A stretch of DNA of 64,000 nucleotides, taken from Flavobacteriaceae bacterium (lineage in GTDB: Bacteria > Bacteroidota > Bacteroidia > Flavobacteriales > Flavobacteriaceae). Location: positions 62,001-126,000 of the forward strand of contig JAGYIX010000004.1 in the NCBI GenBank assembly GCA_018402205.1, written 5' to 3'. Positions 1 through 64,000 of this stretch are shown here, in pieces (the stretch's first letter is position 1; each line of letters starts with the position of its first letter). The notes under the pieces were generated by a model, which had not been told where the DNA came from, made no database searches, and saw only the letters and a program-made list of their open reading frames with translations. The position numbers and the translations under genes were made by a program.

Positions 1-1870
1 ATAAAATGAGAATAGATACGCCTCTATCGATGTGTTCAGCAGCCTCTTCAACTAGTTTTTCTAGAGATCTTTCGAGCCCATTGACCCCTTCTGAAATAGG
101 GTAGTGCATATTTAAGGTAGCAGTCTGGAATCCGCCGTTGTCTTCAGCCCGACGTATTTTTTCGAGGTCTTCTTTGGAGATTACCGGATTCTTGATCTTT
201 AATTTTTTGCAGTGCTTGTCGGTAATTTCAAACAGGTTGTGATCGCGACCCAAGGTAAGGCTGATGTCGGTGATTAACTCTTCACGAATACCGTCTAAAG
301 GCGGATTAGTTACTTGAGCAAATAATTGCTTAAAATAATTATACAAAAGCTGCGGACGTTCTGACAAGACAGCTATAGGCGTATCTGATCCCATGGATCC
401 AATGGGTTCAGCCCCCTGCTGGGCCATAGGCATGATTATGCGACTGATGTCTTCTTGGCTGTATCCAAAGAATTTCGCCCTGGTTTCTAGGCTCGCCTTG
501 GGTTGATGCACCTCGCAGGCTCCATAGGGAATGTCTTTTAGGTGCTTAAGGTTGTTTTCTACCCATTGTTTGTAGGGGTGCTTGCTCACTATGGAGCGCT
601 TTACATCTTCGTCTTGAATGATTCTTCCGGCCTCCATGTCGACCAAGAACATCTTTCCGGGCTCAAGTCTGCCGTGCGATTCAATATTTTCGATGGCAAT
701 ATCTACTACCCCGATTTCTGAAGACATGATCACGTACCCATCTTTGGTTACCGAATAGCGTGAAGGTCTTAACCCGTTTCGGTCTAGCACGGCTCCGATG
801 TAAGTTCCGTCGGTAAAAGGGATAGAGGCGGGGCCATCCCAAGGCTCCATCAGACACGAGTTGAACTCGTAAAAGGCCCGCTTATCTGGGTCCATCGATT
901 TGTTGCGCTCCCAGGCCTCGGGTACAAGCATCATCATGGCCTCAGGTAGTGTACGCCCTGTCATAAGCAGCAGTTCAACCACCATATCTAAACTGGCAGA
1001 ATCTGATTTTTTAGGAAGCACAATCGGAATTATATTTTTGATTTCGTCGCTGAACCACTCGCTTTTCATTAGGTCTTCGCGAGAACGCATACGCGAAACA
1101 TTTCCGCGCAGGGTGTTGATTTCTCCATTGTGGCAAATGAATCTAAAGGGCTGTGCTAAATCCCAAGTAGGAAAAGTATTCGTTGAAAAACGCTGATGAA
1201 CCAGAGCCAATCGAGTAATGCAGTGCTCGTCTTTTAGATCGAGGTAATAGGCGCTGATGTCTTCGGGTTTTAAGAGTCCTTTGTAGATGATAATTTTAGT
1301 CGAAAAGCTTGGAATATAAAAAAGACTGGCCTCTGAGAGTTTAGAGTTCCATATAGCGTGTTCGGCCTTTTTTCGGGCGATATAGCGCTTTACCTCAAAG
1401 GTATGCGTATCGAAGCCTTCAGGCTTGGCCACAAATAGCTGGCGCACAAAGGGCTCAGACTCGGCGGCAATCTCACCTAATACACCGCGGTTTACGGGCA
1501 CTGTTCTCCAACCTAGAACCTCTAATCCCTGTTCTTTCAGTTGGGTCTCTAAAGTGTTTTCGCAAAAAAGGCGTTGGTTTTCTTTCTGAGGTAGAAATAC
1601 ATTAGCTACCGCATACTTATCGGATTCGGGCAGCTCAAATTTCACTTGACTTTTAAAGAAGTCGTGTGGAATATCGATCAAAATTCCTGCTCCGTCGCCT
1701 GTTTTTCCGTCTGCATTGACCGCACCCCTGTGCTTGAGGCGCACGAGTATCTCAAGTGCCTTATGAATAATATCGTTGCTCTTATTTCCGTTTAAGCTGC
1801 AGATAAAACCTGCGCCACAGTTGTCGTGTTCAAATTCGGGAAGATATAAACCTTGAGCGCTTAAAGACAT
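1..1870 (-). CDS. gltB: Glutamate synthase large subunit, N-terminal part (runs off the left edge)
   Basis: This is the first 623 residues or so of the large subunit of glutamate synthase (GOGAT), which transfers the amide nitrogen of glutamine to 2-oxoglutarate. I translated it by hand from the start codon at 1870. The N-terminus reads MSLSAQGLYLPEFEHDNCG, so a 17-residue propeptide precedes Cys18, the expected N-terminal nucleophile of a class II glutaminase domain. The glutaminase region also shows RFSTNTFPTWDLAQPFR and CHNGEINTLRGN. The central domain has begun by about residue 450. The FMN and iron-sulfur region and the C-terminal beta-helix lie outside the window. The family is about 1,500 residues long, so under half is visible. 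The gene is divergent from nhaD. Confidence 0.95.
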   Translation of the reverse strand, partial: MSLSAQGLYLPEFEHDNCGAGFICSLNGNKSNDIIHKALEILVRLKHRGAVNADGKTGDGAGILIDIPHDFFKSQVKFELPESDKYAVANVFLPQKENQRLFCENTLETQLKEQGLEVLGWRTVPVNRGVLGEIAAESEPFVRQLFVAKPEGFDTHTFEVKRYIARKKAEHAIWNSKLSEASLFYIPSFSTKIIIYKGLLKPEDISAYYLDLKDEHCITRLALVHQRFSTNTFPTWDLAQPFRFICHNGEINTLRGNVSRMRSREDLMKSEWFSDEIKNIIPIVLPKKSDSASLDMVVELLLMTGRTLPEAMMMLVPEAWERNKSMDPDKRAFYEFNSCLMEPWDGPASIPFTDGTYIGAVLDRNGLRPSRYSVTKDGYVIMSSEIGVVDIAIENIESHGRLEPGKMFLVDMEAGRIIQDEDVKRSIVSKHPYKQWVENNLKHLKDIPYGACEVHQPKASLETRAKFFGYSQEDISRIIMPMAQQGAEPIGSMGSDTPIAVLSERPQLLYNYFKQLFAQVTNPPLDGIREELITDISLTLGRDHNLFEITDKHCKKLKIKNPVISKEDLEKIRRAEDNGGFQTATLNMHYPISEGVNGLERSLEKLVEEAAEHIDRGVSILIL

Positions 1871-1942
1871 GGTTAAAATTTTTGAGGAAACTATTCAAGT
1901 TATAAAAATATTATAGTGAAAGCCTGAAATCTCTTAATAATT

Positions 1943-2036
1943 CACAACAATGAGCGCAGTTGTGATTCTCTTTATTAATCTTCGAATTAATAACACGTGA
2001 TTTTAACAATTTGACAATACGCTTAACTGTGTTAAG
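1943..2036. promoter_or_regulatory. Two inverted repeats between divergent gltB and nhaD
   Basis: The 222-base gap between gltB and nhaD carries two short perfect dyads. CACAAC pairs with GTTGTG at 1943-1948 and 1959-1964 with a 10-base spacer. CTTAAC pairs with GTTAAG at 2022-2027 and 2031-2036 with a 3-base spacer. They could be operator half-sites or weak hairpins. No clear TAnnTTTG box is visible for nhaD. That either is a binding site is inference. Confidence 0.3.
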
Positions 2037-2092
2037 ACCTCAGATTCCCTTTTAAAAATTTCTATATTAGGACCCAACAACGCGATCAACAC

Positions 2093-3412
2093 ATGGAAAC
2101 CATTATCATTGCCCTCTTTTTTCTAGGCTATCTTTTTATCACTTTAGAGCATAATGTCAAAGTAGACAAGCTTATTCCGGCCTTGGCGATGATGGCGCTC
2201 TTATGGGCGGTTGCCGCTCTGGGCCATCTAGAAATGTTTGAAGTCAATACCGAACTCAAAAAATTAGAACCCACCCATCTCGAAGAAATTCTCTTGCATC
2301 ACCTAGGTAAAACGGCAGAGATTTTGGTTTTTTTACTTGGGGCGATGACCATAGTTGAAATCATTGATTACTTCGATGGATTCTCTACTATAAAAGGGTT
2401 TATTAAAACCCGGTCAAAAACGGCGCTATTGTGGATATTCTCTATTCTTGCCTTTATTCTTTCGGCTATTATTGACAACCTGACGGCTACTATAGTGCTG
2501 ATCACCATATTGCAAAAGGTAATAAAAGATAAAAATTTACGCCTGTTTTTTGCGGGACTCATTATTATAAACGCCAATGCTGGAGGCGCCTGGTCTCCGA
2601 TAGGCGATGTAACCACCACTATGTTGTGGATCGCCAAAAAGGTGGAGGCCGGTTCGTTAGTGAAGATGGTGCTATTACCGTCTATTGTGTGCATGTTAAT
2701 ACCAACATTGATAGCCTCTAGGTTTAAAGTTTTTCAGGGTTCTATAGACATGGAAGAGATGGATCCCGAAAAGTCAAAGTACAGCGGTACCATGTTGTAT
2801 TTGGGATTAGGGGCTATTGTATTTGTGCCCTTCTTTAAAACGGTTACCCACCTTCCTCCTTATGTAGGTATGATGCTTTCTTTGGCGGTGGTTGCCCTTT
2901 TTGCGGAGATCTTCACTAACCGTAAATTTAAGATGTCTGACGTAACTGCAAACCCTGAAGCAGGGCACCACAGCCCAGTGCACAAGGCCCTGACCAAGAT
3001 CGAATTACCCTCTATCCTCTTTTTCTTAGGAATTCTAATGGCCGTAGCCTGTTTAGAATCACTAGGTATTTTATTTACGGCGGCAGAGGCAATGAATAAG
3101 GCGATTCCGAACACAGATATTGTAGTGTTGCTTCTTGGTATCGGATCTGCTGTTATAGATAATGTGCCCTTAGTGGCTGCTTCGATAGGTATGTTTTCTG
3201 AGCCTATGGATAGTCCGTTGTGGCACTTCATAGCCTATTCTGCAGGTACCGGAGGCAGTATGTTGATTATCGGATCAGCAGCTGGGGTGGTCGCCATGGG
3301 TATGGAAAAAATTGACTTTTTCTGGTACCTCAAAAAAATGACTTGGCTAGCCTTGATCGGATTTATTGCGGGCGGAATTGTATTTGTTGCACTTCGCGAT
3401 TTCGTACTTTAG
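2093..3412 (+). CDS. nhaD: NhaD-type sodium:proton antiporter
   Basis: This 439-residue polytopic inner-membrane protein belongs to the NhaD branch of the ion transporter superfamily and exchanges Na+ for H+. The sequence shows the two family hallmarks: the buried acidic stretch IIDNLTATIVLI near residues 125-136, and the loop NANAGGAWSPIGDVTTTM near 160-177. A related half-site, SAVIDNVPLVAA, sits near 356-367, as expected from the inverted-repeat fold. The length fits the family. It is followed after 18 bases by exbB, so it probably heads an nhaD-exbB-exbD-folC transcript. Confidence 0.93.
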   Translation: METIIIALFFLGYLFITLEHNVKVDKLIPALAMMALLWAVAALGHLEMFEVNTELKKLEPTHLEEILLHHLGKTAEILVFLLGAMTIVEIIDYFDGFSTIKGFIKTRSKTALLWIFSILAFILSAIIDNLTATIVLITILQKVIKDKNLRLFFAGLIIINANAGGAWSPIGDVTTTMLWIAKKVEAGSLVKMVLLPSIVCMLIPTLIASRFKVFQGSIDMEEMDPEKSKYSGTMLYLGLGAIVFVPFFKTVTHLPPYVGMMLSLAVVALFAEIFTNRKFKMSDVTANPEAGHHSPVHKALTKIELPSILFFLGILMAVACLESLGILFTAAEAMNKAIPNTDIVVLLLGIGSAVIDNVPLVAASIGMFSEPMDSPLWHFIAYSAGTGGSMLIIGSAAGVVAMGMEKIDFFWYLKKMTWLALIGFIAGGIVFVALRDFVL

Positions 3413-3430
3413 TGGTCTGATATAGACCTT

Positions 3431-4078
3431 ATGTTGTTGGCAATTCAAGAGGCCCCTGACCGTTTTTCTTTCTTTGATCTTATTTTTAGTGGAGGATGGG
3501 CCAATGCGTTAATTATCGCCATTCTTTTTGGGCTGTTGATTTACGCGCTATATATCACTATAGAGCGGTATTTGATTTATAGAGCGGTGCTCAAGCAAGA
3601 CGATCAGTTTGTCAAAGAAGTTAGGCGCAATTTGAGGGAGCCCAAAAAGGCTATTGCTCTTTGTGAGCAGTCTGAACATATTATGGCTTCTGTGTTTCGC
3701 GCTGGGTTGAATAGGCTAGATCAAGGTAAAGGCAAAGATCAAATCAGCCTTACTTTTGAGACTAGAACCACCTATGTGATAGCTCAACTAGAACGCCATC
3801 TAAGTACTTTAGCGACTATCTCTGGTGCTGCTCCTATGTTGGGCTTTCTGGGAACGGTTATTGGAATGGTTCTGGCCTTTAAAGAAATGGCTATGAGTGC
3901 AGGGCAGGCCGATATTTCTCAACTAGCCGGAGGCATTTACACCGCCTTAACAACCACCGTGGCAGGTCTGGTGGTCGGAATCATTAGCTATATCGCGTAT
4001 AATCAATTGGTAAATCTACTTCAACGTATTACGCAGCAATTTGAGTCTATGGTAAATACGGTTTTAGAGGAGCTATAA
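3431..4078 (+). CDS. exbB: MotA/TolQ/ExbB proton channel family protein
   Basis: This inner-membrane stator protein of 215 residues has three predicted membrane segments, near 24-45, 125-150 and 165-190. The segment pair containing SGAAPMLGFLGTVIGMV and TALTTTVAGLVVG is the conserved ExbB/TolQ core. Together with ExbD it would use the proton gradient to drive TonB-dependent outer-membrane transport. exbD begins two bases after its stop codon, so the two are co-translated. The family alone does not separate ExbB from TolQ, but the ExbD partner and the absence of tol-pal genes favour ExbB. Confidence 0.92.
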   Translation: MLLAIQEAPDRFSFFDLIFSGGWANALIIAILFGLLIYALYITIERYLIYRAVLKQDDQFVKEVRRNLREPKKAIALCEQSEHIMASVFRAGLNRLDQGKGKDQISLTFETRTTYVIAQLERHLSTLATISGAAPMLGFLGTVIGMVLAFKEMAMSAGQADISQLAGGIYTALTTTVAGLVVGIISYIAYNQLVNLLQRITQQFESMVNTVLEEL

Positions 4079-4079
4079 T

Positions 4080-4469
4080 ATGAAAATCAGACCTCGACAT
4101 AAGCCCAATGCTCAGTTCAGCCTATCTTCGATGACAGATGTGGTTTTTTTGCTTCTGGTCTTTTTTCTTTTGACCTCAAGTGTCAGCTCTGCCATAGATC
4201 TTACTTTGCCTGAAGGCAAGGGCAACAGCACTTCAGAGGCGCAGACCATAGCCGTTTCTATTGACGGGCGTCTTCGTTTTTTTATAGAGGAAACTCAAAT
4301 CAATCCGGTTTACCTTGAACTCGAACTTAAGAAAGCCCTAGAAAAACGCCCTGGAGCTACTTTATTGTTGAGGGCTCAAGAAGATGTGGCCATCAAGGAG
4401 GCGGTCAGAGTGCTTGATGTCGCCAATGCCAACGGATACAAGATTGTACTGGCAGTCTCGCCTAAATAA
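4080..4469 (+). CDS. exbD: ExbD/TolR biopolymer transport protein
   Basis: This 129-residue protein has a short cytoplasmic N-terminus, one membrane helix and a periplasmic domain. The helix starts SSMTDVVFLLLVFFLL; Asp20 in it matches the proton-carrying aspartate of ExbD/TolR. It forms the stator with the upstream ExbB. Its TAA stop shares a base with the folC start (4469). In many flavobacterial genomes that I recall, a tonB gene lies between exbD and folC; there is no room for one here. Confidence 0.92.
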   Translation: MKIRPRHKPNAQFSLSSMTDVVFLLLVFFLLTSSVSSAIDLTLPEGKGNSTSEAQTIAVSIDGRLRFFIEETQINPVYLELELKKALEKRPGATLLLRAQEDVAIKEAVRVLDVANANGYKIVLAVSPK

Positions 4470-5722
4470 TGGGTATGAATGCGCATTCGCCTCTAACAGA
4501 TTACAATCAGGCCATAGCATATCTGTATGCTCGGCTTCCGATGTTTCAGCGCGAAGGTAAATCTGCTCTGCACCTTAAATTAGATCGTATTGAAGCACTG
4601 ATGGATTATTTGGGGAATCCGCAGCTAAAATACCCAACCCTTCATGTAGCGGGCACCAATGGAAAAGGCTCGGTATCGCATTCTATTGCTTCAGTTCTTC
4701 AAGAGGCCGGATACTCCACTGGATTATATACCTCTCCTCATCTGAGCGACTTCAGGGAGCGCATTCGCCTTTCTGGATCACTTGTGCCTCAAGAGCAGGT
4801 GCTCAATTTTGTCAATCAGCATCGTGACTATATCGAATCGCATCGGCTCTCATTTTTTGAACTCACCGTGGCTATGGCGTTTGATACCTTTGCTAAAGAG
4901 CAAATAGATATAGCGGTGATTGAAGTCGGAATGGGCGGACGACTCGATGCCACAAACGTGATTTATCCGTTACTCTCGGTAATCACCAATATCGCCTTTG
5001 ATCACATGGAATTTTTAGGAGACACCCTCGCAAAAATAGCGGGTGAAAAGGCCGGGATTATCAAACCAAACACGCCAGTTATAATTGGCGAATACCACGA
5101 AGAGACCTTTGGTGTTTTTGAAGCTATTGCTCGGACACAAAATGCAGAGCTATTTACCGCCTGGAATAACTTAGAGGCCCAAGAGCTAGTGCCGCAGATC
5201 ACCTTTGATCTTCAGGGAGCCTATCAAAAATCCAACAGGCTAACTGCTATAGCGGCCTTATTGAAAGCTCGAGAGCTGGGATTGTCGATTTCTGATGCCC
5301 ATATAACATCGGGCTTAGCGCGGGTGATCGCTAATACAGGCCTGAAAGGGCGATGGCAGTGGCTAAATGCCCAGACCGTTTGTGATACTGCCCATAATGA
5401 GGCAGGTTTAGCTCTAGTAATGCAGCAATTACGTGGCCTTAATGCCGAACGTCTTCATCTAGTGATAGGGGTGGTAGCCGACAAGGATCTTAGTCGTGTG
5501 CTACCCTTGTTCATCAAAGACGCCTGCTATTATTTTGTTAAACCAAATGTACCTAGAGGATTAGAGGCAGTTATTTTGGCCCAGCAGGCTAGAGAGTATC
5601 AGTTGATTGGTGAAGTATATGCCTCGGTAAACGAAGGGCTTCAAGCCGCCCAGTCTGCCGCTGCTCAAGGGGATATAGTGTTCGTGGGTGGAAGCACCTT
5701 TACCGTAGCTGAGGTCGTATAA
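4469..5722 (+). CDS. folC: Bifunctional folylpolyglutamate/dihydrofolate synthase
   Basis: This 417-residue cytoplasmic Mur-ligase-family enzyme adds glutamate to folates, and in many bacteria to dihydropteroate. The ATP-binding loop AGTNGKGSVSH is near residue 61. The family motifs GMGGRLDATNVI (about 154-165) and DHMEFLG (about 178-184), and the C-terminal domain motif VCDTAHNEAG (about 305-314), are present. The start overlaps the exbD stop by one base; a second Met two codons later is an alternative start. It ends a four-gene run just before tRNA-Val. One enzyme may carry both synthase activities, which sequence alone does not settle. Confidence 0.95.
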   Translation: MGMNAHSPLTDYNQAIAYLYARLPMFQREGKSALHLKLDRIEALMDYLGNPQLKYPTLHVAGTNGKGSVSHSIASVLQEAGYSTGLYTSPHLSDFRERIRLSGSLVPQEQVLNFVNQHRDYIESHRLSFFELTVAMAFDTFAKEQIDIAVIEVGMGGRLDATNVIYPLLSVITNIAFDHMEFLGDTLAKIAGEKAGIIKPNTPVIIGEYHEETFGVFEAIARTQNAELFTAWNNLEAQELVPQITFDLQGAYQKSNRLTAIAALLKARELGLSISDAHITSGLARVIANTGLKGRWQWLNAQTVCDTAHNEAGLALVMQQLRGLNAERLHLVIGVVADKDLSRVLPLFIKDACYYFVKPNVPRGLEAVILAQQAREYQLIGEVYASVNEGLQAAQSAAAQGDIVFVGGSTFTVAEVV

Positions 5723-5738
5723 TTTTCTTTCTTTTCTT

Positions 5739-5767
5739 TTGCTACAAGCGAAAACATACTATATTTG
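5739..5767 (+). promoter_or_regulatory. Consensus Bacteroidota promoter for tRNA-Val
   Basis: TTG at 5739-5741 (the -33 element) and TATATTTG at 5760-5767 (the TAnnTTTG -7 element) are separated by 18 bases. The tRNA starts 13 bases after the final G. This matches the published flavobacterial/Bacteroides sigma-ABfr consensus at every fixed position. Confidence 0.8.
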
Positions 5768-5780
5768 CAAACCCTTTTTA

Positions 5781-5855
5781 GGGCTCTTAGCTCAGCTGGT
5801 TCAGAGCACCTGCCTTACAAGCAGGGGGTCACTGGTTCGAACCCAGTAGGGCCCA
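5781..5855 (+). tRNA. tRNA-Val (anticodon TAC)
   Basis: A complete cloverleaf can be folded by eye. The acceptor stem GGGCTCT pairs with AGGGCCC using two G-T or mismatch-like positions. The D arm contains AGCTCAGCTGGTTC. The anticodon stem CCTGC/GCAGG encloses the loop CTTACAA with anticodon TAC at 5816-5818, reading GTA and other valine codons. The T arm ACTGG/CCAGT encloses TTCGAAC. The 3' CCA is not encoded. Confidence 0.97.
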
Positions 5856-5866
5856 CTTAAGTGTTT

Positions 5867-5896
5867 AAAAAGCCGATGCATTTGCATCGGCTTTTT
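5867..5896 (+). terminator. Intrinsic terminator after tRNA-Val
   Basis: A 14-base perfect inverted repeat (5867-5880 with 5883-5896, core AAGCCGATGCA) ends in a T run. It sits 11 bases past the tRNA. Because A and T runs flank both sides it could also stop transcription arriving from the opposite-strand gene at 5952. Confidence 0.9.
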
Positions 5897-5951
5897 GCAT
5901 GTTGACTGTATGCATAATTAAGATGGCGCCGCTTGGCGGTGACTAATCTAG

Positions 5952-6233
5952 CTAGCGTTTCACCTCAATGGTGGTGGGGTTGTAAATTCCAGAAGTAATA
6001 AAACTCAATAATCCGTCTATAAACGAATGCTTGGTCACCACTTCATAGTCTTTAGCTCCGCCCGCCAGCATTTGAGTATCGGGAGTTTTTCCAGAAATCA
6101 ATCCCCCCAAGAAATTGTGCTGTGTAGCCTTAACATTTAATCCTTGTTGAGCTCCTTCTCCAACTACCGTTTTGTGCACGTAACACGAGTTCAAGGAGAA
6201 CGCTAGAAGTGCCAGTAAAATCACCTTTTTCAT
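5952..6233 (-). CDS. Bor-like lipoprotein
   Basis: This 93-residue secreted lipoprotein has a lysine-rich start, a hydrophobic segment and the lipobox LNSC with Cys17 as the lipidated residue. The C-terminal stretch FIDGLLSFITSGIYNPTTIE closely resembles the end of the phage lambda Bor protein (VNGLLGFITLGIYTP from memory), and AGGAKDYEV sits where Bor has CGGAENVV. This supports the Bor family. In lambda, Bor is a lysogenic-conversion outer-membrane lipoprotein linked to serum survival. No phage genes surround this copy, so it is a chromosomal relative whose role is unknown. It stands alone, divergent from the next gene. Confidence 0.75.
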   Translation of the reverse strand: MKKVILLALLAFSLNSCYVHKTVVGEGAQQGLNVKATQHNFLGGLISGKTPDTQMLAGGAKDYEVVTKHSFIDGLLSFITSGIYNPTTIEVKR

Positions 6234-6372
6234 AAAATTGGGTTTAGTATTTAGTTATTTTCAAGGTACGCATTTATATTCAGCTTACTTTTTTAAACCG
6301 GTTTCGCTTATTTGTGCCGCAACGTGTATATTTAAACATTCTGAGTATGAACAAAAATAAATAGCACAACAG

Positions 6373-7863
6373 TTGAATTTAAAATTTCCTTTTTGGCTTA
6401 TTGCTTTATTGCTGTTGTCTATTGCTTGTGAAAAAGAGCAACAAGAAGAGCCTCTGCCAAAATATTCTTTGTTTTTGACAGCTTCGGATGGAGGATCGGT
6501 ATCTACCGAGGGAGGGCTTTATACCGAGGGTGAAAAGGTGACCATTACAGCGATTCCTGATAGAGGATATATTTTTTTGGGCTGGGAAGGAGTTGAAGAT
6601 TTGGATGCTTCTATAGAGGTTATAATGAGTCGCTCCTTGACCCTTAAGGCTAATTTTCAACTAGACGTAAAAGTATTTAACGAGAACATTCCGCATATTG
6701 TAGAAGACTTGGTCGATAGTTCTGGTTATATTTTGGCTATAGAAAATGGGCTAAAAACGTGCTACCTCATCGATCATAAAGGCACAAAGAAAAAAACCTG
6801 GACCTTTGATTTAAATTTAGGGCAAGACGCTGAATTGGCTCCAGATGGATCGCTATTTGGATTATTTAAAGTGACTAACGAAAACTTTGGTTTTGGAGGC
6901 CAGAGTGGGCTCATTAGGCAAGTATCTCCTTCGGGAGAGGTAATTTGGGAATACCTTATTTCTAATGAAAACGAAATCACTCATCACGACCTTGAGTTGA
7001 TGCCCAATGGAAATCTATTAGTGCTTATTTGGTATCGCATTGCTAAGGAAGAAACTGCCGCCTTGGGGTACCTTTCAGAGAACGACCTTTTTGTAGAAAA
7101 GGTAATAGAGATTAACCCATCAAATAGTGAAATAGTTTGGGAGTGGAATAGCTGGGACCATATTGTTCAAGAGGTTACCCCAGACCATTATACCTATGGA
7201 GATCCGGGTGAACTGCGCAATAAGATTGACCTCTTTTATAACTATCAATCTACCTACCACGAGTTCATTGCTAGAGGAGACATAATGCACGCTAATGGAA
7301 TCACTTATTTGGCAGAGCAAGACCTTATAGCCATGAGTATCAATTTTTACAACGAGGTATGGTTCATAGACCATAGCACTACCACGCAACAAGCCAAGGG
7401 TAGCAGCGGTGGTAGACTTGGAAGAGGTGGCGATCTAGTATATCGATTTGGTAATCCTGCGACCTATAAAGAGACGGTCAACAAGGTTTTTGATTTTAAC
7501 CACCATCCTTCTTTTGTCGCTAAAGATGGAAAGCTGCATCTGCTTATCTTGAATAACAATAAGACTGAAGAGCGTTCTAAGGCTATGGAATTTGAGCTGC
7601 CCGAGATCACTAATACTACTCCTATAGGAGCTATTCCTAAGCTGGTTTTTGAGTACGCCAATGAAGACATGTTTTTTCCTCGTATAGGCGGTGCGGTGCG
7701 ACTTCCGAATGGTAACACCTTAATTTGTGAAGGTGATTTCGGCTATTGGGAAGTTAATTCGGCTGGTCAGCTACTTTGGAAATACGACGGGCAGGGTACT
7801 AGTTTTTGGAGAGGTCTATTTTACCCTAAAGAAAGCAGTGCGATCAAAAGCCTCGGACTCTAA
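6373..7863 (+). CDS. Arylsulfotransferase-like lipoprotein with an InlB-type repeat
   Basis: The protein has 496 residues. I chose the TTG start at 6373 because it directly precedes a lipoprotein signal peptide (MNLKFPFWLIALLLLSIAC, Cys19), and no in-frame ATG keeps that peptide. Residues about 31-95 form an InlB/Flg_new type beta repeat (GGSVSTEGG, YIFLGWEG). The rest resembles the arylsulfotransferase (ASST) propeller family: HHDLELMPNGNLLVL, VWEWNSWDHI, DIMHANGI, GGDLVYRFGNP and RLPNGNTLICEGD are typical repeats. Such enzymes or relatives act at the cell surface. Whether this one transfers sulfate is not shown by the sequence. An AAACCGGTTT palindrome lies upstream at 6295-6304. Confidence 0.7.
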   Translation: MNLKFPFWLIALLLLSIACEKEQQEEPLPKYSLFLTASDGGSVSTEGGLYTEGEKVTITAIPDRGYIFLGWEGVEDLDASIEVIMSRSLTLKANFQLDVKVFNENIPHIVEDLVDSSGYILAIENGLKTCYLIDHKGTKKKTWTFDLNLGQDAELAPDGSLFGLFKVTNENFGFGGQSGLIRQVSPSGEVIWEYLISNENEITHHDLELMPNGNLLVLIWYRIAKEETAALGYLSENDLFVEKVIEINPSNSEIVWEWNSWDHIVQEVTPDHYTYGDPGELRNKIDLFYNYQSTYHEFIARGDIMHANGITYLAEQDLIAMSINFYNEVWFIDHSTTTQQAKGSSGGRLGRGGDLVYRFGNPATYKETVNKVFDFNHHPSFVAKDGKLHLLILNNNKTEERSKAMEFELPEITNTTPIGAIPKLVFEYANEDMFFPRIGGAVRLPNGNTLICEGDFGYWEVNSAGQLLWKYDGQGTSFWRGLFYPKESSAIKSLGL

Positions 7864-7900
7864 CCCAAGTTTAGACCAATTCACTTTTTATACTATCTTG

Positions 7901-7926
7901 TTAGGTGCAATTTTATAAACACCTAA
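7901..7926 (+). promoter_or_regulatory. Inverted repeat just before the start of the large propeller gene
   Basis: TTAGGTG (7901-7907) and CACCTAA (7920-7926) are perfect complements around a 12-base AT-rich spacer. The downstream arm ends four bases before the ATG at 7931. In RNA it could form a hairpin over the ribosome entry site; in DNA it could be an operator. Both readings are inference. Confidence 0.35.
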
Positions 7927-7930
7927 AAAG

Positions 7931-10900
7931 ATGAAACATCTTAATACCCTTTTGGTGCTCTTGATGAGTATGGTTGTAACCATCTCGGTGAATGCACAGC
8001 GCAAAAAATCTTCAGAGTCTACTGACAATTCCTCAGAGATCTCCCTAGACGCCTTCGAATTTAGAAATATTGGTCCGGCATTTCTGTCGGGTCGCATCGC
8101 TGACATTGCCATTGACCCTAACAACGAGAATCGTTGGTTTGTTGCTGTCGGATCTGGCGGCGTCTGGAAGACCGATAACGCTGGAACCACTTGGCAGCCT
8201 TTGTTCGACGAAGAGGGTTCTTATTCTACAGGATGCGTGACTATAGACCCATCAAACAGCCAAGTGATATGGGTGGGTACTGGAGAGAATGTTGGCGGCC
8301 GACACGTGGCCTATGGTGACGGGGTTTATAAATCAGAAGATGGAGGAGCCAGTTGGAACAATATGGGCCTCAAGACATCTGAACATATTTCAAAAATAGT
8401 GGTGCATCCGACCGACCCTAACATAGTTTGGGTAGCTGCTCAAGGTCCACTATGGAGCAAAGGCGGAGAGCGCGGAGTATACAAAACCGCTGACGGCGGA
8501 AAAACCTGGAAACAAGTACTAGGAAACAACGAATGGACAGGGGCCACTGAATTGGTGATCGACCCTAGAAATCCAGAAGTGCTTTACGCCGCTACTTGGG
8601 ACAGGCATAGAACGGTTGCTGCACTTATGGGCGGAGGCCCGGGGTCTGGATTACACCGTTCAACCGACGGAGGTGAAAGCTGGACTAAGCTAAGTCAGGG
8701 GCTACCCACCTCTAATATGGGTAAGATCGGATTAGCAATTTCTCCTCAACAGCCAGATGTGCTCTATGCAGCCATTGAGCTCGATCGCAAAAGCGGCGCA
8801 GTTTACCGCTCTGCTGACCGAGGCGAATCGTGGACTAAGATGTCTAATACGGTTTCGGGCGGAACGGGTCCGCACTACTACCAAGAACTCTATGCCAGCC
8901 CTCATAAATTTGACCGACTGTACCTTATGAATGTGCGCGTGCTTACCTCAGAAGATGGGGGTAAAACCTTCGCCGAATTAAAAGAAGAAAAGAAGCACTC
9001 AGATAACCATGCTATTGCCTTTAAAAAGGACGATCCGAATTACTTAATGATCGGAACCGATGCCGGTATTTACGAGAGCTTTGATCTAGCTGAGAATTGG
9101 CGCTACATCAAAAACCTTCCGCTCACTCAATTTTACAAGGTTGCGGTTAATAATGCAGAGCCTTTCTATCACGTGTTTGGTGGAACTCAAGATAATGGAT
9201 CGGCTGGAGGCCCTTCGGCTACCGACGAGGCTCAAGGTATTAGCAACAAGCATTGGTATAAGACGCTCTTTGCAGACGGACATCAATCGGCAACCGACCC
9301 TGAGTTTAACGACATCATTTATGCCGAAACGCAGCAGGGCGGACTTCACCGGGTAGATTTAACTACAGGTGAACCTTTAGCTATTCAGCCTCAAGCATTT
9401 TTGGGTGATCCGCATGAGCGTTTCAATTGGGACGCTCCGATTTTAGTTTCTCCCCATAATCCTGCCCGACTGTATTTTGCCTCTTACCGGGTATGGAAGT
9501 CAGAATCTAGAGGCGACGATTGGACACCTATTTCAAAAGATCTTACGCGAAATGAGGAGCGCCTTAACCTTCCGATTATGGGTCGACAGCAGTCATGGGA
9601 TAACGCCTGGGATGTTATGGCTATGTCTAACTACAATACCATCACTTCACTAAGTGAATCGCCCGTTAAAGAGGGCTTACTCTACGCCGGAACCGACGAC
9701 GGATTTGTGCAGGTTACCGAAGATGGAGGTGCAAACTGGACAGCTGTGCCGGTGACCAAAATGGGACTACCCGAGCGTAGCTTTGTCAACGACATCAAAG
9801 CCGACCTTCACGATGAAAATACGGTTTATGCGGTACTTGACAATCATAAAGAGGGCGATTTTAACCCATATCTTTTTAAGAGTACCGATAAAGGAAAAAC
9901 ATGGAAGTCGATCAGTGCAAATTTGCCGAAGCGCACCTTGCTATGGCGCATTGTTCAAGACCACATCGATCCTCAGCTGCTATTTTTAGCCACGGAATTT
10001 GGTGTGTATACCTCTCTTAATGGGGGAGCGCACTGGCAAAAGCTACCAGGCACTCCGAATATGGCATTTAGAGATCTGACCATACAAAAGCGTGAGAATG
10101 ACCTGGTGGCCGCTTCGTTTGGCCGCGGTTTTTATGTGCTAGATGATTACAGTGCCTTGCGTCAAATGAAGCCTAGTTCACTTAATGCCACGGCTGCACT
10201 CTTTGATACTAGACCGGCTAAATGGTTTATTCCAAGAAGCAACTTAGGAAACACAGGGGCCGATTTCTACATCGCCGATAACCCAACCTTTGGGGCAGTT
10301 TTCACTTACCATTTGTCTCAAGATTTTAAGTCGGCTAAAGAATTGCGTCAAGAGCGCGAAAAAAAGGCGAATACAGCAAAAGCTTCAATTCCATTTGTCG
10401 GCTATGATGCGCTTGACAACGAGTTGTTAGAGCCAGAGGCTTTAGCCTGGATTTTAATCACAGATCAACAGGGTAATGTGGTTAGAAAAATAAGCGAAAA
10501 AGCAAAAAAGGGAAGTCACCGCATCGCTTGGGACCTTAGACACGCGTACACTGCACCACTAGTGCTTGACAAAGATGCTCGTGTAGTAGAGGCCGGCCCT
10601 ATGGTACGACCAGGTACGTTCACCGCCTCGCTTATTGTGGAGAAGGGCGGAGCGGTGCTCGCGCAAACAAATCCGATCAGCTTTGAGGTCAAACCCATAC
10701 GTGAAGGAGTGCTTCAAGGGGTAGATTTCAAGACCTATGAGGCATTTAGGGCTGACTATGCGGCTGTTGAGGCTTCTTATTTGGCGTTTAGTCAATCACT
10801 TAATTCAGTTGAAGAGCGCATAAGTGTTTTACGCGCAAATACTGCACGTCTGTTCAATAACTTAAAAGACCTTCAGGCTATCAACGAATTGGGTTTACAG

Positions 10901-11164
10901 TTGGCTGCTTTAAAAAAGCAAAGTACGGTTAGCCCCTCGCGCGATGAGGTAGGTGAGAAAGATACGCATACCACTTTGAGTAACCTCAGAATGGCCTCTC
11001 GCGGATTTTCAACTACTTATGGCCCAACACCATTACATATGAGGTCTTTAGAGCAGGCTAAGGAATTACTTAAAACCGATAATGCCGACTTAATAAAGCT
11101 TCAATTAGCAATTGATGGATTTTTAACTCAATTGGAGTCTAAAGGAATAACTGTCATTCACTAA
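7931..11164 (+). CDS. Large secreted Asp-box (VPS10/sortilin-like) beta-propeller protein
   Basis: The product has 1,077 residues. A signal peptide ends near NAQ (residues 21-23). From about residue 40 to 740 there are repeated Asp-box motifs of the form S-x-D-x-G-x-x-W, for example KTDNAGTTW, KSEDGGASW, KTADGGKTW, RSTDGGESW, RSADRGESW, VTEDGGANW and KSTDKGKTW. That is the sortilin/Vps10 and BNR propeller pattern, probably two propellers. Residues about 780-1,077 form a separate C-terminal region with a charged, partly helical end. I see no type IX sorting domain at the C-terminus. These proteins are often annotated as glycosyl hydrolases, but no catalytic residues are evident, so the function is unknown. 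A terminator follows 23 bases downstream. Confidence 0.8.
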   Translation: MKHLNTLLVLLMSMVVTISVNAQRKKSSESTDNSSEISLDAFEFRNIGPAFLSGRIADIAIDPNNENRWFVAVGSGGVWKTDNAGTTWQPLFDEEGSYSTGCVTIDPSNSQVIWVGTGENVGGRHVAYGDGVYKSEDGGASWNNMGLKTSEHISKIVVHPTDPNIVWVAAQGPLWSKGGERGVYKTADGGKTWKQVLGNNEWTGATELVIDPRNPEVLYAATWDRHRTVAALMGGGPGSGLHRSTDGGESWTKLSQGLPTSNMGKIGLAISPQQPDVLYAAIELDRKSGAVYRSADRGESWTKMSNTVSGGTGPHYYQELYASPHKFDRLYLMNVRVLTSEDGGKTFAELKEEKKHSDNHAIAFKKDDPNYLMIGTDAGIYESFDLAENWRYIKNLPLTQFYKVAVNNAEPFYHVFGGTQDNGSAGGPSATDEAQGISNKHWYKTLFADGHQSATDPEFNDIIYAETQQGGLHRVDLTTGEPLAIQPQAFLGDPHERFNWDAPILVSPHNPARLYFASYRVWKSESRGDDWTPISKDLTRNEERLNLPIMGRQQSWDNAWDVMAMSNYNTITSLSESPVKEGLLYAGTDDGFVQVTEDGGANWTAVPVTKMGLPERSFVNDIKADLHDENTVYAVLDNHKEGDFNPYLFKSTDKGKTWKSISANLPKRTLLWRIVQDHIDPQLLFLATEFGVYTSLNGGAHWQKLPGTPNMAFRDLTIQKRENDLVAASFGRGFYVLDDYSALRQMKPSSLNATAALFDTRPAKWFIPRSNLGNTGADFYIADNPTFGAVFTYHLSQDFKSAKELRQEREKKANTAKASIPFVGYDALDNELLEPEALAWILITDQQGNVVRKISEKAKKGSHRIAWDLRHAYTAPLVLDKDARVVEAGPMVRPGTFTASLIVEKGGAVLAQTNPISFEVKPIREGVLQGVDFKTYEAFRADYAAVEASYLAFSQSLNSVEERISVLRANTARLFNNLKDLQAINELGLQLAALKKQSTVSPSRDEVGEKDTHTTLSNLRMASRGFSTTYGPTPLHMRSLEQAKELLKTDNADLIKLQLAIDGFLTQLESKGITVIH

Positions 11165-11187
11165 GTAATATTTTTTGTTTTAAACTT

Positions 11188-11215
11188 AAAAAGCCACTCT
11201 ATTGAGTGGCTTTTT
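11188..11215. terminator. Bidirectional intrinsic terminator
   Basis: AAAAAGCCACTC (11188-11199) pairs perfectly with GAGTGGCTTTTT (11204-11215) around the loop TATT, with further Ts beyond. It lies between the plus-strand propeller gene and the minus-strand phosphodiesterase remnant, whose TAG stop (11199-11201) falls inside the hairpin. Confidence 0.9.
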
Positions 11216-11961
11216 TTATCCGGGTGTTTAAAAACTCACCAACTTTTTTTGGCTGATCCGTATTTATATAATCGAGCCCTGCCTCTATGCTCCACTTCCA
11301 AGCTAGCGGTGTGTCAGGAACGGCCCATAGGCGAACAGGTTTTTTAAAGGTCTTAGCCTTTTTAATAAATAAAGCCAATTGCGATTGGTCATCAGAGGCT
11401 ATAGGGGCGTCTCCCCTCCAACCCGAATAACGCCGGAACGATTGACTGATCATAGCTACCCTAGACCAGGCTAATTCAGAGGTTTGATCGATTTCTTGAC
11501 AATCAAAAAAGATATAGTGATGGATAATCGGTGTAGTCGTCAGGGGAGGGACGATTTCCGGAGATTACAAAGTGCAGGCCTTTCTCTTGCTTAGGAAAAG
11601 AAAAGGGTTCTAGCTCTTTTAGAGCTTCTACAACTGCTTTAAGGCTTTCATAGGCCTCAGTTTTAATGTCGATTAACACATAAAGATCTTCTAACCGGCT
11701 ATCTTCATTAAGTGCTAAAAGTCTTAGAGGGTCTAAATAAAGGGATTCAAGCGTTAATTCTTGTTTTATGCTCTGTAATTCATGGGCGACATAAAGGATA
11801 GAATCTTTGAATAGAACATCGATCTCTATAGAAGATGCACCCGCTTCAAGTGCTCCATATAACGGATTTTGCTGGGCATAATCGTTATGAGAGTGCACAC
11901 TTATTTGTGCTGTTAGGCCCCAGGAGAACGCTAGAAATAAAATGAATGATAGGCTTTTCAT
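11199..11961 (-). pseudogene. Secreted GDPD/PI-PLC-like phosphodiesterase, frameshifted
   Basis: Two adjoining reading frames (11503-11961 and 11199-11502) form one protein of about 253 residues. The first begins with a signal peptide (MKSLSFILFLAFSWGLTAQ) and holds SVHSHNDYAQQNPLYGAL, EAGASSIEIDV and LYVAHE, the usual His and acidic metal ligands of the glycerophosphodiester phosphodiesterase/PI-PLC superfamily. The second ends with PVRLWAVPDTPLAW and DYINTDQP, the family C-terminus. The break is at a run of six A on the plus strand (11505-11510); five would restore FDCQEIDQTSELAW across the junction. It could be a real mutation, a sequence error or frameshifting at TTT-TGA. If intact it would be an exported phosphodiesterase of unknown substrate. 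Confidence 0.75.
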
Positions 11962-12019
11962 AACGATGCAGGATGAATTACTTCTTGAAAATACCTAATT
12001 TGATCTAAATGTGCGTACA

Positions 12020-12217
12020 ATGAAAAAATGGTTTATTTACTCAGTGGCTTCATTATCTACGGTAGGCTTTGGTTTAGCTCTTTTAGGCGAAGCTATTATT
12101 GCAAAATTTAAAGAAGAGCCGTGGTTTTTAATGGGCACATTGGCTCTTGTAGTTATTAATACAGGACTGTCTTTATTAGGTAGAGCGGTAATTGAACGTT
12201 TAAAGGAGTATAAATGA
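12020..12217 (+). CDS. Small two-helix membrane protein of unknown function
   Basis: From the ATG at 12020 the product has 65 residues; a GTG at 12011 would add three. Two hydrophobic segments (about residues 5-24 and 38-56) flank the charged loop KFKEEPW, and the C-terminus is basic (ERLKEYK). This suggests a helical hairpin in the inner membrane. I do not recognise the family. Its TGA overlaps the ATG of the following transporter gene by four bases, so it is translationally coupled and may be a small accessory subunit. That role is inference. Confidence 0.6.
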   Translation: MKKWFIYSVASLSTVGFGLALLGEAIIAKFKEEPWFLMGTLALVVINTGLSLLGRAVIERLKEYK

Positions 12218-13110
12218 TCGATTCTACCTTGAGTGATATACAGATTCAGTTTAACCCTGAATCGCTTTGGCTTCTGAACTTGGCACTGGGTTTTATCATG
12301 TTTGGGATTGCCCTAGAAATTAAACCAGCCCATTTCAGAATGCTTTGGGAGTCACCAAGAGCTATTTTTGCTGGACTTTTCAGCCAATTTATAGCCCTGC
12401 AGTTAGTCACTTTAAGTATAGTTTGGGTGCTTAATCCTGCTACTGACATTGCCTTGGGTATGTTCTTGGTGGCGGCATGCCCTGGGGGTAATGTCTCCAA
12501 TTTTATGAGCCATTTAGCTCGAGGAAACAGTGCCCTTTCGGTCAGTTTAACGGCTATTTCATCTGTAGCATCGGTAATTATGACGCCATTAGTGTTTAGT
12601 ACCGTATCTCATATTTACTTAGAGCGTACCTATGCAACCACTAATTTTTCTATTTCGTTTTTGGATATGTTTGGCGTGGTGATTCTCATCTTAGGTATTC
12701 CGCTGGCTTTTGGTATGGCAGTAGCCCATTTTCTGCCAGAGCGCGCTAAAATGCTTTCAAAGGGTTTCAGGCTGGCTTCTATTTCGTTTTTTGCTTTACT
12801 AGTGTTATTCATGATCGTTCAAAATCAATCGGCTTTTCAAGCAACTATAATCTCATTATTCGGATTAGTGATTGTTCACAATTTAGCCGCACTATCGATA
12901 GGTTTTGCGGTGGCTCTTCTCTTTAGACTTGGTGTTGCAGAAAGACGCACCTTAAGCCTTGAAACGGGAATTCAAAATTCAGGATTAGGCCTTTTACTTA
13001 TTTTTTCTTTTTTCGATAAGAATATAAGCATGGCCTTGGTAGCCGCTATTTGGGGAATTTGGCATTTGATCTCGGGCATGTCTATTGCGTTATTTTGGTC
13101 CAAACGATAA
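12214..13110 (+). CDS. Bile acid:sodium symporter (BASS) family transporter
   Basis: This inner-membrane protein of 298 residues has about nine hydrophobic segments. The stretch MFLVAACPGGNVSNFMSHLA (near residues 80-100) is the signature of the SBF/BASS family, and LETGIQNSGLGLLL (near 249-262) is the second conserved sodium-site region. Members move bile acids, pantoate, pyruvate or other organic anions with Na+. The substrate here cannot be told from sequence. It is coupled to the small membrane protein upstream and followed nine bases later by an acyltransferase gene. Confidence 0.88.
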   Translation: MIDSTLSDIQIQFNPESLWLLNLALGFIMFGIALEIKPAHFRMLWESPRAIFAGLFSQFIALQLVTLSIVWVLNPATDIALGMFLVAACPGGNVSNFMSHLARGNSALSVSLTAISSVASVIMTPLVFSTVSHIYLERTYATTNFSISFLDMFGVVILILGIPLAFGMAVAHFLPERAKMLSKGFRLASISFFALLVLFMIVQNQSAFQATIISLFGLVIVHNLAALSIGFAVALLFRLGVAERRTLSLETGIQNSGLGLLLIFSFFDKNISMALVAAIWGIWHLISGMSIALFWSKR

Positions 13111-13119
13111 TGGGTTAAA

Positions 13120-14118
13120 ATGGTACGTGATTTTTTAGTTTCAGGAGTTAAATGGGTACTGCGCATAGGCTTAAGGCTATACTTCAAAGAGATTAGACAT
13201 AGCCAACGTCAGATAGATCAAAATAGACCGTTACTTTTTTTAGCTAATCATCAGAACGCATTAATCGATGCGCTTTTAATTGCCGCCTTTAACCGGCGAA
13301 AAACGTTTTTTTTAGTGCGATCAAGCGTTTTTAAGCACAAGCCTATAGCGAGGGTATTGTATTATTTAGGGATGAGGCCCATTTACCGCATACGCGATGG
13401 CAAGCACTTAGTGAGCAATAACGAGCCCATCTTGAACTTCTTTGCAGAAGCATTGGCACAGGGTAACTGCGTGCTTATTTTTCCGGAAGGCAATCATTCG
13501 CTTAGACGAACGCTGCGACCCCTGAGAAAGGGATTTATTGAAATCGCAGATAAGGCGTTCGCCCTAGATAGCGATCTCAATTTGGGACTGGTAACCGTTG
13601 GTCTAAGCTACCAAAATGCTACTTGTTTCAGAGATCGTGTGCATATTCATTACGCCGACGCCATTGATGCCACAAGTCTGTTTGCTGAAGGCACTGATAG
13701 GTCTAGCGGCAAGAAAGAACGCGACAAAGAAATTTTAGCGTTCGTCCACCAGCGCTTATCGGCTTGCACGGTGCACATTGCTTCAGAACATTACGGTGTT
13801 ATCGAACAGCAATTAATCCGCGAAAAAGCAGACTTTCTTCAGGTTCAAGCGGTAAATGCACGGATCGCCGAATTAACAGAATCTATCAGTAGTGATCGAA
13901 GCGAAGAATGCTTGGCCCAAGCTACGCCCTGTGAAGGGAGCCGACTAAAGCTCGTGATCAACATTCTCTTCTGGCCGCTGGTATTTTTTTGGCGCAGGCG
14001 CATCCGGCCGATGATCAAGGAAGATGAATTTGTGAGTACGTTCAGGTTTGCCTACTTCACCTTTGTGCTGCTAGCAGGCCTGCTGCTGGTAGTGCTTTTT
14101 TTAATTTGTTTACTTTAG
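13120..14118 (+). CDS. PlsC-like glycerolipid acyltransferase
   Basis: The protein has 332 residues with the LPLAT catalytic pattern: NHQNALIDA at 43-51 supplies the His and Asp of the NHx4-5D motif, and FPEGNHS near 121-127 is the glycerol-phosphate binding motif. The His-Asp spacing is one residue longer than in classical PlsC, as in the glycerol-3-phosphate/DHAP acyltransferase-like branch. The C-terminus has two hydrophobic segments (about 278-290 and 309-331) separated by a basic stretch. It probably acylates a lysophospholipid or glycerophosphate at the membrane. The exact acceptor is unknown. It is likely co-transcribed with the BASS gene. Confidence 0.85.
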   Translation: MVRDFLVSGVKWVLRIGLRLYFKEIRHSQRQIDQNRPLLFLANHQNALIDALLIAAFNRRKTFFLVRSSVFKHKPIARVLYYLGMRPIYRIRDGKHLVSNNEPILNFFAEALAQGNCVLIFPEGNHSLRRTLRPLRKGFIEIADKAFALDSDLNLGLVTVGLSYQNATCFRDRVHIHYADAIDATSLFAEGTDRSSGKKERDKEILAFVHQRLSACTVHIASEHYGVIEQQLIREKADFLQVQAVNARIAELTESISSDRSEECLAQATPCEGSRLKLVINILFWPLVFFWRRRIRPMIKEDEFVSTFRFAYFTFVLLAGLLLVVLFLICLL

Positions 14119-14264
14119 AGGTAACCCAGACCGATGAAGCTGTAGTGGGGTTGGTGACGTATTATTTCGCAAAGCATTCCCTTATGTTTACCGACCCACA
14201 AAAAGTTGGCGATTAGAAATTTCAAAAAAAATCAATACCAAGTTCTATCGAATTCATTTTTAAT

Positions 14265-14272
14265 TAGTTTTG
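14265..14272 (+). promoter_or_regulatory. TAnnTTTG box at the head of the polyamine operon leader
   Basis: The 441-base gap 14119-14559 holds no large gene. TAGTTTTG at 14265-14272 fits the -7 consensus, with only a weak TTC in the -33 region. Transcription from it would give a leader of about 280 bases. At its 5' end are AACC-tttg-GGTT (14284-14295) and the palindrome GGTTGCAACC (14292-14301); further on is AATGCG-CGAA-CGCATT (14423-14438). A second possible box, TATCTTTA, lies at 14515-14522. I see nothing recognisable in 14119-14260. Confidence 0.45.
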
Positions 14273-14315
14273 CCGCAAAATGTAACCTTTGGGTTGCAAC
14301 CTTAACGTTTTGAAA

Positions 14316-14492
14316 ATGAATGTTATGCTCGGGCTAAAGGGTGTGTTGAAGTTCATCCTAAAAGCCGTATTTAGTGGAGTACGCCGAGTAAAAGGTCAAA
14401 CTTCAAAGTTTATTTCATTTCTAATGCGCGAACGCATTGTGCTTAGCTTGTCTGAGTTGCAGTCACAGTCGAATACGCACATACGCATTTAA
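14316..14492 (+). CDS. Possible small basic protein or upstream ORF in the polyamine leader
   Basis: An ATG at 14316 opens a 58-residue frame that begins MNVMLGLKGVLKFILKAVF and continues with basic, serine-rich residues. It lies wholly inside the predicted leader of the arginine decarboxylase gene and spans the AATGCG/CGCATT hairpin. It could be a real small protein, a regulatory upstream ORF or chance. I do not recognise it, and a TTG nine codons upstream is an alternative start. Confidence is low because no family signature or coupling supports it. Confidence 0.25.
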   Translation: MNVMLGLKGVLKFILKAVFSGVRRVKGQTSKFISFLMRERIVLSLSELQSQSNTHIRI

Positions 14493-14559
14493 TGGAGCCT
14501 TCAAAGCAGAGCCCTATCTTTACAGTTCTTTTTGATTTTAGACCCCTTTAAATGCTTGA

Positions 14560-15954
14560 ATGAAAACAAAATACATTGATTTAATAGACCAGACCTATTT
14601 CTTTCCGCAAGAAGAATTTACCCTACGCGACGACAATCTTCTGTTTCACGGTATAGACTTGATGCAGTTGGTAGAGCAATACGGATCTCCGCTTAAGTTT
14701 ATGTATCTGCCTAAGATCTCCGAAAACATTAGCAAAGCCAAGACCTGGTTTGCAGATGCGTTTAAAAAGTACGATTATCACGGTTCGTATCACTATTGCT
14801 ACTGTACTAAAAGCTCACACTTTAGACACGTGATTGAGCGGGCGCTTGACGCTGGAGTATACATTGAAACTTCATCGGCTTCTGACCTTTCTATAGTAAA
14901 TGTTTTACTGAATGAAAAAAAGATCAAGCCCACAGACTGGGTTATTTGCAATGGATTCAAGCAACAGGTATACGTAGATAAGATAGCTGAGTTGATGACC
15001 TCAAAGGCAGTGAATGTTCTTCCTGTTTTAGACAACTACGTAGAAATCGAGCAGATTAAATCCAAGACCACTGAGCCGTTTTCAGTAGGTATTCGAATTG
15101 CCTCTGAAGAAGAACCTAAATTTGAGTTTTACACCTCTCGTTTAGGTATAGGGTATAAGAACATTGTTCCGTTTTATAAACAGTACATACAAGACGATCC
15201 GCAGATTTCGCTGCGCATGCTGCATTTCTTTATCAACACAGGCATTCGCGACACGGCCTATTACTGGAATGAGCTTCAAAAGTGTTTAAAAGTATATGTG
15301 GGGCTTAAGAAGATTTGTCCTACGCTCAATTCTCTAAATATTGGCGGAGGTTTTCCGATTAAGAATTCATTGGCCTTTAGTTACGATTACGCCTACATGA
15401 TAGACGAAATCGTAAACCAAGTGCGTATAGTTTGTGAAGAAGCCGGTATTGAAGTGCCTGATTTGTACACCGAATTTGGAAGCTATACCGTGGGAGAAAG
15501 TGCGGGTACTATTTATAAGGTGCTTTATCAAAAGCAACAGAATGATAGAGAGAAGTGGAACATGATCGATTCGTCCTTCATCACCACAATGCCTGATTCT
15601 TGGGCTATCAACAAACGATTTATCATGCTGCCCCTCAATCGCTGGAACGACACTTATGAGCGTGTGCTGCTTGGCGGAATAACCTGTGACAGTGACGATT
15701 ACTACAATTCGGAACAGCACGTAAACGCAATTTATCTACCGCGTTTTAGTAAGTCTTATCCGCTTTATATCGGGTTCTTTCACACAGGTGCTTACCAAGA
15801 AACAGTAGGCGGATTTGGGGGCCTACAACACTGCTTGGTTCCACAGCCGAAGTATGTATTGCTTGACCGTGACGAAGAAGGAAATCTGACTTCAAAGCTT
15901 TTCAAAGAACAGCAAACAGCATTAGAATTTTTAACTCAACTTGGATATACGTAA
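14560..15954 (+). CDS. speA: Arginine decarboxylase (fold type III, PLP)
   Basis: This 464-residue cytoplasmic enzyme is predicted to convert arginine to agmatine, the first step of putrescine synthesis. It is a fold-type III PLP enzyme with an alanine-racemase-like barrel. Lys84 in YCTKSSHF is the predicted Schiff-base lysine. The phosphate-binding GGGFPIKNS lies near 263-271, and the C-terminal GGITCDSDDYY carries the Cys-Asp active-site pair of this class. It is shorter than the E. coli biosynthetic enzyme (about 630) but typical for the Bacteroidota form. It is directly followed by agmatinase with a one-base overlap, which supports arginine over ornithine or diaminopimelate as substrate. 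Confidence 0.87.
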   Translation: MKTKYIDLIDQTYFFPQEEFTLRDDNLLFHGIDLMQLVEQYGSPLKFMYLPKISENISKAKTWFADAFKKYDYHGSYHYCYCTKSSHFRHVIERALDAGVYIETSSASDLSIVNVLLNEKKIKPTDWVICNGFKQQVYVDKIAELMTSKAVNVLPVLDNYVEIEQIKSKTTEPFSVGIRIASEEEPKFEFYTSRLGIGYKNIVPFYKQYIQDDPQISLRMLHFFINTGIRDTAYYWNELQKCLKVYVGLKKICPTLNSLNIGGGFPIKNSLAFSYDYAYMIDEIVNQVRIVCEEAGIEVPDLYTEFGSYTVGESAGTIYKVLYQKQQNDREKWNMIDSSFITTMPDSWAINKRFIMLPLNRWNDTYERVLLGGITCDSDDYYNSEQHVNAIYLPRFSKSYPLYIGFFHTGAYQETVGGFGGLQHCLVPQPKYVLLDRDEEGNLTSKLFKEQQTALEFLTQLGYT

Positions 15955-16805
15955 TGAAAACATTTGCAGGAATTCCTGTAGAATTCGCCGGAGCTGATCG
16001 CTCTAAGGTATCACTCATTCCCGTCGCTTATGACGGAACCAGTACATGGGGTAAAGGGGCTGATAAGGGGCCTGAGGCCTTTTTAGACGCAGCCGAGAAC
16101 ATGGAACTCTACGACATTGAGACGCAGTCTGAAGTGTACAAAGAGGGTATCTACTTGCATCAGACGCTTCAGGGATTTTCTACCCCCGACGCCATGGTAG
16201 AAGCCGTATACACTAAATTTAAAGACCAGTATACACGTGGAAAATTAGTGAGCATGGTTGGCGGAGAGCACTCTGTATCTATAGGCGCCATTCGCGCAAC
16301 CGCCGAGTTCTTTGACGACGTTACCGTTGTTCAATTAGATGCACACACCGACCTTAGAGAGTCTTATCTAGGGTCGAAATACAATCACGCATGCGCACTC
16401 TTTGAAGCGCAGCAGACCACCAACCTTATTCAGGTAGGAATTAGATCAATGGACAAACTCGAGCAAGATCGTGTAGACTCTGAGCGCGTGTTCTATGCAC
16501 ATGAATTGGAAGCTGATGAGTTTTGGATGGATAAGGCGATTGATTTGATGACCGAAAACGTGTACATCACTATAGATTTAGATGCTTTTGATCCGTCTAT
16601 ACTTCCGGCAACCGGAACGCCAGAACCCGGAGGCATGTTGTGGTACGAGACGCTTTACTTTTTGCAGCGCATCATTACAGAAAAGAAACTGCTAGGCTTT
16701 GATATCGTTGAGCTCTGCCCCAATGAATTTTCAAAACCATCCAATTTTTTAGCAGCAAAATTGTATTACAAAATACTATCTTATCACTTTACAAAAGAAC
16801 TATGA
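15954..16805 (+). CDS. speB: Agmatinase (ureohydrolase family)
   Basis: The enzyme has 283 residues and is predicted to hydrolyse agmatine to putrescine and urea using two manganese ions. All metal-binding motifs are present: GGEHSVSIG (near 101-109), LDAHTDLRES (near 126-135) and ITIDLDAFDPSILPATG (near 205-221). The family also includes arginase and guanidinobutyrase. The overlap with arginine decarboxylase upstream and the polyamine-type gene downstream makes agmatinase the best reading. Start and stop overlap neighbouring genes by one and four bases. Confidence 0.92.
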   Translation: MKTFAGIPVEFAGADRSKVSLIPVAYDGTSTWGKGADKGPEAFLDAAENMELYDIETQSEVYKEGIYLHQTLQGFSTPDAMVEAVYTKFKDQYTRGKLVSMVGGEHSVSIGAIRATAEFFDDVTVVQLDAHTDLRESYLGSKYNHACALFEAQQTTNLIQVGIRSMDKLEQDRVDSERVFYAHELEADEFWMDKAIDLMTENVYITIDLDAFDPSILPATGTPEPGGMLWYETLYFLQRIITEKKLLGFDIVELCPNEFSKPSNFLAAKLYYKILSYHFTKEL

Positions 16806-17758
16806 GCGTAAGCGCCTTTATCGAAAATCACTACAAACATTTCAATGCAGCTGCCCTGGTAGACGCAGCTAAGGGCTATATCGCTCAGCTTGATCAGGGC
16901 AACAAGATGCTTGTCTCTTTGGCTGGAGCCATGAGTACCGCTGAGATGGGGCGCATTCTTACACCAATGATTGCTCAGAATAAGATTCATATTATATCAT
17001 GCACTGGGGCTAATCTTGAAGAAGATGTGATGAATTTGGTGGCTCATAACCACTACGAACGCATTCCGAATTACCGCGATCTTTCACCAGAGCAAGAGCG
17101 TGCTCTACTCGATAGAGGATTAAATCGCGTAACAGATACCTGTATTCCAGAGGAGGAGGCTTTTCGAGTGCTTCAGAAATACATGTTTAAGTTATGGAAG
17201 ACGGCTGAGGATAAAGGGGAGCGTTACTTTCCGCATGAATTTCTCTATCAGCTATTGCTGTCGGGAGATTTAGACGCTCATTTTCAAATTCCTATCGAGC
17301 ATTCGTGGATGATGACGGCGGCGAAGAATAACTTGCCCATGGTGGTTCCTGGATGGGAAGACTCAACCATGGGAAATATCTTTGCAAGTTATGTGATTAA
17401 AGGAGAGCTAAAGGCCTCCACCGTGAAGTCTGGAATCGAATATATGGCCTATCTGGCTGATTGGTATAGAAATCAAAGTCAAGTTGGGTTTTTTCAGATT
17501 GGAGGCGGAATTGCCGGAGACTTTCCGATCTGTGTGGTTCCTATGCTTTACCAAGACCTAGAGCTCGAACAAACACCCTTTTGGAGTTATTTTTGTCAAA
17601 TCAGTGACTCTACCACGAGTTACGGTTCGTACTCGGGAGCAGTGCCTAATGAAAAGATCACTTGGGGCAAGTTGGACATCGATACTCCAAAATTTATTAT
17701 TGAATCAGACGCGACCATTGTTGCACCTTTAGTTTTTGCCTATATTTTAGGGTACTGA
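16802..17758 (+). CDS. Deoxyhypusine synthase-like protein, probable homospermidine synthase
   Basis: This 318-residue NAD-dependent aminobutyl-transferase relative carries the DHS catalytic lysine as Lys290 in the motif ITWGKLD. It also has SLAGAMSTAEMG (near 39-50), ISCTGANLEEDV (near 65-76) and GGGIAGDFP (near 239-247). In eukaryotes DHS modifies eIF5A, a protein bacteria lack. Bacterial DHS-like enzymes have been reported to make homospermidine, the major polyamine of many flavobacteria. The position directly after arginine decarboxylase and agmatinase, with a four-base overlap, supplies putrescine and supports that role. Modification of an unknown protein is the alternative. Confidence 0.82.
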   Translation: MSVSAFIENHYKHFNAAALVDAAKGYIAQLDQGNKMLVSLAGAMSTAEMGRILTPMIAQNKIHIISCTGANLEEDVMNLVAHNHYERIPNYRDLSPEQERALLDRGLNRVTDTCIPEEEAFRVLQKYMFKLWKTAEDKGERYFPHEFLYQLLLSGDLDAHFQIPIEHSWMMTAAKNNLPMVVPGWEDSTMGNIFASYVIKGELKASTVKSGIEYMAYLADWYRNQSQVGFFQIGGGIAGDFPICVVPMLYQDLELEQTPFWSYFCQISDSTTSYGSYSGAVPNEKITWGKLDIDTPKFIIESDATIVAPLVFAYILGY

Positions 17759-18015
17759 TGAAACGAGTTATAATTGACTATAAAAAGTTAAGCGCGGAGC
17801 AAGAGCAAGCATTCTCTAATCTTTATAGTGAAGGTTATGGAGACAACGAGCTAATGACGCTAACTATGGGTAATGGAACTCGAGTGAGTTGCTTGCCTTT
17901 GTCTTTTGAAGACACTTCATTTTTAGTAAAGATCGGTTCTGTTTCTAAAGACTTTTGGGACGCAGATTTTCTCGATAGCATTGAGCCTATTGAAGACATC
18001 GATTTTGAAGATTAG
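17758..18015 (+). CDS. Small acidic protein of unknown function coupled to the DHS-like gene
   Basis: This 85-residue soluble protein starts inside the stop of the DHS-like gene (TGATG), so the two are translationally coupled. It has a lysine-bearing N-terminus (MKRVIIDYKKLSAEQEQ), a predicted beta-rich middle and a very acidic end (DSIEPIEDIDFED). There is no signal peptide, membrane segment or cysteine pair. I do not recognise a family. Its place suggests a role with the polyamine enzymes, for example as a regulator or substrate, but that is inference only. Confidence 0.7.
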   Translation: MKRVIIDYKKLSAEQEQAFSNLYSEGYGDNELMTLTMGNGTRVSCLPLSFEDTSFLVKIGSVSKDFWDADFLDSIEPIEDIDFED

Positions 18016-18117
18016 CCTTCATAAAGAATACTAACTGTATTTTAAAAAGAGAAAAGTTATTAGTCATTGAGGTTCCATTACAGCTGAATTAAGCCTAATT
18101 CATAAGGGCAATTTGCA

Positions 18118-18125
18118 TAAATTTG
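18118..18125 (+). promoter_or_regulatory. TAnnTTTG box almost touching the queD start
   Basis: TAAATTTG (18118-18125) matches the -7 consensus and ends five bases before the ATG at 18131. Transcription would begin at or next to the start codon, giving a leaderless or near-leaderless mRNA. The match also argues against an upstream start at 18113. No TTG is seen at the -33 position. Confidence 0.5.
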
Positions 18126-18130
18126 CGCCC

Positions 18131-18541
18131 ATGATTTTCACCGTATGCCGAAAGGCCCATTTTAATGCCGCGCACCGACTTCACAACCCAAAGTGGAGTG
18201 CAGAGAAAAATCTAGAGGTATTTGGAAAGTGCAACAGCGCTTATTTTCACGGGCACAACTTCGATCTCGAAGTGCGCGTTAGGGGAGAAGTGAATCCTGA
18301 TACGGGTTTTGTTATTGATTTAGGGGTTCTTGGAAAAATCATTAAAGAGGAGGTAGAAGACCGTTTCGACCATAAAAATCTCAACCTAGATTGTGTTGAA
18401 TTTATAGACCTTTTGCCCTCAACCGAGCATTTTGCGAAGGTGATATACGACATTTTAAAGCCCCAACTAGCAAAAGAATACCAGCTGCACATTACGCTGT
18501 ATGAGACAGCGAAAAACGCCGCTGAGTATGGAGATTGGTAG
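18131..18541 (+). CDS. queD: 6-carboxy-5,6,7,8-tetrahydropterin synthase (QueD/PTPS family)
   Basis: From the ATG at 18131 the enzyme has 136 residues. It makes the carboxytetrahydropterin precursor of queuosine and other 7-deazaguanines from dihydroneopterin triphosphate. The zinc ligands are visible in KAHFNAAHRL (first His) and FHGHNF (the other two); GKCNS carries the catalytic cysteine. The later motifs VIDLGVLGKI, FDHKNLN and TAKNAAEYG are family-typical. An ATG six codons upstream lies before the promoter box, so I chose 18131. Its stop lies three bases from that of convergent murF. Confidence 0.92.
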   Translation: MIFTVCRKAHFNAAHRLHNPKWSAEKNLEVFGKCNSAYFHGHNFDLEVRVRGEVNPDTGFVIDLGVLGKIIKEEVEDRFDHKNLNLDCVEFIDLLPSTEHFAKVIYDILKPQLAKEYQLHITLYETAKNAAEYGDW

Positions 18542-18544
18542 GCC

Positions 18545-19831
18545 TTACTTCAGTTTGTCGAGCAGTCGTTCTAGTGCCATTCCCCTAGACCCTTTGACCA
18601 ATAACTCAGACGATCGCAATGCAGGTGGAAATTGAGCCAGAAGCTCATCTGTTGAGTGGAAAGTTTCGAATGTTGATTCAGTGTGCGCAAAGTGCGATCC
18701 GACTAAGTATACATGTTTAAAAGATAGCTCTTGAAGTAAATCGACGATCTTTTGATGTTCTTCGGCTGCATCTTCGCCCAGCTCAAACATATCTCCCAGA
18801 ATTAAGGCTTTATTGTGCCAATCTAATGACTTAAAGAACCTAATTGCAGATTCCATACTACTTGGGTTCGCGTTATAAGCATCTAACAATATGCGTTGAC
18901 CATTTATTTCTAAAATCTCAGAACGCATGTTCGAAGGAATATAACTCGAAATGGCCTCAGCAGCTAGGCCTAAGGGAACCTCAAAGTAATCACCTATAGC
19001 TACGGCGGCCGCTATATTTGAGGCGTTGTATACTCCAAAAAGTTGGCTTTGCATTTCTAGGCCTTTATAGCGTAGCATGAGCCGTGGAGATTCTTGAAGC
19101 AATTCAAGTGTATTTTTGTTTTTTGAAGGTTGGGACTTGCCTACCTGGTAAGGAATTTTTGACGAATGCCCCTTTAATGCTTCGACTTGAATGGGATCTT
19201 TTTCGTTGTAAAAGATCACTCCCTTTTTGGCGAAAAGATTTTGGTAAAGCTCTTGTTTGCCTTTGATTACCCCTTGAATGCCTCCAAACCCCTCTAGGTG
19301 CGCCTTACCAAAATTGGTTATTAATCCATGGGTAGGTTCGGCGATAGAAGCTAAAAGTGCGATTTCTCCTTGATGATTGGCGCCCATTTCAATAACCGCT
19401 ATTTCGTGCGATGGGTTTAGCCCTAATAAAGTGAGTGGTACGCCTATGTGGTTGTTTAAATTTCCTTTCGTGGTTAAAGTCTTAAACTTTTGACCGAGAA
19501 CTAAGCTAATAAGCTCTTTGGTAGTTGTTTTTCCGTTACTTCCGGTAAGCCCTAAGACTGGAATAGTAAAAGTATTACGATGATAATTCGCCAGCTGCTG
19601 AAGCATATTCAGCGGATCTGGAACCTTTATAAGGTTTGCGTGATCCTCTTCAAAATAGCTGTCAACCACTGCCCCAATCGCCCCTTTTTCTAAGGCCTGA
19701 AGCGCAAAATCATTTGCGTTGAATGATGGACCTTTTAGCGCAAAAAACAACTCTCCTGCTGCTAGATTACGTGTATCGGTGCAGACCCCGTTGCTTTTAA
19801 GAAATAAGGCATGAAGTTGGTGAAGTTTCAT
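18545..19831 (-). CDS. murF: UDP-N-acetylmuramoyl-tripeptide:D-Ala-D-Ala ligase
   Basis: This 428-residue cytoplasmic Mur ligase adds D-alanyl-D-alanine to the UDP-MurNAc-tripeptide in peptidoglycan synthesis. The ATP-binding loop GLTGSNGKTTTKEL is near residue 95. VIEMGANHQGE (near 145-155) and FGKAHLEGFG (near 174-183) are MurF-typical, and the C-terminal domain carries LLDAYNANPSSM. The N-terminal domain (CTDTRNLAAGELFFAL) binds the UDP end. The gene is divergent from porV with a 74-base gap, a neighbourhood common in flavobacteria although porU normally also appears there. Confidence 0.95.
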   Translation of the reverse strand: MKLHQLHALFLKSNGVCTDTRNLAAGELFFALKGPSFNANDFALQALEKGAIGAVVDSYFEEDHANLIKVPDPLNMLQQLANYHRNTFTIPVLGLTGSNGKTTTKELISLVLGQKFKTLTTKGNLNNHIGVPLTLLGLNPSHEIAVIEMGANHQGEIALLASIAEPTHGLITNFGKAHLEGFGGIQGVIKGKQELYQNLFAKKGVIFYNEKDPIQVEALKGHSSKIPYQVGKSQPSKNKNTLELLQESPRLMLRYKGLEMQSQLFGVYNASNIAAAVAIGDYFEVPLGLAAEAISSYIPSNMRSEILEINGQRILLDAYNANPSSMESAIRFFKSLDWHNKALILGDMFELGEDAAEEHQKIVDLLQELSFKHVYLVGSHFAHTESTFETFHSTDELLAQFPPALRSSELLVKGSRGMALERLLDKLK

Positions 19832-19905
19832 AGGAAAATCTTTGAGCTAAAGATAACAATTGGTTGAATGTTTGTATTTTGAACTTTCGTTTTTATCGCT
19901 AGCAT

Positions 19906-20937
19906 ATGCACACGCGCTTTCTATTTCTTTTACTGCTTTGCGCATTCCAATTCACGGCCTTTGGTCAAGAAAATACAGATAAACCGCAGTCGGCTATTCC
20001 ATGGATACGCATTCCGGCAGATATTCGCGCGTCAGGAATGGGAGACGTTGGCGTGGCTACAGAAGCCGACGTAAACGCGGCGCGGTGGAACCCCGCAAAG
20101 CTTGTTTGGTTAGGACATACCTCAGAAATAGGTATTGCGTATTTGCCCTATTTACGCACCCTCATTAATGACGCCTTTTTATTAGGTGCTAATTACGTAA
20201 AACGAGTAAACGACGAGAGCGCCTTGGCTGTTGGATTCACCTATTTTACAATTGGAGAGGTTGAGCTTAGAGAAACCATTGATCAAGAAGGCTTGCTGGT
20301 TCAACCCAATACCTTTACGCTCGATGTGGCCTATGGATTGCAGCTAAATAATGAATTGTCGGTAGGAGCTGGACTGCGTTTTATCAGTGATAACCAACAA
20401 ACTCCAGACGATTTAACCAGCGACAGAGCCGGTAACGCTTTGGCTGCAGATATTGGGGTTTTTTACCGTTCAAAAATGCAAGTAACAGAGGGAAATGATT
20501 CGCGTTGGAGGGCAGGAATCGCTCTTTCTAATGTAGGAACCCCTATAGCTTATGTTTCTGATGGACCAGAATCGCCCTTGCCAACCACACTAAGATTCGG
20601 TCTTGGTCGCGACATTATCTATGATTACGACTCATCGCTATCTCTTACGCTTGAGGCCAATACCATGGTCGTCGCAGTAAGTGACAACTCGTGGGGGGTC
20701 GGATTAGGTACGGAGTATGTTTTTAGAAGCGATCTATTTTTACGCACGGGATATTATCTGGATACCGCCGAAAATACCGATCGAAATTACTTAACCCTTG
20801 GAGCCGGAGTGCGCAGAGGCAACCTGTTACTAGACTTATCTTATTTGTTTTCAACCAGCAGAGTAGTTAATCCTTTTGAAAACACCTTGCGAGTAGGAAT
20901 TTCATTTGGTTTTGGACAGCGTTTCTATCACTATTAA
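19906..20937 (+). CDS. porV: Type IX secretion outer-membrane protein PorV
   Basis: The product has 343 residues: a signal peptide (to about FGQ, residue 21), then an outer-membrane beta-barrel ending in an aromatic C-terminus (GFGQRFYHY). The N-terminal plug-like motif DIRASGMGDVGVATEAD and the later YFTIGEVELRETIDQEG match PorV (LptO), which shuttles T9SS cargo to the PorU sortase. It is somewhat shorter than the usual 380-400 residues, mostly in loops. The murF and pdhA neighbours agree with the flavobacterial porV locus, but porU and cytidine deaminase, which I would expect beside it, are missing. Confidence 0.87.
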   Translation: MHTRFLFLLLLCAFQFTAFGQENTDKPQSAIPWIRIPADIRASGMGDVGVATEADVNAARWNPAKLVWLGHTSEIGIAYLPYLRTLINDAFLLGANYVKRVNDESALAVGFTYFTIGEVELRETIDQEGLLVQPNTFTLDVAYGLQLNNELSVGAGLRFISDNQQTPDDLTSDRAGNALAADIGVFYRSKMQVTEGNDSRWRAGIALSNVGTPIAYVSDGPESPLPTTLRFGLGRDIIYDYDSSLSLTLEANTMVVAVSDNSWGVGLGTEYVFRSDLFLRTGYYLDTAENTDRNYLTLGAGVRRGNLLLDLSYLFSTSRVVNPFENTLRVGISFGFGQRFYHY

Positions 20938-20974
20938 AGCCTTCAAAGCATACGAAAACGATCTAATTTTGTCT

Positions 20975-20982
20975 TATTTTTG
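20975..20982 (+). promoter_or_regulatory. TAnnTTTG box upstream of pdhA
   Basis: TATTTTTG fits the -7 consensus and ends 20 bases before the pdhA start at 21003. No TTG stands at the right distance upstream, so the match is partial. Confidence 0.4.
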
Positions 20983-21002
20983 CGACTATCAAAAGCGACT
21001 TC

Positions 21003-22001
21003 ATGAAAAAGATTTCTAAAGAAACATATATACAATGGTACGAAGACATGTTGTTCTGGAGAAAATTCGAGGACAAGCTAGCCGCCGTTTATATACAGCA
21101 AAAAGTTAGAGGTTTCTTGCACCTATACAATGGGCAAGAAGGGCTCTTGGCAGGTTCTCTGCACGCCATGGACCTCACCAAAGATCGCATGATCACTGCT
21201 TATCGCAATCACGTACAACCCATTGGAATGGGAGTAGATCCTAAAAAAGTGATGGCAGAGCTTTACGGCAAGGTAACCGGCACTTCAAAGGGAATGGGAG
21301 GTTCTATGCATATTTTTTCGAAAGAACATCGCTTCTATGGAGGTCATGGCATTGTTGGAGGTCAAATTCCTCTGGGCGCCGGATTGGCTTTTGCAGATAA
21401 GTATTTTGATAGAGATTCGGTAACACTCACCTATATGGGAGATGGAGCGGTTCGCCAAGGTTCTCTTCACGAGACCTTTAACCTGGCGATGCTATGGCAA
21501 TTGCCTGTGGTGTTTATTTGCGAAAACAATGGTTATGCTATGGGAACTTCTGTGGCTCGCACTTCTCATGATACAGAAATTTACAAACTTGGACTTGGTT
21601 ATGGGATGCCGTGTTCTGCTTTTGATGGAATGGATCCGGCAGCTTCTGCCGAGGCTGTCTCAGAAGCTATAGAACGCGCGCGTTCTGGAGGTGGACCAAC
21701 TTTTTTAGAGGCTAAAACCTATCGCTATCGAGGACATTCTATGTCTGATGCCCAACATTACCGCACAAAAGAGGAGGTTCAGGAGTATCAAAAAATTGAT
21801 CCAATTACCCAGGTGAAAGAGCTAATTCTGCAGAAAAAATGGCTTACTGAAGATCAGATAAAAGAAATTGATAAGCGCGTGAAAGAATTGGTTGCAGAAT
21901 GTGAAGAATTTGCAGAAAATTCTGATTTTCCTCCAATTCAACAATTATACGATACTGTTTACGAACAGGATGACTATCCTTTCTTAGCACATAAACTCTA
22001 A
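21003..22001 (+). CDS. pdhA: Pyruvate dehydrogenase E1 component, alpha subunit
   Basis: This 332-residue subunit of the heterotetrameric thiamine-diphosphate E1 decarboxylates pyruvate. The TPP/Mg motif is present as GDGAVRQGS (near 146-154) through ENNGYAMGT (near 174-182). The phosphorylation-loop-like YRYRGHSMSDAQHYR (near 240-254) is typical of E1 alpha. The partner beta subunit is not in the window and must be encoded elsewhere; the E2 gene follows after nine bases. Pyruvate rather than branched-chain 2-oxo acids is inferred from the E2 partner and the conserved neighbourhood. Confidence 0.93.
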   Translation: MKKISKETYIQWYEDMLFWRKFEDKLAAVYIQQKVRGFLHLYNGQEGLLAGSLHAMDLTKDRMITAYRNHVQPIGMGVDPKKVMAELYGKVTGTSKGMGGSMHIFSKEHRFYGGHGIVGGQIPLGAGLAFADKYFDRDSVTLTYMGDGAVRQGSLHETFNLAMLWQLPVVFICENNGYAMGTSVARTSHDTEIYKLGLGYGMPCSAFDGMDPAASAEAVSEAIERARSGGGPTFLEAKTYRYRGHSMSDAQHYRTKEEVQEYQKIDPITQVKELILQKKWLTEDQIKEIDKRVKELVAECEEFAENSDFPPIQQLYDTVYEQDDYPFLAHKL

Positions 22002-22010
22002 AAATTTAGC

Positions 22011-23663
22011 ATGGCCGAAGTAGTGAATATGCCACGTTTGAGCGATACCATGGAAGAGGGTACCGTAGCGAAATGGCTTAAAAAAGTTGGAGATTCTGTT
22101 GAAGAAGGTGATATCCTAGCTGAAATCGAGACCGATAAGGCTACTATGGAGTTCGAATCTTTCTATTCGGGAACACTTCTTCATATTGGAATTCCAGAAG
22201 GTGATGGCGCTCCTGTTGATTCCCTTCTAGCGATTATAGGAGAAAAAGGAGAAGACATTAGCGGGCTTATTTCTGGTGCGCCTGCCACTGAAATTCCAGC
22301 TATTGCTCAGCAGCCAGCGAAAGAATCCGTAGAGCCTACTGCCTCATCTAAAGCGGACGCATCTATAATACCTGCTGGAGTTGAAATCGTCACTATGCCG
22401 CGCCTCAGCGACACTATGGAAGAGGGTACAGTGGCCACTTGGCTAAAAAAGGTAGGCGATGCGGTTGAAGAAGGCGACATTTTAGCTGAAATAGAAACCG
22501 ACAAAGCCACCATGGAATTTGAATCGTTCTATTCAGGAACGCTTCTTTATATTGGAATTCAAGAAGGACAATCAGCTCTGGTTGATGAAGTCTTAGCTGT
22601 TATAGGCCCCGCAGGAACAGACGTTCAGGCTGTTCTTTCAGGAGCCGTGACTGCTTCTTCTTCTTCTTCTTCTGAGTCATCATCGGTGCAGTCGAATGTA
22701 GCCGAACAAGAACAACCCACTATTGCAGCCCCTTCGTCTTCAACTGAGGGTACAGCATCTAGTGATGCTAGAGTTTTTGCTTCTCCGCTAGCTAAACGTA
22801 TTGCGCATGAAAAGGGTATAGATTTAAGGCAACTTAAAGGCTCGGGAGAGAATGGCCGTGTTATTAGACGGGATTTGGAAGGCTCAACATCAAATGCTCA
22901 AGTAACTTCATCTACTACTTCTGCACCAGTTTCAGAAAAACCAACAGCTGCAGCTGCACCTATTGCGGTTGCTGTCGGTCAAGAGTATTCTGAATCTATC
23001 AAGAATTCCCAGATGCGCAAGGTGATAGCCAAGCGCCTTGGCGAGTCTAAGTTTAGTGCCCCTCATTATTACTTAACCATTGAGGTTGAAATGGATGAGG
23101 CTAAAGCAGCCCGTGTTAGTATGAATGAATTACCAGAAACTAAGGTTTCATTTAATGATATGGTACTTAAAGCCTGCGCCATGGCCTTGCTTAAACACAA
23201 ACAGGTAAATACCACCTGGAAGGAAGAACATACTGTAGTAAATCACCACGTACACCTTGGAGTGGCTGTGGCGGTTGAAGATGGTCTGGTGGTTCCGGTA
23301 ATTAAGCACGCTAATCAGCTTTCTTTGAGTCATATAGGTGCTCAGGTTAAAGATATGGCTGGGCGGGCTCGAACCAAAAAATTAACTCCTGCCGAAATGG
23401 AAGGAAGCACCTTTACGGTGTCTAACCTTGGAATGTTTGGAATAGATGAATTTACTTCGATTATTAATCAGCCTAATTCGGCTATCTTGTCGGTAGGATC
23501 TATTGCAGAAAAGGTCGTGGTTAGAGAGGGTCAAATAGTTATTAGAAGCATGATGAAGCTTACTTTAGCATGCGATCACAGAACGGTTGACGGGGCCACG
23601 GGAGCGCAATTTTTGCAAACACTAAAAACTTATCTAGAGCATCCAGTTACGATGCTTGCCTAA
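22011..23663 (+). CDS. pdhC: Pyruvate dehydrogenase E2, dihydrolipoamide acetyltransferase
   Basis: The 550-residue E2 core protein has, in order, two lipoyl domains (lysines 43 and 165 in ETDKATMEFES), an Ala/Ser-rich linker, a peripheral subunit-binding domain (VFASPLAKRIAHEKGID, about 254-290), a second linker and the acetyltransferase domain. The catalytic site HRTVDGATGAQF is near the end. Residues 7-64 and 129-186 differ at only four of 58 positions, while their codons differ at many silent sites. That points to an old duplication kept similar by selection. A terminator follows. Confidence 0.95.
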   Translation: MAEVVNMPRLSDTMEEGTVAKWLKKVGDSVEEGDILAEIETDKATMEFESFYSGTLLHIGIPEGDGAPVDSLLAIIGEKGEDISGLISGAPATEIPAIAQQPAKESVEPTASSKADASIIPAGVEIVTMPRLSDTMEEGTVATWLKKVGDAVEEGDILAEIETDKATMEFESFYSGTLLYIGIQEGQSALVDEVLAVIGPAGTDVQAVLSGAVTASSSSSSESSSVQSNVAEQEQPTIAAPSSSTEGTASSDARVFASPLAKRIAHEKGIDLRQLKGSGENGRVIRRDLEGSTSNAQVTSSTTSAPVSEKPTAAAAPIAVAVGQEYSESIKNSQMRKVIAKRLGESKFSAPHYYLTIEVEMDEAKAARVSMNELPETKVSFNDMVLKACAMALLKHKQVNTTWKEEHTVVNHHVHLGVAVAVEDGLVVPVIKHANQLSLSHIGAQVKDMAGRARTKKLTPAEMEGSTFTVSNLGMFGIDEFTSIINQPNSAILSVGSIAEKVVVREGQIVIRSMMKLTLACDHRTVDGATGAQFLQTLKTYLEHPVTMLA

Positions 23664-23690
23664 GGGTAATTCACGCACGAGTATATTTTT

Positions 23691-23720
23691 AAAAGCATTC
23701 TCAATTGGGGATGCTTTTTT
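23691..23720 (+). terminator. Intrinsic terminator after pdhC
   Basis: AAAAGCATTCTC (23691-23702) can pair with GGGGATGCTTTT (23707-23718), using two G-T pairs, around the loop AATT, and is followed by a T run. Confidence 0.85.
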
Positions 23721-23757
23721 GTTAATTTAAGGGGTATAAAAACTAAACAATTTCAGC

Positions 23758-24432
23758 GTGGCTAACATTATTGTAACGGGTGCTAGTAGAGGTATTGGAT
23801 TCGAAACCACTAAAGCACTGCTTGATCTAGGACATAAGGTGCTAGCCCTTTCAAGAACTGAAGTGAAATTGCAGCACAGCCGTTTAGATTTGCTCAGAAC
23901 AGTTTCTATAGACTTTACACAGCAAGACTTCAAAGGTGTAGTGCAAGCCATTGAAGACTGGGCAGAGGTTGACGGAATTGTTCACAATGCCGGATCATTT
24001 ATGCATAAGCCTTTTACTCAAACTACTACTGACGATTTTTTGGCTCTTTATAAAGTCAACGTCTTTGCCGTTGCTGAGTTGACACGTTTACTAGATAGCA
24101 AGTTAAAGCGGGGCACTCATGTAGTTGGAATCAGCTCTATGGGGGGCATTCAAGGCAGCTCAAAATTTGCTGGCTTATCGGGGTATAGCTCCAGTAAAGG
24201 AGCCCTCATTACCTTATTTGAACTATTAGCCGAAGAATACCAACCAAGAGGGGTGAGCTTTAATAGTTTAGCTCTTGGGGCGGTGCAAACAGAAATGCTC
24301 GAAGCGGCATTTCCTGGAATAAAGGCACCAGTTAGCGCCGCTCAGATGGGGGCATATATCGCCCGATTTGTTCTTGAGGGACATCAATTTTTTAATGGAA
24401 AAGTGCTTCCGGTAAGCAGTTCAACCCCTTAA
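23758..24432 (+). CDS. Short-chain dehydrogenase/reductase
   Basis: This 224-residue NAD(P)-dependent oxidoreductase starts with GTG at 23758, which directly opens the Rossmann strand (MANIIVTGASRGIGFE); the glycine motif TGASRGIG is at 7-14. HNAG (near 79-82), a catalytic serine in GISSMGG and the YxxxK pair in SGYSSSKGAL complete the classical SDR active site. The substrate is not evident. A SprT-like gene begins nine bases after its stop, so the two are probably co-transcribed. Confidence 0.88.
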   Translation: MANIIVTGASRGIGFETTKALLDLGHKVLALSRTEVKLQHSRLDLLRTVSIDFTQQDFKGVVQAIEDWAEVDGIVHNAGSFMHKPFTQTTTDDFLALYKVNVFAVAELTRLLDSKLKRGTHVVGISSMGGIQGSSKFAGLSGYSSSKGALITLFELLAEEYQPRGVSFNSLALGAVQTEMLEAAFPGIKAPVSAAQMGAYIARFVLEGHQFFNGKVLPVSSSTP

Positions 24433-24440
24433 ATACGTCT

Positions 24441-25064
24441 ATGCTAGACATTCTTGGTCGTTATGTTCCTGAGGCTGGGCTGCTGTATTGTTATGAGCAA
24501 ATAAAGATTTATGGTGTTCATCTTAAAATAGTTAATGAACGACTAAGTCGACATGGCGATTACCGTAAACTTCCTGGAGGGGGCCATTTAATAACGGTGA
24601 ATGCTGGATCTAATCCCTATAGATTTCTTATTACCTTAATCCACGAAATAGCTCATTTGGTTGCCTTTATAGAACACGGCCATAGCATACGGCCTCATGG
24701 CAAAGAATGGAAGCAAATATTTAAAAGGTTAATGCTGCCTTTGCTTAATCCGGCGGTTTTTCCTAGCGATTTACTACCGGTTTTAGCGTCACACTTTATA
24801 AACCCAAAGGCAAGTAGCAGTGCTGATGCCCGACTAGATCGTGAACTTAGTCGTTACGATGCGCAAGAGTCGGGAGTCTTTGTGGAAGAGTTGCCTGAAG
24901 GAGCTTTATTTGCTTATCGTGAAAAGCGTATTTTTAAAAAGGGAAATAAGCGCAGAAAAAGATATGAATGCCTCGAGCTTGAAACCAAGCGAAATTATTT
25001 GTTTCAACCTAACGCCCGAGTAAAGCCCATAAGTGAAGATGACCAATCAAGAAGAACAAGTTAA
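24441..25064 (+). CDS. SprT-like zinc metalloprotease-domain protein
   Basis: The 207-residue protein has the zinc-binding HEIAH at residues 68-72 and a downstream His in RPHGKEWKQIF, the pattern of the SprT/Spartan peptidase domain. The C-terminal part is basic (KKGNKRRKRYE) and could bind nucleic acid. Eukaryotic Spartan cleaves DNA-protein crosslinks; the role of bacterial SprT-like proteins is not well settled. There is no signal peptide. The 3' end overlaps the start of the following DUF389 gene by 26 bases. Confidence 0.82.
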   Translation: MLDILGRYVPEAGLLYCYEQIKIYGVHLKIVNERLSRHGDYRKLPGGGHLITVNAGSNPYRFLITLIHEIAHLVAFIEHGHSIRPHGKEWKQIFKRLMLPLLNPAVFPSDLLPVLASHFINPKASSSADARLDRELSRYDAQESGVFVEELPEGALFAYREKRIFKKGNKRRKRYECLELETKRNYLFQPNARVKPISEDDQSRRTS

Positions 25065-26457
25065 ACAGCAGGCTAAAGGTTTCTTGCAGAGCATACTGGT
25101 GTTTCTCAAAGAGCTATTGGATATTCGCACTAATACCGACATGCAGGCCACCCGCGATTCTATTATTGCGGATATACCCTTTAAAGGGCACACGTCATGG
25201 ATTTTGATCAGCTCTATATTCATAGCTTCGATTGGTCTAAATGCTAATTCTACTGCAGTAGTGATTGGAGCGATGTTAATCTCTCCGCTAATGGGGCCCA
25301 TCTTAGGATTGGGATTCTCATTAGCCACTAATGATATTGACTTGCTAAAGCGCTCGCTTAAAAATTTTTTGGTGATGGTTGCGCTCTCCGTTTTAACGGC
25401 CTATTTGTTCTTTGCCTTATTTCCGCTTCGAGACGAGTCTTCTGAATTACTTGCGCGAGTGCGTCCAGATATTCGAGATGTGCTCATAGGATTCTTTGGC
25501 GGTGTTGCTTTAGTGGTAGCTAGGGCGAAAAAAGGAACTATCGCTAGTGTAATTTTTGGTGTTGCTATTGCGACGGCCTTAATGCCTCCGCTTTGTACCG
25601 TTGGGTTTAGCTTGGCAGTAGCCAATTGGAGTTATGCATTAGGCGCTCTGTATCTGTTTTTTATCAACACAATATTTATTGCCTTGGCCACCTTTGTAGT
25701 GATCAAGTATTTGAAGTTTCCGATGGAGCGCTACGCCAACTCATCGCGCAGAAAATTAATCTCCAGAATTGCCTATTTATTGAGTATAGTAGTCATGATT
25801 CCTGCGACCTACACCTTTTACGGAGTACTTCAAGAATCGCTGTTTAAACGAGATGCACAGGCTTTTTTAAAAGAGACTATTGAATTGTATCCCTTTGAAG
25901 GAAACGGCGTGTATCGGCGTGATTTTTCGACCTTGAGCTTTAATAGGGGAGATTCACCGGAGATAAGTGTTATGGTTTTGGGAGATGAGGTGATTCCGAA
26001 AGAGGTGATTAGCACCTGGAAGGTTAAACAGCAGCAATACGATAGACTTAAAAGTGCCAATTTTGAGGTATTACAGGCAAATCAAGAAGATGCAGAAGCG
26101 CAGTTTAACTATGTGATGGAATTATACGAGAGTAAGAAGAGCGAACTTATCTCTAAAGACCGTCAGATTCAACTACTCGAACAAGAACTCGATCGAATGA
26201 GCAGATCTGAGAACCTTCAACTGCCTTTTGAACAGCTAAAGAGTGAATTGGTTTTAGCCTTTCCAGAGCTAAAATCTATGAGTTATGGATCAAAAATTGA
26301 AACAGACTTTGTGCGCCAAGACACGCTACATGTCTTTGAAGTGAGCTGGTTAGAAACTACGAGCACAGAAAATAGGAGAGCGCTCTCCGAACGCCTAGAG
26401 CTTTGGTTGAAAACCCGTACTCAAAAGAAAAATATCGTACTGCAGCAAAAAGACTAA
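25039..26457 (+). CDS. DUF389 family membrane protein with coiled-coil C-terminus
   Basis: From the ATG at 25039 the product has 472 residues; a GTG two codons upstream is possible. After a cytoplasmic lead, several hydrophobic segments (about residues 50-260) carry the family signature NANSTAVVIGAMLISPLMGP and GVAIATALMPPLCTVG. The C-terminal 170 residues are charged and heptad-like (LESKKSEL... type), predicted to be a soluble coiled-coil domain. DUF389 proteins are widespread but uncharacterised, possibly transporters. Its TAA stop is nested with the stop of convergent mlaF. Confidence 0.85.
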   Translation: MTNQEEQVKQQAKGFLQSILVFLKELLDIRTNTDMQATRDSIIADIPFKGHTSWILISSIFIASIGLNANSTAVVIGAMLISPLMGPILGLGFSLATNDIDLLKRSLKNFLVMVALSVLTAYLFFALFPLRDESSELLARVRPDIRDVLIGFFGGVALVVARAKKGTIASVIFGVAIATALMPPLCTVGFSLAVANWSYALGALYLFFINTIFIALATFVVIKYLKFPMERYANSSRRKLISRIAYLLSIVVMIPATYTFYGVLQESLFKRDAQAFLKETIELYPFEGNGVYRRDFSTLSFNRGDSPEISVMVLGDEVIPKEVISTWKVKQQQYDRLKSANFEVLQANQEDAEAQFNYVMELYESKKSELISKDRQIQLLEQELDRMSRSENLQLPFEQLKSELVLAFPELKSMSYGSKIETDFVRQDTLHVFEVSWLETTSTENRRALSERLELWLKTRTQKKNIVLQQKD

Positions 26458-27230
26458 TGTCCTGTTTTGGCTTTTTCTTGGTAGACCTTTCGCACGTTTT
26501 GATATAATTCTGAAGCATAGACAAAATCACTTATAGCTTGATTATCGGTGATAAAAATCTCTTCTTTAGTTCCCTCCCAAGCTAATTTACCCTCTTTGAG
26601 AAAGACTATTTTTTCTCCGATCTGCATCACAGAATTCATGTCGTGGGTATTGATGAGTGTTGTGATATCGTATTCTCGCGTAATCTCTTGAATGAGATCA
26701 TCAATTAGAATTGCAGTTCTAGGGTCTAATCCTGAATTCGGTTCGTCGCAAAACAGGTATCTGGGGTTTAGCACTATAGCCCTTGCTATAGCCACTCTTT
26801 TCTTCATTCCGCCAGATAGCTCTGCGGGATATTTATGGTGGGCGTCTACAAGATTTACGCGGTTAAGAACCCGGTCTACTTGATCTTTTTTCTCTTTTTC
26901 TGAATAAGTGGTAAACATCTGCATAGGAAAACAAACATTCTCTGCCACCGTCATGGAATCAAATAGTGCACTGCCCTGAAACACCATGCCCATGGCTTTT
27001 CGCAATTCGCGCTGCTCATTTCGCTCTAACTCATCTAGGTAAACACCATCAAATGCAATGCGTCCGGCATCGGGTTGGTGCAAGCCTATGAGCGATTTTA
27101 AGAAGACTGTTTTGCCGGATCCACTTTGCCCGATAATCACATTAGTCTTGCCGCGTTCAAATGAGGTACTGATATCATTTAAGACATTTACCCCAGAGAA
27201 TGATTTAGATAAGTGTTCAACTTTTATCAT
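26454..27230 (-). CDS. mlaF: ABC transporter ATP-binding protein, MlaF type
   Basis: The protein has 258 residues. Walker A (IGQSGSGKTVFLKS), the Q-loop, the signature LSGGMKKR and Walker B (LFCDEPNSGLDP) are all intact. The GMKKR form of the signature and the MlaE-type permease next to it identify the phospholipid-trafficking (Mla/TTG2) branch. It would power lipid movement across the envelope to maintain outer-membrane asymmetry. It starts one base after mlaE ends. No mlaD substrate-binding gene lies beside the pair. Confidence 0.9.
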   Translation of the reverse strand: MIKVEHLSKSFSGVNVLNDISTSFERGKTNVIIGQSGSGKTVFLKSLIGLHQPDAGRIAFDGVYLDELERNEQRELRKAMGMVFQGSALFDSMTVAENVCFPMQMFTTYSEKEKKDQVDRVLNRVNLVDAHHKYPAELSGGMKKRVAIARAIVLNPRYLFCDEPNSGLDPRTAILIDDLIQEITREYDITTLINTHDMNSVMQIGEKIVFLKEGKLAWEGTKEEIFITDNQAISDFVYASELYQNVRKVYQEKAKTGH

Positions 27231-27998
27231 TTATCCGAGCAGCAGTTGAGTGAGTACATAGTTTACAATGATAATTATCACGCTAGTCCAAACAAAAGAA
27301 ACGGTAGATGCTTTTCCGACCTCTAGTGCTCCACCCTTTAAATAATATCCGTGATAGGCAGGAAGTGTGGCAATAATTACCGCAAAAATGAGTGATTTTA
27401 TGAAGGCATAAGTAACGTGAAAGGGCACGAAATCTTCTTGAATTCCAGCAATATAATCAGCTGTTGGTGCGTAGTCTCCAAATACAGCTGCTGCCCATCC
27501 TCCGAAGATTCCCGTATACATGGCAATAGCAATAGCAAAAGGGTAGAACAACATGGCTATAAGCTTAGGAAAGATGAGGTAATTCACCGAATTAACTCCC
27601 ATTACTTCTAAAGCGTCGATTTGTTCTGTTACGCGCATGGTTCCAATGCTTGAGGTGATGTAGGATCCCACCTTTCCGACCATAATAACCGAAATAAAGG
27701 TTGGGGCAAACTCGAGAATAACGGATTGACGTGTAGCAAAGCCAATAAGGCTTTTTGGCAATAAGGGAGAGGTAAGATTAAGCGCTGTTTGTATGGTTAC
27801 CACCCCGCCTATAAAAAAAGAAATAAATATAATGATGCCTAAAGAGTTGAAGATGAGCTCGTCTATCTCCTTAAGAATAAGACCTCTCATGACATTCCAC
27901 TTTGTGGGTTTTCTGAAAATCTCTACTAACATGAGACCGTAACGTCCGACTTCTTCTATATAGCGCATAGCATTCAAAAATACGTTTTTTGATGGCAT
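27231..27998 (-). CDS. mlaE: ABC transporter permease, MlaE type
   Basis: The 255-residue inner-membrane permease has five to six hydrophobic segments. The MlaE core is visible in SFFIGGVVTIQTALNL (near 59-74), a long stretch of small residues around VGKVGSYITSSIGTMRVTEQ, and IDALEVMGVNSVNYLIFPK (near 127-145), the coupling region that contacts MlaF. Its partner is the ATPase directly downstream. It is divergent from pafA. The transported lipid and the direction of transport are not shown by sequence. Confidence 0.9.
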   Translation of the reverse strand: MPSKNVFLNAMRYIEEVGRYGLMLVEIFRKPTKWNVMRGLILKEIDELIFNSLGIIIFISFFIGGVVTIQTALNLTSPLLPKSLIGFATRQSVILEFAPTFISVIMVGKVGSYITSSIGTMRVTEQIDALEVMGVNSVNYLIFPKLIAMLFYPFAIAIAMYTGIFGGWAAAVFGDYAPTADYIAGIQEDFVPFHVTYAFIKSLIFAVIIATLPAYHGYYLKGGALEVGKASTVSFVWTSVIIIIVNYVLTQLLLG

Positions 27999-28061
27999 TT
28001 AACGTTCAATTATCATGAGTCATAGGCTTTAATTGTAGCTTCGTGTTAAATAGTTTTAGAT

Positions 28062-29696
28062 ATGAAAAAAATTTTAGTCGTTGGAGCTTTATTCTTTTTC
28101 TTCCATGTAACTGCTCAAGAGGAAAAACCATATGTAGCACCTAAATTAGTCGTTGGTATTGTGGTTGATCAAATGCGTTTTGATTACCTAACTCGTTTTT
28201 GGGATCGTTATTCTGACAACGGATTTAGACGCATGGTAAACCAAGGATTTAATGCCAAGAACCACCATTTCAATTATATTCCAACGGCTACAGGCCCCGG
28301 CCACGCCTCTGTTTATACCGGAGCTATACCTGCGGTTCACGGTATTTTAGGCAATAATTGGTACGATAAGTTTGCCAAAGAAACCGTCTATTGCGCTGGA
28401 GATACTGCATACCCTGCATTAGGTACTGAAAATAAAAATGGCATGGCGCCTACTCGAATGCTTACCACCACCATAACTGATCAGTTGCGTATTCATTATC
28501 AGTTTAAATCTAAAGTTATTGCTGTTTCGTTAAAAGATAGGGGAGCGGTACTGCCTGGAGGCCACACTGCTAATGCGGCTTATTGGTATGAAGGTGGATC
28601 AACTGGGGATTGGATCTCTTCTACCTACTACATGGACGAGTTACCCAAATGGGTACAAAAATACAATAAGTCTAAGGCTGTTGAGCGCTATAAAACAGTT
28701 TGGGAAACTTTGGAACCCCTTAATACCTATACAGAAAGCGGCTCAGATCAAAATGCTTACGAGGGCTTATCTAAGGGAGAAGAACATAGCGGCTTTCCGC
28801 ACCACCTGGATAAATTATGGGATCAAAATGGCTCTTTTTCGAGCCTATCGGCCACTCCCTTCGGAAATAGCATTCTGACTGATTTTGCTCTTGAGGCCTT
28901 AGAAGCTGAAGAACTTGGTACGGACGAAATTCCTGACTTTTTGGCCATAAGCTATTCTTCAACAGATTATGTAGGTCATAAATACGGAGTAAATTCAGTA
29001 GAAGTTCAAGACACCTATATGCGTCTTGACCTTGAAATAGCTCGTTTATTGAATAAATTAGATCAGACGGTAGGTGAAGGGGAGTACCTGGTATTTTTGA
29101 CCTCTGACCACGGAGCGGTGCATGTGCCTTCGTTCTTGAGCGACCATAAAATTCCTTCTGGATACATTAATTCGAAAGAGCTTATGGAATCGCTTAACCA
29201 GAGTATAGAGAAGCGTTTTGGTCGCACAGATATTTTAGAAAATTTAAGCTCTAACGAATTATTCTTAAATCATGAGATCATCGATGAGCTTGGTTTGGAT
29301 TTGCGTGCTGTTCGAGAACAAATCGCGGATATGGTACTCACTTTGCCTTTAGTTGAGCAGGTATTCACCGCACATGATATAGAACGTTTAGGTTATGCTA
29401 CTGGCATGAAAGAACTAGTGCGCAATGGTCACAACCCTAAGCGATCGGGTGATGTTATCTTCACCATACAGCCTGCCTATATTTCTTATGGTAAGACCGG
29501 GTCTACCCATGGTTCCCCCCATATTTACGACACGCATGTTCCGCTATTATTCTTCGGAACTGGTATACCTGAGGGAGAATCCACTGCAGAGCGTACCGAA
29601 ATTCCAGATATTGCTCCTACGCTTGCAGTGCTTTTAGGTATTGGTATGCCAAATGGAACAACCGGAACCCCGATCGAAGACTTATTAGAGGATTAA
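28062..29696 (+). CDS. pafA: PafA-type alkaline phosphatase
   Basis: The 544-residue product has a signal peptide (cleavage near TAQ, residue 19) and the alkaline phosphatase superfamily core. Candidate metal and nucleophile residues are Asp36 in VVDQMRFD, Thr77 in PTATGPGHAS, the DxxxH in SSTDYVGHK, the DH in LTSDHGAV, and the late His in THGSPH. GNNWY (97-101) and SLKDRG (156-161) match the Asn and the Lys/Arg that mark the phosphomonoesterase PafA rather than a diesterase. It would release phosphate from organic esters in the periplasm or outside. A TAGTTTTA box lies about ten bases before the start. The stop abuts the downstream convergent region. Confidence 0.92.
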   Translation: MKKILVVGALFFFFHVTAQEEKPYVAPKLVVGIVVDQMRFDYLTRFWDRYSDNGFRRMVNQGFNAKNHHFNYIPTATGPGHASVYTGAIPAVHGILGNNWYDKFAKETVYCAGDTAYPALGTENKNGMAPTRMLTTTITDQLRIHYQFKSKVIAVSLKDRGAVLPGGHTANAAYWYEGGSTGDWISSTYYMDELPKWVQKYNKSKAVERYKTVWETLEPLNTYTESGSDQNAYEGLSKGEEHSGFPHHLDKLWDQNGSFSSLSATPFGNSILTDFALEALEAEELGTDEIPDFLAISYSSTDYVGHKYGVNSVEVQDTYMRLDLEIARLLNKLDQTVGEGEYLVFLTSDHGAVHVPSFLSDHKIPSGYINSKELMESLNQSIEKRFGRTDILENLSSNELFLNHEIIDELGLDLRAVREQIADMVLTLPLVEQVFTAHDIERLGYATGMKELVRNGHNPKRSGDVIFTIQPAYISYGKTGSTHGSPHIYDTHVPLLFFGTGIPEGESTAERTEIPDIAPTLAVLLGIGMPNGTTGTPIEDLLED

Positions 29697-29784
29697 TTCG
29701 GGCGGGTAAATGAGCGCAAAAGTTTTTTGTAGCGCATACGCAGAATGTCTTGCTGCGCCTGGTCATCGACCAGGCGCAGCTCCT
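29693..29784 (-). other. Displaced C-terminal coding remnant of the GT2 gene
   Basis: Read in another frame than the annotated GT2 gene, the minus strand encodes KLKELRLVDDQAQQDILRMR followed by YKKLLRSFTRPN and a TAA at 29693-29695. This resembles the usual charged C-terminus of flavobacterial GT2 proteins. It suggests that a single-base change at about 29790 cuts the gene short. The stop would then nest with the pafA stop, as at other convergent pairs here. Confidence 0.6.
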
Positions 29785-29812
29785 TTAACTTGCGCGGCGG
29801 TAGCCGCGCAAG
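29752..29812. repeat. Two tandem GC-rich perfect hairpins
   Basis: GCTGCGCCTGGTC (29752-29764) pairs with 29768-29780 around ATC. CTTGCGCGGC (29789-29798) pairs with 29803-29812 around GGTA. Neither is followed by a T run on either strand, so they do not look like ordinary terminators. They overlap the 3' end of the GT2 coding region and are far richer in G and C than their surroundings. Confidence 0.75.
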
Positions 29813-30546
29813 AGCAAAATAAACAGACCAATACTCCGTTTTCGCCAGGCCATTTTTAATGCGCTCATTAGGCTTATGAAAAAGTCATATCCTAGTTGAT
29901 AGAAACTCTCTCCTCGCTTTAAGTAGTAGCTTTTATTTGCGTATTCGGTGCTAGTAGGCCTCAGGTGCTCTACAATCAGGGTTGGGTTAGTCTGCACATC
30001 AAAGCCTCTAGCTTCGGCAAGTAAGGTGTCTACGCTGTCCCATCCAAGAGCCGAAACTAAACCACCAATAGCTTCAAAACACGTTTTCGAATAGAGTTTT
30101 ATCGGACCTCTCACATGATCTTTATTAGCTATGCCTTCATAGGCTAACTGGCCTTGAATTCTTATATGAAGCAAGCCAGAGTACATACCCAGATTTGATT
30201 GTTGTTCAAATGCTTTAATACAAGTTTCTAGGTAATTAGGGGGTAATAGAATATCGGCGTCGAATTTTCCGATTAGGTCGTAATCTTCGATCTGCGATAA
30301 TCCGTAGTTAAAAGCGTTGATTACTTTGGATCCTGGCGATTTGGAGGCTTCACTAATGTGATGAATCACTTTAATAAATGAGTGGGTTTGAGCGAATTCT
30401 AAAGCAATGCTAGAACTTTCATCTGTGCTATGGTCATTTACGAGCAGCAGTAGGTCTGGTCTTCTGTGCTGATCTACAAAGCTATCTAGCGTGCGTTTGA
30501 GATGGGCAGCTTCATTGTAAAAAGGAATAATGATGCTTACCTGCAT
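29785..30546 (-). CDS. Family 2 glycosyltransferase, probably truncated by a frameshift
   Basis: From the ATG at 30546 the product has 253 residues; a start at 30573 would overlap the upstream gene and leave the GT-A fold with an extra tail. The nucleotide-binding start VSIIIPFYNEAAHL and the metal-binding KFDADILLPP (DxD) are intact. KMAWRKRS near the end is typical of the GT2 subset common in Bacteroidota. The frame then stops at RGYRRAS inside a hairpin, while the expected C-terminus continues in another frame to 29693. It probably glycosylates a lipid or envelope component; donor and acceptor are unknown. It follows a KAS III homologue by five bases. Confidence 0.85.
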   Translation of the reverse strand: MQVSIIIPFYNEAAHLKRTLDSFVDQHRRPDLLLLVNDHSTDESSSIALEFAQTHSFIKVIHHISEASKSPGSKVINAFNYGLSQIEDYDLIGKFDADILLPPNYLETCIKAFEQQSNLGMYSGLLHIRIQGQLAYEGIANKDHVRGPIKLYSKTCFEAIGGLVSALGWDSVDTLLAEARGFDVQTNPTLIVEHLRPTSTEYANKSYYLKRGESFYQLGYDFFISLMSALKMAWRKRSIGLFILLLRGYRRAS

Positions 30547-30551
30547 ACGTT

Positions 30552-31610
30552 CTAATAGCGGTATAGCAAGCAATTGAGGTTCATGCCTGCCCCTACACTT
30601 GCAAACAATAGAATGTCTCCTTTGTTTAATTGGTGCTCTTTATACATTCCTCTGCGCACCATGTCAAAAAGTATAGGAACAGTAGCTACTGAATTATTGC
30701 CTACATCTCTAATATTCATAGGCATTACGTGTTCTGGGACTTCTGTTTGGTAATGGCGATAAAGGCGTTTCACCATTGCTTCGTCCATTTTTTCGTTGGC
30801 TTGATGTAAGAAGATCTTTTTAAGCTCATTTATAGATATTGAAGCAGCATCTAGGCATTCAGCCATTGCTTTAGGTACTTCTACTACTGCTAGTTCATAT
30901 ACTTTTCTGCCTAGCATCTTTATGTAGCGCGTGTTATCGTCGGGCTCTGCGCGATTACCTGTACCGTAATACAGATAATAAGCCTCATCATTAGCAAAAG
31001 TGGCTGTGGAATGTCCGAGAATGCCAGAAGTTTCTTCAGTGCGCCCTAAAATACAAGCTCCGGCACCGTCAGCAAAAATCATGCTGTCTCTATCGTTGTG
31101 ATCTACCACTCTTGAGAGCGCCTCTGCTCCAATTATTAAACAATTCTCTGCCATACCTGCACCGATGAAGGCCTTGGCTTGAATTACTGCCTCTATCCAT
31201 CCAGGGCATCCGAAGATCATGTCGTAGCAGATACACTTAGAATTTTTTATCTGTAATTGGTGCTTTACTCTGGAGGCCAGACTTGGAAGCATGTCGGTTT
31301 GGGTTTCGCCATGGCGAATATCTCCGAAATTATGCGCAAAGATGATGTAGTCAATGGCTTCTTTATCTATGGCCGCGTCTTCAATGGCTCTTTTGGCTGC
31401 TTCAAACCCCATGTCAGAGGTGCGCATTTTCGGGTCAATGTAGCGCCTGTTTTGAATACCGGTAATTGCCTGAAACTTCTCAATGATCTCTTGATTGGAG
31501 TGCGCATAAGGCTCCCCTTCTTCGGTATAGAACTCATGGGCTAAAAAATCTTCATTCGATTGTACTTTTTCGGGAAGAAAATGCCCTGTACCCTTAAAAC
31601 ATATGTTCAT
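30552..31610 (-). CDS. 3-oxoacyl-ACP synthase III (FabH-like) family protein
   Basis: The 352-residue thiolase-fold enzyme has Cys135 in YDMIFGCPGW as the active-site cysteine, His in FLHQANEKMDEAM and Asn in GNNSVATVPIL, so the Cys-His-Asn triad is complete. It diverges from housekeeping FabH (GCAAACSGF-type active site) and fits the broad group of KAS III paralogues that start special acyl chains or make lipid-derived secondary products. The adjacent glycosyltransferase suggests a joint role in a lipid or glycolipid, which is inference. It is preceded by gcvP on the same strand with a 59-base gap. Confidence 0.8.
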   Translation of the reverse strand: MNICFKGTGHFLPEKVQSNEDFLAHEFYTEEGEPYAHSNQEIIEKFQAITGIQNRRYIDPKMRTSDMGFEAAKRAIEDAAIDKEAIDYIIFAHNFGDIRHGETQTDMLPSLASRVKHQLQIKNSKCICYDMIFGCPGWIEAVIQAKAFIGAGMAENCLIIGAEALSRVVDHNDRDSMIFADGAGACILGRTEETSGILGHSTATFANDEAYYLYYGTGNRAEPDDNTRYIKMLGRKVYELAVVEVPKAMAECLDAASISINELKKIFLHQANEKMDEAMVKRLYRHYQTEVPEHVMPMNIRDVGNNSVATVPILFDMVRRGMYKEHQLNKGDILLFASVGAGMNLNCLLYRY

Positions 31611-31669
31611 GAATGCCGTCTTCTATCGAATGAAGTTAAAAAATAATGCGCTGCATCAAAACAATACCC

Positions 31670-34519
31670 CTAAGATTCGTAGGCTTCTATTGGGGCACAG
31701 GTACAAATTAAATTGCGATCGCCAAAAGCCTCGTCAGCTCGTCTGACCGTTGGCCAGAATTTGTTGCCCTCTACAAAAGGAAGCGGATAAGCTGCTTGTC
31801 TTCTCGAATACGGATAGTTCCATTGATCGGCCGTAATCATCGCTAAGGTGTGCGGAGCGTTTTTCAGCACATTATTAGGCTCTTCGCTATCGGCATGATC
31901 AATCTCATCTTTTATGGCAAGCATGGCCTCACAAAAACGATCGATCTCAGCTAAGCTTTCGCTCTCAGTGGGTTCGATCATCATGGTGCCCGCAACAGGG
32001 AAGGAGACGGTTGGTGCGTGAAATCCGTAGTCCATAAGTCGCTTGGCAATGTCGCTAACTTCAATTCCTTTTTCTTTAAAATCTCTGCAATCGATAATGA
32101 GCTCGTGCGCAGCGCGGCCTTGTTCACCGGTGTATAATATGGGGTAGCTGTCTTGAAGACGCTCCTTTATATAATTAGCGTTTAGAATGGCGATACGCGT
32201 TGATTGGGTTAAGCCTTCGTTGCCCAGCATTCTAATGTAGGAGTAAGAAATCAGACAGGCGAGTGCACTTCCAAACGGAGCGGCTGATATGGCCGTTATT
32301 GCTTGAGATCCTCCAGTTTTCACGACCGGGTTTCCTGGAAGAAATGGTGCCAACTGTGAAGCCACACAAATTGGTCCAACTCCAGGGCCGCCGCCGCCGT
32401 GAGGTATAGCAAAAGTTTTATGTAAGTTCAGGTGGCATACATCGGCTCCAATAATTGCCGGATTGGTTAGCCCTACCTGTGCATTCATATTAGCCCCGTC
32501 CATATACACCTGACCACCGTGTTCATGGATGAGCGCGGTGATTTTGCGAATAGACGATTCGAAGACTCCATGGGTCGACGGATAGGTGACCATAAGTGCG
32601 GCTAAATTCGCCGAATGTGCGAGTACCTTTTCTTCTAAATCTGCTAGATCAATGTTCCCTTTTTCGTCGGTTTTGGTTACCACTACCTGCATTCCGGCCA
32701 TAACGGCAGAAGCCGGGTTGGTGCCGTGGGCCGAGGCTGGAATGATGCACATATTGCGATGCGACTCTCCTCGAGATTCGTGGTAAGCCCGTATGGTCAT
32801 AAGCCCTGCATATTCTCCTTGTGCGCCAGAATTTGGCTGAAGGGAGGTTGCTGCAAATCCGGTTATTTCATTTAAGTAGCGCTCTAATTCTGTCAAAATA
32901 ACACGGTAACCTTGAGCCTGGTCTTGAGGAACAAACGGATGCAAATTGGCCCATTTTGCCCAGCTGAGCGGAAGCATTTCAGTAGCTGCATTAAGCTTCA
33001 TAGTACAACTTCCTAAGGCGATCATTGAATGATTTAGTGCAAGGTCTTTGCGCTCTAAACGTTTGATGTAGCGCATGAGCTCAGTTTCGCTTTGGTAGTT
33101 ATGAAATACTTCGTGCGTTAGAAACGGGGTATTACGCGCGTGCTGTTTCTTCAGAGCAGTGACGGTTGGGTTAGATAAAGCCAATTCTACCTCATGGCTT
33201 GAACAGGGCTCGGCGCTAATGATCTCGACTAACTGAGTAAGGTCATTCGCATTAACCGTTTCGCCTAGGGAAAGTGAAAGGCTCGAGGCATCTATGTAAT
33301 TCAAATTAATTGAGGCAGATAGGGCACGGGTTTTGACCGTTTTCGTGTCTATACCTAAAATGTGCAGGGTATCGAAAAATGAATCGTGTGCTACCTGAAC
33401 TCCTTTTTGCTTTAGCAAAAAGGCCAAAGCCTCTGTTTTATTCTGTATGTGTCGTGCTATAGATTTTAAGCCTTCTGGCCCGTGATAAACGGCGTACATA
33501 GAAGCCATTACGGCAAGTAATACCTGAGCGGTACAGATATTAGAGGTGGCCTTGTCGCGCTTAATGTGTTGCTCACGCGTTTGCAGGGCCATTCTTAAGG
33601 CCGGATTGCCGTCGGTATCTATGGTTCTACCAATAATTCTTCCAGGAATAGCTCTTTTGTACTCACTCTTTGTAGCAAAAAATGCCGCATGTGGCCCTCC
33701 GTATCCTAAGGGTATTCCAAAGCGTTGGGTGGTGCCCACTACAACGTCTACTCCGTAGTGTCCAGGAGCCTCTAGCACTACCAAACTCATAATATCGGCA
33801 GCTACAGCAATGCGAATTTCATGAGGTTCGCATCGATCTTTAAAGCCCTTTAGGTCTGGAATAGCGCCATATTTTCCGGGATATTGTACAAGTGCTCCAA
33901 AGAAGTTGGTGTCTAGTTTCGTGTTGCTTAGGTCTCCTACAACCAGCTTGATGCCTAGCGGGGTAGATCGTGTTTGCAATAGACTAAGGGTCTGAGGAAG
34001 CACTTGCTCGTCTACGAAAAAGTGCAGTACTTCATCTTTTTTCTGAGCCCTAGATCGAATATCGTAAAGCATGGTCATGGCTTCGGCAGCTGCCGTGCTC
34101 TCGTCAAGCAACGAAGCATTGGCGAGTTCCATTCCGGTGAGATCCGTGATAACAGTCTGGTAATTGAGCAGTGCTTCTAGCCGGCCTTGCGCAAGCTCTG
34201 CCTGGTAAGGAGTGTAGGCCGTATACCATCCTGGATTTTCAAGAATATTTCGCTTTATAACCGATGGCAGTATGGTTTCGTGATACCCTAAGCCAATAAA
34301 TTGTTTGAAACACTGATTGGTTTCAGCCAATTCTTGAAGGTGATCTAGAATCTCAGATTCGCTCATAGGTGAAGGTAAATCCATAGGTTTACCTAATCGA
34401 ATGTCTACGGGTATAGTCTCAGCGATCAACTGCTCTAGAGAGTCTGCTTTGATCTGTTTCAGCATTTTAGAAAGGTCTGAAGCGCTAATTCCGATATGTC
34501 GATCTGCGAATGTTTTCAT
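31670..34519 (-). CDS. gcvP: Glycine dehydrogenase (decarboxylating), P-protein
   Basis: This fused P-protein of 949 residues starts at the ATG at 34519 (MKTFADRHIGISASDL). A start at 34546 would lie on the promoter box, so I rejected it. It decarboxylates glycine and loads the aminomethyl group onto the H-protein. The PLP lysine is in CHLNLHKTFAIPHGGGGPG, and the other conserved blocks TPYQAELAQGRLEALLN and GAQGEYAGLMTIRAYH are present. Length matches the single-chain form. Other gcv genes are not in the window, which is usual for this phylum. Confidence 0.96.
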   Translation of the reverse strand: MKTFADRHIGISASDLSKMLKQIKADSLEQLIAETIPVDIRLGKPMDLPSPMSESEILDHLQELAETNQCFKQFIGLGYHETILPSVIKRNILENPGWYTAYTPYQAELAQGRLEALLNYQTVITDLTGMELANASLLDESTAAAEAMTMLYDIRSRAQKKDEVLHFFVDEQVLPQTLSLLQTRSTPLGIKLVVGDLSNTKLDTNFFGALVQYPGKYGAIPDLKGFKDRCEPHEIRIAVAADIMSLVVLEAPGHYGVDVVVGTTQRFGIPLGYGGPHAAFFATKSEYKRAIPGRIIGRTIDTDGNPALRMALQTREQHIKRDKATSNICTAQVLLAVMASMYAVYHGPEGLKSIARHIQNKTEALAFLLKQKGVQVAHDSFFDTLHILGIDTKTVKTRALSASINLNYIDASSLSLSLGETVNANDLTQLVEIISAEPCSSHEVELALSNPTVTALKKQHARNTPFLTHEVFHNYQSETELMRYIKRLERKDLALNHSMIALGSCTMKLNAATEMLPLSWAKWANLHPFVPQDQAQGYRVILTELERYLNEITGFAATSLQPNSGAQGEYAGLMTIRAYHESRGESHRNMCIIPASAHGTNPASAVMAGMQVVVTKTDEKGNIDLADLEEKVLAHSANLAALMVTYPSTHGVFESSIRKITALIHEHGGQVYMDGANMNAQVGLTNPAIIGADVCHLNLHKTFAIPHGGGGPGVGPICVASQLAPFLPGNPVVKTGGSQAITAISAAPFGSALACLISYSYIRMLGNEGLTQSTRIAILNANYIKERLQDSYPILYTGEQGRAAHELIIDCRDFKEKGIEVSDIAKRLMDYGFHAPTVSFPVAGTMMIEPTESESLAEIDRFCEAMLAIKDEIDHADSEEPNNVLKNAPHTLAMITADQWNYPYSRRQAAYPLPFVEGNKFWPTVRRADEAFGDRNLICTCAPIEAYES

Positions 34520-34543
34520 GGTAAATGAGCATAAACAAGAGCA

Positions 34544-34551
34544 CAAAATTA
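34544..34551 (-). promoter_or_regulatory. TAnnTTTG box upstream of gcvP
   Basis: On the minus strand the sequence reads TAATTTTG (plus-strand CAAAATTA at 34544-34551), ending 24 bases before the gcvP ATG. No clear TTG lies at -33. It fixes the gcvP start downstream at 34519. Confidence 0.5.
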
Positions 34552-34582
34552 TAGATTTACACGCTGTACTTAACCATGTTTA

Positions 34583-35452
34583 GTGCCTATTTTAGGGCAT
34601 TTATCAAAAAGTGTTAAGAAGTTCCACTTTTGTTTAATCCAAGTGTTCTATAAATTAATTGACTTTTATTTAAAATCGAGTATTCACGTTGCCTTTGCTG
34701 TAGTTTCTTTGGCTTTGTGCAACTCACTTTACTTAAACAGAAATACTTCTATCTCTTACTTTATTTGGCTTTTTTGCGCCACGCTGCTCTTTTACAATAC
34801 CTTAAAATATCTCGAGATCATTCGCTTTAGTCGTTTGCGTAGTAAAACATTTCAATTTCTTTTAATTGCGGTAATGCTAGTGGCCGCCGCCGGATTGATT
34901 TCTTTATTTAAGACACTCTCTAATACTCAGTTTGCTTTATCAGGCTTGGCATTGGCTCTTGGACTTAGTTATGCAGGTCTTCCGTCTTCGATATTCTATC
35001 GCGAGAATGGGGTATTTAAAACGCTTACTGTTGCTTTGGTTTGGAGTATAATGACGGTCTTATCATTGAATAGGTTTTGGGCCGAGATCGATGTCTTTGT
35101 TTGGGTTCAGTTTGTAGCGACTATTTTTTGGATTCTTGCCCTTATGCTCCCTTTCGAATTGAAAGATTCTGCGCAAGATCGGTTGCCAAGTAAAACTATT
35201 GTGCAGCGTGTAGGCCCAATCAAAAGTTATTATTTAGCGCAACTATTTTTAGGGACATGGTTAATAGGCATGCTTTTTATACCGCTGAATTTAGTGCAGT
35301 ACTTAGCTCTTATTCTTACCTATATTCTGGCCTTTTTCTTTATTCATCACGCCATGAAGAAGCCCCGGCCATTTTTTGTAGTATTTTGGATAGAATCGCT
35401 TCCTATACTAGGTTTAGGAATATACGCGCTGTTGAATTTATTTTTGAATTGA
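34583..35452 (+). CDS. UbiA-like prenyltransferase-family membrane protein
   Basis: This 289-residue protein has about eight hydrophobic segments. LPFELKDSAQDRLPSKTIVQ (near 190-209) resembles the second Asp-rich loop of UbiA-like proteins, in the form found in a Bacteroidota subgroup. The first Asp-rich loop (NDxxD) is replaced by YNTLKYLEI, so prenyl transfer is doubtful. The GTG start at 34583 gives a polar lead; the homologous part seems to begin near KLIDFYLKSS, and the true start may be a non-ATG codon there. The 3' end overlaps convergent purE by 15 bases. Confidence 0.6.
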   Translation: MPILGHLSKSVKKFHFCLIQVFYKLIDFYLKSSIHVAFAVVSLALCNSLYLNRNTSISYFIWLFCATLLFYNTLKYLEIIRFSRLRSKTFQFLLIAVMLVAAAGLISLFKTLSNTQFALSGLALALGLSYAGLPSSIFYRENGVFKTLTVALVWSIMTVLSLNRFWAEIDVFVWVQFVATIFWILALMLPFELKDSAQDRLPSKTIVQRVGPIKSYYLAQLFLGTWLIGMLFIPLNLVQYLALILTYILAFFFIHHAMKKPRPFFVVFWIESLPILGLGIYALLNLFLN

Positions 35453-35923
35453 GCGGGCTCCCTCTTCGACCTTGGCTTTGAGATTTTCTTTAAAGGCAAT
35501 TACTTTTTCTAGTAAAACAAGGTCGCTACTCGCGAGTATTTGGGCAGCAAGAATTCCGGCATTTTTAGCCCCATTTAAGGCTACGGTGGCTACAGGAACA
35601 CCGGCGGGCATTTGAAGAATAGAGAGTACAGAATCCCATCCGTCTATAGAATTTCTGCTTTTTACCGGAACCCCAATTACAGGCAGCGGACTTATAGAAG
35701 CTACCATACCCGGTAAATGCGCTGCGCCCCCAGCCCCAGCAATGATTACTTTTATGCCTTTTTGGTGTGCCTCCTTTGCAAAGGACACCATTTTTTCTGG
35801 AGTACGATGAGCCGATACTATATCTACAACTACTTCTATATCAAATGATTGAAGTGTGTCAATGGCCTCTTGCATGATACTAAGGTCACTTGCGCTTCCC
35901 ATAATTACAGCTACTTTACCCAT
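35438..35923 (-). CDS. purE: 5-(carboxyamino)imidazole ribonucleotide mutase
   Basis: This 161-residue class I PurE converts N5-CAIR to CAIR in purine synthesis. The N-terminal phosphate-binding GSASDLSIMQEA and the catalytic-region SAHRTPEKM are intact, as is IAGAGGAAHLPGMVAS, which builds the active site between subunits of the octamer. It overlaps purK, its substrate supplier, by eight bases, confirming the two-step bacterial route. Its last codons overlap the end of the convergent UbiA-like gene. Confidence 0.96.
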   Translation of the reverse strand: MGKVAVIMGSASDLSIMQEAIDTLQSFDIEVVVDIVSAHRTPEKMVSFAKEAHQKGIKVIIAGAGGAAHLPGMVASISPLPVIGVPVKSRNSIDGWDSVLSILQMPAGVPVATVALNGAKNAGILAAQILASSDLVLLEKVIAFKENLKAKVEEGARSIQK

Positions 35924-37061
35924 TGCTTTTTACGATTAGAGTTTGTTTTACTGTTTTTGCTTTTTGGTAGGCCGAAGCACGATCGTCATCTACCACGGTA
36001 ACATGCCCCATCTTTCGAAAGGGACGCGTCTCACTTTTGCCGTAAATATGAACTGAAACTCCCTTAATAGCTAACACGGTGTCTATATTTTCATAAAGTA
36101 CAGGCCCAGAGTAAGACTCGGATCCAACTAAGTTAACCATAATTGCGATCGCCTTGGAATCGGTACTTCCCAAAGGAAGCCCTAAAATGGCTCTTAGGTG
36201 CTGTTCAAACTGATTTGTGTAGCTAGCTTCTATGCTGTAATGACCGCTGTTGTGTGGCCTTGGTGCTACTTCATTAACCCAGATATTTTGCTCTTTATCT
36301 AGAAAAAGTTCTACGGCTAACAATCCGGTAATTTGAAGTTTGGTAGCCACTCTTAGAGCGACTTCTTTAGCTTTTTCAGCCAAATGCTCGGGGATGTCGG
36401 CCGGGCAAACCACATACTCTACTTGATTGGCAGTCTTATGAAAGTCCATGCCTACCAAAGGGTAGGTTGTGATTTCGCCATGCGTATTGCGAGCCACTAT
36501 AACTGCGAGTTCTTGTGCAAAGTCAATTTTTTCTTCCACAAGACAAGGGCCGTCAGCTAAATCGTGTAAGTCGGCAGCGCTGTTTAGTATTTGAACTCCT
36601 TTACCATCGTACCCGAACTCTGCGCTCTTCCACACACACGGATAACGCAATGAATCTTTTAACAGTTCTTTTTTGGAGCCGTAGTTTTTGAAGGGAGAGG
36701 TAGGAATGCTATGCGCCAAGTAAAAGTTCTTTTGAAGACTTTTATTTTTGATCACTTCAAGTATTTCAGGCTCTGGATATACTTTTACTCCTTGTTGTTT
36801 CAGGGTTTTTAGGGCCTCTACATTGACGTTTTCTATCTCTATAGTAATTAGATCTAGTCCCTGCCCAAAAGAAACTACGGTGTCGTAGTCTAACAGGTCG
36901 CCTTGTATAAACTCATTACAGCTCATGCGGCATGGAGCGTCAGCGGCCTTATCTAAGACCTTAGTATAAATATCCCATTTTCGGGTTTCGTAGAGAAGCA
37001 TTTTTCCGAGCTGCCCTCCTCCGAGAATTCCTAAACGAAATGATGATGTGAAATACTGCAT
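35916..37061 (-). CDS. purK: 5-(carboxyamino)imidazole ribonucleotide synthase
   Basis: This ATP-grasp enzyme makes N5-CAIR from AIR, bicarbonate and ATP. I chose the ATG at 37061 (381 residues, MQYFTSSFRLGILGGGQLG) because a consensus promoter box ends at 37079 and would place the first Met at 37076 at or before the transcription start. The N-terminal LGILGGGQLGKML, the ATP-grasp FGYDGKGVQIL and the metal-site VNEVAPRPHNSGH are typical. The second gene of the transcript is purE. Confidence 0.94.
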   Translation of the reverse strand: MQYFTSSFRLGILGGGQLGKMLLYETRKWDIYTKVLDKAADAPCRMSCNEFIQGDLLDYDTVVSFGQGLDLITIEIENVNVEALKTLKQQGVKVYPEPEILEVIKNKSLQKNFYLAHSIPTSPFKNYGSKKELLKDSLRYPCVWKSAEFGYDGKGVQILNSAADLHDLADGPCLVEEKIDFAQELAVIVARNTHGEITTYPLVGMDFHKTANQVEYVVCPADIPEHLAEKAKEVALRVATKLQITGLLAVELFLDKEQNIWVNEVAPRPHNSGHYSIEASYTNQFEQHLRAILGLPLGSTDSKAIAIMVNLVGSESYSGPVLYENIDTVLAIKGVSVHIYGKSETRPFRKMGHVTVVDDDRASAYQKAKTVKQTLIVKSNG

Positions 37062-37078
37062 ATATTCGACTGACAAGG

Positions 37079-37086
37079 CAAAAGTA
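37079..37086 (-). promoter_or_regulatory. TAnnTTTG box upstream of purK
   Basis: The minus strand reads TACTTTTG (plus-strand CAAAAGTA at 37079-37086), 17 bases before the purK ATG at 37061. On the other strand a weaker TATCTTTA at 37104-37111 may serve hpt. Confidence 0.5.
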
Positions 37087-37132
37087 GCACAATTCTAAAA
37101 TTGTATCTTTACCCCTTCAATTCAATGACCGC

Positions 37133-37663
37133 ATGCGTCTTCTTGATAAAGAATTTGAGCTTTTCGTTACGCAACAAGAGATTGAGTCGGCCATTGCACG
37201 CATATCCCAAGAAATTAGTAGTGATTATAGCGATAAGTGCCCGCTGTTTGTAGGTGTTTTAAACGGATGTTTTCGATTTACGGGAGAGTTCTTTAAGCAT
37301 TATAATGGAGCCTGCGAAGTGAGTTTTGTAAAGATGGCTTCTTATCAAGGTTTAACATCAACAGGTATTGTAGAAACCCTTCTCGATATTTCAGCGACCA
37401 TAGAGGGTAGAGATCTTATAATTTTAGAAGATATAGTAGACTCCGGAAGTACGTTACAGCAACTTGTAAATCATTTTTCGGATAAAAATATTAACAGCTT
37501 TAAAATTGCTACCCTTTTTTACAAGCCTGCCGCATACGACAAAGAATATGAGGTGTTTTATAAGGGTATTGAATTGCCCAGTGAATTTGTGGTGGGTTAT
37601 GGGTTGGATTATAACGAACGCGGTAGGGAACTCAACGATTTATACATTTTAAAATCCGAATGA
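37133..37663 (+). CDS. hpt: Hypoxanthine phosphoribosyltransferase
   Basis: This 176-residue purine salvage enzyme joins hypoxanthine or guanine to PRPP. The PRPP-binding motif LEDIVDSGSTLQQL (near 102-115) and the preceding VSFVKMASYQG loop are characteristic, and VGYGLDYNERGR near the C-terminus contacts the base. It opens the hpt-adk-obg run, with adk overlapping its stop by four bases. This gene order is common in Bacteroidota. Confidence 0.94.
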   Translation: MRLLDKEFELFVTQQEIESAIARISQEISSDYSDKCPLFVGVLNGCFRFTGEFFKHYNGACEVSFVKMASYQGLTSTGIVETLLDISATIEGRDLIILEDIVDSGSTLQQLVNHFSDKNINSFKIATLFYKPAAYDKEYEVFYKGIELPSEFVVGYGLDYNERGRELNDLYILKSE

Positions 37664-38232
37664 AAAACATTGTATTATTTGGCAAACCGGGAGCAGGTAA
37701 AGGCACACAGGCAGCTATTTTGAAAAAAACTTTTGAGTTGGTGCACATTTCTACTGGGGATGTTTTTAGAGAAAATATCAAAGGGAACACTCCCTTAGGC
37801 GTTTTAGCGCAATCTTATATGGATAAAGGGGAACTGGTTCCTGATAGCGTTACCGTAGACATGTTGAGTGCCGAGGTGGCCAAAGCCCCTAATGCTAGAG
37901 GCTTTATTTTCGATGGTTTTCCACGAACAGTGGCTCAGGCAAAAGCACTCGACGCCTTGCTAGAAGAAAAATCAATGCGCGTAAACGCTACTATTGGTTT
38001 AGTTGCCGACGACGAAGTGCTCATTGAGCGACTGCTTGAGCGCGGAAAGAGCAGCGGAAGAACTGACGATACCGATGCCGAAAAGATCAAAACCCGTTTT
38101 GAGGAGTACAATCAAAAAACAGCACCGCTGATTGCTTATTACAGTGATCAGGGTAAGTACGAAGAAGTGAACGGTATTGGAGAGGTAACTGAAATTAGTG
38201 CCCAACTTTCTGCTATTATAAAGCGCCTATGA
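37660..38232 (+). CDS. adk: Adenylate kinase
   Basis: This 190-residue kinase interconverts AMP, ADP and ATP. The P-loop [11 protein letters not shown] (residues 7-17), the AMP-binding [10 protein letters not shown] and FDGFPRT are all present. It is a short-type enzyme: the LID around [11 protein letters not shown] has no four-cysteine zinc site and is shorter than in the 214-residue E. coli protein. The start overlaps hpt and the stop overlaps obg, each by four bases. Confidence 0.96.
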
Positions 38233-39230
38233 CCGAGGGCAATTTTGTTGATTATGTAAAAATCCATGTAGCTTCTGGTAATGGAGGAAAAGGATCTACC
38301 CACCTTCATCGTGAAAAATATGTACCCAAAGGTGGGCCAGATGGAGGAGACGGAGGTCGCGGCGGACACGTCATTCTGCGCACCGATCCCAATCTATGGA
38401 CTTTGGTCTCTTTTAAATTTAAACAACACTATAAGGCAGGGCATGGAGAGCACGGCAGCAAGAATCGATCTTCGGGTGCAGACGGAGAAGATGTTTTTAT
38501 TCCAGTTCCGCTAGGAACAGTGGTGCGTGATGCAGAGACCAATGAGGTTATTACCGAGCTCACCGAAAGGGATCAAGAGTTCTGTGTAGCTACAGGAGGG
38601 CTAGGTGGCCGCGGAAACTGGAACTTTAAGACCGCAACCAATCAAACTCCTCGCTATGCGCAACCAGGCATTCCAGGGTACGAAAAGCAGATCTTATTGG
38701 AACTAAAGGTCTTGGCCGACGTGGGTTTAGTAGGGTTTCCGAACGCCGGAAAATCAACCTTATTATCGGTACTTACCTCGGCTAAACCAAAAATTGCCGA
38801 CTATCCGTTCACCACACTTAAGCCCAATTTAGGGATTGTAGCCTATCGCGATTTTAGAAGTTTTGTGATAGCTGATATACCAGGAATTATAGAAGGAGCT
38901 TCTGAAGGGAAGGGCTTGGGGCATTATTTTTTAAGACACATTGAACGCAACTCTATTTTACTCTTTGTAATTGCGGCCGATTGCGACGATATTGTTGCTG
39001 AGTATAATATTCTGGTGAATGAATTGCGCAAGTACAACCCTGAATTATTAGATAAAAGTCAGGTCATAGCCATTTCTAAAAGCGATTTATTAGACCAAGA
39101 ACTCAAGGATGATTTGGCCGCAAGTGTTAGGCAAGCGTTTAAAGGAATACCACACCTTTTCATCTCTTCAGTAGCCCAATACAATCTAGTAGAACTTAAA
39201 GATCTGCTTTGGACAGAGCTTACGCGTTAA
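38229..39230 (+). CDS. obg: GTPase Obg
   Basis: This 333-residue ribosome-associated GTPase acts in 50S assembly and stress control. The Gly-rich Obg fold spans about residues 1-158 ([25 protein letters not shown]). The G domain follows with [11 protein letters not shown] (G1), [16 protein letters not shown] (G3) and AISKSDLL (G4). It lacks the C-terminal OCT domain, which is normal for this phylum. It ends a tight three-gene operon, and its stop lies six bases from that of the convergent cupin gene. Confidence 0.96.
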
Positions 39231-39236
39231 TTATTC

Positions 39237-39557
39237 TTAGCGGTATTCTTCGCGCACTGGGGTAAAGACATCCATAAGCACGCAGTCGGTAAGCGCTTTG
39301 CCGTAATGCCATTGATTCGAAGCAATGCACACTACCTCACCTGCCTCACAGATTCGCTTTTCGCCTTCAATTTCAAATTCGAATCTTCCTGAAACCACAT
39401 GCATCATTTGCTCGTGAACATGCTGGTGTCTAGGTACTTCGGCCCCAGAGTCGATCTGCCAGAATGCCCAAGAAAGACTTTCGCCATGAATGAATTTTCC
39501 CTTAACTCCCGGAAAAAAGGGTTTCGCCTCTATGGCGTTTAGATTTGAATGTAGCAT
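39237..39557 (-). CDS. KdgF-like cupin protein
   Basis: The 106-residue single-domain cupin has the metal-binding His pattern PRHQHVHEQMMHVVSG in the first cupin motif, then CEAGEVVCIASNQWHY in the second. The ending DVFTPVREEYR closely matches KdgF, which opens the unsaturated sugar made by pectin and alginate lyases. No uronate-degradation genes lie nearby, so the substrate is uncertain. It stands alone on its strand, back to back with mpl. Confidence 0.75.
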   Translation of the reverse strand: MLHSNLNAIEAKPFFPGVKGKFIHGESLSWAFWQIDSGAEVPRHQHVHEQMMHVVSGRFEFEIEGEKRICEAGEVVCIASNQWHYGKALTDCVLMDVFTPVREEYR

Positions 39558-39604
39558 ACGCGAACTAATTTGTATTTTGACCGTTAGACTCGAAAGGTAG
39601 CGCT

Positions 39605-39612
39605 TATTTTTG
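39605..39612 (+). promoter_or_regulatory. TAnnTTTG box four bases before the mpl start
   Basis: TATTTTTG (39605-39612) fits the -7 consensus and ends only four bases before the ATG at 39617, implying a leaderless or near-leaderless transcript. A TTG at 39577-39579 is 25 bases upstream, wider than the usual 17-23. Confidence 0.5.
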
Positions 39613-39616
39613 CCTC

Positions 39617-40963
39617 ATGAAATACCACTTTATAGCAATCGGAGGTAGTGCCATGCACAATCTTGCACTGGCGTTACACGATGCCGGTCATCAAATTACT
39701 GGAAGCGATGATGCTTTATATGAGCCCGCAAAATCACGTTTACAGTCTGCAAAGATTGCCCCATCTACATTGGGGTTTGATGCCTTGAATCTCCCCGATT
39801 ATTGCGATGCCGTAGTGCTTGGGATGCATGCGAAACAGAACAATGTAGAGTTGTTAGCCGCCCAAGAAAGGGGTTTTCGCATTTACTCTTATCCTGAATT
39901 TATATACGAGCAGTCTAAGCAAAAGACTCGAGTGGTTATAGCCGGTAGCCACGGAAAAACGACTATTACGTCTATGATTCTGCACGTGATGCGCTACCAC
40001 GATAAAGAGATCGACTATCTCGTGGGGGCACAATTAGACGGATTTGACCGAATGGTTAGATTGAGTGAAGATGCTGACTTTATGCTCATTGAAGGCGATG
40101 AATACCTCTCTTCTGCGATTGATCTCAAACCTAAATTTCTTTGGTACAAGCCAAACATCGCCTTATTAAGCGGTATATCGTGGGATCATATTAATGTGTT
40201 TTCAACGGAGGAGATTTATATAGATCAGTTTCGACAATTTTTGGAAAGTATCGTGCCTGGTGGCTCTTTGACTTTCTATACCGATGATGCGAAGGTGAAT
40301 GCGCTTGCAGATTCATTGACTGTGCCTATTCGAAAATTTCCTTACACAGACGCCTCACACGAAATAATCCAAGAACAGACTTACCTGCATACCGAAGAGG
40401 GGCCTCTAGCTGTTTCGGTCTTTGGGGCGCACAATATGGCCAACATCGAGGGGGCAAAATGGATTTGCCAGCAGCTTGGTGTAGATGCCTTAGATTTTTA
40501 CGAGGCTATTGCCTCATTTAAAGGTGCTGCCAAGCGCTTAGAGCCCATTGCTTCTAACAGGGCACTCGTGTACAAAGATTTTGCGCACGCGCCTTCAAAG
40601 GTGCGCGCTACTTGCCTAGCGGTTAGCGCACAGTTTCCACATCTGAATCTACATGCTTTTTTAGAACTTCATACTTATAGCTCACTTACCCCTGAGTTTA
40701 TGGAGAATTATAAAGGAACTCTAGATTCCGCTAATAGTGCGGTTGTTTTATACGATCCCGAGGCCGTTGCCCATAAGGGAATGCATGCCCTTAGCGTGCG
40801 CCTAATTAAAGAGGCTTTTGGTAGAGATGACCTAAAGGTGGTCACTTCTCGATTGGCCTTAACGCAGCAGATTGACATGGTCAATGATAAAAAGTCGGTA
40901 ATTCTAATGATGAGCTCCGGCAACTTCGCCCAATTTGACTTTAGTTATTTTATGGGTTTATGA
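39617..40963 (+). CDS. mpl: UDP-N-acetylmuramate:murein peptide ligase
   Basis: This 448-residue Mur ligase joins recycled murein tripeptide directly to UDP-MurNAc. The N-terminal AIGGSAMHNLALALHDAGH is typical of the MurC/Mpl branch, and the ATP loop VIAGSHGKTTITSMI is near residue 114. EGDEYLSSAIDLKPKF and KDFAHAPSKVRAT distinguish Mpl from MurC. It heads a run with two overlapping genes, the deacetylase-like protein and YjjG. Confidence 0.92.
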   Translation: MKYHFIAIGGSAMHNLALALHDAGHQITGSDDALYEPAKSRLQSAKIAPSTLGFDALNLPDYCDAVVLGMHAKQNNVELLAAQERGFRIYSYPEFIYEQSKQKTRVVIAGSHGKTTITSMILHVMRYHDKEIDYLVGAQLDGFDRMVRLSEDADFMLIEGDEYLSSAIDLKPKFLWYKPNIALLSGISWDHINVFSTEEIYIDQFRQFLESIVPGGSLTFYTDDAKVNALADSLTVPIRKFPYTDASHEIIQEQTYLHTEEGPLAVSVFGAHNMANIEGAKWICQQLGVDALDFYEAIASFKGAAKRLEPIASNRALVYKDFAHAPSKVRATCLAVSAQFPHLNLHAFLELHTYSSLTPEFMENYKGTLDSANSAVVLYDPEAVAHKGMHALSVRLIKEAFGRDDLKVVTSRLALTQQIDMVNDKKSVILMMSSGNFAQFDFSYFMGL

Positions 40964-42243
40964 TATTAATTTATACCCATAAGATCACTCCAAGACTGCG
41001 TTTTGTGATGCGCCACATATTCAGAAGAATAATGGGCACCCCCTATGAAATAACCGATTCAGTAGATGCATTTGTTAAGCACGCTGGGCCAAAGCTCACC
41101 TATTCAAGACAACCGTTGCAGTCTGAATTTTTTATACGCGCTCATCCGCTTTTGTTTGACCGCAACATTGAACCTCAAGATATTCACTGGAGAAATTGGG
41201 ATGAGGTGCCTTGTTTTTTTGAGGTTGATACGCGATCGACTATTCCGTTTGACCTTTTTGCCGCCTCGTTTTTCTTGCTGAGTCGATACGAAGAATACTT
41301 ACCGCACCAAAAAGACCAAATAGGTCGCTTTCGCGCCATAGAGAGTGTACTCAGCGATAGGCAAGAGGCTATGAAGCGCCCGTTAGTAGATCTATGGGCA
41401 CTAAAACTTAAAGAAGCAATTAAAAAAGCTTTTCCTGAAACCCCTTTTAGTGATAGGGAATATGAGGTTAAAGTGGTAGTTCCGGTGGTTAGTTCACATA
41501 AGTATCACTATCGTTCGTTAAGCAGGCACTTATTTGAAGTACTCTTAGATATCGTACAATTTAAATTCAGTGATGTAGGTGAGCGTTTAAGTACACTACT
41601 ATTTTTCAGACCTGACCCCTATGATCATTATTTGAGTCTAAAAAATGGGTTAGAGCCAATGAATGCAGAGCTTTTGCTATTTTTCCAATTCTCTAGGTAC
41701 GCTATTCAAGACCGCAATGTGTCTTGGAGCAAAAATAAATTTGGATTTTTTTTAAAGCATTTGAATGACTACCTCGAGATAGGCTATTGCAGGTCTCGAT
41801 TGGCGGTAAAAGATGCTGAGGTGTTTAGGTCAGAGTTGAGAAAGATGCAGCAGCTATTGCACCGTCCAATTCGAAAAACCGTTTTAGCTGACAATAGTAT
41901 CTTACTTCCAGATGCCTATCAAGAATTAGTGCAAGAAGAAGTTCAAGAAGACTTTTCTATGGGGTATTCCGATGTGATTGGTTTTCGGGCCGGAACCTGC
42001 ACGCCCTTTCCATTTTACGATTTAGGGCTTGAAATTGAACAACCGCTGCGGGTTTACCCAATCTGTGTGACTGAATTGGCCTTGGCACAGCTAGATAAAG
42101 AAACCATCGAATCACAGCTTAAACAGATAGCCCACCAAGTTCAGTCGGTTAGGGGTACACTTTGCGTTCAGTTTTCAAATGAGTATATTGGTTTGGTAGG
42201 AGAAAATACCACCTTACAGTTAATTCAAACCCTTACCGAATGA
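40960..42243 (+). CDS. Polysaccharide deacetylase-family protein lacking catalytic motifs
   Basis: This 427-residue protein aligns from end to end, from memory, with a conserved Bacteroidota family that has an N-terminal domain (SRYEEYLPH near 108-116) and a NodB-like deacetylase domain. The shared stretch DFSMGYSDVIGFRAGTCTPF at 331-350 makes membership clear. The active-site motifs are gone: the expected DxDxAY is PVVSSHKY (175-182), HPSY is YCRS (276-279) and SRQHF is VLADN (308-312). It is therefore probably a pseudoenzyme with a structural or regulatory role in the cell wall. It overlaps mpl and yjjG by four bases each. Confidence 0.75.
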   Translation: MILIYTHKITPRLRFVMRHIFRRIMGTPYEITDSVDAFVKHAGPKLTYSRQPLQSEFFIRAHPLLFDRNIEPQDIHWRNWDEVPCFFEVDTRSTIPFDLFAASFFLLSRYEEYLPHQKDQIGRFRAIESVLSDRQEAMKRPLVDLWALKLKEAIKKAFPETPFSDREYEVKVVVPVVSSHKYHYRSLSRHLFEVLLDIVQFKFSDVGERLSTLLFFRPDPYDHYLSLKNGLEPMNAELLLFFQFSRYAIQDRNVSWSKNKFGFFLKHLNDYLEIGYCRSRLAVKDAEVFRSELRKMQQLLHRPIRKTVLADNSILLPDAYQELVQEEVQEDFSMGYSDVIGFRAGTCTPFPFYDLGLEIEQPLRVYPICVTELALAQLDKETIESQLKQIAHQVQSVRGTLCVQFSNEYIGLVGENTTLQLIQTLTE

Positions 42244-42926
42244 ATGGCCAGCTCACCGATATTTTCTTCGATCTCGATCACACCTTATGGGATTTCGAGA
42301 AAAATTCGGCCGCTACCTTTGAATTGCTATTTCAAACACATCAATTAGGTGTAAATCTGAAAGAGTTCAATGCCTTATATACACCCATAAATAGAAGGTA
42401 TTGGAAGGCTTACCAAAATTCAGAGATATCTAAGGAAACCTTGCGATATGGTCGACTAAAAGATGCTTTTGATGCGCTTAACCTAACTCTTGAAGAAGGG
42501 TTAATTCACCAATTGGCAGAAGGGTATATGCAACACCTAACTTCTTTTTCTCATGTGTTCGCCCATACGCACGATACTTTGAGCTACCTCAAATCAAAGT
42601 ATAGACTGCACATTCTTACTAACGGTTTCAAAGAGATTCAGCATAAAAAGCTCTCTGGGGCGAAAATGGATCAGTTTTTCACTTGCGTTATAAACGCTGA
42701 AGAGGTAGGTGTAAAGAAACCGCATCCGGAGATCTTTATCGCTGCACTCGAAATGGCCAAGGTTAAGCCCGAATGCGCACTGATGATAGGAGACGATCTA
42801 GAAGCCGATGTATACGGGGCACTAAATGCTGGTATTCAAGCGATACACTTTAATATAGAGCAACTAGAAACAGATACCAGCTGCTCTAGCATAACTTGCC
42901 TAAGCGAGTTAAAGGGCCTACTTTAA
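42240..42926 (+). CDS. yjjG: YjjG family noncanonical pyrimidine nucleotidase
   Basis: This 228-residue HAD hydrolase has motif I FFDLDHTLWDFEKNS (near 9-23), motif II LTNGFKEIQ, and motif III/IV VGVKKPHPEIF with MIGDDLEADV. The helical cap and LWDFEKNS are typical of YjjG, a 5'-nucleotidase that clears noncanonical pyrimidine nucleotides. Substrate range is inferred from the family. Its TAA is immediately followed by the TTA that is the complement of the rlmB stop. Confidence 0.9.
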   Translation: MNGQLTDIFFDLDHTLWDFEKNSAATFELLFQTHQLGVNLKEFNALYTPINRRYWKAYQNSEISKETLRYGRLKDAFDALNLTLEEGLIHQLAEGYMQHLTSFSHVFAHTHDTLSYLKSKYRLHILTNGFKEIQHKKLSGAKMDQFFTCVINAEEVGVKKPHPEIFIAALEMAKVKPECALMIGDDLEADVYGALNAGIQAIHFNIEQLETDTSCSSITCLSELKGLL

Positions 42927-43676
42927 TTAAAAAAGCTTGCGTTGTCTGAGCACTTCATAAAGTATAACTCCACAGGCTACCGACACATTTAATGAAGCGA
43001 TCTGTCCGCGCTGCGGAAGGCAAATACTGTGATCGACCATCTTTAATACAGACGGATTAATTCCTCGTTCTTCTGAACCCAATATAATGCCAATACCTTC
43101 AGTTAGATCGCTTTCGTAAAGAGAAGTTTCACTTTTTTCTGAGGCGGCAAATACCTTTATACCTGAACTTTGAAGGTACATTACCGCATCTTTTATATGC
43201 GCCACTTTAGCCATGGGAATAGAAAAAGCTGCTCCTTGTGAAGTTTTTATGGCATCTCTATTTAAGGGTGCCATGCCTTGCTGTGGAAGAACCACTAAGT
43301 CGACTCCGCTAGACTCTGCCGTTCTGAGTACTGCTCCGAAATTTCGCACATCGGTGAGACCGTCAAGCAGCAGTATCAGAGGCGCAATTTTAGCATTGGC
43401 TATAATGCGTTCAACCGACTCTTCAAAATCAGCAAAGGGTATCGGTGCAATCTCTGCAACAGCTCCTTGGTGGTTGGCTTGCGTAAATCGTTGAAGTCGC
43501 TCAGTGGGCACGTACGATATGGGTACTTTTGCCTTTCTAAGGGACTGTTCTAAATCTTTAAACAGTGGGCTTGCACCCCCTTTTAGTAGGTAGGCCTTTT
43601 GAATATCTTGATTGGCCTCAAGCGCTTCTAGTATGGTTCGTATGCCGTAAATAAAAGGTATAGAGGGTTGACTCAT
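42927..43676 (-). CDS. rlmB: 23S rRNA 2'-O-ribose methyltransferase, RlmB family
   Basis: This 249-residue SPOUT enzyme has an N-terminal substrate-binding domain (FIYGIRTILEALEAN) and the knotted catalytic domain, with motif 1 LTDVRNFGAVLRTAE, motif 2 IILGSEERGI and motif 3 LPQRGQIASLNVSVA. RlmB methylates G2251 of 23S rRNA in E. coli; the exact target here is assumed. No operon partner is visible. Confidence 0.92.
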   Translation of the reverse strand: MSQPSIPFIYGIRTILEALEANQDIQKAYLLKGGASPLFKDLEQSLRKAKVPISYVPTERLQRFTQANHQGAVAEIAPIPFADFEESVERIIANAKIAPLILLLDGLTDVRNFGAVLRTAESSGVDLVVLPQQGMAPLNRDAIKTSQGAAFSIPMAKVAHIKDAVMYLQSSGIKVFAASEKSETSLYESDLTEGIGIILGSEERGINPSVLKMVDHSICLPQRGQIASLNVSVACGVILYEVLRQRKLF

Positions 43677-43825
43677 GGGTTTATATTATAGTGTACTGCT
43701 CAAGTTTATTGTATGCGGTTGTTGTAGCGGTAAAGCAAAATCACTCTCCTAAAAAGAGTTTTTGGCTTAAAACCTTCGCAAATTCTTACTTTTAAATGAA
43801 TTTTTTAATAAAAGACCTGGCTATA

Positions 43826-44350
43826 ATGAAAACTTGGCTCACCTTTTTCTTTTTTATGACCTTGATTAGCCCGATTATACCCCTAGAAGCCAATAAAGTG
43901 TTCACCGCATATGTTTTTATGGGTGTTGAATGTCCGATCTCTCAAAAATACATTCCTACCCTAAATGAACTGGCAAAAAATAAGCATCAGCTGAATGTTG
44001 TGGGTGTTTTTAGTGGAGCCCTTTCTTTAGAGGAACTTACTCTATTTACACGTCAGTTCAAGATTAATTTTGAGGTGATAACCGATTTTGATTTTGAAAT
44101 GGCCGACAGATATAAGGCCGCTGTTACACCTGAGGTTTTTTTAGTGGATAATAGGGGAGAGGTGCACTATTCGGGAGCCATTGACAATTGGTTTGTTAGC
44201 CTTGGCAGAAATCGGATAACCCCTAGCGAACACTATTTACTCGATGCATTTAGCGCACTCTTATTGGGCCGAGAAGTGGAGGTTTCACGAACCCCTGCCA
44301 TAGGTTGTTTTCTTGAACGGCATAAACCAGCAGCTCATGCGCATAACTAA
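43826..44350 (+). CDS. Exported redoxin/thioredoxin-fold protein
   Basis: From the ATG at 43826 the protein has 174 residues with a signal peptide (MKTWLTFFFFMT...). I preferred this over 43796 because a TACTTTTA box lies just before the latter. The fold is redoxin-like: FMGVECPISQKYIPTLNEL carries one cysteine (Cys36), then VVGVFSG and TPEVFLVDNRGEVHYSG. The second Cys of a CxxC pair is absent, but TPAIGCFLE near the C-terminus has another. Similar domains are often fused to the N-terminus of cytochrome/copper-monooxygenase proteins. Here it is separate, overlapping the next gene by 14 bases. Confidence 0.75.
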   Translation: MKTWLTFFFFMTLISPIIPLEANKVFTAYVFMGVECPISQKYIPTLNELAKNKHQLNVVGVFSGALSLEELTLFTRQFKINFEVITDFDFEMADRYKAAVTPEVFLVDNRGEVHYSGAIDNWFVSLGRNRITPSEHYLLDAFSALLLGREVEVSRTPAIGCFLERHKPAAHAHN

Positions 44351-45572
44351 CGGAGCCCTTTTTAGTAGTTTGGTTGGTATCACCGTGTTTGCCTCAGCCC
44401 AAGTTACCTATGAAAACGATGTTGCCCCGATTATTAATAATCATTGTGTAAGCTGTCACAAACCAGGGGGTTACGGGCCATTTTCGTTAGAATCGTTCAG
44501 CGATGTACAAAAGAGAGCGAAATTTATAGGGTATGTAACTCAAACGCGATATATGCCTCCTTGGAAGGCTGATCCTTCCTTCAGTCACTTTGCTAATGAA
44601 CGCTATTTAAGCGATAAAGAGATTGCGACCATTCAGCTATGGATAGAGCAGGGTTTGGCTAGGGGAGTTGCCTCCGCTGTTATGCGCACCGATCGCCTCG
44701 AAGAGATCACCTTAGCGCAGAATCAAGACGCAGATTTGGTGTTAGAGATGGCTAAGCCTTTTGAGCTTTCTGCCGATGGAATTGAAGACTACCGCTTTTT
44801 TCATGTGCCCACCGGGCTTAAAGAAGATACGTATGTATCTAAAATTGAATTCATAGCCGGAAACAAGCGTTACCTTCATCACAGTCGTATAATGGTAGAC
44901 ACTTCGGGGCAGACTCAAGGCATTGATGGTTTGTCTGAATTCGACCCTTTATCGCGAGCCTTTCAGAAAATGCCTTTAATGGACGAATTTCTTTACGGAT
45001 GGGTTCCCGGAAATCTTCCGGTAAGTTTTCCTGAAAGAACAGCTAAGCTTATTCCAGCAGGAGCAGACCTTATTTTTAATATTCATTACGCTCCGTCTGC
45101 AGAAGAGGCGTCGGATCGCTCAACGATCAAGCTCTATTTTGCTAAAGAACCGGTAGATCACTTGATCAAGAGTTTTTATATACGAGAAGACGATATAGCT
45201 AACGGACCATTTATTATTCGCGCCAACGAAAAGCCCAAGTTTTACGTGAGTAAAACCATCGAAGAAGATATGCATGTGGTTTCATTACTACCGCATATGC
45301 ATTTTCTTGGAAAGAACATGACCGCTTTGGCGATCACTCCAGATGAACAAGAGATTCCCCTTATACGTATTAATGACTGGGACTTCAATTGGCAGAGTAC
45401 GTACTTATTAGAAGAGTCGCTATTTTTGCCAAAAGGAACCGTACTGCTGCTTGTCGCCGAATACGATAACACGGCAGATAATCCATTGAATCCGGTTAAC
45501 CCACCTAAAGATGTCACTTACGGATGGGACTCCACTGACGAAATGATGAATCTCATATTCTATTATTACTAA
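44337..45572 (+). CDS. Cytochrome c plus copper monooxygenase-like (PHM-type) protein
   Basis: The 411-residue exported protein begins at the ATG at 44337 with a signal peptide ending near ASAQ. CVSCH at 37-41 is one c-type heme site. The rest resembles the copper type II ascorbate-dependent monooxygenase fold: candidate copper ligands are the HH in RYLHHSRIM, the His in NIHYAP, HMH in LPHMHFLGKNM and the Met-rich end TDEMMNLIFYYY. This pairing is seen in Bacteroidota and Acidobacteriota proteins of unknown function. The redoxin gene upstream is a likely electron or assembly partner. The substrate is unknown. Confidence 0.75.
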   Translation: MRITNGALFSSLVGITVFASAQVTYENDVAPIINNHCVSCHKPGGYGPFSLESFSDVQKRAKFIGYVTQTRYMPPWKADPSFSHFANERYLSDKEIATIQLWIEQGLARGVASAVMRTDRLEEITLAQNQDADLVLEMAKPFELSADGIEDYRFFHVPTGLKEDTYVSKIEFIAGNKRYLHHSRIMVDTSGQTQGIDGLSEFDPLSRAFQKMPLMDEFLYGWVPGNLPVSFPERTAKLIPAGADLIFNIHYAPSAEEASDRSTIKLYFAKEPVDHLIKSFYIREDDIANGPFIIRANEKPKFYVSKTIEEDMHVVSLLPHMHFLGKNMTALAITPDEQEIPLIRINDWDFNWQSTYLLEESLFLPKGTVLLLVAEYDNTADNPLNPVNPPKDVTYGWDSTDEMMNLIFYYY

Positions 45573-45575
45573 ACA

Positions 45576-45605
45576 AAAAAAGCCGCCCTATGGGGCGGCT
45601 TTTTT
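45576..45605. terminator. Bidirectional intrinsic terminator
   Basis: AAAAAAGCCGCCC (45576-45588) pairs with GGGCGGCTTTTTT (45593-45605) around TATG, with a T run at either end depending on strand. It separates the plus-strand cytochrome gene from the end of the minus-strand Sus operon. Confidence 0.92.
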
Positions 45606-45624
45606 ATAAATAAGGCATTGTTCT

Positions 45625-46566
45625 CTATTCAAGACAAAGGTCTAATAGCATTTCTCCTTGTCCCTTAACATCGGCAGGAACCCAAGTAAGAAGGGTTGCA
45701 CCGGCAGGGTTTTTGATGGTTACTCCTACTTCTGAATCCCAATCCCCTTTGTTGTATACAAAGTAAAGGTCTGAGCTTCCCGCTGGAATAACAAAGTCTT
45801 CGCTATTAGCTGATTCAGCCACAGTGAACGAATCAACTACTTCGCCATCAAGAACTACATCAATTGAGGCACCGTTCCAACCATCGCCGTAAGAATCTGT
45901 TCCTGAAATAGTCCAAGTTCCTGTGCGATTCTGAATGTCAGTAGCGCATGAAACCGCCCAATCTAACTGACAGTTTGCTCCAGGAAATTCGGTACAAGCT
46001 GAAGGAGACCAGGAATCAAATACACGTCCGTCGTCAGTAGTAAGCGTCCACTTTAAGGTAAAGCTATCACCGGGAACAAACTTCTTAGCAGAGCTGCGGC
46101 CCTTTCCTAGTGGATCAGAATATATTGGCTGTGCACCGTTTCCAAAACCATAATCAAAGGTGGCCGATTGATAAATGGCATACACCTCTTCTTGTGAGAT
46201 TGAAAATGAACCAACCTCTCTGTTACCTTGAGGGGATACAGACTTCAATTTAATCCCAGCAGACCCACCATGCGAGGCTATGGCATTATTTCCATCAATA
46301 TCTACGTAAGCTTCGTTGAAGACTACGAATAAATCGATGTTTGTTACTGTATTTTGTTTATCTATAGAATTCCATCGGAAATCTACATCTACAGTAATAG
46401 CAGAATCGTCTCGGTTGAATCCTACGGCGGGGTCAGAGGTCAGGACTCCAAAACCGTGTACGGCAGTTTCCCACACAGGAAGGGTTACTAGCGATTCGTC
46501 TTTACACGATAATGCTGTGACCGCAATGAGCGTTACAGAAAATAAATAGGTACTTATTCTTTTCAT
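45625..46566 (-). CDS. Surface lipoprotein, third gene of the SusC/SusD operon
   Basis: The 313-residue lipoprotein has a signal peptide with Cys21 (VTALSCKDE). It occupies the SusE/SusF-like slot directly after susD, 20 bases away. Residues about 30-200 are beta-rich without a motif I recognise. Residues about 215-313 form a domain with SGTDSYGDGWNGASIDVVL, a D-x-Y-G-D-G-W-N pattern seen in secreted proteins and possibly calcium-binding. I infer that it helps capture the SusC/D substrate at the surface. Its sequence does not name the ligand. Confidence 0.65.
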   Translation of the reverse strand: MKRISTYLFSVTLIAVTALSCKDESLVTLPVWETAVHGFGVLTSDPAVGFNRDDSAITVDVDFRWNSIDKQNTVTNIDLFVVFNEAYVDIDGNNAIASHGGSAGIKLKSVSPQGNREVGSFSISQEEVYAIYQSATFDYGFGNGAQPIYSDPLGKGRSSAKKFVPGDSFTLKWTLTTDDGRVFDSWSPSACTEFPGANCQLDWAVSCATDIQNRTGTWTISGTDSYGDGWNGASIDVVLDGEVVDSFTVAESANSEDFVIPAGSSDLYFVYNKGDWDSEVGVTIKNPAGATLLTWVPADVKGQGEMLLDLCLE

Positions 46567-46586
46567 CTTTTAACTTATTAAGATTA

Positions 46587-48317
46587 TTAATACTGGAATT
46601 TTAATGTATCCCAGAATACCGCTGAACTTGGATTGTCATATACCTTTAGAGGTGTATTGCTATTCAAGTTGACCTCATCTTGCGCAAAGGGTAATGAAAG
46701 CGCATATTGTCTTGGCAGCTGCAATGGTCTTTGAATATCTGCAGGAAGTCCGGTTCTTCTAAACGCGTTGTATCCCTCGTATCCGTTTCCGAAGTTAGCA
46801 AACCAAGCCTGCTTTAATACATAACTCAGACGTGCATTGGCTGTTCCGTCAGATGGATAAGCCTCCTTTATTTCATCAATGAAGGTATCGTCGGTTTTAT
46901 AGGTAATGGGCCAAGAATAATTATCGGGCCACGTACTTATATCTGCTCTAGCGGCAGGATCAGCTGCAGTACCAACTGCAATTACTTTATTCATTTGGTC
47001 CGATAAAGCATCTGCAAGAATTTCGGCTTCTGTTTTTCCGGTATTAACACCAAGAGCGATCTGCGCTTCTAACATATAGAATTTAACCATCCAAGAGGTA
47101 ATGATAGGGAAGATACCGTCTCCGGTTCCAAATTTATTTCCTCCTGTTGGAAATGCAGTTACATCGAATAAACCTGCACCTGGATAAGCTCCTGTTGTAG
47201 TTCTAAATACGTCATCTAGCGGAATACCTGAAGGGTCTGATCTGTCTCTACCGAAGTACCCTGCTAAGTAAGTGCGTTGGCTAGATGTTAAAGATGATGA
47301 ACTAACTCCATAAACAGCGTTTGCCACGAAATCACTCAAAGGAAAATACCCGTAAGTACAATCTGTTCTCTGTGAACATGGAATAGTCTGCTTATCTGTT
47401 GGTTCTTCTGGATCAAGAATTTTTGTAGTCTGTCTTTTAAAATAAAATGGAGTTCTAGGATCTCTATTAGCCAACATTTCGGTCATAAGTTGATGTCCGA
47501 AATAAGAATAGCCTCCTGATGCCCCACCATAACCCGCTAAATACATTGGATGACGGTTATCTGGATTTTTAAGAGCACCATAGCGCAATTGAAAATCATC
47601 GGCTGCAGACGTAATCAATCCTCCTTCGCTAATTAAAGCTTGGATGGCGGCAGCGTTGCTCTGAACATTACGGGTTTGAATCAGTAATTTCAGCTTTAGC
47701 GACTTTGCCATTTTGATCCATTTACTAACATTTCCACCGTAAATAATGTCTCCACGAACAGGCACCGCCTGAGTTTTTCCAAGGTTTACAATTGCCTCAT
47801 CAATGAGTCTAAATGCATCTGCATAGATATCAGCGCCCTTGTCATAAACAGGTTCTAGTTTCTTATCGTCAATAGAGTTTCCTTTAAAGGCTTCCGAATA
47901 AGGAACGTCTCCCCAAAGGTCAACCATAGTAGAGAAATAATAGGCCTTAAGAATCTGACCTACTCCTAGATATCTAGGGGTTACCTCAGCATCTGAAGCG
48001 ACAATCATTTCTTCAAGATCTTTAAGCGGACCAGAGTACAGGTAATTCCAAGTACCGTTCCAGCTAGAGTTAGTGAAGTTAAAGTCATCGCTACTAGTAT
48101 TAACAGCCTGAAAGCCCATAGTAGAGTTGTTTAACCCGCCTCCGAAGGTAGATAAGCCTTCGAACTGAGCGTTAGTAAGCAACAGCTCAAGTGAAGCCTG
48201 GCTGGCACTGTTTGGATCTACGTTAATATCAAGATCGTCAAGCTCACATGATACCAATCCCATAGCAGCAATACCGGCTGCAAGGAATAAACGTATAGTG
48301 TTAAATTTAAATTTCAT
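46587..48317 (-). CDS. SusD/RagB family nutrient-binding lipoprotein
   Basis: This 576-residue outer-membrane lipoprotein has a lipobox at GLVSC (Cys24). NVDPNSASQASLELLLTNAQ and ILKAYYFSTMVDLWGDVPYSEAF (interior) are hallmark SusD-like tetratricopeptide regions, closest to the SusD-like_2 subgroup. It acts as the lid on the SusC transporter encoded 25 bases upstream. No glycoside hydrolase, sulfatase or peptidase is encoded next to the pair, so the ligand, whether glycan, peptide or other, is open. Confidence 0.92.
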   Translation of the reverse strand: MKFKFNTIRLFLAAGIAAMGLVSCELDDLDINVDPNSASQASLELLLTNAQFEGLSTFGGGLNNSTMGFQAVNTSSDDFNFTNSSWNGTWNYLYSGPLKDLEEMIVASDAEVTPRYLGVGQILKAYYFSTMVDLWGDVPYSEAFKGNSIDDKKLEPVYDKGADIYADAFRLIDEAIVNLGKTQAVPVRGDIIYGGNVSKWIKMAKSLKLKLLIQTRNVQSNAAAIQALISEGGLITSAADDFQLRYGALKNPDNRHPMYLAGYGGASGGYSYFGHQLMTEMLANRDPRTPFYFKRQTTKILDPEEPTDKQTIPCSQRTDCTYGYFPLSDFVANAVYGVSSSSLTSSQRTYLAGYFGRDRSDPSGIPLDDVFRTTTGAYPGAGLFDVTAFPTGGNKFGTGDGIFPIITSWMVKFYMLEAQIALGVNTGKTEAEILADALSDQMNKVIAVGTAADPAARADISTWPDNYSWPITYKTDDTFIDEIKEAYPSDGTANARLSYVLKQAWFANFGNGYEGYNAFRRTGLPADIQRPLQLPRQYALSLPFAQDEVNLNSNTPLKVYDNPSSAVFWDTLKFQY

Positions 48318-48342
48318 CGTTCTTCGTTTTTATGTTGTTCAA

Positions 48343-51300
48343 TTAGAATGTCAAGCTGAGGTTAAAACTTATACTACTAGTAGTAGGAGTAGCACCATAT
48401 TCAAAACCTTGAACGTTTGAAGCTGCACTTTCAGCTAAAACTTCTGGATCTAGGTTCAAGCCTTCTAACATATTAGGAGCTCTCCACCATAAGTTACGAC
48501 CACTAACTCCAAGGCTACCTGAACCAAATGGCGTTTTATCTAAAATCTGCTTTGGAAGCGCATAGCTTAAGCCTACTTCTCGCAGACGAATAGAGGTTAT
48601 GTCATAGATATTTACCTCATCTTGCCCGTATGCTCCCCATCCGTTAGAGAAGTGTGAGTCAAATGCTGTGATAGGGGTTGTGTTTTGAATTGAATTTCCA
48701 CTAGCATCAGTGATAGGAAGGAAGGTTTGATTGCTTCCGTAAACTCCAGGAACAACGCGCAGGGCCTCTCTTTCAACTTGGTTGGCTAGCTGTCCTCTTA
48801 AGACCAATGAGGCCGCAGAGAAGGAATACATGTCTCCTCCTTGTCTCCAATCTATCAGAGCTCTGAAAGTGAAGTTCTTGTACTTAAAGCTATTAGTAAT
48901 CCCCAAGGTAAAATCTGGGTTCGGATCACCGATCACTGTCGACTGTTGCGAAGCAAAAGGAAGACCTGTATTTTTATCAATTAGCAGGTTACCCTCATCG
49001 TCTTTAGCATTCTCGGTTCCAAAGATTTGTCCGTAAGGAAGTCCGTTTCTATGAATGGTTCCTAAAGATGATCCAGGACCACCGATAAAAATCTCCCCAT
49101 TTGGTCCTGCATCTACCACTAACGAGCGAATACGAGTAAAGGCGAAGTAAGAGTTCCAAGTGAAGTTCTCAGTAGAAATAGGATATACATCTAATCCAAT
49201 TTCGATACCCTTGTTATCTAGTTGACCAACATTCACTACCTGGCTCGAAAACCCACTTGAACGTGCTACAGAAGCTGTTGCAATTTGTTCTGTTGATGTT
49301 CTGCTAAAGTAGGTGAAGTCAAAGCTCAATCTATTATTGAAGAGCGTTGCGGCAAGTCCTGTCTCAAACTCAGTGGTAAACTCTGGCTTTAAAGTTGCAT
49401 TTCCTAGAGTGTTATCTAAAGAGGCTCTGTTGACTGCGCCAAAAAGAGGCGAAGTAAACGGAGTAAAGATGTTGAAGTTAGTCAATGTTCTATAAGGCGA
49501 CGCATCGTTACCTACTTTGGTATTAGACACTCTTACTTTCAAACTATTGATCACCTCAGGTAGTTCAACTGCCTCGCTAACCAAGAACGAAAGGCTAGCT
49601 CCTGGATAGAAGTAGCTGTTTGCTCCTTGTGGCAGAGTAGATGAACGATCTTGACGCCCTACTAGTCCTAAATAAAGCATGTCTTTATAGCCTAACTGTA
49701 CATCGGCGAAAACACCGTATAATCTTCTAAGGCTAGTAAAATCAAAATCTACGATTTGAGTAGAAGTGGCATTGGTGATGTTCAATCCTCTTGAAATAAC
49801 TATGTTACCCGTAACGCTGCGCTGACTAAGACTGCGCTCGTTAGCGTTAATACCAGCAACCGCTGTAAGCGCTAAGTCTTCTGTAAGATCTTTATTGATA
49901 TTCAATAGGGCGGTAAAATCACGCTCTGTGTTATTGATATCTACAGTTCTTACTTGACCAAGTGGCGTGTCTACACCACCAGGACTTACATTACTTCGCT
50001 GAAGATCGTGATAGCTATTGATACCTCCTTTGAGCGTAACATTTATTCCGTCAGCTATGTCGTAACCCACAGAAAGGTTTCCGTAAGCACGATTTACGTT
50101 TGACTTGAACAAGTTGTTTTGCGCAATCCATCTTGGGTTGTCTAAGGCTCGGTAGAAGATATTCGATCCGTCAGCAGGGTTTTCAAAAGGAAGACCCATT
50201 AGATCAAAGTTTCTAGGTAAGTAAAACAGACGAGCATAAATCGAACCGCCCCCGCCACCGAAGTAATCGTTAAAGGCAGAAGCCCCTGATCTTGGTGATT
50301 GTTGCGTAGTATTTACGTAGTTCACTGTACCCGAAACAGTTACGCCATTATCTAATGTAGCGTTACCTCCGGTGTAGAAGCTGGTTCTGCGAACAAACTG
50401 GTTTGGTATGATACCCCCTTGGTTGGTATTAGAGAATCCGGCGTTTACAGTTCCTTTTTCACTACCTCCGCTTAAACTAACAGCGTTATCTATGGTCTGA
50501 CCAGTTTGGAAGAATCCACCAATAATATCGTGAGGCTTAATCTGATAAGGGGCAGAAACGTTACGCACACTGCCATCAGGCATAGTGTACTCCTGCATTA
50601 GGTCTGGAAATACATTCGGAAAACGGTTTGAAACAGGGTTTGAGGCTGTTCCGTCTGGATACGGTGAACCATCAGGATATAGAGAATAGGTTTTTGAATA
50701 GTTTGTACCATACTCTTGGTTGATGCGATCTACGTGGTCAGGCATAGGAGCTCCCCAGTTTCCGATGAATCCACCGTTGTAAACCTGGTTAGATCCTTGA
50801 GTGTACACATCTTGGTAATCAGGAATCCCTGAAATATCCGTCATCATCATAGAACCGTTATACGAAACTTCAAGCCCTTTTCTAGAGCGTGTTGAAGCTC
50901 CTTTAGTGGTGACCACTATAACACCATTGGTAGCACGTGACCCATAAAGAGCAGAGGCAGCAGCACCTTTAAGTACCGAGATACTCTCAATTGAGTTAGG
51001 ATCTAAGTCGAAACCACGGTTTGAGAAAACGGTGTTTTGACCCGCTCCGGCAGTTGAGTTAACGCTGTTATCGAAAGGAATACCATCCACGATAAATAGT
51101 GGTTGGGTATTTCCTGTAAGCGAAGACATACCGCGAATGTTAATTTTTGTACTCTGACCTGGCGCTCCACCACCACCGGTAATATTTACACCGGTCATCT
51201 TTCCTTGCATTGCACGGATAAGATCTGGCTCAGCACGACCTTGAACGTCTTCACCGGTCACTTTGGCTACAGAATAACCCAGTGATCGAGCTTCGCGTTT

Positions 51301-51636
51301 AAGTCCTAAAGAGGTTACTACAACTTCATCTAGTTGTTGCGCATCTTCTTCCATCTGAATCGCATAATAATCACTTGATCCGACAGTCAAACGAACATCT
51401 TTTTGACCGATGTAAGAAAGAATTAAAACGTCGCCTACGGCGGCTGAAATGGTAAAGTTTCCATCAAAGTCAGAAAGGGTACCGTTCGAGGTACCTTCTA
51501 CTACGATGTTTACTCCAGGCAGGGGAATATTACCGGAATCGGTAACCGTTCCTGAAATCGTTTTAACCTGCGCAAAACTAAATTGCGCAACTAACGCTAT
51601 CAATAGCGTTAAGATTCCATTAGACATTGCTTTCAT
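48343..51636 (-). CDS. SusC/RagA family TonB-linked outer-membrane transporter
   Basis: The 1,097-residue protein has a signal peptide (to about FAQ, residue 23), a carboxypeptidase-D-like domain (ISGTVTDSGNIPLPGVNIVV), the linker LDEVVVTSLG, a plug with IRGMSSLTGNTQPLFIVDG and ALYGSRATNGVIVVTTKG, and a long beta-barrel ending in the aromatic SSISFNLSLTF. It would import a bound ligand using energy from TonB-ExbBD, such as the exbBD genes at 3431-4469. The start might alternatively be Met4. It heads the three-gene operon with SusD and a lipoprotein. Confidence 0.94.
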   Translation of the reverse strand: MKAMSNGILTLLIALVAQFSFAQVKTISGTVTDSGNIPLPGVNIVVEGTSNGTLSDFDGNFTISAAVGDVLILSYIGQKDVRLTVGSSDYYAIQMEEDAQQLDEVVVTSLGLKREARSLGYSVAKVTGEDVQGRAEPDLIRAMQGKMTGVNITGGGGAPGQSTKINIRGMSSLTGNTQPLFIVDGIPFDNSVNSTAGAGQNTVFSNRGFDLDPNSIESISVLKGAAASALYGSRATNGVIVVTTKGASTRSRKGLEVSYNGSMMMTDISGIPDYQDVYTQGSNQVYNGGFIGNWGAPMPDHVDRINQEYGTNYSKTYSLYPDGSPYPDGTASNPVSNRFPNVFPDLMQEYTMPDGSVRNVSAPYQIKPHDIIGGFFQTGQTIDNAVSLSGGSEKGTVNAGFSNTNQGGIIPNQFVRRTSFYTGGNATLDNGVTVSGTVNYVNTTQQSPRSGASAFNDYFGGGGGSIYARLFYLPRNFDLMGLPFENPADGSNIFYRALDNPRWIAQNNLFKSNVNRAYGNLSVGYDIADGINVTLKGGINSYHDLQRSNVSPGGVDTPLGQVRTVDINNTERDFTALLNINKDLTEDLALTAVAGINANERSLSQRSVTGNIVISRGLNITNATSTQIVDFDFTSLRRLYGVFADVQLGYKDMLYLGLVGRQDRSSTLPQGANSYFYPGASLSFLVSEAVELPEVINSLKVRVSNTKVGNDASPYRTLTNFNIFTPFTSPLFGAVNRASLDNTLGNATLKPEFTTEFETGLAATLFNNRLSFDFTYFSRTSTEQIATASVARSSGFSSQVVNVGQLDNKGIEIGLDVYPISTENFTWNSYFAFTRIRSLVVDAGPNGEIFIGGPGSSLGTIHRNGLPYGQIFGTENAKDDEGNLLIDKNTGLPFASQQSTVIGDPNPDFTLGITNSFKYKNFTFRALIDWRQGGDMYSFSAASLVLRGQLANQVEREALRVVPGVYGSNQTFLPITDASGNSIQNTTPITAFDSHFSNGWGAYGQDEVNIYDITSIRLREVGLSYALPKQILDKTPFGSGSLGVSGRNLWWRAPNMLEGLNLDPEVLAESAASNVQGFEYGATPTTSSISFNLSLTF

Positions 51637-51640
51637 AAAA

Positions 51641-51684
51641 TTAACATTTGTTTAAGAATGGTAAAAATGTAAATAAAATGTTAA
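51641..51684. promoter_or_regulatory. Inverted repeat in the susC leader, within a 424-base gap
   Basis: TTAACATTT (51641-51649) and AAATGTTAA (51676-51684) are perfect complements with a 26-base spacer. The arm nearest susC ends four bases from its start codon, so a leader hairpin could mask translation start. A second dyad, ATCTCG/CGAGAT, lies at 51704-51726. The gap between susC and rpsL is AT-rich; apart from these dyads and the rpsL promoter I see no gene or repeat in it. Confidence 0.35.
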
Positions 51685-51998
51685 ACCACAAAGTTTTTTT
51701 TACATCTCGGTTATTATTTGCGAGATTCTTATTGACAAAGCTTAAGACTTTTGAATAAATCGCGTGGCGATAGATTTTTTAGCGATTCCATAACAGCCAC
51801 TAACGGCTTAATAGGTTTTAATGACTATTGGTAGACTGCTTTCCATTTTTTGTCTCAAAGAAATCAGGTAGGGAGAAATAATATTGCGGAATGTATGGGC
51901 TAAAACCTAAAGAGTTCATTAAATTTTCATCTTCTATATATTAAGGTATCGTTCTTGATTGCTGATGCATATAAATGGAATAAAATTCTTAAGTCCAT

Positions 51999-52028
51999 TT
52001 GAATACTTCAGAAAAAAAAGTACATTTG
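51999..52028 (+). promoter_or_regulatory. Consensus promoter of the ribosomal protein cluster
   Basis: TTG at 51999-52001 and TACATTTG at 52021-52028 are separated by 19 bases, a full match to the Bacteroidota -33/-7 consensus. Transcription should start near 52034, about 27 bases before the rpsL ATG. Confidence 0.85.
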
Positions 52029-52060
52029 CAGCCCCTTAAAATGGGGAGTAAATAAATTAC

Positions 52061-52435
52061 ATGCCAACTATTTCACAATTAGTAAGAAAAGGTAGACACT
52101 CGATAGCCAAGAAGAGCAAATCGGCTGCTTTGGAGTCTTGCCCTCAGCGCAGAGGCGTATGCACTCGTGTATACACCACTACCCCTAAAAAACCGAACTC
52201 AGCAATGAGAAAGGTGGCTAGGGTAAGGTTGACCAACGGAAAAGAGGTCAACGCGTACATTCCAGGAGAGGGGCATAATCTTCAAGAGCACTCGATAGTA
52301 TTGGTAAGAGGAGGACGTGTTAAGGACTTGCCTGGAGTTCGTTATCACATTATTAGAGGTGCCCTTGATACCGCAGGTGTTGCTGGGCGAACACAAAGAC
52401 GTTCTAAATACGGAGCAAAACGCCCTAAAAAATAG
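52061..52435 (+). CDS. rpsL: Ribosomal protein S12
   Basis: This 124-residue protein sits at the decoding centre of the 30S subunit. The loop [18 protein letters not shown] keeps the lysines that are changed in many streptomycin-resistant mutants, so the allele looks like the sensitive wild type. [20 protein letters not shown] is the second conserved block. It is the first gene after a strong promoter and is followed 20 bases later by rpsG. Confidence 0.98.
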
Positions 52436-52455
52436 AGCGCTAAAGAAGCAGTATC

Positions 52456-52932
52456 ATGAGAAAAAAACAAGCAAAAAAACGTCCGCTACTTCCAGATCCA
52501 AGATTTGGGGATCAGCTAGTAACGCGTTTTGTAAATATGATGATGTGGGATGGCAAAAAATCAGTCGCCTTTCGCATTTTTTACGACGCTATTGATATCG
52601 TAAACGAGAAAAAAACCGATGAAGAAAAGTCGGCTTTAGAAATTTGGAAAGATGCCCTTTCTAACGTAATGCCTCACGTTGAAGTTAGAAGTCGTCGGGT
52701 TGGTGGTGCTACGTTTCAAATTCCTAACCCTATTCGCCCCGATCGTAAAATCTCAACAGCCATGAAGTGGCTTATTAGTTATTCTCGAAAGCGCAACGAG
52801 AAATCAATGGCTCAGAAATTGGCCGGAGAAATTCTCGCAGCTGCCAAAGAGGAAGGTGCTGCGGTTAAAAAGCGTATGGACACCCATAAAATGGCTGAAG
52901 CAAACAAAGCGTTCTCACACTTTAGATTCTAA
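52456..52932 (+). CDS. rpsG: Ribosomal protein S7
   Basis: The 158-residue protein starts assembly of the 30S head by binding the 3' domain of 16S rRNA. The N-terminal [36 protein letters not shown] and the C-terminal [20 protein letters not shown] are family-typical. It lies between rpsL and fusA as in the classical str operon. Confidence 0.98.
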
Positions 52933-52940
52933 TTGTAGCC

Positions 52941-55062
52941 ATGTCAAGAGATTTATCACTTACGCGTAACATTGGAATTGCAGCACATATTGATGCTGGA
53001 AAGACTACGACTACAGAGCGTATTCTTTTTTATACAGGTGTGAGCCATAAAATTGGTGAAGTACACGATGGTGCAGCCACTATGGACTGGATGGAGCAAG
53101 AGCAAGAAAGAGGTATTACCATTACTTCTGCGGCTACCACTTGCACCTGGATTTTTCCTATGGAAAATGGGGAGCCTACTGCGGATGCAAAGCCTTATCA
53201 TTTTAATATTATTGACACCCCTGGTCACGTAGACTTTACGGTTGAAGTAAACCGTTCTTTAAGAGTACTTGACGGTTTAGTGTTTTTGTTTAGCGCGGTT
53301 GACGGGGTAGAACCTCAGTCTGAGACTAACTGGAGACTAGCGGATAATTACAAGGTTCCTCGTATGGGCTTTGTGAACAAGATGGATCGTCAAGGCGCCA
53401 ATTTCTTGGCGGTGTGTACCCAGGTGCGTGAGATGCTAAAATCAAACGCAGTTCCTATTGTGCTTCCTATCGGAGACGAGGCTGACTTTAAAGGTATTGT
53501 TGACTTGGTTAAGAACCGTGCTATTTCATGGCATGAAGATAACTACGGTTCTACTTTTGACGTTATAGATATTCCTGCTGACATGCTAGATGAGGTTAAG
53601 CAATACAGAGTTGCACTTATCGAAGCTGTAGCCGAGTACGACGACACTTTAATGGAGAAGTTCTTTGAGGATGAAGATTCAATCACCGAAGACGAAATTC
53701 ATGCCGCTTTGCGTGCAGCCGTTATGGACATGAGTATCATTCCAATGGTTTGTGGTTCTTCGTTCAAGAATAAAGGCGTTCAGTTTTTGTTAGATGCGGT
53801 GTGCAGATATTTACCTTCTCCTTTAGATAAAGAGGCAATTACAGGTATAAATCCTGATACGGAAAAAGAAGTTACCCGTAAACCAGATCCTAAAGAGCCT
53901 TTTGCGGCTCTTGCCTTTAAAATTGCTACTGACCCTTTCGTGGGAAGACTGGCGTTTTTTAGAACTTATTCAGGTACTTTAAATGCTGGATCATATGTAT
54001 TGAACAACCGTTCAGGTAACAAAGAGCGTATCTCTCGTATTTACCAGATGCATTCGAATAAGCAGAATCCGATTGATTCTGATTTCTGCTGGAGATATAG
54101 GTGCTGCAGTTGGGTTTAAGGATATCAAAACTGGAGATACACTTTCAGATGAGAAGCATCCAATTGTTCTAGAGAGCATGGTATTTCCTGAGCCCGTTAT
54201 TGGAATTGCTGTTGAGCCAAAAACTAAGGCTGACGTAGATAAAATGGGTATGGCTTTAGCTAAATTAGCTGAAGAGGATCCCACTTTTCAGGTGAAAACT
54301 GACGAGGCATCTGGTCAGACCATTATCTCTGGAATGGGTGAGCTACACTTGGATATCATTGTAGACCGTATGCGTCGTGAGTTCAAAGTAGAAGTTAACC
54401 AAGGTAAACCACAGGTAGAATACAAAGAATCTTTAACTGCTCGTGCCGATCACCGAGAAGTGTATAAAAAGCAAACCGGTGGACGAGGTAAATTTGCAGA
54501 CATTGTGTTTGCTATTGAACCTGTTAGTGAAGGCAAAGTAGGCCTCGAATTCGTGAATGAAGTTAAGGGAGGTAATATTCCTAAAGAATACATTCCTTCG
54601 ATCGAAAAAGGCTTTAGAGAAGCTATGAAAAATGGTCCTCTAGCCGGATTTGAAATGGACAGTATGAAGGTCACCCTTAAAGACGGATCTTTTCACCCTG
54701 TAGATTCCGACGCTTTATCCTTTGAGTTAGCCGCTAGACTTGGCTATAAGGTTTCTGCTAGAGCTGCTAAGTCAGTTATATTAGAGCCTATTATGAAACT
54801 CGAGGTATTAACCCCAGAAGAGAACATGGGCGATATCGTTGGTGACTTGAACCGCAGACGTGGCCAAGTTAATAATATGGACGACAGAGCTGGTTCTAAA
54901 GTAGTTAAAGCACAAGTGCCGTTATCTGAAATGTTCGGATATGTAACATCGCTTAGAACGCTTTCTTCAGGAAGAGCTACATCGACAATGGAATTTTCAC
55001 ATTATGCCGAAACTCCTCCGAATATTTCTGAAGAGGTCATTAAGGCTTCAAAGGGAGTTTAA
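52941..55062 (+). CDS. fusA: Elongation factor G, interrupted by a one-base frameshift
   Basis: Two overlapping frames (52941-54119 and 54073-55062) make one translation factor of about 706 residues. The first holds the G domain: [29 protein letters not shown] and [10 protein letters not shown]. The second holds domains [22 protein letters not shown] and the C-terminal [14 protein letters not shown]. At the break NKQNPIDS should continue into [12 protein letters not shown]; the G at 54081 is one base too many. Removing it restores a full EF-G. Since EF-G is essential, a sequence error is the likeliest cause unless a second copy exists. Confidence 0.9.
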
Positions 55063-55080
55063 CGAAACTATATTACGGCT

Positions 55081-55386
55081 ATGAGTCAAAAGATTAGAAT
55101 TAAGCTAAAATCATACGATTACAACTTGGTAGATAAGTCTGCCGAGAAAATCGTTAAGACGGTAAAGACAACTGGAGCTGTGGTTACAGGACCGATTCCT
55201 TTACCAACGAACAAGAAAATATTTACGGTATTGAGATCTCCACACGTAAACAAAAAATCGCGTGAGCAGTTTCAGTTGAGCTCTTACAAAAGATTACTCG
55301 ATATCTACAGCTCGTCATCTAAAACAATTGATGCGCTTATGAAACTTGAGCTTCCGAGCGGAGTTGAGGTAGAGATTAAAGTATAA
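55081..55386 (+). CDS. rpsJ: Ribosomal protein S10
   Basis: This 101-residue 30S protein, also known as the NusE antitermination partner, shows [40 protein letters not shown] and the typical hook loop. It comes directly after fusA with no tuf gene between, which joins the str and S10 clusters. A gap of 136 bases with strong hairpins separates it from rplC. Confidence 0.98.
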
Positions 55387-55390
55387 CTGT

Positions 55391-55490
55391 TTCAAACCGC
55401 TGTTTGAAGCTTACATGTCTTAAACGAAGGTTTAAGAAAGACGGAGATAGAAAAAAATATGGGTCTTTTTTTCTTGACCCAATTTTTTTT
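55391..55490 (+). promoter_or_regulatory. Three-hairpin leader/attenuator between rpsJ and rplC
   Basis: Three successive hairpins lie in this gap. TTCAAAC-CGCT-GTTTGAA is at 55391-55408. TCTTAAAC-GAAG-GTTTAAGA is at 55418-55437. TGGGTC/GACCCA is at 55460-55481 and is followed by nine bases, eight of them T (55482-55490), a terminator-like ending that A-T pairing (55451-55457) could lengthen. The first two are perfect with four-base loops. Such an arrangement inside a ribosomal protein operon suggests attenuation or autoregulation of the rplC-rplD part; in E. coli L4 regulates the S10 operon. The regulator here is unknown. Confidence 0.65.
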
Positions 55491-55522
55491 GAAAAGAGTA
55501 TTAATTAAAAACAATAAATAGA

Positions 55523-56140
55523 ATGTCTGGGTTAATAGGAAAGAAAATCGGCATGACTAGCATCTTTGATGAGAACGGAAAGAATATTCCGTGTACCGTC
55601 ATTAAAGCTGGACCATGCGTGGTTACCCAAGTCAGAACCGAAGAGGTTGATGGGTATAATGCGCTTCAACTGGGTTTCGATGACAAGGCAGAGAAGCGTG
55701 CTACAATGGCTGAAATCGGTCATGCAAAAAAGGCCGGAACTTCTCCAAAAAAGAAAATCGTCGAATTCCAGAATTTTAATAGCAAACACGCCCTTGGCGA
55801 TACGCTTGATGTGACGCTTTTTAATGAAGGTGAATTTGTGGATGTCATTGGCACTTCTAAGGGTAAAGGGTTTCAGGGTGTGGTAAAACGTCACGGCTTT
55901 GCCGGTGTAGGTCAAGCTACTCACGGTCAGCACAACAGATTAAGAGCTCCTGGATCAATTGGAGCTGCTTCTTACCCTGCTCGTGTTTTTAAAGGTATTC
56001 GTATGGCCGGTCGTATGGGCGGAGATACCGTTACCGTTGAAAACCTTCAAGTGGTAAAGATCGACACCGAAAAGAATCTTATTGTAGTAAAAGGTTGTGT
56101 TCCTGGTCACAAGAACGCATACGTAACAGTACAGAAATAA
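55523..56140 (+). CDS. rplC: Ribosomal protein L3
   Basis: The 205-residue early assembly protein reaches toward the peptidyl-transferase centre. [19 protein letters not shown] opens the protein; the extended loop holds [18 protein letters not shown] and [15 protein letters not shown]. It is first after the rpsJ-rplC hairpin region, and its stop shares one base with the rplD start. Confidence 0.98.
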
Positions 56141-56769
56141 TGGAACTAGAAGTTTTAGATCGCAACGGAAAATCAACAGGGAGAAAGGTCAACCTTTCTG
56201 ACGCTGTTTTTGGAATTGAGCCAAACGAACACGCTATTTATTTAGATGTAAAGCAGTACTTGGCGCACCAGCGCCAGGGTACGCACAAAGCTAAAGAGCG
56301 TGCAGAGATTGCAGGAAGCACACGTAAGATTAAAAAGCAAAAAGGTACAGGTACCGCTCGTGCTGGATCGATTAAGTCTCCAGTATTTAGAGGGGGTGGT
56401 CGAATCTTCGGTCCTCGCCCACGTGCTTATGAGCAAAAATTAAATAAAAACGTGAAGCGTTTGGCGAGAAAGTCAGCCCTAAGCATGAAGTCTCAGGTGC
56501 ATGCATTGCATATCATTGAGGATTTTCAATTTGATTCTCCAAAGACGAAAAGCTTTGTTGGCCTTTTGGAATCCTTGGGTATACAAGATAAAAAGTCGCT
56601 CTTCGTGTTGGCAGACGCTAACAAAAATGTATATTTGTCGTCTCGAAATTTAGAGCAATCTAAAGTCGTAACTACTTCAGATTTAAATACTTACAATATC
56701 ATGAATGCTTCAAATATTGTTGTTTCTGAGGCTGCAGTTGCCCTAATCGAAGATAGTTTAACTAAATAA
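56140..56769 (+). CDS. rplD: Ribosomal protein L4
   Basis: This 209-residue protein starts at the ATG at 56140, overlapping the rplC stop; an upstream start at 56095 lies inside rplC and adds an unrelated 15 residues. The exit-tunnel loop includes KQKGTGTARAGSIKSPVFRG and GGGRIFGPRPRAY. In E. coli L4 represses its own operon, which may be relevant to the hairpins upstream of rplC. Confidence 0.98.
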   Translation: MELEVLDRNGKSTGRKVNLSDAVFGIEPNEHAIYLDVKQYLAHQRQGTHKAKERAEIAGSTRKIKKQKGTGTARAGSIKSPVFRGGGRIFGPRPRAYEQKLNKNVKRLARKSALSMKSQVHALHIIEDFQFDSPKTKSFVGLLESLGIQDKKSLFVLADANKNVYLSSRNLEQSKVVTTSDLNTYNIMNASNIVVSEAAVALIEDSLTK

Positions 56770-56776
56770 ACGGGTC

Positions 56777-57067
56777 ATGAGCGTATTGATAAAACCAATT
56801 ATTACAGAAAAAATGACGGCTGACAGCGAATTGTTTAACCGTTATGGATTTATCGTTGACCCTAAAGCCAATAAGCTTCAGATTAAACAGGCTGTTGAGA
56901 AGACTTACGGAGTGCGTGTGGAGAAGGTAAGAACCATGAATTATGGTCCTGAGCGTAGAACGCGTCATACTAAAACTGGTATTCAACATGGTAAAACCAA
57001 TGCCATTAAGAAAGCTATTGTTGATGTGGCAGAAGGAGATGCCATTGACTTTTACAGTAATTTATAA
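56777..57067 (+). CDS. rplW: Ribosomal protein L23
   Basis: The 96-residue protein at the tunnel exit docks trigger factor and SRP. LIKPIITEKMTADSE and the loop VRTMNYGPERRTRHTK are typical. Gaps to neighbours are seven and nine bases. Confidence 0.97.
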   Translation: MSVLIKPIITEKMTADSELFNRYGFIVDPKANKLQIKQAVEKTYGVRVEKVRTMNYGPERRTRHTKTGIQHGKTNAIKKAIVDVAEGDAIDFYSNL

Positions 57068-57076
57068 TACGAACAA

Positions 57077-57898
57077 ATGTCGGTTAGAAAATTAAAACCA
57101 ATAACTCCCGGACAACGCTTTAAGGTGGTCAATGGCTTCGATGCTATTACTACCTCAACTCCTGAGAAGTCATTGCTTGGCACTGTTAAAAGAACAGGGG
57201 GCCGAAATGCATCAGGAAAAATGACTGTCTCTCACCGAGGTGGAGGGCATAAGCGTCGTTATCGTCTAGTTGATTTTAAACGCAACAAGGCAGGAGCTGC
57301 TGAGGTAATGAGTATTGAGTACGATCCGAATAGAACAGCCTTTATCGCTTTAACCCAGTTTGAAGACGGAGAAAAGCGTTACATCGTTGCTCCGAATGGT
57401 CTTTCGGTTGGTTCTAAGGTCGCTAGCGGTGAGGGATCTTCTCCAGATATTGGAAACGCTATGCGTTTGGCTGATATTCCTTTAGGTACTATCATTTCAT
57501 GCATTGAACTACGTCCAGGACAAGGAGCTGTTATGGCTCGAAGTGCCGGCACTTTTGCTCAACTTATGGCCAAAGACGGTAAGTTCGTTACCATCAAATT
57601 ACCTTCAGGCGAAACACGCTTGATTTTAGCTGAGTGTTTGGCTATGATCGGAGCCGTTTCTAACTCTGACCATCAACTTGTTGTTTCTGGTAAAGCCGGA
57701 AGAAGCCGTTGGTTAGGAAGAAGACCACGTACGCGTCCTGTAGTGATGAACCCTGTAGATCACCCAATGGGTGGTGGAGAGGGTCGTGCTTCTGGAGGTC
57801 ATCCACGATCTAAAAACGGAATTCCTGCGAAAGGTTACCGCACCCGTTCTAAGACAAAAGATAGTAACAGATATATTGTAGAACGAAGAAAGAAATAA
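57077..57898 (+). CDS. rplB: Ribosomal protein L2
   Basis: This 273-residue core protein is needed for subunit joining and peptidyl transfer. The blocks [40 protein letters not shown] and the C-terminal [19 protein letters not shown], with the conserved histidine region, are intact. Full family length. Confidence 0.98.
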
Positions 57899-57901
57899 GC
57901 A

Positions 57902-58180
57902 ATGTCACGTTCATTAAAAAAAGGTCCGTTTGTGCATCACAGCCTTGAAAAAAAGGTTGAGGCCAATGTAGCTGCAGGTAAGAACTCAGTAATTAAAACT
58001 TGGTCTCGAGCATCGATGATCACCCCTGACATGGTAGGTCAAACCATCGCTGTTCATAACGGAAAACAATTTGTTCCTGTGTACATAACAGAAAACATGG
58101 TAGGTCACAAACTCGGTGAGTTTTCTCCTACACGTTCTTTTAGAGGACACGCCGGAGCAAAAAATAAGGGTAAAAAGTAA
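57902..58180 (+). CDS. rpsS: Ribosomal protein S19
   Basis: The 92-residue 30S head protein shows [38 protein letters not shown] and [16 protein letters not shown]. It lies three bases after rplB and nine before rplV. Confidence 0.98.
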
Positions 58181-58189
58181 TCTGTAGCT

Positions 58190-58603
58190 ATGGGAGTTCG
58201 TAAAAAATTAATGGCAGACAGAATTAAAGAAGAGCGAAAGAGTATTTCTTTTGCCCGTCTTAATGATTGTCCTACGTCACCGAGAAAAATGCGTTTGGTT
58301 GCTGATCTAGTTAGAGGAAAGCAGATTGAATTGGCTTTGGCTATTTTGAGATACAATTCCAAGGAGGCATCTAAACGTATCGAGAAGTTAGTACTATCAG
58401 CAATCGCCAATTGGCAGTCTAAGAATGAAGATGCTGATGTAGAATCAGCTAACCTATATATTAAAGAAATCACAGTCGATCCTGGCACTATGTTAAAACG
58501 TCTGCGAACAGCTCCTCAAGGAAGAGCGCATCGCATTCGCAAAAGATCAAATCATGTGACTGTCGTTTTAGATTCAACTACTAACACCGAAGCAACAAAA
58601 TAA
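58190..58603 (+). CDS. rplV: Ribosomal protein L22
   Basis: The 137-residue protein lines the exit tunnel with a long beta-hairpin ([20 protein letters not shown]). [20 protein letters not shown] identifies the N-terminal part. The lead [18 protein letters not shown] is longer than in E. coli L22 (110 residues), as often in this phylum. Confidence 0.97.
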
Positions 58604-58604
58604 T

Positions 58605-59315
58605 ATGGGACAAAAAACTAACCCTATTGGAATTCGTTTAGGTATCATCAGAGGATGGGAGTCTAACTGGTACGGTGGAAACGATTACGGTGATAAAATT
58701 GCCGAAGATTTTAAGATCAGAAAATATGTTAAGGCACGTCTTTCCAAGGCCAGCGTTTCTAGGGTGATCATTGAGCGTACGCTTAAGCTAATCACCATCA
58801 CTATCACCACTGCACGCCCTGGTATCATTATTGGTAAAGCAGGCCAAGAGGTAGATAAGTTGAAAGAGGAGCTTAAGAAAATTACTGCCAAAGACGTTCA
58901 GATTAATATTCATGAGATCAAGCGTCCTGAGCTTGATGCCAATCTTGTTGCTGCCTCTATTGCTAGACAAATTGAGAATCGTATTTCTTTTAGGCGCGCA
59001 ATCAAAATGGCCATTGCTGCCGCAATGCGAATGAATGCAGAAGGTATCAAAGTAATGATCTCTGGTCGTTTGAACGGAGCTGAAATGGCGCGTTCGGAAT
59101 CTTATAAAGATGGCCGTATACCGCTTTCAACGTTTAGAGCAGACATTGATTATGCCTTGGAAGAAGCACACACCACTTATGGTCGTTTGGGAATTAAGGT
59201 ATGGATTATGAAGGGAGAGGTTTATGGTAAGCGTGAACTTTCTCCTCTTGTAGGACTCTCTACCAATCAATCTAAGGGAAAACAAGAAGGACCAAAACGC
59301 CGTCGTAGAAAGTAA
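58605..59315 (+). CDS. rpsC: Ribosomal protein S3
   Basis: The 236-residue protein forms part of the mRNA entry channel. It opens [19 protein letters not shown]. The KH domain has [19 protein letters not shown], and [20 protein letters not shown] is the C-terminal domain block. The basic tail [11 protein letters not shown] ends the protein. Confidence 0.98.
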
Positions 59316-59335
59316 TTAACACAACGTAAAGGAAG

Positions 59336-59761
59336 ATGTTACAACCGAAAAGAACCAAGTTCCGTAAAGCCCAGAAAGGGCGCATGAAGGGAATCTCTCA
59401 AAGAGGGCATCAGTTGTCTAACGGAATGTTTGGAATAAAGTCAATGGACTCTGTGTTCATCACCTCAAGACAGATTGAGGCTGCCCGTATTGCCGCTACT
59501 AGGTATATGAAGCGTCAAGGTCAGTTATGGATTAAGATTTTTCCAGATAAACCTATCACCAAAAAACCTCTAGAGGTTCGTATGGGTAAGGGTAAAGGTG
59601 CACCTGAGTATTTTGTTGCTGTGGTTAAGCCTGGCCGCATCTTATTCGAAGTAGCAGGGGTGCCTAAAGAAATTGCCGAAGAGGCCTTAAGATTAGCTGC
59701 TCAAAAGCTTCCGGTTCGCACAAAGTTTATAGTAGCTAGAGATTACACTGCTGCCGAATAA
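59336..59761 (+). CDS. rplP: Ribosomal protein L16
   Basis: The 141-residue 50S protein near the A-site tRNA begins [20 protein letters not shown] and carries [20 protein letters not shown]. Length is normal. It is followed by rpmC after 15 bases. Confidence 0.98.
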
Positions 59762-59776
59762 TAGCATATAAGAAGA

Positions 59777-59968
59777 ATGAAACAGTCAGAGATTCAACAG
59801 TTATCGAACGAAGAGCTTTCAACTAAGTTGACTTCGTTAAAAAAGGAGTATGCAGACATGAAAGTGTCTCACGGAGTTACTCAATTAGAGAACCCGATGG
59901 TTATAAGAGCTGCTAGAAGAACAGTAGCTCGTTTAGCAACTGAATTGTCAAAAAGGGAATTACAATAA
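59777..59968 (+). CDS. rpmC: Ribosomal protein L29
   Basis: The 63-residue two-helix protein sits at the tunnel exit near L23. SNEELSTKLTSLKKEYADMK and RAARRTVARLATELSKREL fit the family. Position between rplP and rpsQ is canonical. Confidence 0.96.
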   Translation: MKQSEIQQLSNEELSTKLTSLKKEYADMKVSHGVTQLENPMVIRAARRTVARLATELSKRELQ

Positions 59969-59980
59969 CACCCTGGCCCT

Positions 59981-60238
59981 ATGGAAAATAGAAACCTAAG
60001 AAAAGAAAGAATTGGTGTAGTGACCAGCAACAAAATGGAGAAGTCTATTGTTGTATCTGAGGTTAAGCGCGTAAAACATCCGATGTACGGAAAATTCGTT
60101 TTGAAGACCAAGAAATATGTGGCTCATGACGAAAAGAACGATTGCAATGAAGGAGACACAGTGAAGATCATGGAAACGCGTCCGATCAGTAAGAGTAAGT
60201 GCTGGAGATTAGTAGAAATTTTAGAACGAGCTAAGTAA
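59981..60238 (+). CDS. rpsQ: Ribosomal protein S17
   Basis: The 85-residue primary 16S rRNA-binding protein shows [19 protein letters not shown] and [20 protein letters not shown], both hallmark stretches. Six bases separate it from rplN. Confidence 0.98.
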
Positions 60239-60244
60239 TTCATT

Positions 60245-60613
60245 ATGGTACAGCAAGAGTCTAGACTTAAAGTAGCGGATAACACGGGAGCAAAAGAGGT
60301 TCTTACTATCCGTGTGCTTGGCGGAACTAAAAGACGGTATGCGTCTTTAGGAGATAAAATTGTAGTTACCGTGAAAGAGGCAACTCCTAACGGCACCGTT
60401 AAAAAAGGTTCTGTTTCAACAGCAGTGGTGGTTCGAACTAAGAAAGAGGTTCGTCGCCCAGACGGATCATACATACGTTTTGACGACAATGCATGTGTGT
60501 TATTGAATGCAGCAGGTGAGATGCGCGGAACACGCGTATTTGGTCCGGTTGCTAGAGAGCTTAGAGACCGTCAATTCATGAAAATCGTTTCACTAGCTCC
60601 CGAGGTACTGTAA
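60245..60613 (+). CDS. rplN: Ribosomal protein L14
   Basis: The 122-residue 50S interface protein begins [19 protein letters not shown] and ends with [20 protein letters not shown]. It also forms the docking site for RsfS in other bacteria. Confidence 0.98.
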
Positions 60614-60624
60614 ATCAACTCATT

Positions 60625-60939
60625 ATGATTAAACTAAAAGTAAAAACAGGAGATCAAGTTAGAGTTATAGCCGGAGAGCACAAAGGTGCTGAAGGTGCTA
60701 TACTAAAAATTGATCGTGAAAAGAATAGAGCTATTGTAGAGGGAGTGAATTTGGTGTCTAAACATGCCAAACCAAGTGCCAAGAATCCTCAAGGTGGAAT
60801 TTCAAAAATGGAGGCTCCAATTCATCTTTCAAACCTTTCCCTCATAGACGCAAAGTCGGGTAAAACAACGCGCGTTAAGTATGAGGTGAGAGACGGAAAG
60901 AAGGTGAGAGTTTCAGTTAAGTCTAACGAAGTTATTTAG
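60625..60939 (+). CDS. rplX: Ribosomal protein L24
   Basis: The 104-residue assembly-initiating 50S protein has the KOW motif [19 protein letters not shown] at its start, then [20 protein letters not shown]. Its TAG ends four bases before the rplE ATG. Confidence 0.97.
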
Positions 60940-60943
60940 TGTG

Positions 60944-61495
60944 ATGGAATACACGCCAAGATTAAAGAAAGAATATAGAGAGCGCATCGTTGCGGCTTTA
61001 ACCGAGGAATTCGGTTACAAGAATACAATGATGGTTCCAAAACTTGAAAAGATCGTGATTAGTCGCGGTGTTGGAGCTGCTGTATCTGATAAGAAACTAG
61101 TAGATCAATCTGTTGATGAGTTGACCCTTATTACAGGACAACGCGCGATTGCGACCATCTCTAAGAAAGACGTTGCTTCTTTTAAACTGCGCAAGGGAAT
61201 GCCTATTGGTGCCAAAGTAACTTTAAGAGGTGAGCGAATGTTCGAATTTTTAGATCGTCTAGTTACAGTTGCTCTCCCAAGGGTTAGAGACTTTCAGGGA
61301 ATTAAGGCTTCTGGATTTGACGGAAGAGGTAACTACAATTTAGGAGTAACAGAGCAGATTATATTCCCTGAGATCAACATAGATAGAATTAATAGAATTA
61401 GCGGTATGGATATCACTTTTGTGACTACTGCTAAGACAGATAAAGAAGCAAAATCATTATTAACTGAATTAGGTCTACCCTTTAAAAAGAACTAA
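60944..61495 (+). CDS. rplE: Ribosomal protein L5
   Basis: The 183-residue 5S rRNA-binding protein is read from the ATG at 60944; a GTG just before it at 60941 would add one residue. [20 protein letters not shown] opens it, with [20 protein letters not shown] and [16 protein letters not shown] inside. Confidence 0.97.
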
Positions 61496-61496
61496 G

Positions 61497-61766
61497 ATGG
61501 CTAAAGAATCAATGAAAGCCCGCGAGCGAAAAAGGGCAAAACTTATAGCTAAATACGCAGCGAAACGCAAAGCGCTAAAAGAGGCTGGAGATTACGAGGC
61601 CCTTCAAAAGCTTCCTAAAAACGCTTCTCCTGTGCGCGCCCGAAACCGTTGTAAGTTAACGGGTCGCCCAAGGGGGTACATGAGAACTTTCGGACTTTCT
61701 CGAGTTACATTTAGAGAAATGGCCAATCAAGGGCTTATTCCCGGAGTAACTAAAGCCAGTTGGTAG
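61497..61766 (+). CDS. rpsN: Ribosomal protein S14 (zinc-free form)
   Basis: The 89-residue 30S head protein ends [20 protein letters not shown] followed by [15 protein letters not shown]. It has the longer form with no CxxC...CxxC zinc site, and only one cysteine, so it is the C-minus paralogue type. It begins two bases after rplE. Confidence 0.97.
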
Positions 61767-61789
61767 ACATAAAATAAAGAACGTAAAAG

Positions 61790-62188
61790 ATGGTAACAGA
61801 TCCAATCGCAGATTATTTGACCCGCATTCGAAATGCGAACAGCGCTGGTCACCGTGTGGTCGAAATTCCTGCTTCTAACCTTAAAAAGGAAATTACTAAG
61901 ATTCTTTTTGATCAAGGGTATATTTTGAGTTACAGGTTTGAAGAGAACTCGGCTCAAGGGAGCATTAAAATTGCTTTGAAATACGACAAGGCTACGAAAG
62001 AGCCGGTTATTCGAAAATTACATCGCGTGAGCAAGCCAGGCCTTAGAAAGTATACAGGTTCAGACGATCTTCCGCGCGTTTTAAATGGTTTGGGAATCGC
62101 TGTAATTTCAACTTCTCACGGGGTAATGACATCAAAGCAGGCCCGCGAACAGAAAGTAGGAGGCGAAGTGCTTTGCTACGTATACTAA
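61790..62188 (+). CDS. rpsH: Ribosomal protein S8
   Basis: The 132-residue primary binder of 16S rRNA shows [19 protein letters not shown] and the C-terminal [20 protein letters not shown]. In E. coli S8 represses the spc operon by binding the rplE message; no such site was identified here. Confidence 0.98.
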
Positions 62189-62201
62189 GAAATTAAGAAT
62201 T

Positions 62202-62744
62202 ATGTCTAGAATAGGAAATAATCCCGTTAGAATACCAGAAGGTGTTACCGTTGACATTCAAGACCAAGAAATTACTGTAAAAGGTAAGCTTGGTGAGTTA
62301 AAGCAATCTTTCGATGCTGTCGAAATTAAGGTTGAAGACGCTAACGTTTATGTTACACGCCCTTCTGATTCTAAAGAGCACAAGGCCAAACACGGACTCT
62401 ATCGTTCACTAGTGAATAACATGATAAAAGGAGTTTCTGAGGGTTGGACTAAACAATTAGAGCTTGTAGGTGTAGGTTACCGAGCAAGCAATCAAGGGCA
62501 AACATTAGATATTGCCGTTGGTTTCTCTCACAATATTGTTTTTGAAGTAGCTCCAGAAGTTAAGGTGGAGACTGTTTCTGAAAAAGGTAAAAATCCGATA
62601 GTAAAACTAACCTCTCATGACCGTCAGTTAGTGGGTCAAGTAGCCGCGAAGATTCGTGCTTTTAGAAAGCCCGAGCCTTACAAAGGAAAAGGTATCAAGT
62701 TTGTCGGAGAACAAGTTAGAAGAAAAGCTGGTAAGTCAGCATAA
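62202..62744 (+). CDS. rplF: Ribosomal protein L6
   Basis: The 180-residue two-domain 50S protein starts MSRIGNNPVRIPEGVTVDI and carries LELVGVGYRASNQGQTLDIA and RAFRKPEPYKGKGIKF, the conserved C-terminal signature. Confidence 0.98.
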   Translation: MSRIGNNPVRIPEGVTVDIQDQEITVKGKLGELKQSFDAVEIKVEDANVYVTRPSDSKEHKAKHGLYRSLVNNMIKGVSEGWTKQLELVGVGYRASNQGQTLDIAVGFSHNIVFEVAPEVKVETVSEKGKNPIVKLTSHDRQLVGQVAAKIRAFRKPEPYKGKGIKFVGEQVRRKAGKSA

Positions 62745-62756
62745 TACAGAGGCACT

Positions 62757-63110
62757 ATGGCATTAAGTAAATTAGAAAGAAGGTTACGCATCAAGAGAAG
62801 AATCCGAAAGGTGTCTTTTGGTACCGCTGAGAGACCGCGTCTTGCTGTCTACAGAAGTAATAAAGAGATCTATGCTCAGATCATTAATGATACAGAAGGG
62901 GTGACTGTTGTTTCGGCTTCTTCAAGAGACAAGGGTCTTTCTACTGACGGAAATAAGATTGAACAAGCTGCGGCAGTGGGTAAGGCCCTAGCAGAGAAAG
63001 CAGTTGCTAAAGGTATTTCTCAAGTGGCTTTCGATCGCGGAGGTAATTTATATCACGGAAGAGTTAAATCACTGGCCGAAGGTGCTAGAGAAGGTGGATT
63101 AAAATTCTAA
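62757..63110 (+). CDS. rplR: Ribosomal protein L18
   Basis: The 117-residue 5S rRNA-binding protein shows the basic N-terminus [36 protein letters not shown] and [20 protein letters not shown]. Length and order are canonical. Confidence 0.98.
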
Positions 63111-63118
63111 TAAGAGTT

Positions 63119-63643
63119 ATGTATCAAAACTATAAAAACGTTGAGACCGTCAAGCCAGGAGGTTTAGAGTTAAAAGATCGCTTAGTAGGCGTTCAGCGTG
63201 TCACAAAAGTGACCAAAGGAGGAAGGGCATTTGGATTTTCAGCAATCGTGGTTGTTGGAGACGAAAATGGAGTTGTTGGTCATGGTTTAGGTAAGTCTAA
63301 AGAGGTGGCTACTGCTATATCTAAGGCCGTTGAAGACGCTAAAAAGAATTTAGTGCGTATTCCTCTTGAGAGGGGAACACTTCCACATGAGCAAAAAGGT
63401 AAATTTGGAGGGGCACGAGTATTCATTAAGCCAGCTTCTCAAGGTACTGGAGTTATTGCTGGTGGTGCCGTTCGCGCGGTTCTTGAAGCTGTTGGCGTTC
63501 ATGACGTACTTTCAAAATCTCAAGGTTCATCTAATCCGCACAACGTGGTTAAGGCTACTTTCGATGCACTTTTGCAGTTGCGTAATGCAAGAACAATAGC
63601 CCGACAAAGAGGGGTAACTCTTGACAAAGTGTTTAAAGGATAA
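63119..63643 (+). CDS. rpsE: Ribosomal protein S5
   Basis: The 174-residue protein helps keep translation accurate. [20 protein letters not shown], the region linked to spectinomycin binding, and [20 protein letters not shown] are present. Its TAA overlaps the rpmD ATG by one base. Confidence 0.98.
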
Positions 63644-63837
63644 TGTCAGTTAAGATGGGAAAAATAAAAGTTACTCAGGTAAAAAGTGGTATCAAGCGCC
63701 CTCAAAATCAGAAGCGCACCCTAGAAGCCCTTGGCCTTAAGAAAATTGGTCAAGTGGTAGAACACGATACAAGTTCATCTGTTCTAGGTATGGTAAATGT
63801 TGTAAAACACTTAGTCTCAGTAGAAGAGCTAAAATAG
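63643..63837 (+). CDS. rpmD: Ribosomal protein L30
   Basis: The 64-residue 50S protein has GKIKVTQVKSGIKRPQNQKR and TLEALGLKKIGQVVEH, the standard family core. It is translationally coupled to rpsE. Confidence 0.97.
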   Translation: MSVKMGKIKVTQVKSGIKRPQNQKRTLEALGLKKIGQVVEHDTSSSVLGMVNVVKHLVSVEELK

Positions 63838-63843
63838 AAGCAT

Positions 63844-64000
63844 ATGAATTTACATAGTTTAAAACCTGCAGAAGGTTCGGTTCATAAAGAAGGAAAGAGA
63901 CTAGGTCGCGGAGAAGGTTCTGGTAAAGGCGGAACAGCCGCTCGCGGTCATAAAGGAGCAAAATCACGCTCGGGGTACTCTAAAAAAATTGGATTTGAGG
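63844..64000 (+). CDS. rplO: Ribosomal protein L15, N-terminal part (runs off the right edge)
   Basis: The ATG at 63844 opens a frame still running at the edge, with 52 residues visible. [20 protein letters not shown] and [20 protein letters not shown] are the Gly/Arg-rich N-terminal extension of L15 that threads into 23S rRNA. secY would be expected next. Confidence 0.96.

Follow-up and report, generated by a model that had tools for sequence, protein, structure and literature searches.

A conserved RNA element between rpsJ and rplC of Flavobacteriaceae, a probable transcription attenuator of the main ribosomal protein cluster

The window analysed here is a stretch of 64,000 nucleotides from a Flavobacteriaceae bacterium (contig JAGYIX010000004.1 of assembly GCA_018402205.1; source genome of 1.68 Mb in 8 contigs). 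It carries a ribosomal protein cluster in which rpsJ and rplC are separated by 136 bases, positions 55387-55522 (Table 1). The nearest named rplC loci by L3 identity are those of an uncultured Maribacter (85%) and a Eudoraea MAG (84%). An earlier note on this DNA had called the gap the only large one of the cluster, which the ORF coordinates confirm, and had described two perfect hairpins followed by a third stem with a T run. The minimum free energy (MFE) of the gap is -31.7 kcal/mol, compared to a mean of -20.6 kcal/mol (sd 3.08) for 200 dinucleotide shuffles, of which one folds equally well (z = -3.60). The gap folds better than its shuffles, and the three hairpins lie where they had been placed. 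Hairpin 2 is indeed perfect with 8 Watson-Crick pairs, while hairpin 1 contains one G-U among its 9 pairs. The third stem, GGGUC/GACCC, is followed by eight T at 55483-55490; a simple terminator scan of the window does not list it because its 10-base loop exceeds the limit of the scan.

Table 1. Features of the rpsJ-rplC gap and its flanking genes (positions in the window)
Feature	Positions	Strand	Description and basis
rpsJ (S10)	55081..55386	+	gene 5' of the element
P1, hairpin 1	55389..55410	+	MFE fold: 9 pairs (one G-U), loop CGCU; variable, directly behind rpsJ
Whole conserved element	55413..55498	+	covariance model R1: 65.6 bits, E 5.8e-14
Sensor-like domain	55413..55445	+	near-invariant ACAUGUC, hairpin P2, tail GRAAARACGG; conservation and covariation
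P2, hairpin 2	55418-55437	+	8 Watson-Crick pairs, loop GAAG
A1, 5' arm of the alternative (antiterminator-like) hairpin	55449..55457	+	AGAAAAAAA; fold and swap tests
B1, 5' arm of the terminator stem	55460..55465	+	UGGGUC; within the loop of the alternative hairpin
A2, 3' arm of the alternative hairpin	55466..55474	+	UUUUUUUCU; within the loop of the terminator
B2, 3' arm of the terminator stem	55476..55481	+	GACCCA; covariation and fold
U-tract of the terminator	55483..55490	+	8 T; sequence
rplC (L3)	55523..56140	+	gene at the head of the run under putative control

Comparison with relatives divides these hairpins. The idea of tandem hairpins as one unit is not supported, since hairpin 1 is not conserved in sequence; hairpins 2 and 3 make up the conserved element. 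At the place of P1, 11 of 102 unique motif gaps contain fewer than 20 nt. In 71 of the 91 unique gaps having enough sequence, the 45 nt directly 5' of the motif contain a hairpin of at least 6 pairs, compared to a mean of 28.3 and a maximum of 38 in shuffles of those gaps. By eye, differing palindromic stretches often lie between rpsJ and the motif in L092 and similar gaps, and the variable P1 site looks like a spot for repeat-type insertions.

Behind P1 lies what we call the sensor-like domain. Over 87 distinct sequences, UGUC, GAAA, one further A and one further G are invariant in this domain. A model built from P2 alone scores 35.4 bits at this site, with 11.2 bits for the second-best site in the window. 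The terminator stem is followed by at least five T in 74 of the 87 sequences and by at least four T in 86 of them. A G+C stem and a U-tract thus follow each other 5' of a gene, as expected for an intrinsic terminator.

For the survey of relatives, rplC loci were collected from 59 related genomes (57 matching; 30 loci), 80 named contigs and 28 further regions. This gave 138 loci, of which 128 contain both S10 and L3; ten were omitted, their S10 match not being found. A simple pattern search finds the core, in the order AUGUCC, hairpin, GGAAAAACG, A-rich stretch, stem and T-run, in 74 of the 128 rpsJ-rplC gaps, of which 67 were retained as distinct, the 74 including near or exact duplicates. The covariance model R1 was built from 55 sequences with a structure limited to P2 and the terminator stem. 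Its score for the window (Table 1) is not independent, since the window copy is one of these 55. In the 64 loci without the core (54 gaps and the ten omitted loci), R1 scores at most 19 bits. Across the window's own family, R1 finds a match in 246 of 299 sampled genomes and 194 of 236 genera (E 0.01), under the stricter filters of searches of more than 40 genomes, at which weak matches are lost. By our count 241 of the 299 genomes match strongly (E about 4e-10 or lower), some of which also gave training sequences to R1, and the other five matches (G093, G097, G215, G240 and G246; E 4.4e-4 to 0.0094) look like chance. Where a genome gives more than one R1 match (15 genomes), the best scores 64.5-89.8 bits and the remainder at most 35.3 bits.

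In the order sample, 23 of 196 genomes match R1: the 13 from the family score 54.7-91.5 bits, while the remaining 10 do not exceed 33.3 bits. The phylum sample gives 13 matches in 198 genomes, 10 of them from the family and 3 others, again with at most 33.3 bits. No R1 score above this value is found outside the family in these two samples. Within the family, presence is uneven. The element is absent, by core pattern and by R1 model, from 14 of 14 loci titled Flavobacterium. Among the genomes listed, one genus of the family (g146) is represented by at least 17 that lack a match and by no genome that has one. Several gaps of the loci L059-L085, which include the 14 Flavobacterium loci, hold the promoter pattern TAnnTTTGC and, by eye, a terminator-like stem instead. 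For Flavobacterium this suggests loss of the element and rewiring.

Position is constant at the loci checked. In 38 of 38 loci found by the model (L140-L177; L151, L158, L164, L173 and L176, the last being the window itself, repeat earlier ones), the element is flanked by rpsJ and rplC. Together with the 74 of 128 gaps this places the element consistently 5' of ribosomal protein genes, as is typical of ribosomal protein leaders (r-leaders). The P2-only model matches in 21 of 39 genomes, 20 of which carry strong sites of at least 35.4 bits; the lone 25-bit match in G047 is taken as chance. In these 20 genomes no strong site is found away from the rpsJ-rplC place. Across the class, the source genome alone matches the P2-only model, of 99 genomes searched. 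One genome, G006, contains two motif-bearing rplC loci on separate contigs (C47 and C22), perhaps from a strain mixture in the assembly.

The pairing of P2 and of the terminator stem is supported by covariation. In the R1 alignment of 97 distinct rows, which is biased toward the model, 81.9% of the cells pair and double changes occur at 14 of 17 pairs. The covariation score is 0.294 compared to 0.141 when shuffled and at most 0.084 for slid partners, with 141 double-change cells against 42.6. A MAFFT alignment of the 55 sequences gives a similar picture (80.5% paired, 13 of 17 pairs double-changed, score 0.330 against 0.158 shuffled). Both helices thus form a secondary structure backed by covariation, as in described r-leaders, and the conserved pairing in relatives that the earlier note had made a test of its idea is found. 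Two positions of P2 are nonstandard in 82 and 75 of the 97 rows, by eye mostly G over A. We read them as putative tandem G-A pairs, with standard pairs in the minority.

Just 5' of the terminator, segment A1 is predicted to pair with A2 in the terminator loop, often with an inner stem UUCA:UGAA or variants thereof around a GGGU loop. When the RNA is cut before the last terminator arm, the A1 region and the loop share at least 4 pairs in the MFE structure, and this holds for all 87 of 87 distinct sequences. The z values of these truncated folds average -3.1 and lie below -2 in 71 of the 87. When A1 or the loop is exchanged among 14 dissimilar sequences, the energy rises from -6.18 to -3.30 and -3.00 kcal/mol, a cost of about 3 kcal/mol, with 0 of 3000 permutations as good as the own pairing. 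Swapping B2 as a positive control shows the same behaviour (0 of 3000). Over all 87 sequences the values are -5.83 kcal/mol for own and -3.79 kcal/mol for swapped partners (0 of 2000), and a helix-score swap on 67 sequences, based on a first segmentation of the terminator in which a few rows (L001, L014, L077) were misplaced, again finds 0 of 5000 permutations as good. A control with reversed sequences still mildly favours the own pairing, by 0.8 kcal/mol for the 14 sequences (25 of 3000 permutations) and 0.3 kcal/mol for all 87 (6 of 3000), so relatedness or composition contributes to the swap result.

The fixed-column count stands against this picture. In an alignment fitted to the terminator, neither the number of paired A1:A2 cells (201 of 500 shuffles as high) nor that of pair types (86 of 500) supports the hairpin. 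Support from double changes is weak (12 and 18 of 500), as is that from the covariation score (30 of 500), and a register slid by -1 scores higher than the true one (0.166 against 0.135). We attribute this to shifts of register from one sequence to the next. An attenuator with mutually exclusive hairpins is expected to conserve an alternative hairpin that takes up one arm of the terminator; this is seen in the folds and swaps, and the fixed-column count gives it little support.

Stepwise folding of the window RNA gives the alternative hairpin 0.54-0.56 at 55474-55477. At 55480 the two folds tie, and from 55483 the terminator leads, with 0.92 there and 0.97-0.99 further on. At equilibrium the terminator clearly dominates (0.99); only through kinetics or with the help of a factor could the alternative hairpin matter. 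A pseudoknot combining A1:A2 and B1:B2 was rejected, as by eye 0-1 bases would have to cross up to nine pairs. Given this geometry, the two helices are treated as exclusive.

Promoters were sought in the 102 unique motif gaps as the patterns TAnnTTTGC and TAnnTTTG alone, which we take to be the flavobacterial -7 consensus. TAnnTTTGC lies 5' of the motif in 6 of 102 gaps, compared to 0.38 expected, and downstream of it in none (0.27 expected). For the looser TAnnTTTG the counts are 7 upstream (3.23 expected) and 0 between motif and rplC (3.77 expected). The six gaps with the upstream TAnnTTTGC are L077, L095, L046, L071, L025 and L031; by eye some have a separate terminator-like stem before it. 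In these six loci rplC may have its own transcript, and from the upstream position of the pattern the element would sit in the leader of that transcript. In the window's own rpsJ-rplC gap no promoter pattern is seen, and here the element would act inside a longer transcript.

R-leaders often, though not necessarily, resemble the site at which their protein binds rRNA, and a likeness of the sensor to ribosomal RNA was sought in two rRNA operon loci. The best model match is not significant (E 0.3). It falls in 23S rRNA at L139:2860-2896, with flanks ACAUG...AAACGG, presumably H52-H53 near the site of L23. The gene for L23, rplW, is the third gene of the operon. We regard this similarity as a lead, not as evidence. 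The sensor also has a word in common with 23S rRNA at E. coli positions 964-994; this match was dropped, as in the helix layout that we assume the rRNA pairs those bases otherwise. A leader peptide starting from the AUG at 55415 was also rejected, the third codon being a stop in the window (UCU UAA); by eye many relatives have a stop at the same codon (UCC UGA, UCC UAA).

The anatomy of sensor, alternative hairpin, terminator, U-tract and gene fits attenuation. With moderate confidence we propose that the element is a cis-acting transcription attenuator for the run rplC-rplD-rplW and onward, with feedback by a ribosomal protein as the probable control. It would then be a conserved switch that probably decides whether RNA polymerase stops or enters the main ribosomal protein cluster. 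In this model, polymerase would leave rpsJ, or in some species start at a promoter in the gap, and P2 with its A-rich tail would be transcribed first, given the order of the sequence. A1 is then predicted to pair with A2, as the swap tests suggest, holding B1 in the loop of the alternative hairpin. The emerging B2 would compete for B1, and where B1:B2 wins, stem and U-tract would release the polymerase 5' of rplC. The sensor tail ends only a few bases 5' of A1, so that binding of a protein at this place could block A1 and shift the outcome toward termination. The likeliest ligand would be a ribosomal protein of the rplC operon, by analogy to known leaders, and feedback by such a protein would be the likeliest control; L4 as the ligand is only a prior, taken from E. 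coli. The proposal in the earlier note of a leader that sets rplC onward apart from rpsL-rpsJ is borne out in part, by the conserved pairing, the constant position (38/38), the U-tract, the mutually exclusive alternative hairpin and the lack of TAnnTTTG downstream of the motif in the 102 gaps.

The terminator could also act without any ligand. A constitutive partial terminator, with sensor and alternative hairpin tuning read-through, would fix the ratio of rpsL-rpsJ to rplC and onward. The clear anatomy and thermodynamic dominance of the terminator agree with this, as do the motif-free gaps of relatives (54 of 128), from which regulation at this place appears dispensable. A fixed ratio, however, requires neither a 33-base upstream domain with near-invariant flanks nor an alternative hairpin that is lost on swaps between species, and we consider this reading unlikely. 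Still further from our expectation, and very improbable, is a reading in which the rpsJ transcript simply ends here and rplC has a promoter of its own further on, with no coupling. It would account for a terminator after rpsJ and for the TAnnTTTGC found in 15 of 54 motif-free gaps, but it expects promoters between element and rplC, where TAnnTTTG is found in none of the 102 motif gaps, and the six upstream patterns would place the element inside the rplC transcript there.

If the attenuator itself is granted, its reader may differ from an operon protein. LoaP-type factors that recognise leader hairpins exist elsewhere, and a general elongation or antitermination factor, or a small molecule, could read the sensor, so that the switch follows growth conditions and not an excess of ribosomal proteins. 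The absence of a significant rRNA mimic speaks for such a reader, as do the small sensor with its conserved A-rich flanks and the long run of downstream genes. Nevertheless, the strong P2-only sites of the 20 carrying genomes (with two contigs in G006) lie at this place alone, a pattern that fits autogenous control more readily than a general factor, and we judge a reader from outside the operon to be quite improbable. Equally improbable is the view that the RNA sensor is particular to this family, does not imitate rRNA and may have no ribosomal protein as its reader, and that it gates the cluster at its middle through a kinetic choice between antiterminator and terminator. We retain attenuation with feedback by an operon-encoded ribosomal protein as the preferred reading.

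The E. coli S10 leader precedes the entire S10 operon, whose first gene is rpsJ, unlike the element described here, which lies between rpsJ and rplC. Common to both would be premature termination before the same kind of cluster, in E. coli under the control of an operon protein, and L4 is described there as attenuating transcription of its own S10 operon (PMC10931766). Table 1 of PMC7247131 lists an L4 r-leader candidate of Archaeoglobi with the same downstream run, rplC-rplD-rplW-rplB; it is archaeal and is compared here by description. The same table lists S4, S15 and S16 r-leader candidates for Flavobacteria, thus ribosomal protein leaders from the same broad lineage, which again by description serve the rpsD, rpsO and rpsP operons and not rplC. 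No Flavobacteria rplC leader is among the 20 r-leaders of that main-text table (PMC7247131). The GUCCY-hairpin motif has GUCC in its name and is listed for Bacteroidetes, but also for Proteobacteria, with a question mark for both RNA and cis-regulation (PMC2864571, Table 1); compared by description, it may or may not be the same as our element. A transcriptome study of Flavobacterium psychrophilum names some of the structured 5' elements that the family conserves, with pheA, hisG, ftsY, acsA, alaS and rimP as examples; rplC does not appear in the main text (PMC9723704).

The Rfam search that the earlier note had proposed was run with Rfam 15. Its sole match in the window is the tRNA at 5781-5855. 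At a lax threshold the gap gives 18 matches, all below their own cut-offs, so that no family reaches its gathering threshold there, and the loci of 7 relatives give no match. The literature searched contains no report of the rplC element, which may be listed, unnamed, in a supplement. We file it as a putative new family of a known kind, the leader attenuator of ribosomal protein genes. As such it marks a candidate point of control over the main ribosomal protein cluster, conserved in a large bacterial family. Bacteroidota are described as initiating translation without Shine-Dalgarno pairing (PMC10931766). The element offers a compact test case for ribosomal protein balance at the transcription level in this phylum, and its alternative pairings are ready-made mutants for testing.

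Beside the cluster, fusA (EF-G, 52941-55062) is split in two frames, with ORFs at 52941-54119 and 54073-55062. Compared to four relatives of the genus, in which fusA reads through, the window differs by one base in length near 54080. The split of this essential gene probably stems from an error of assembly or sequencing.
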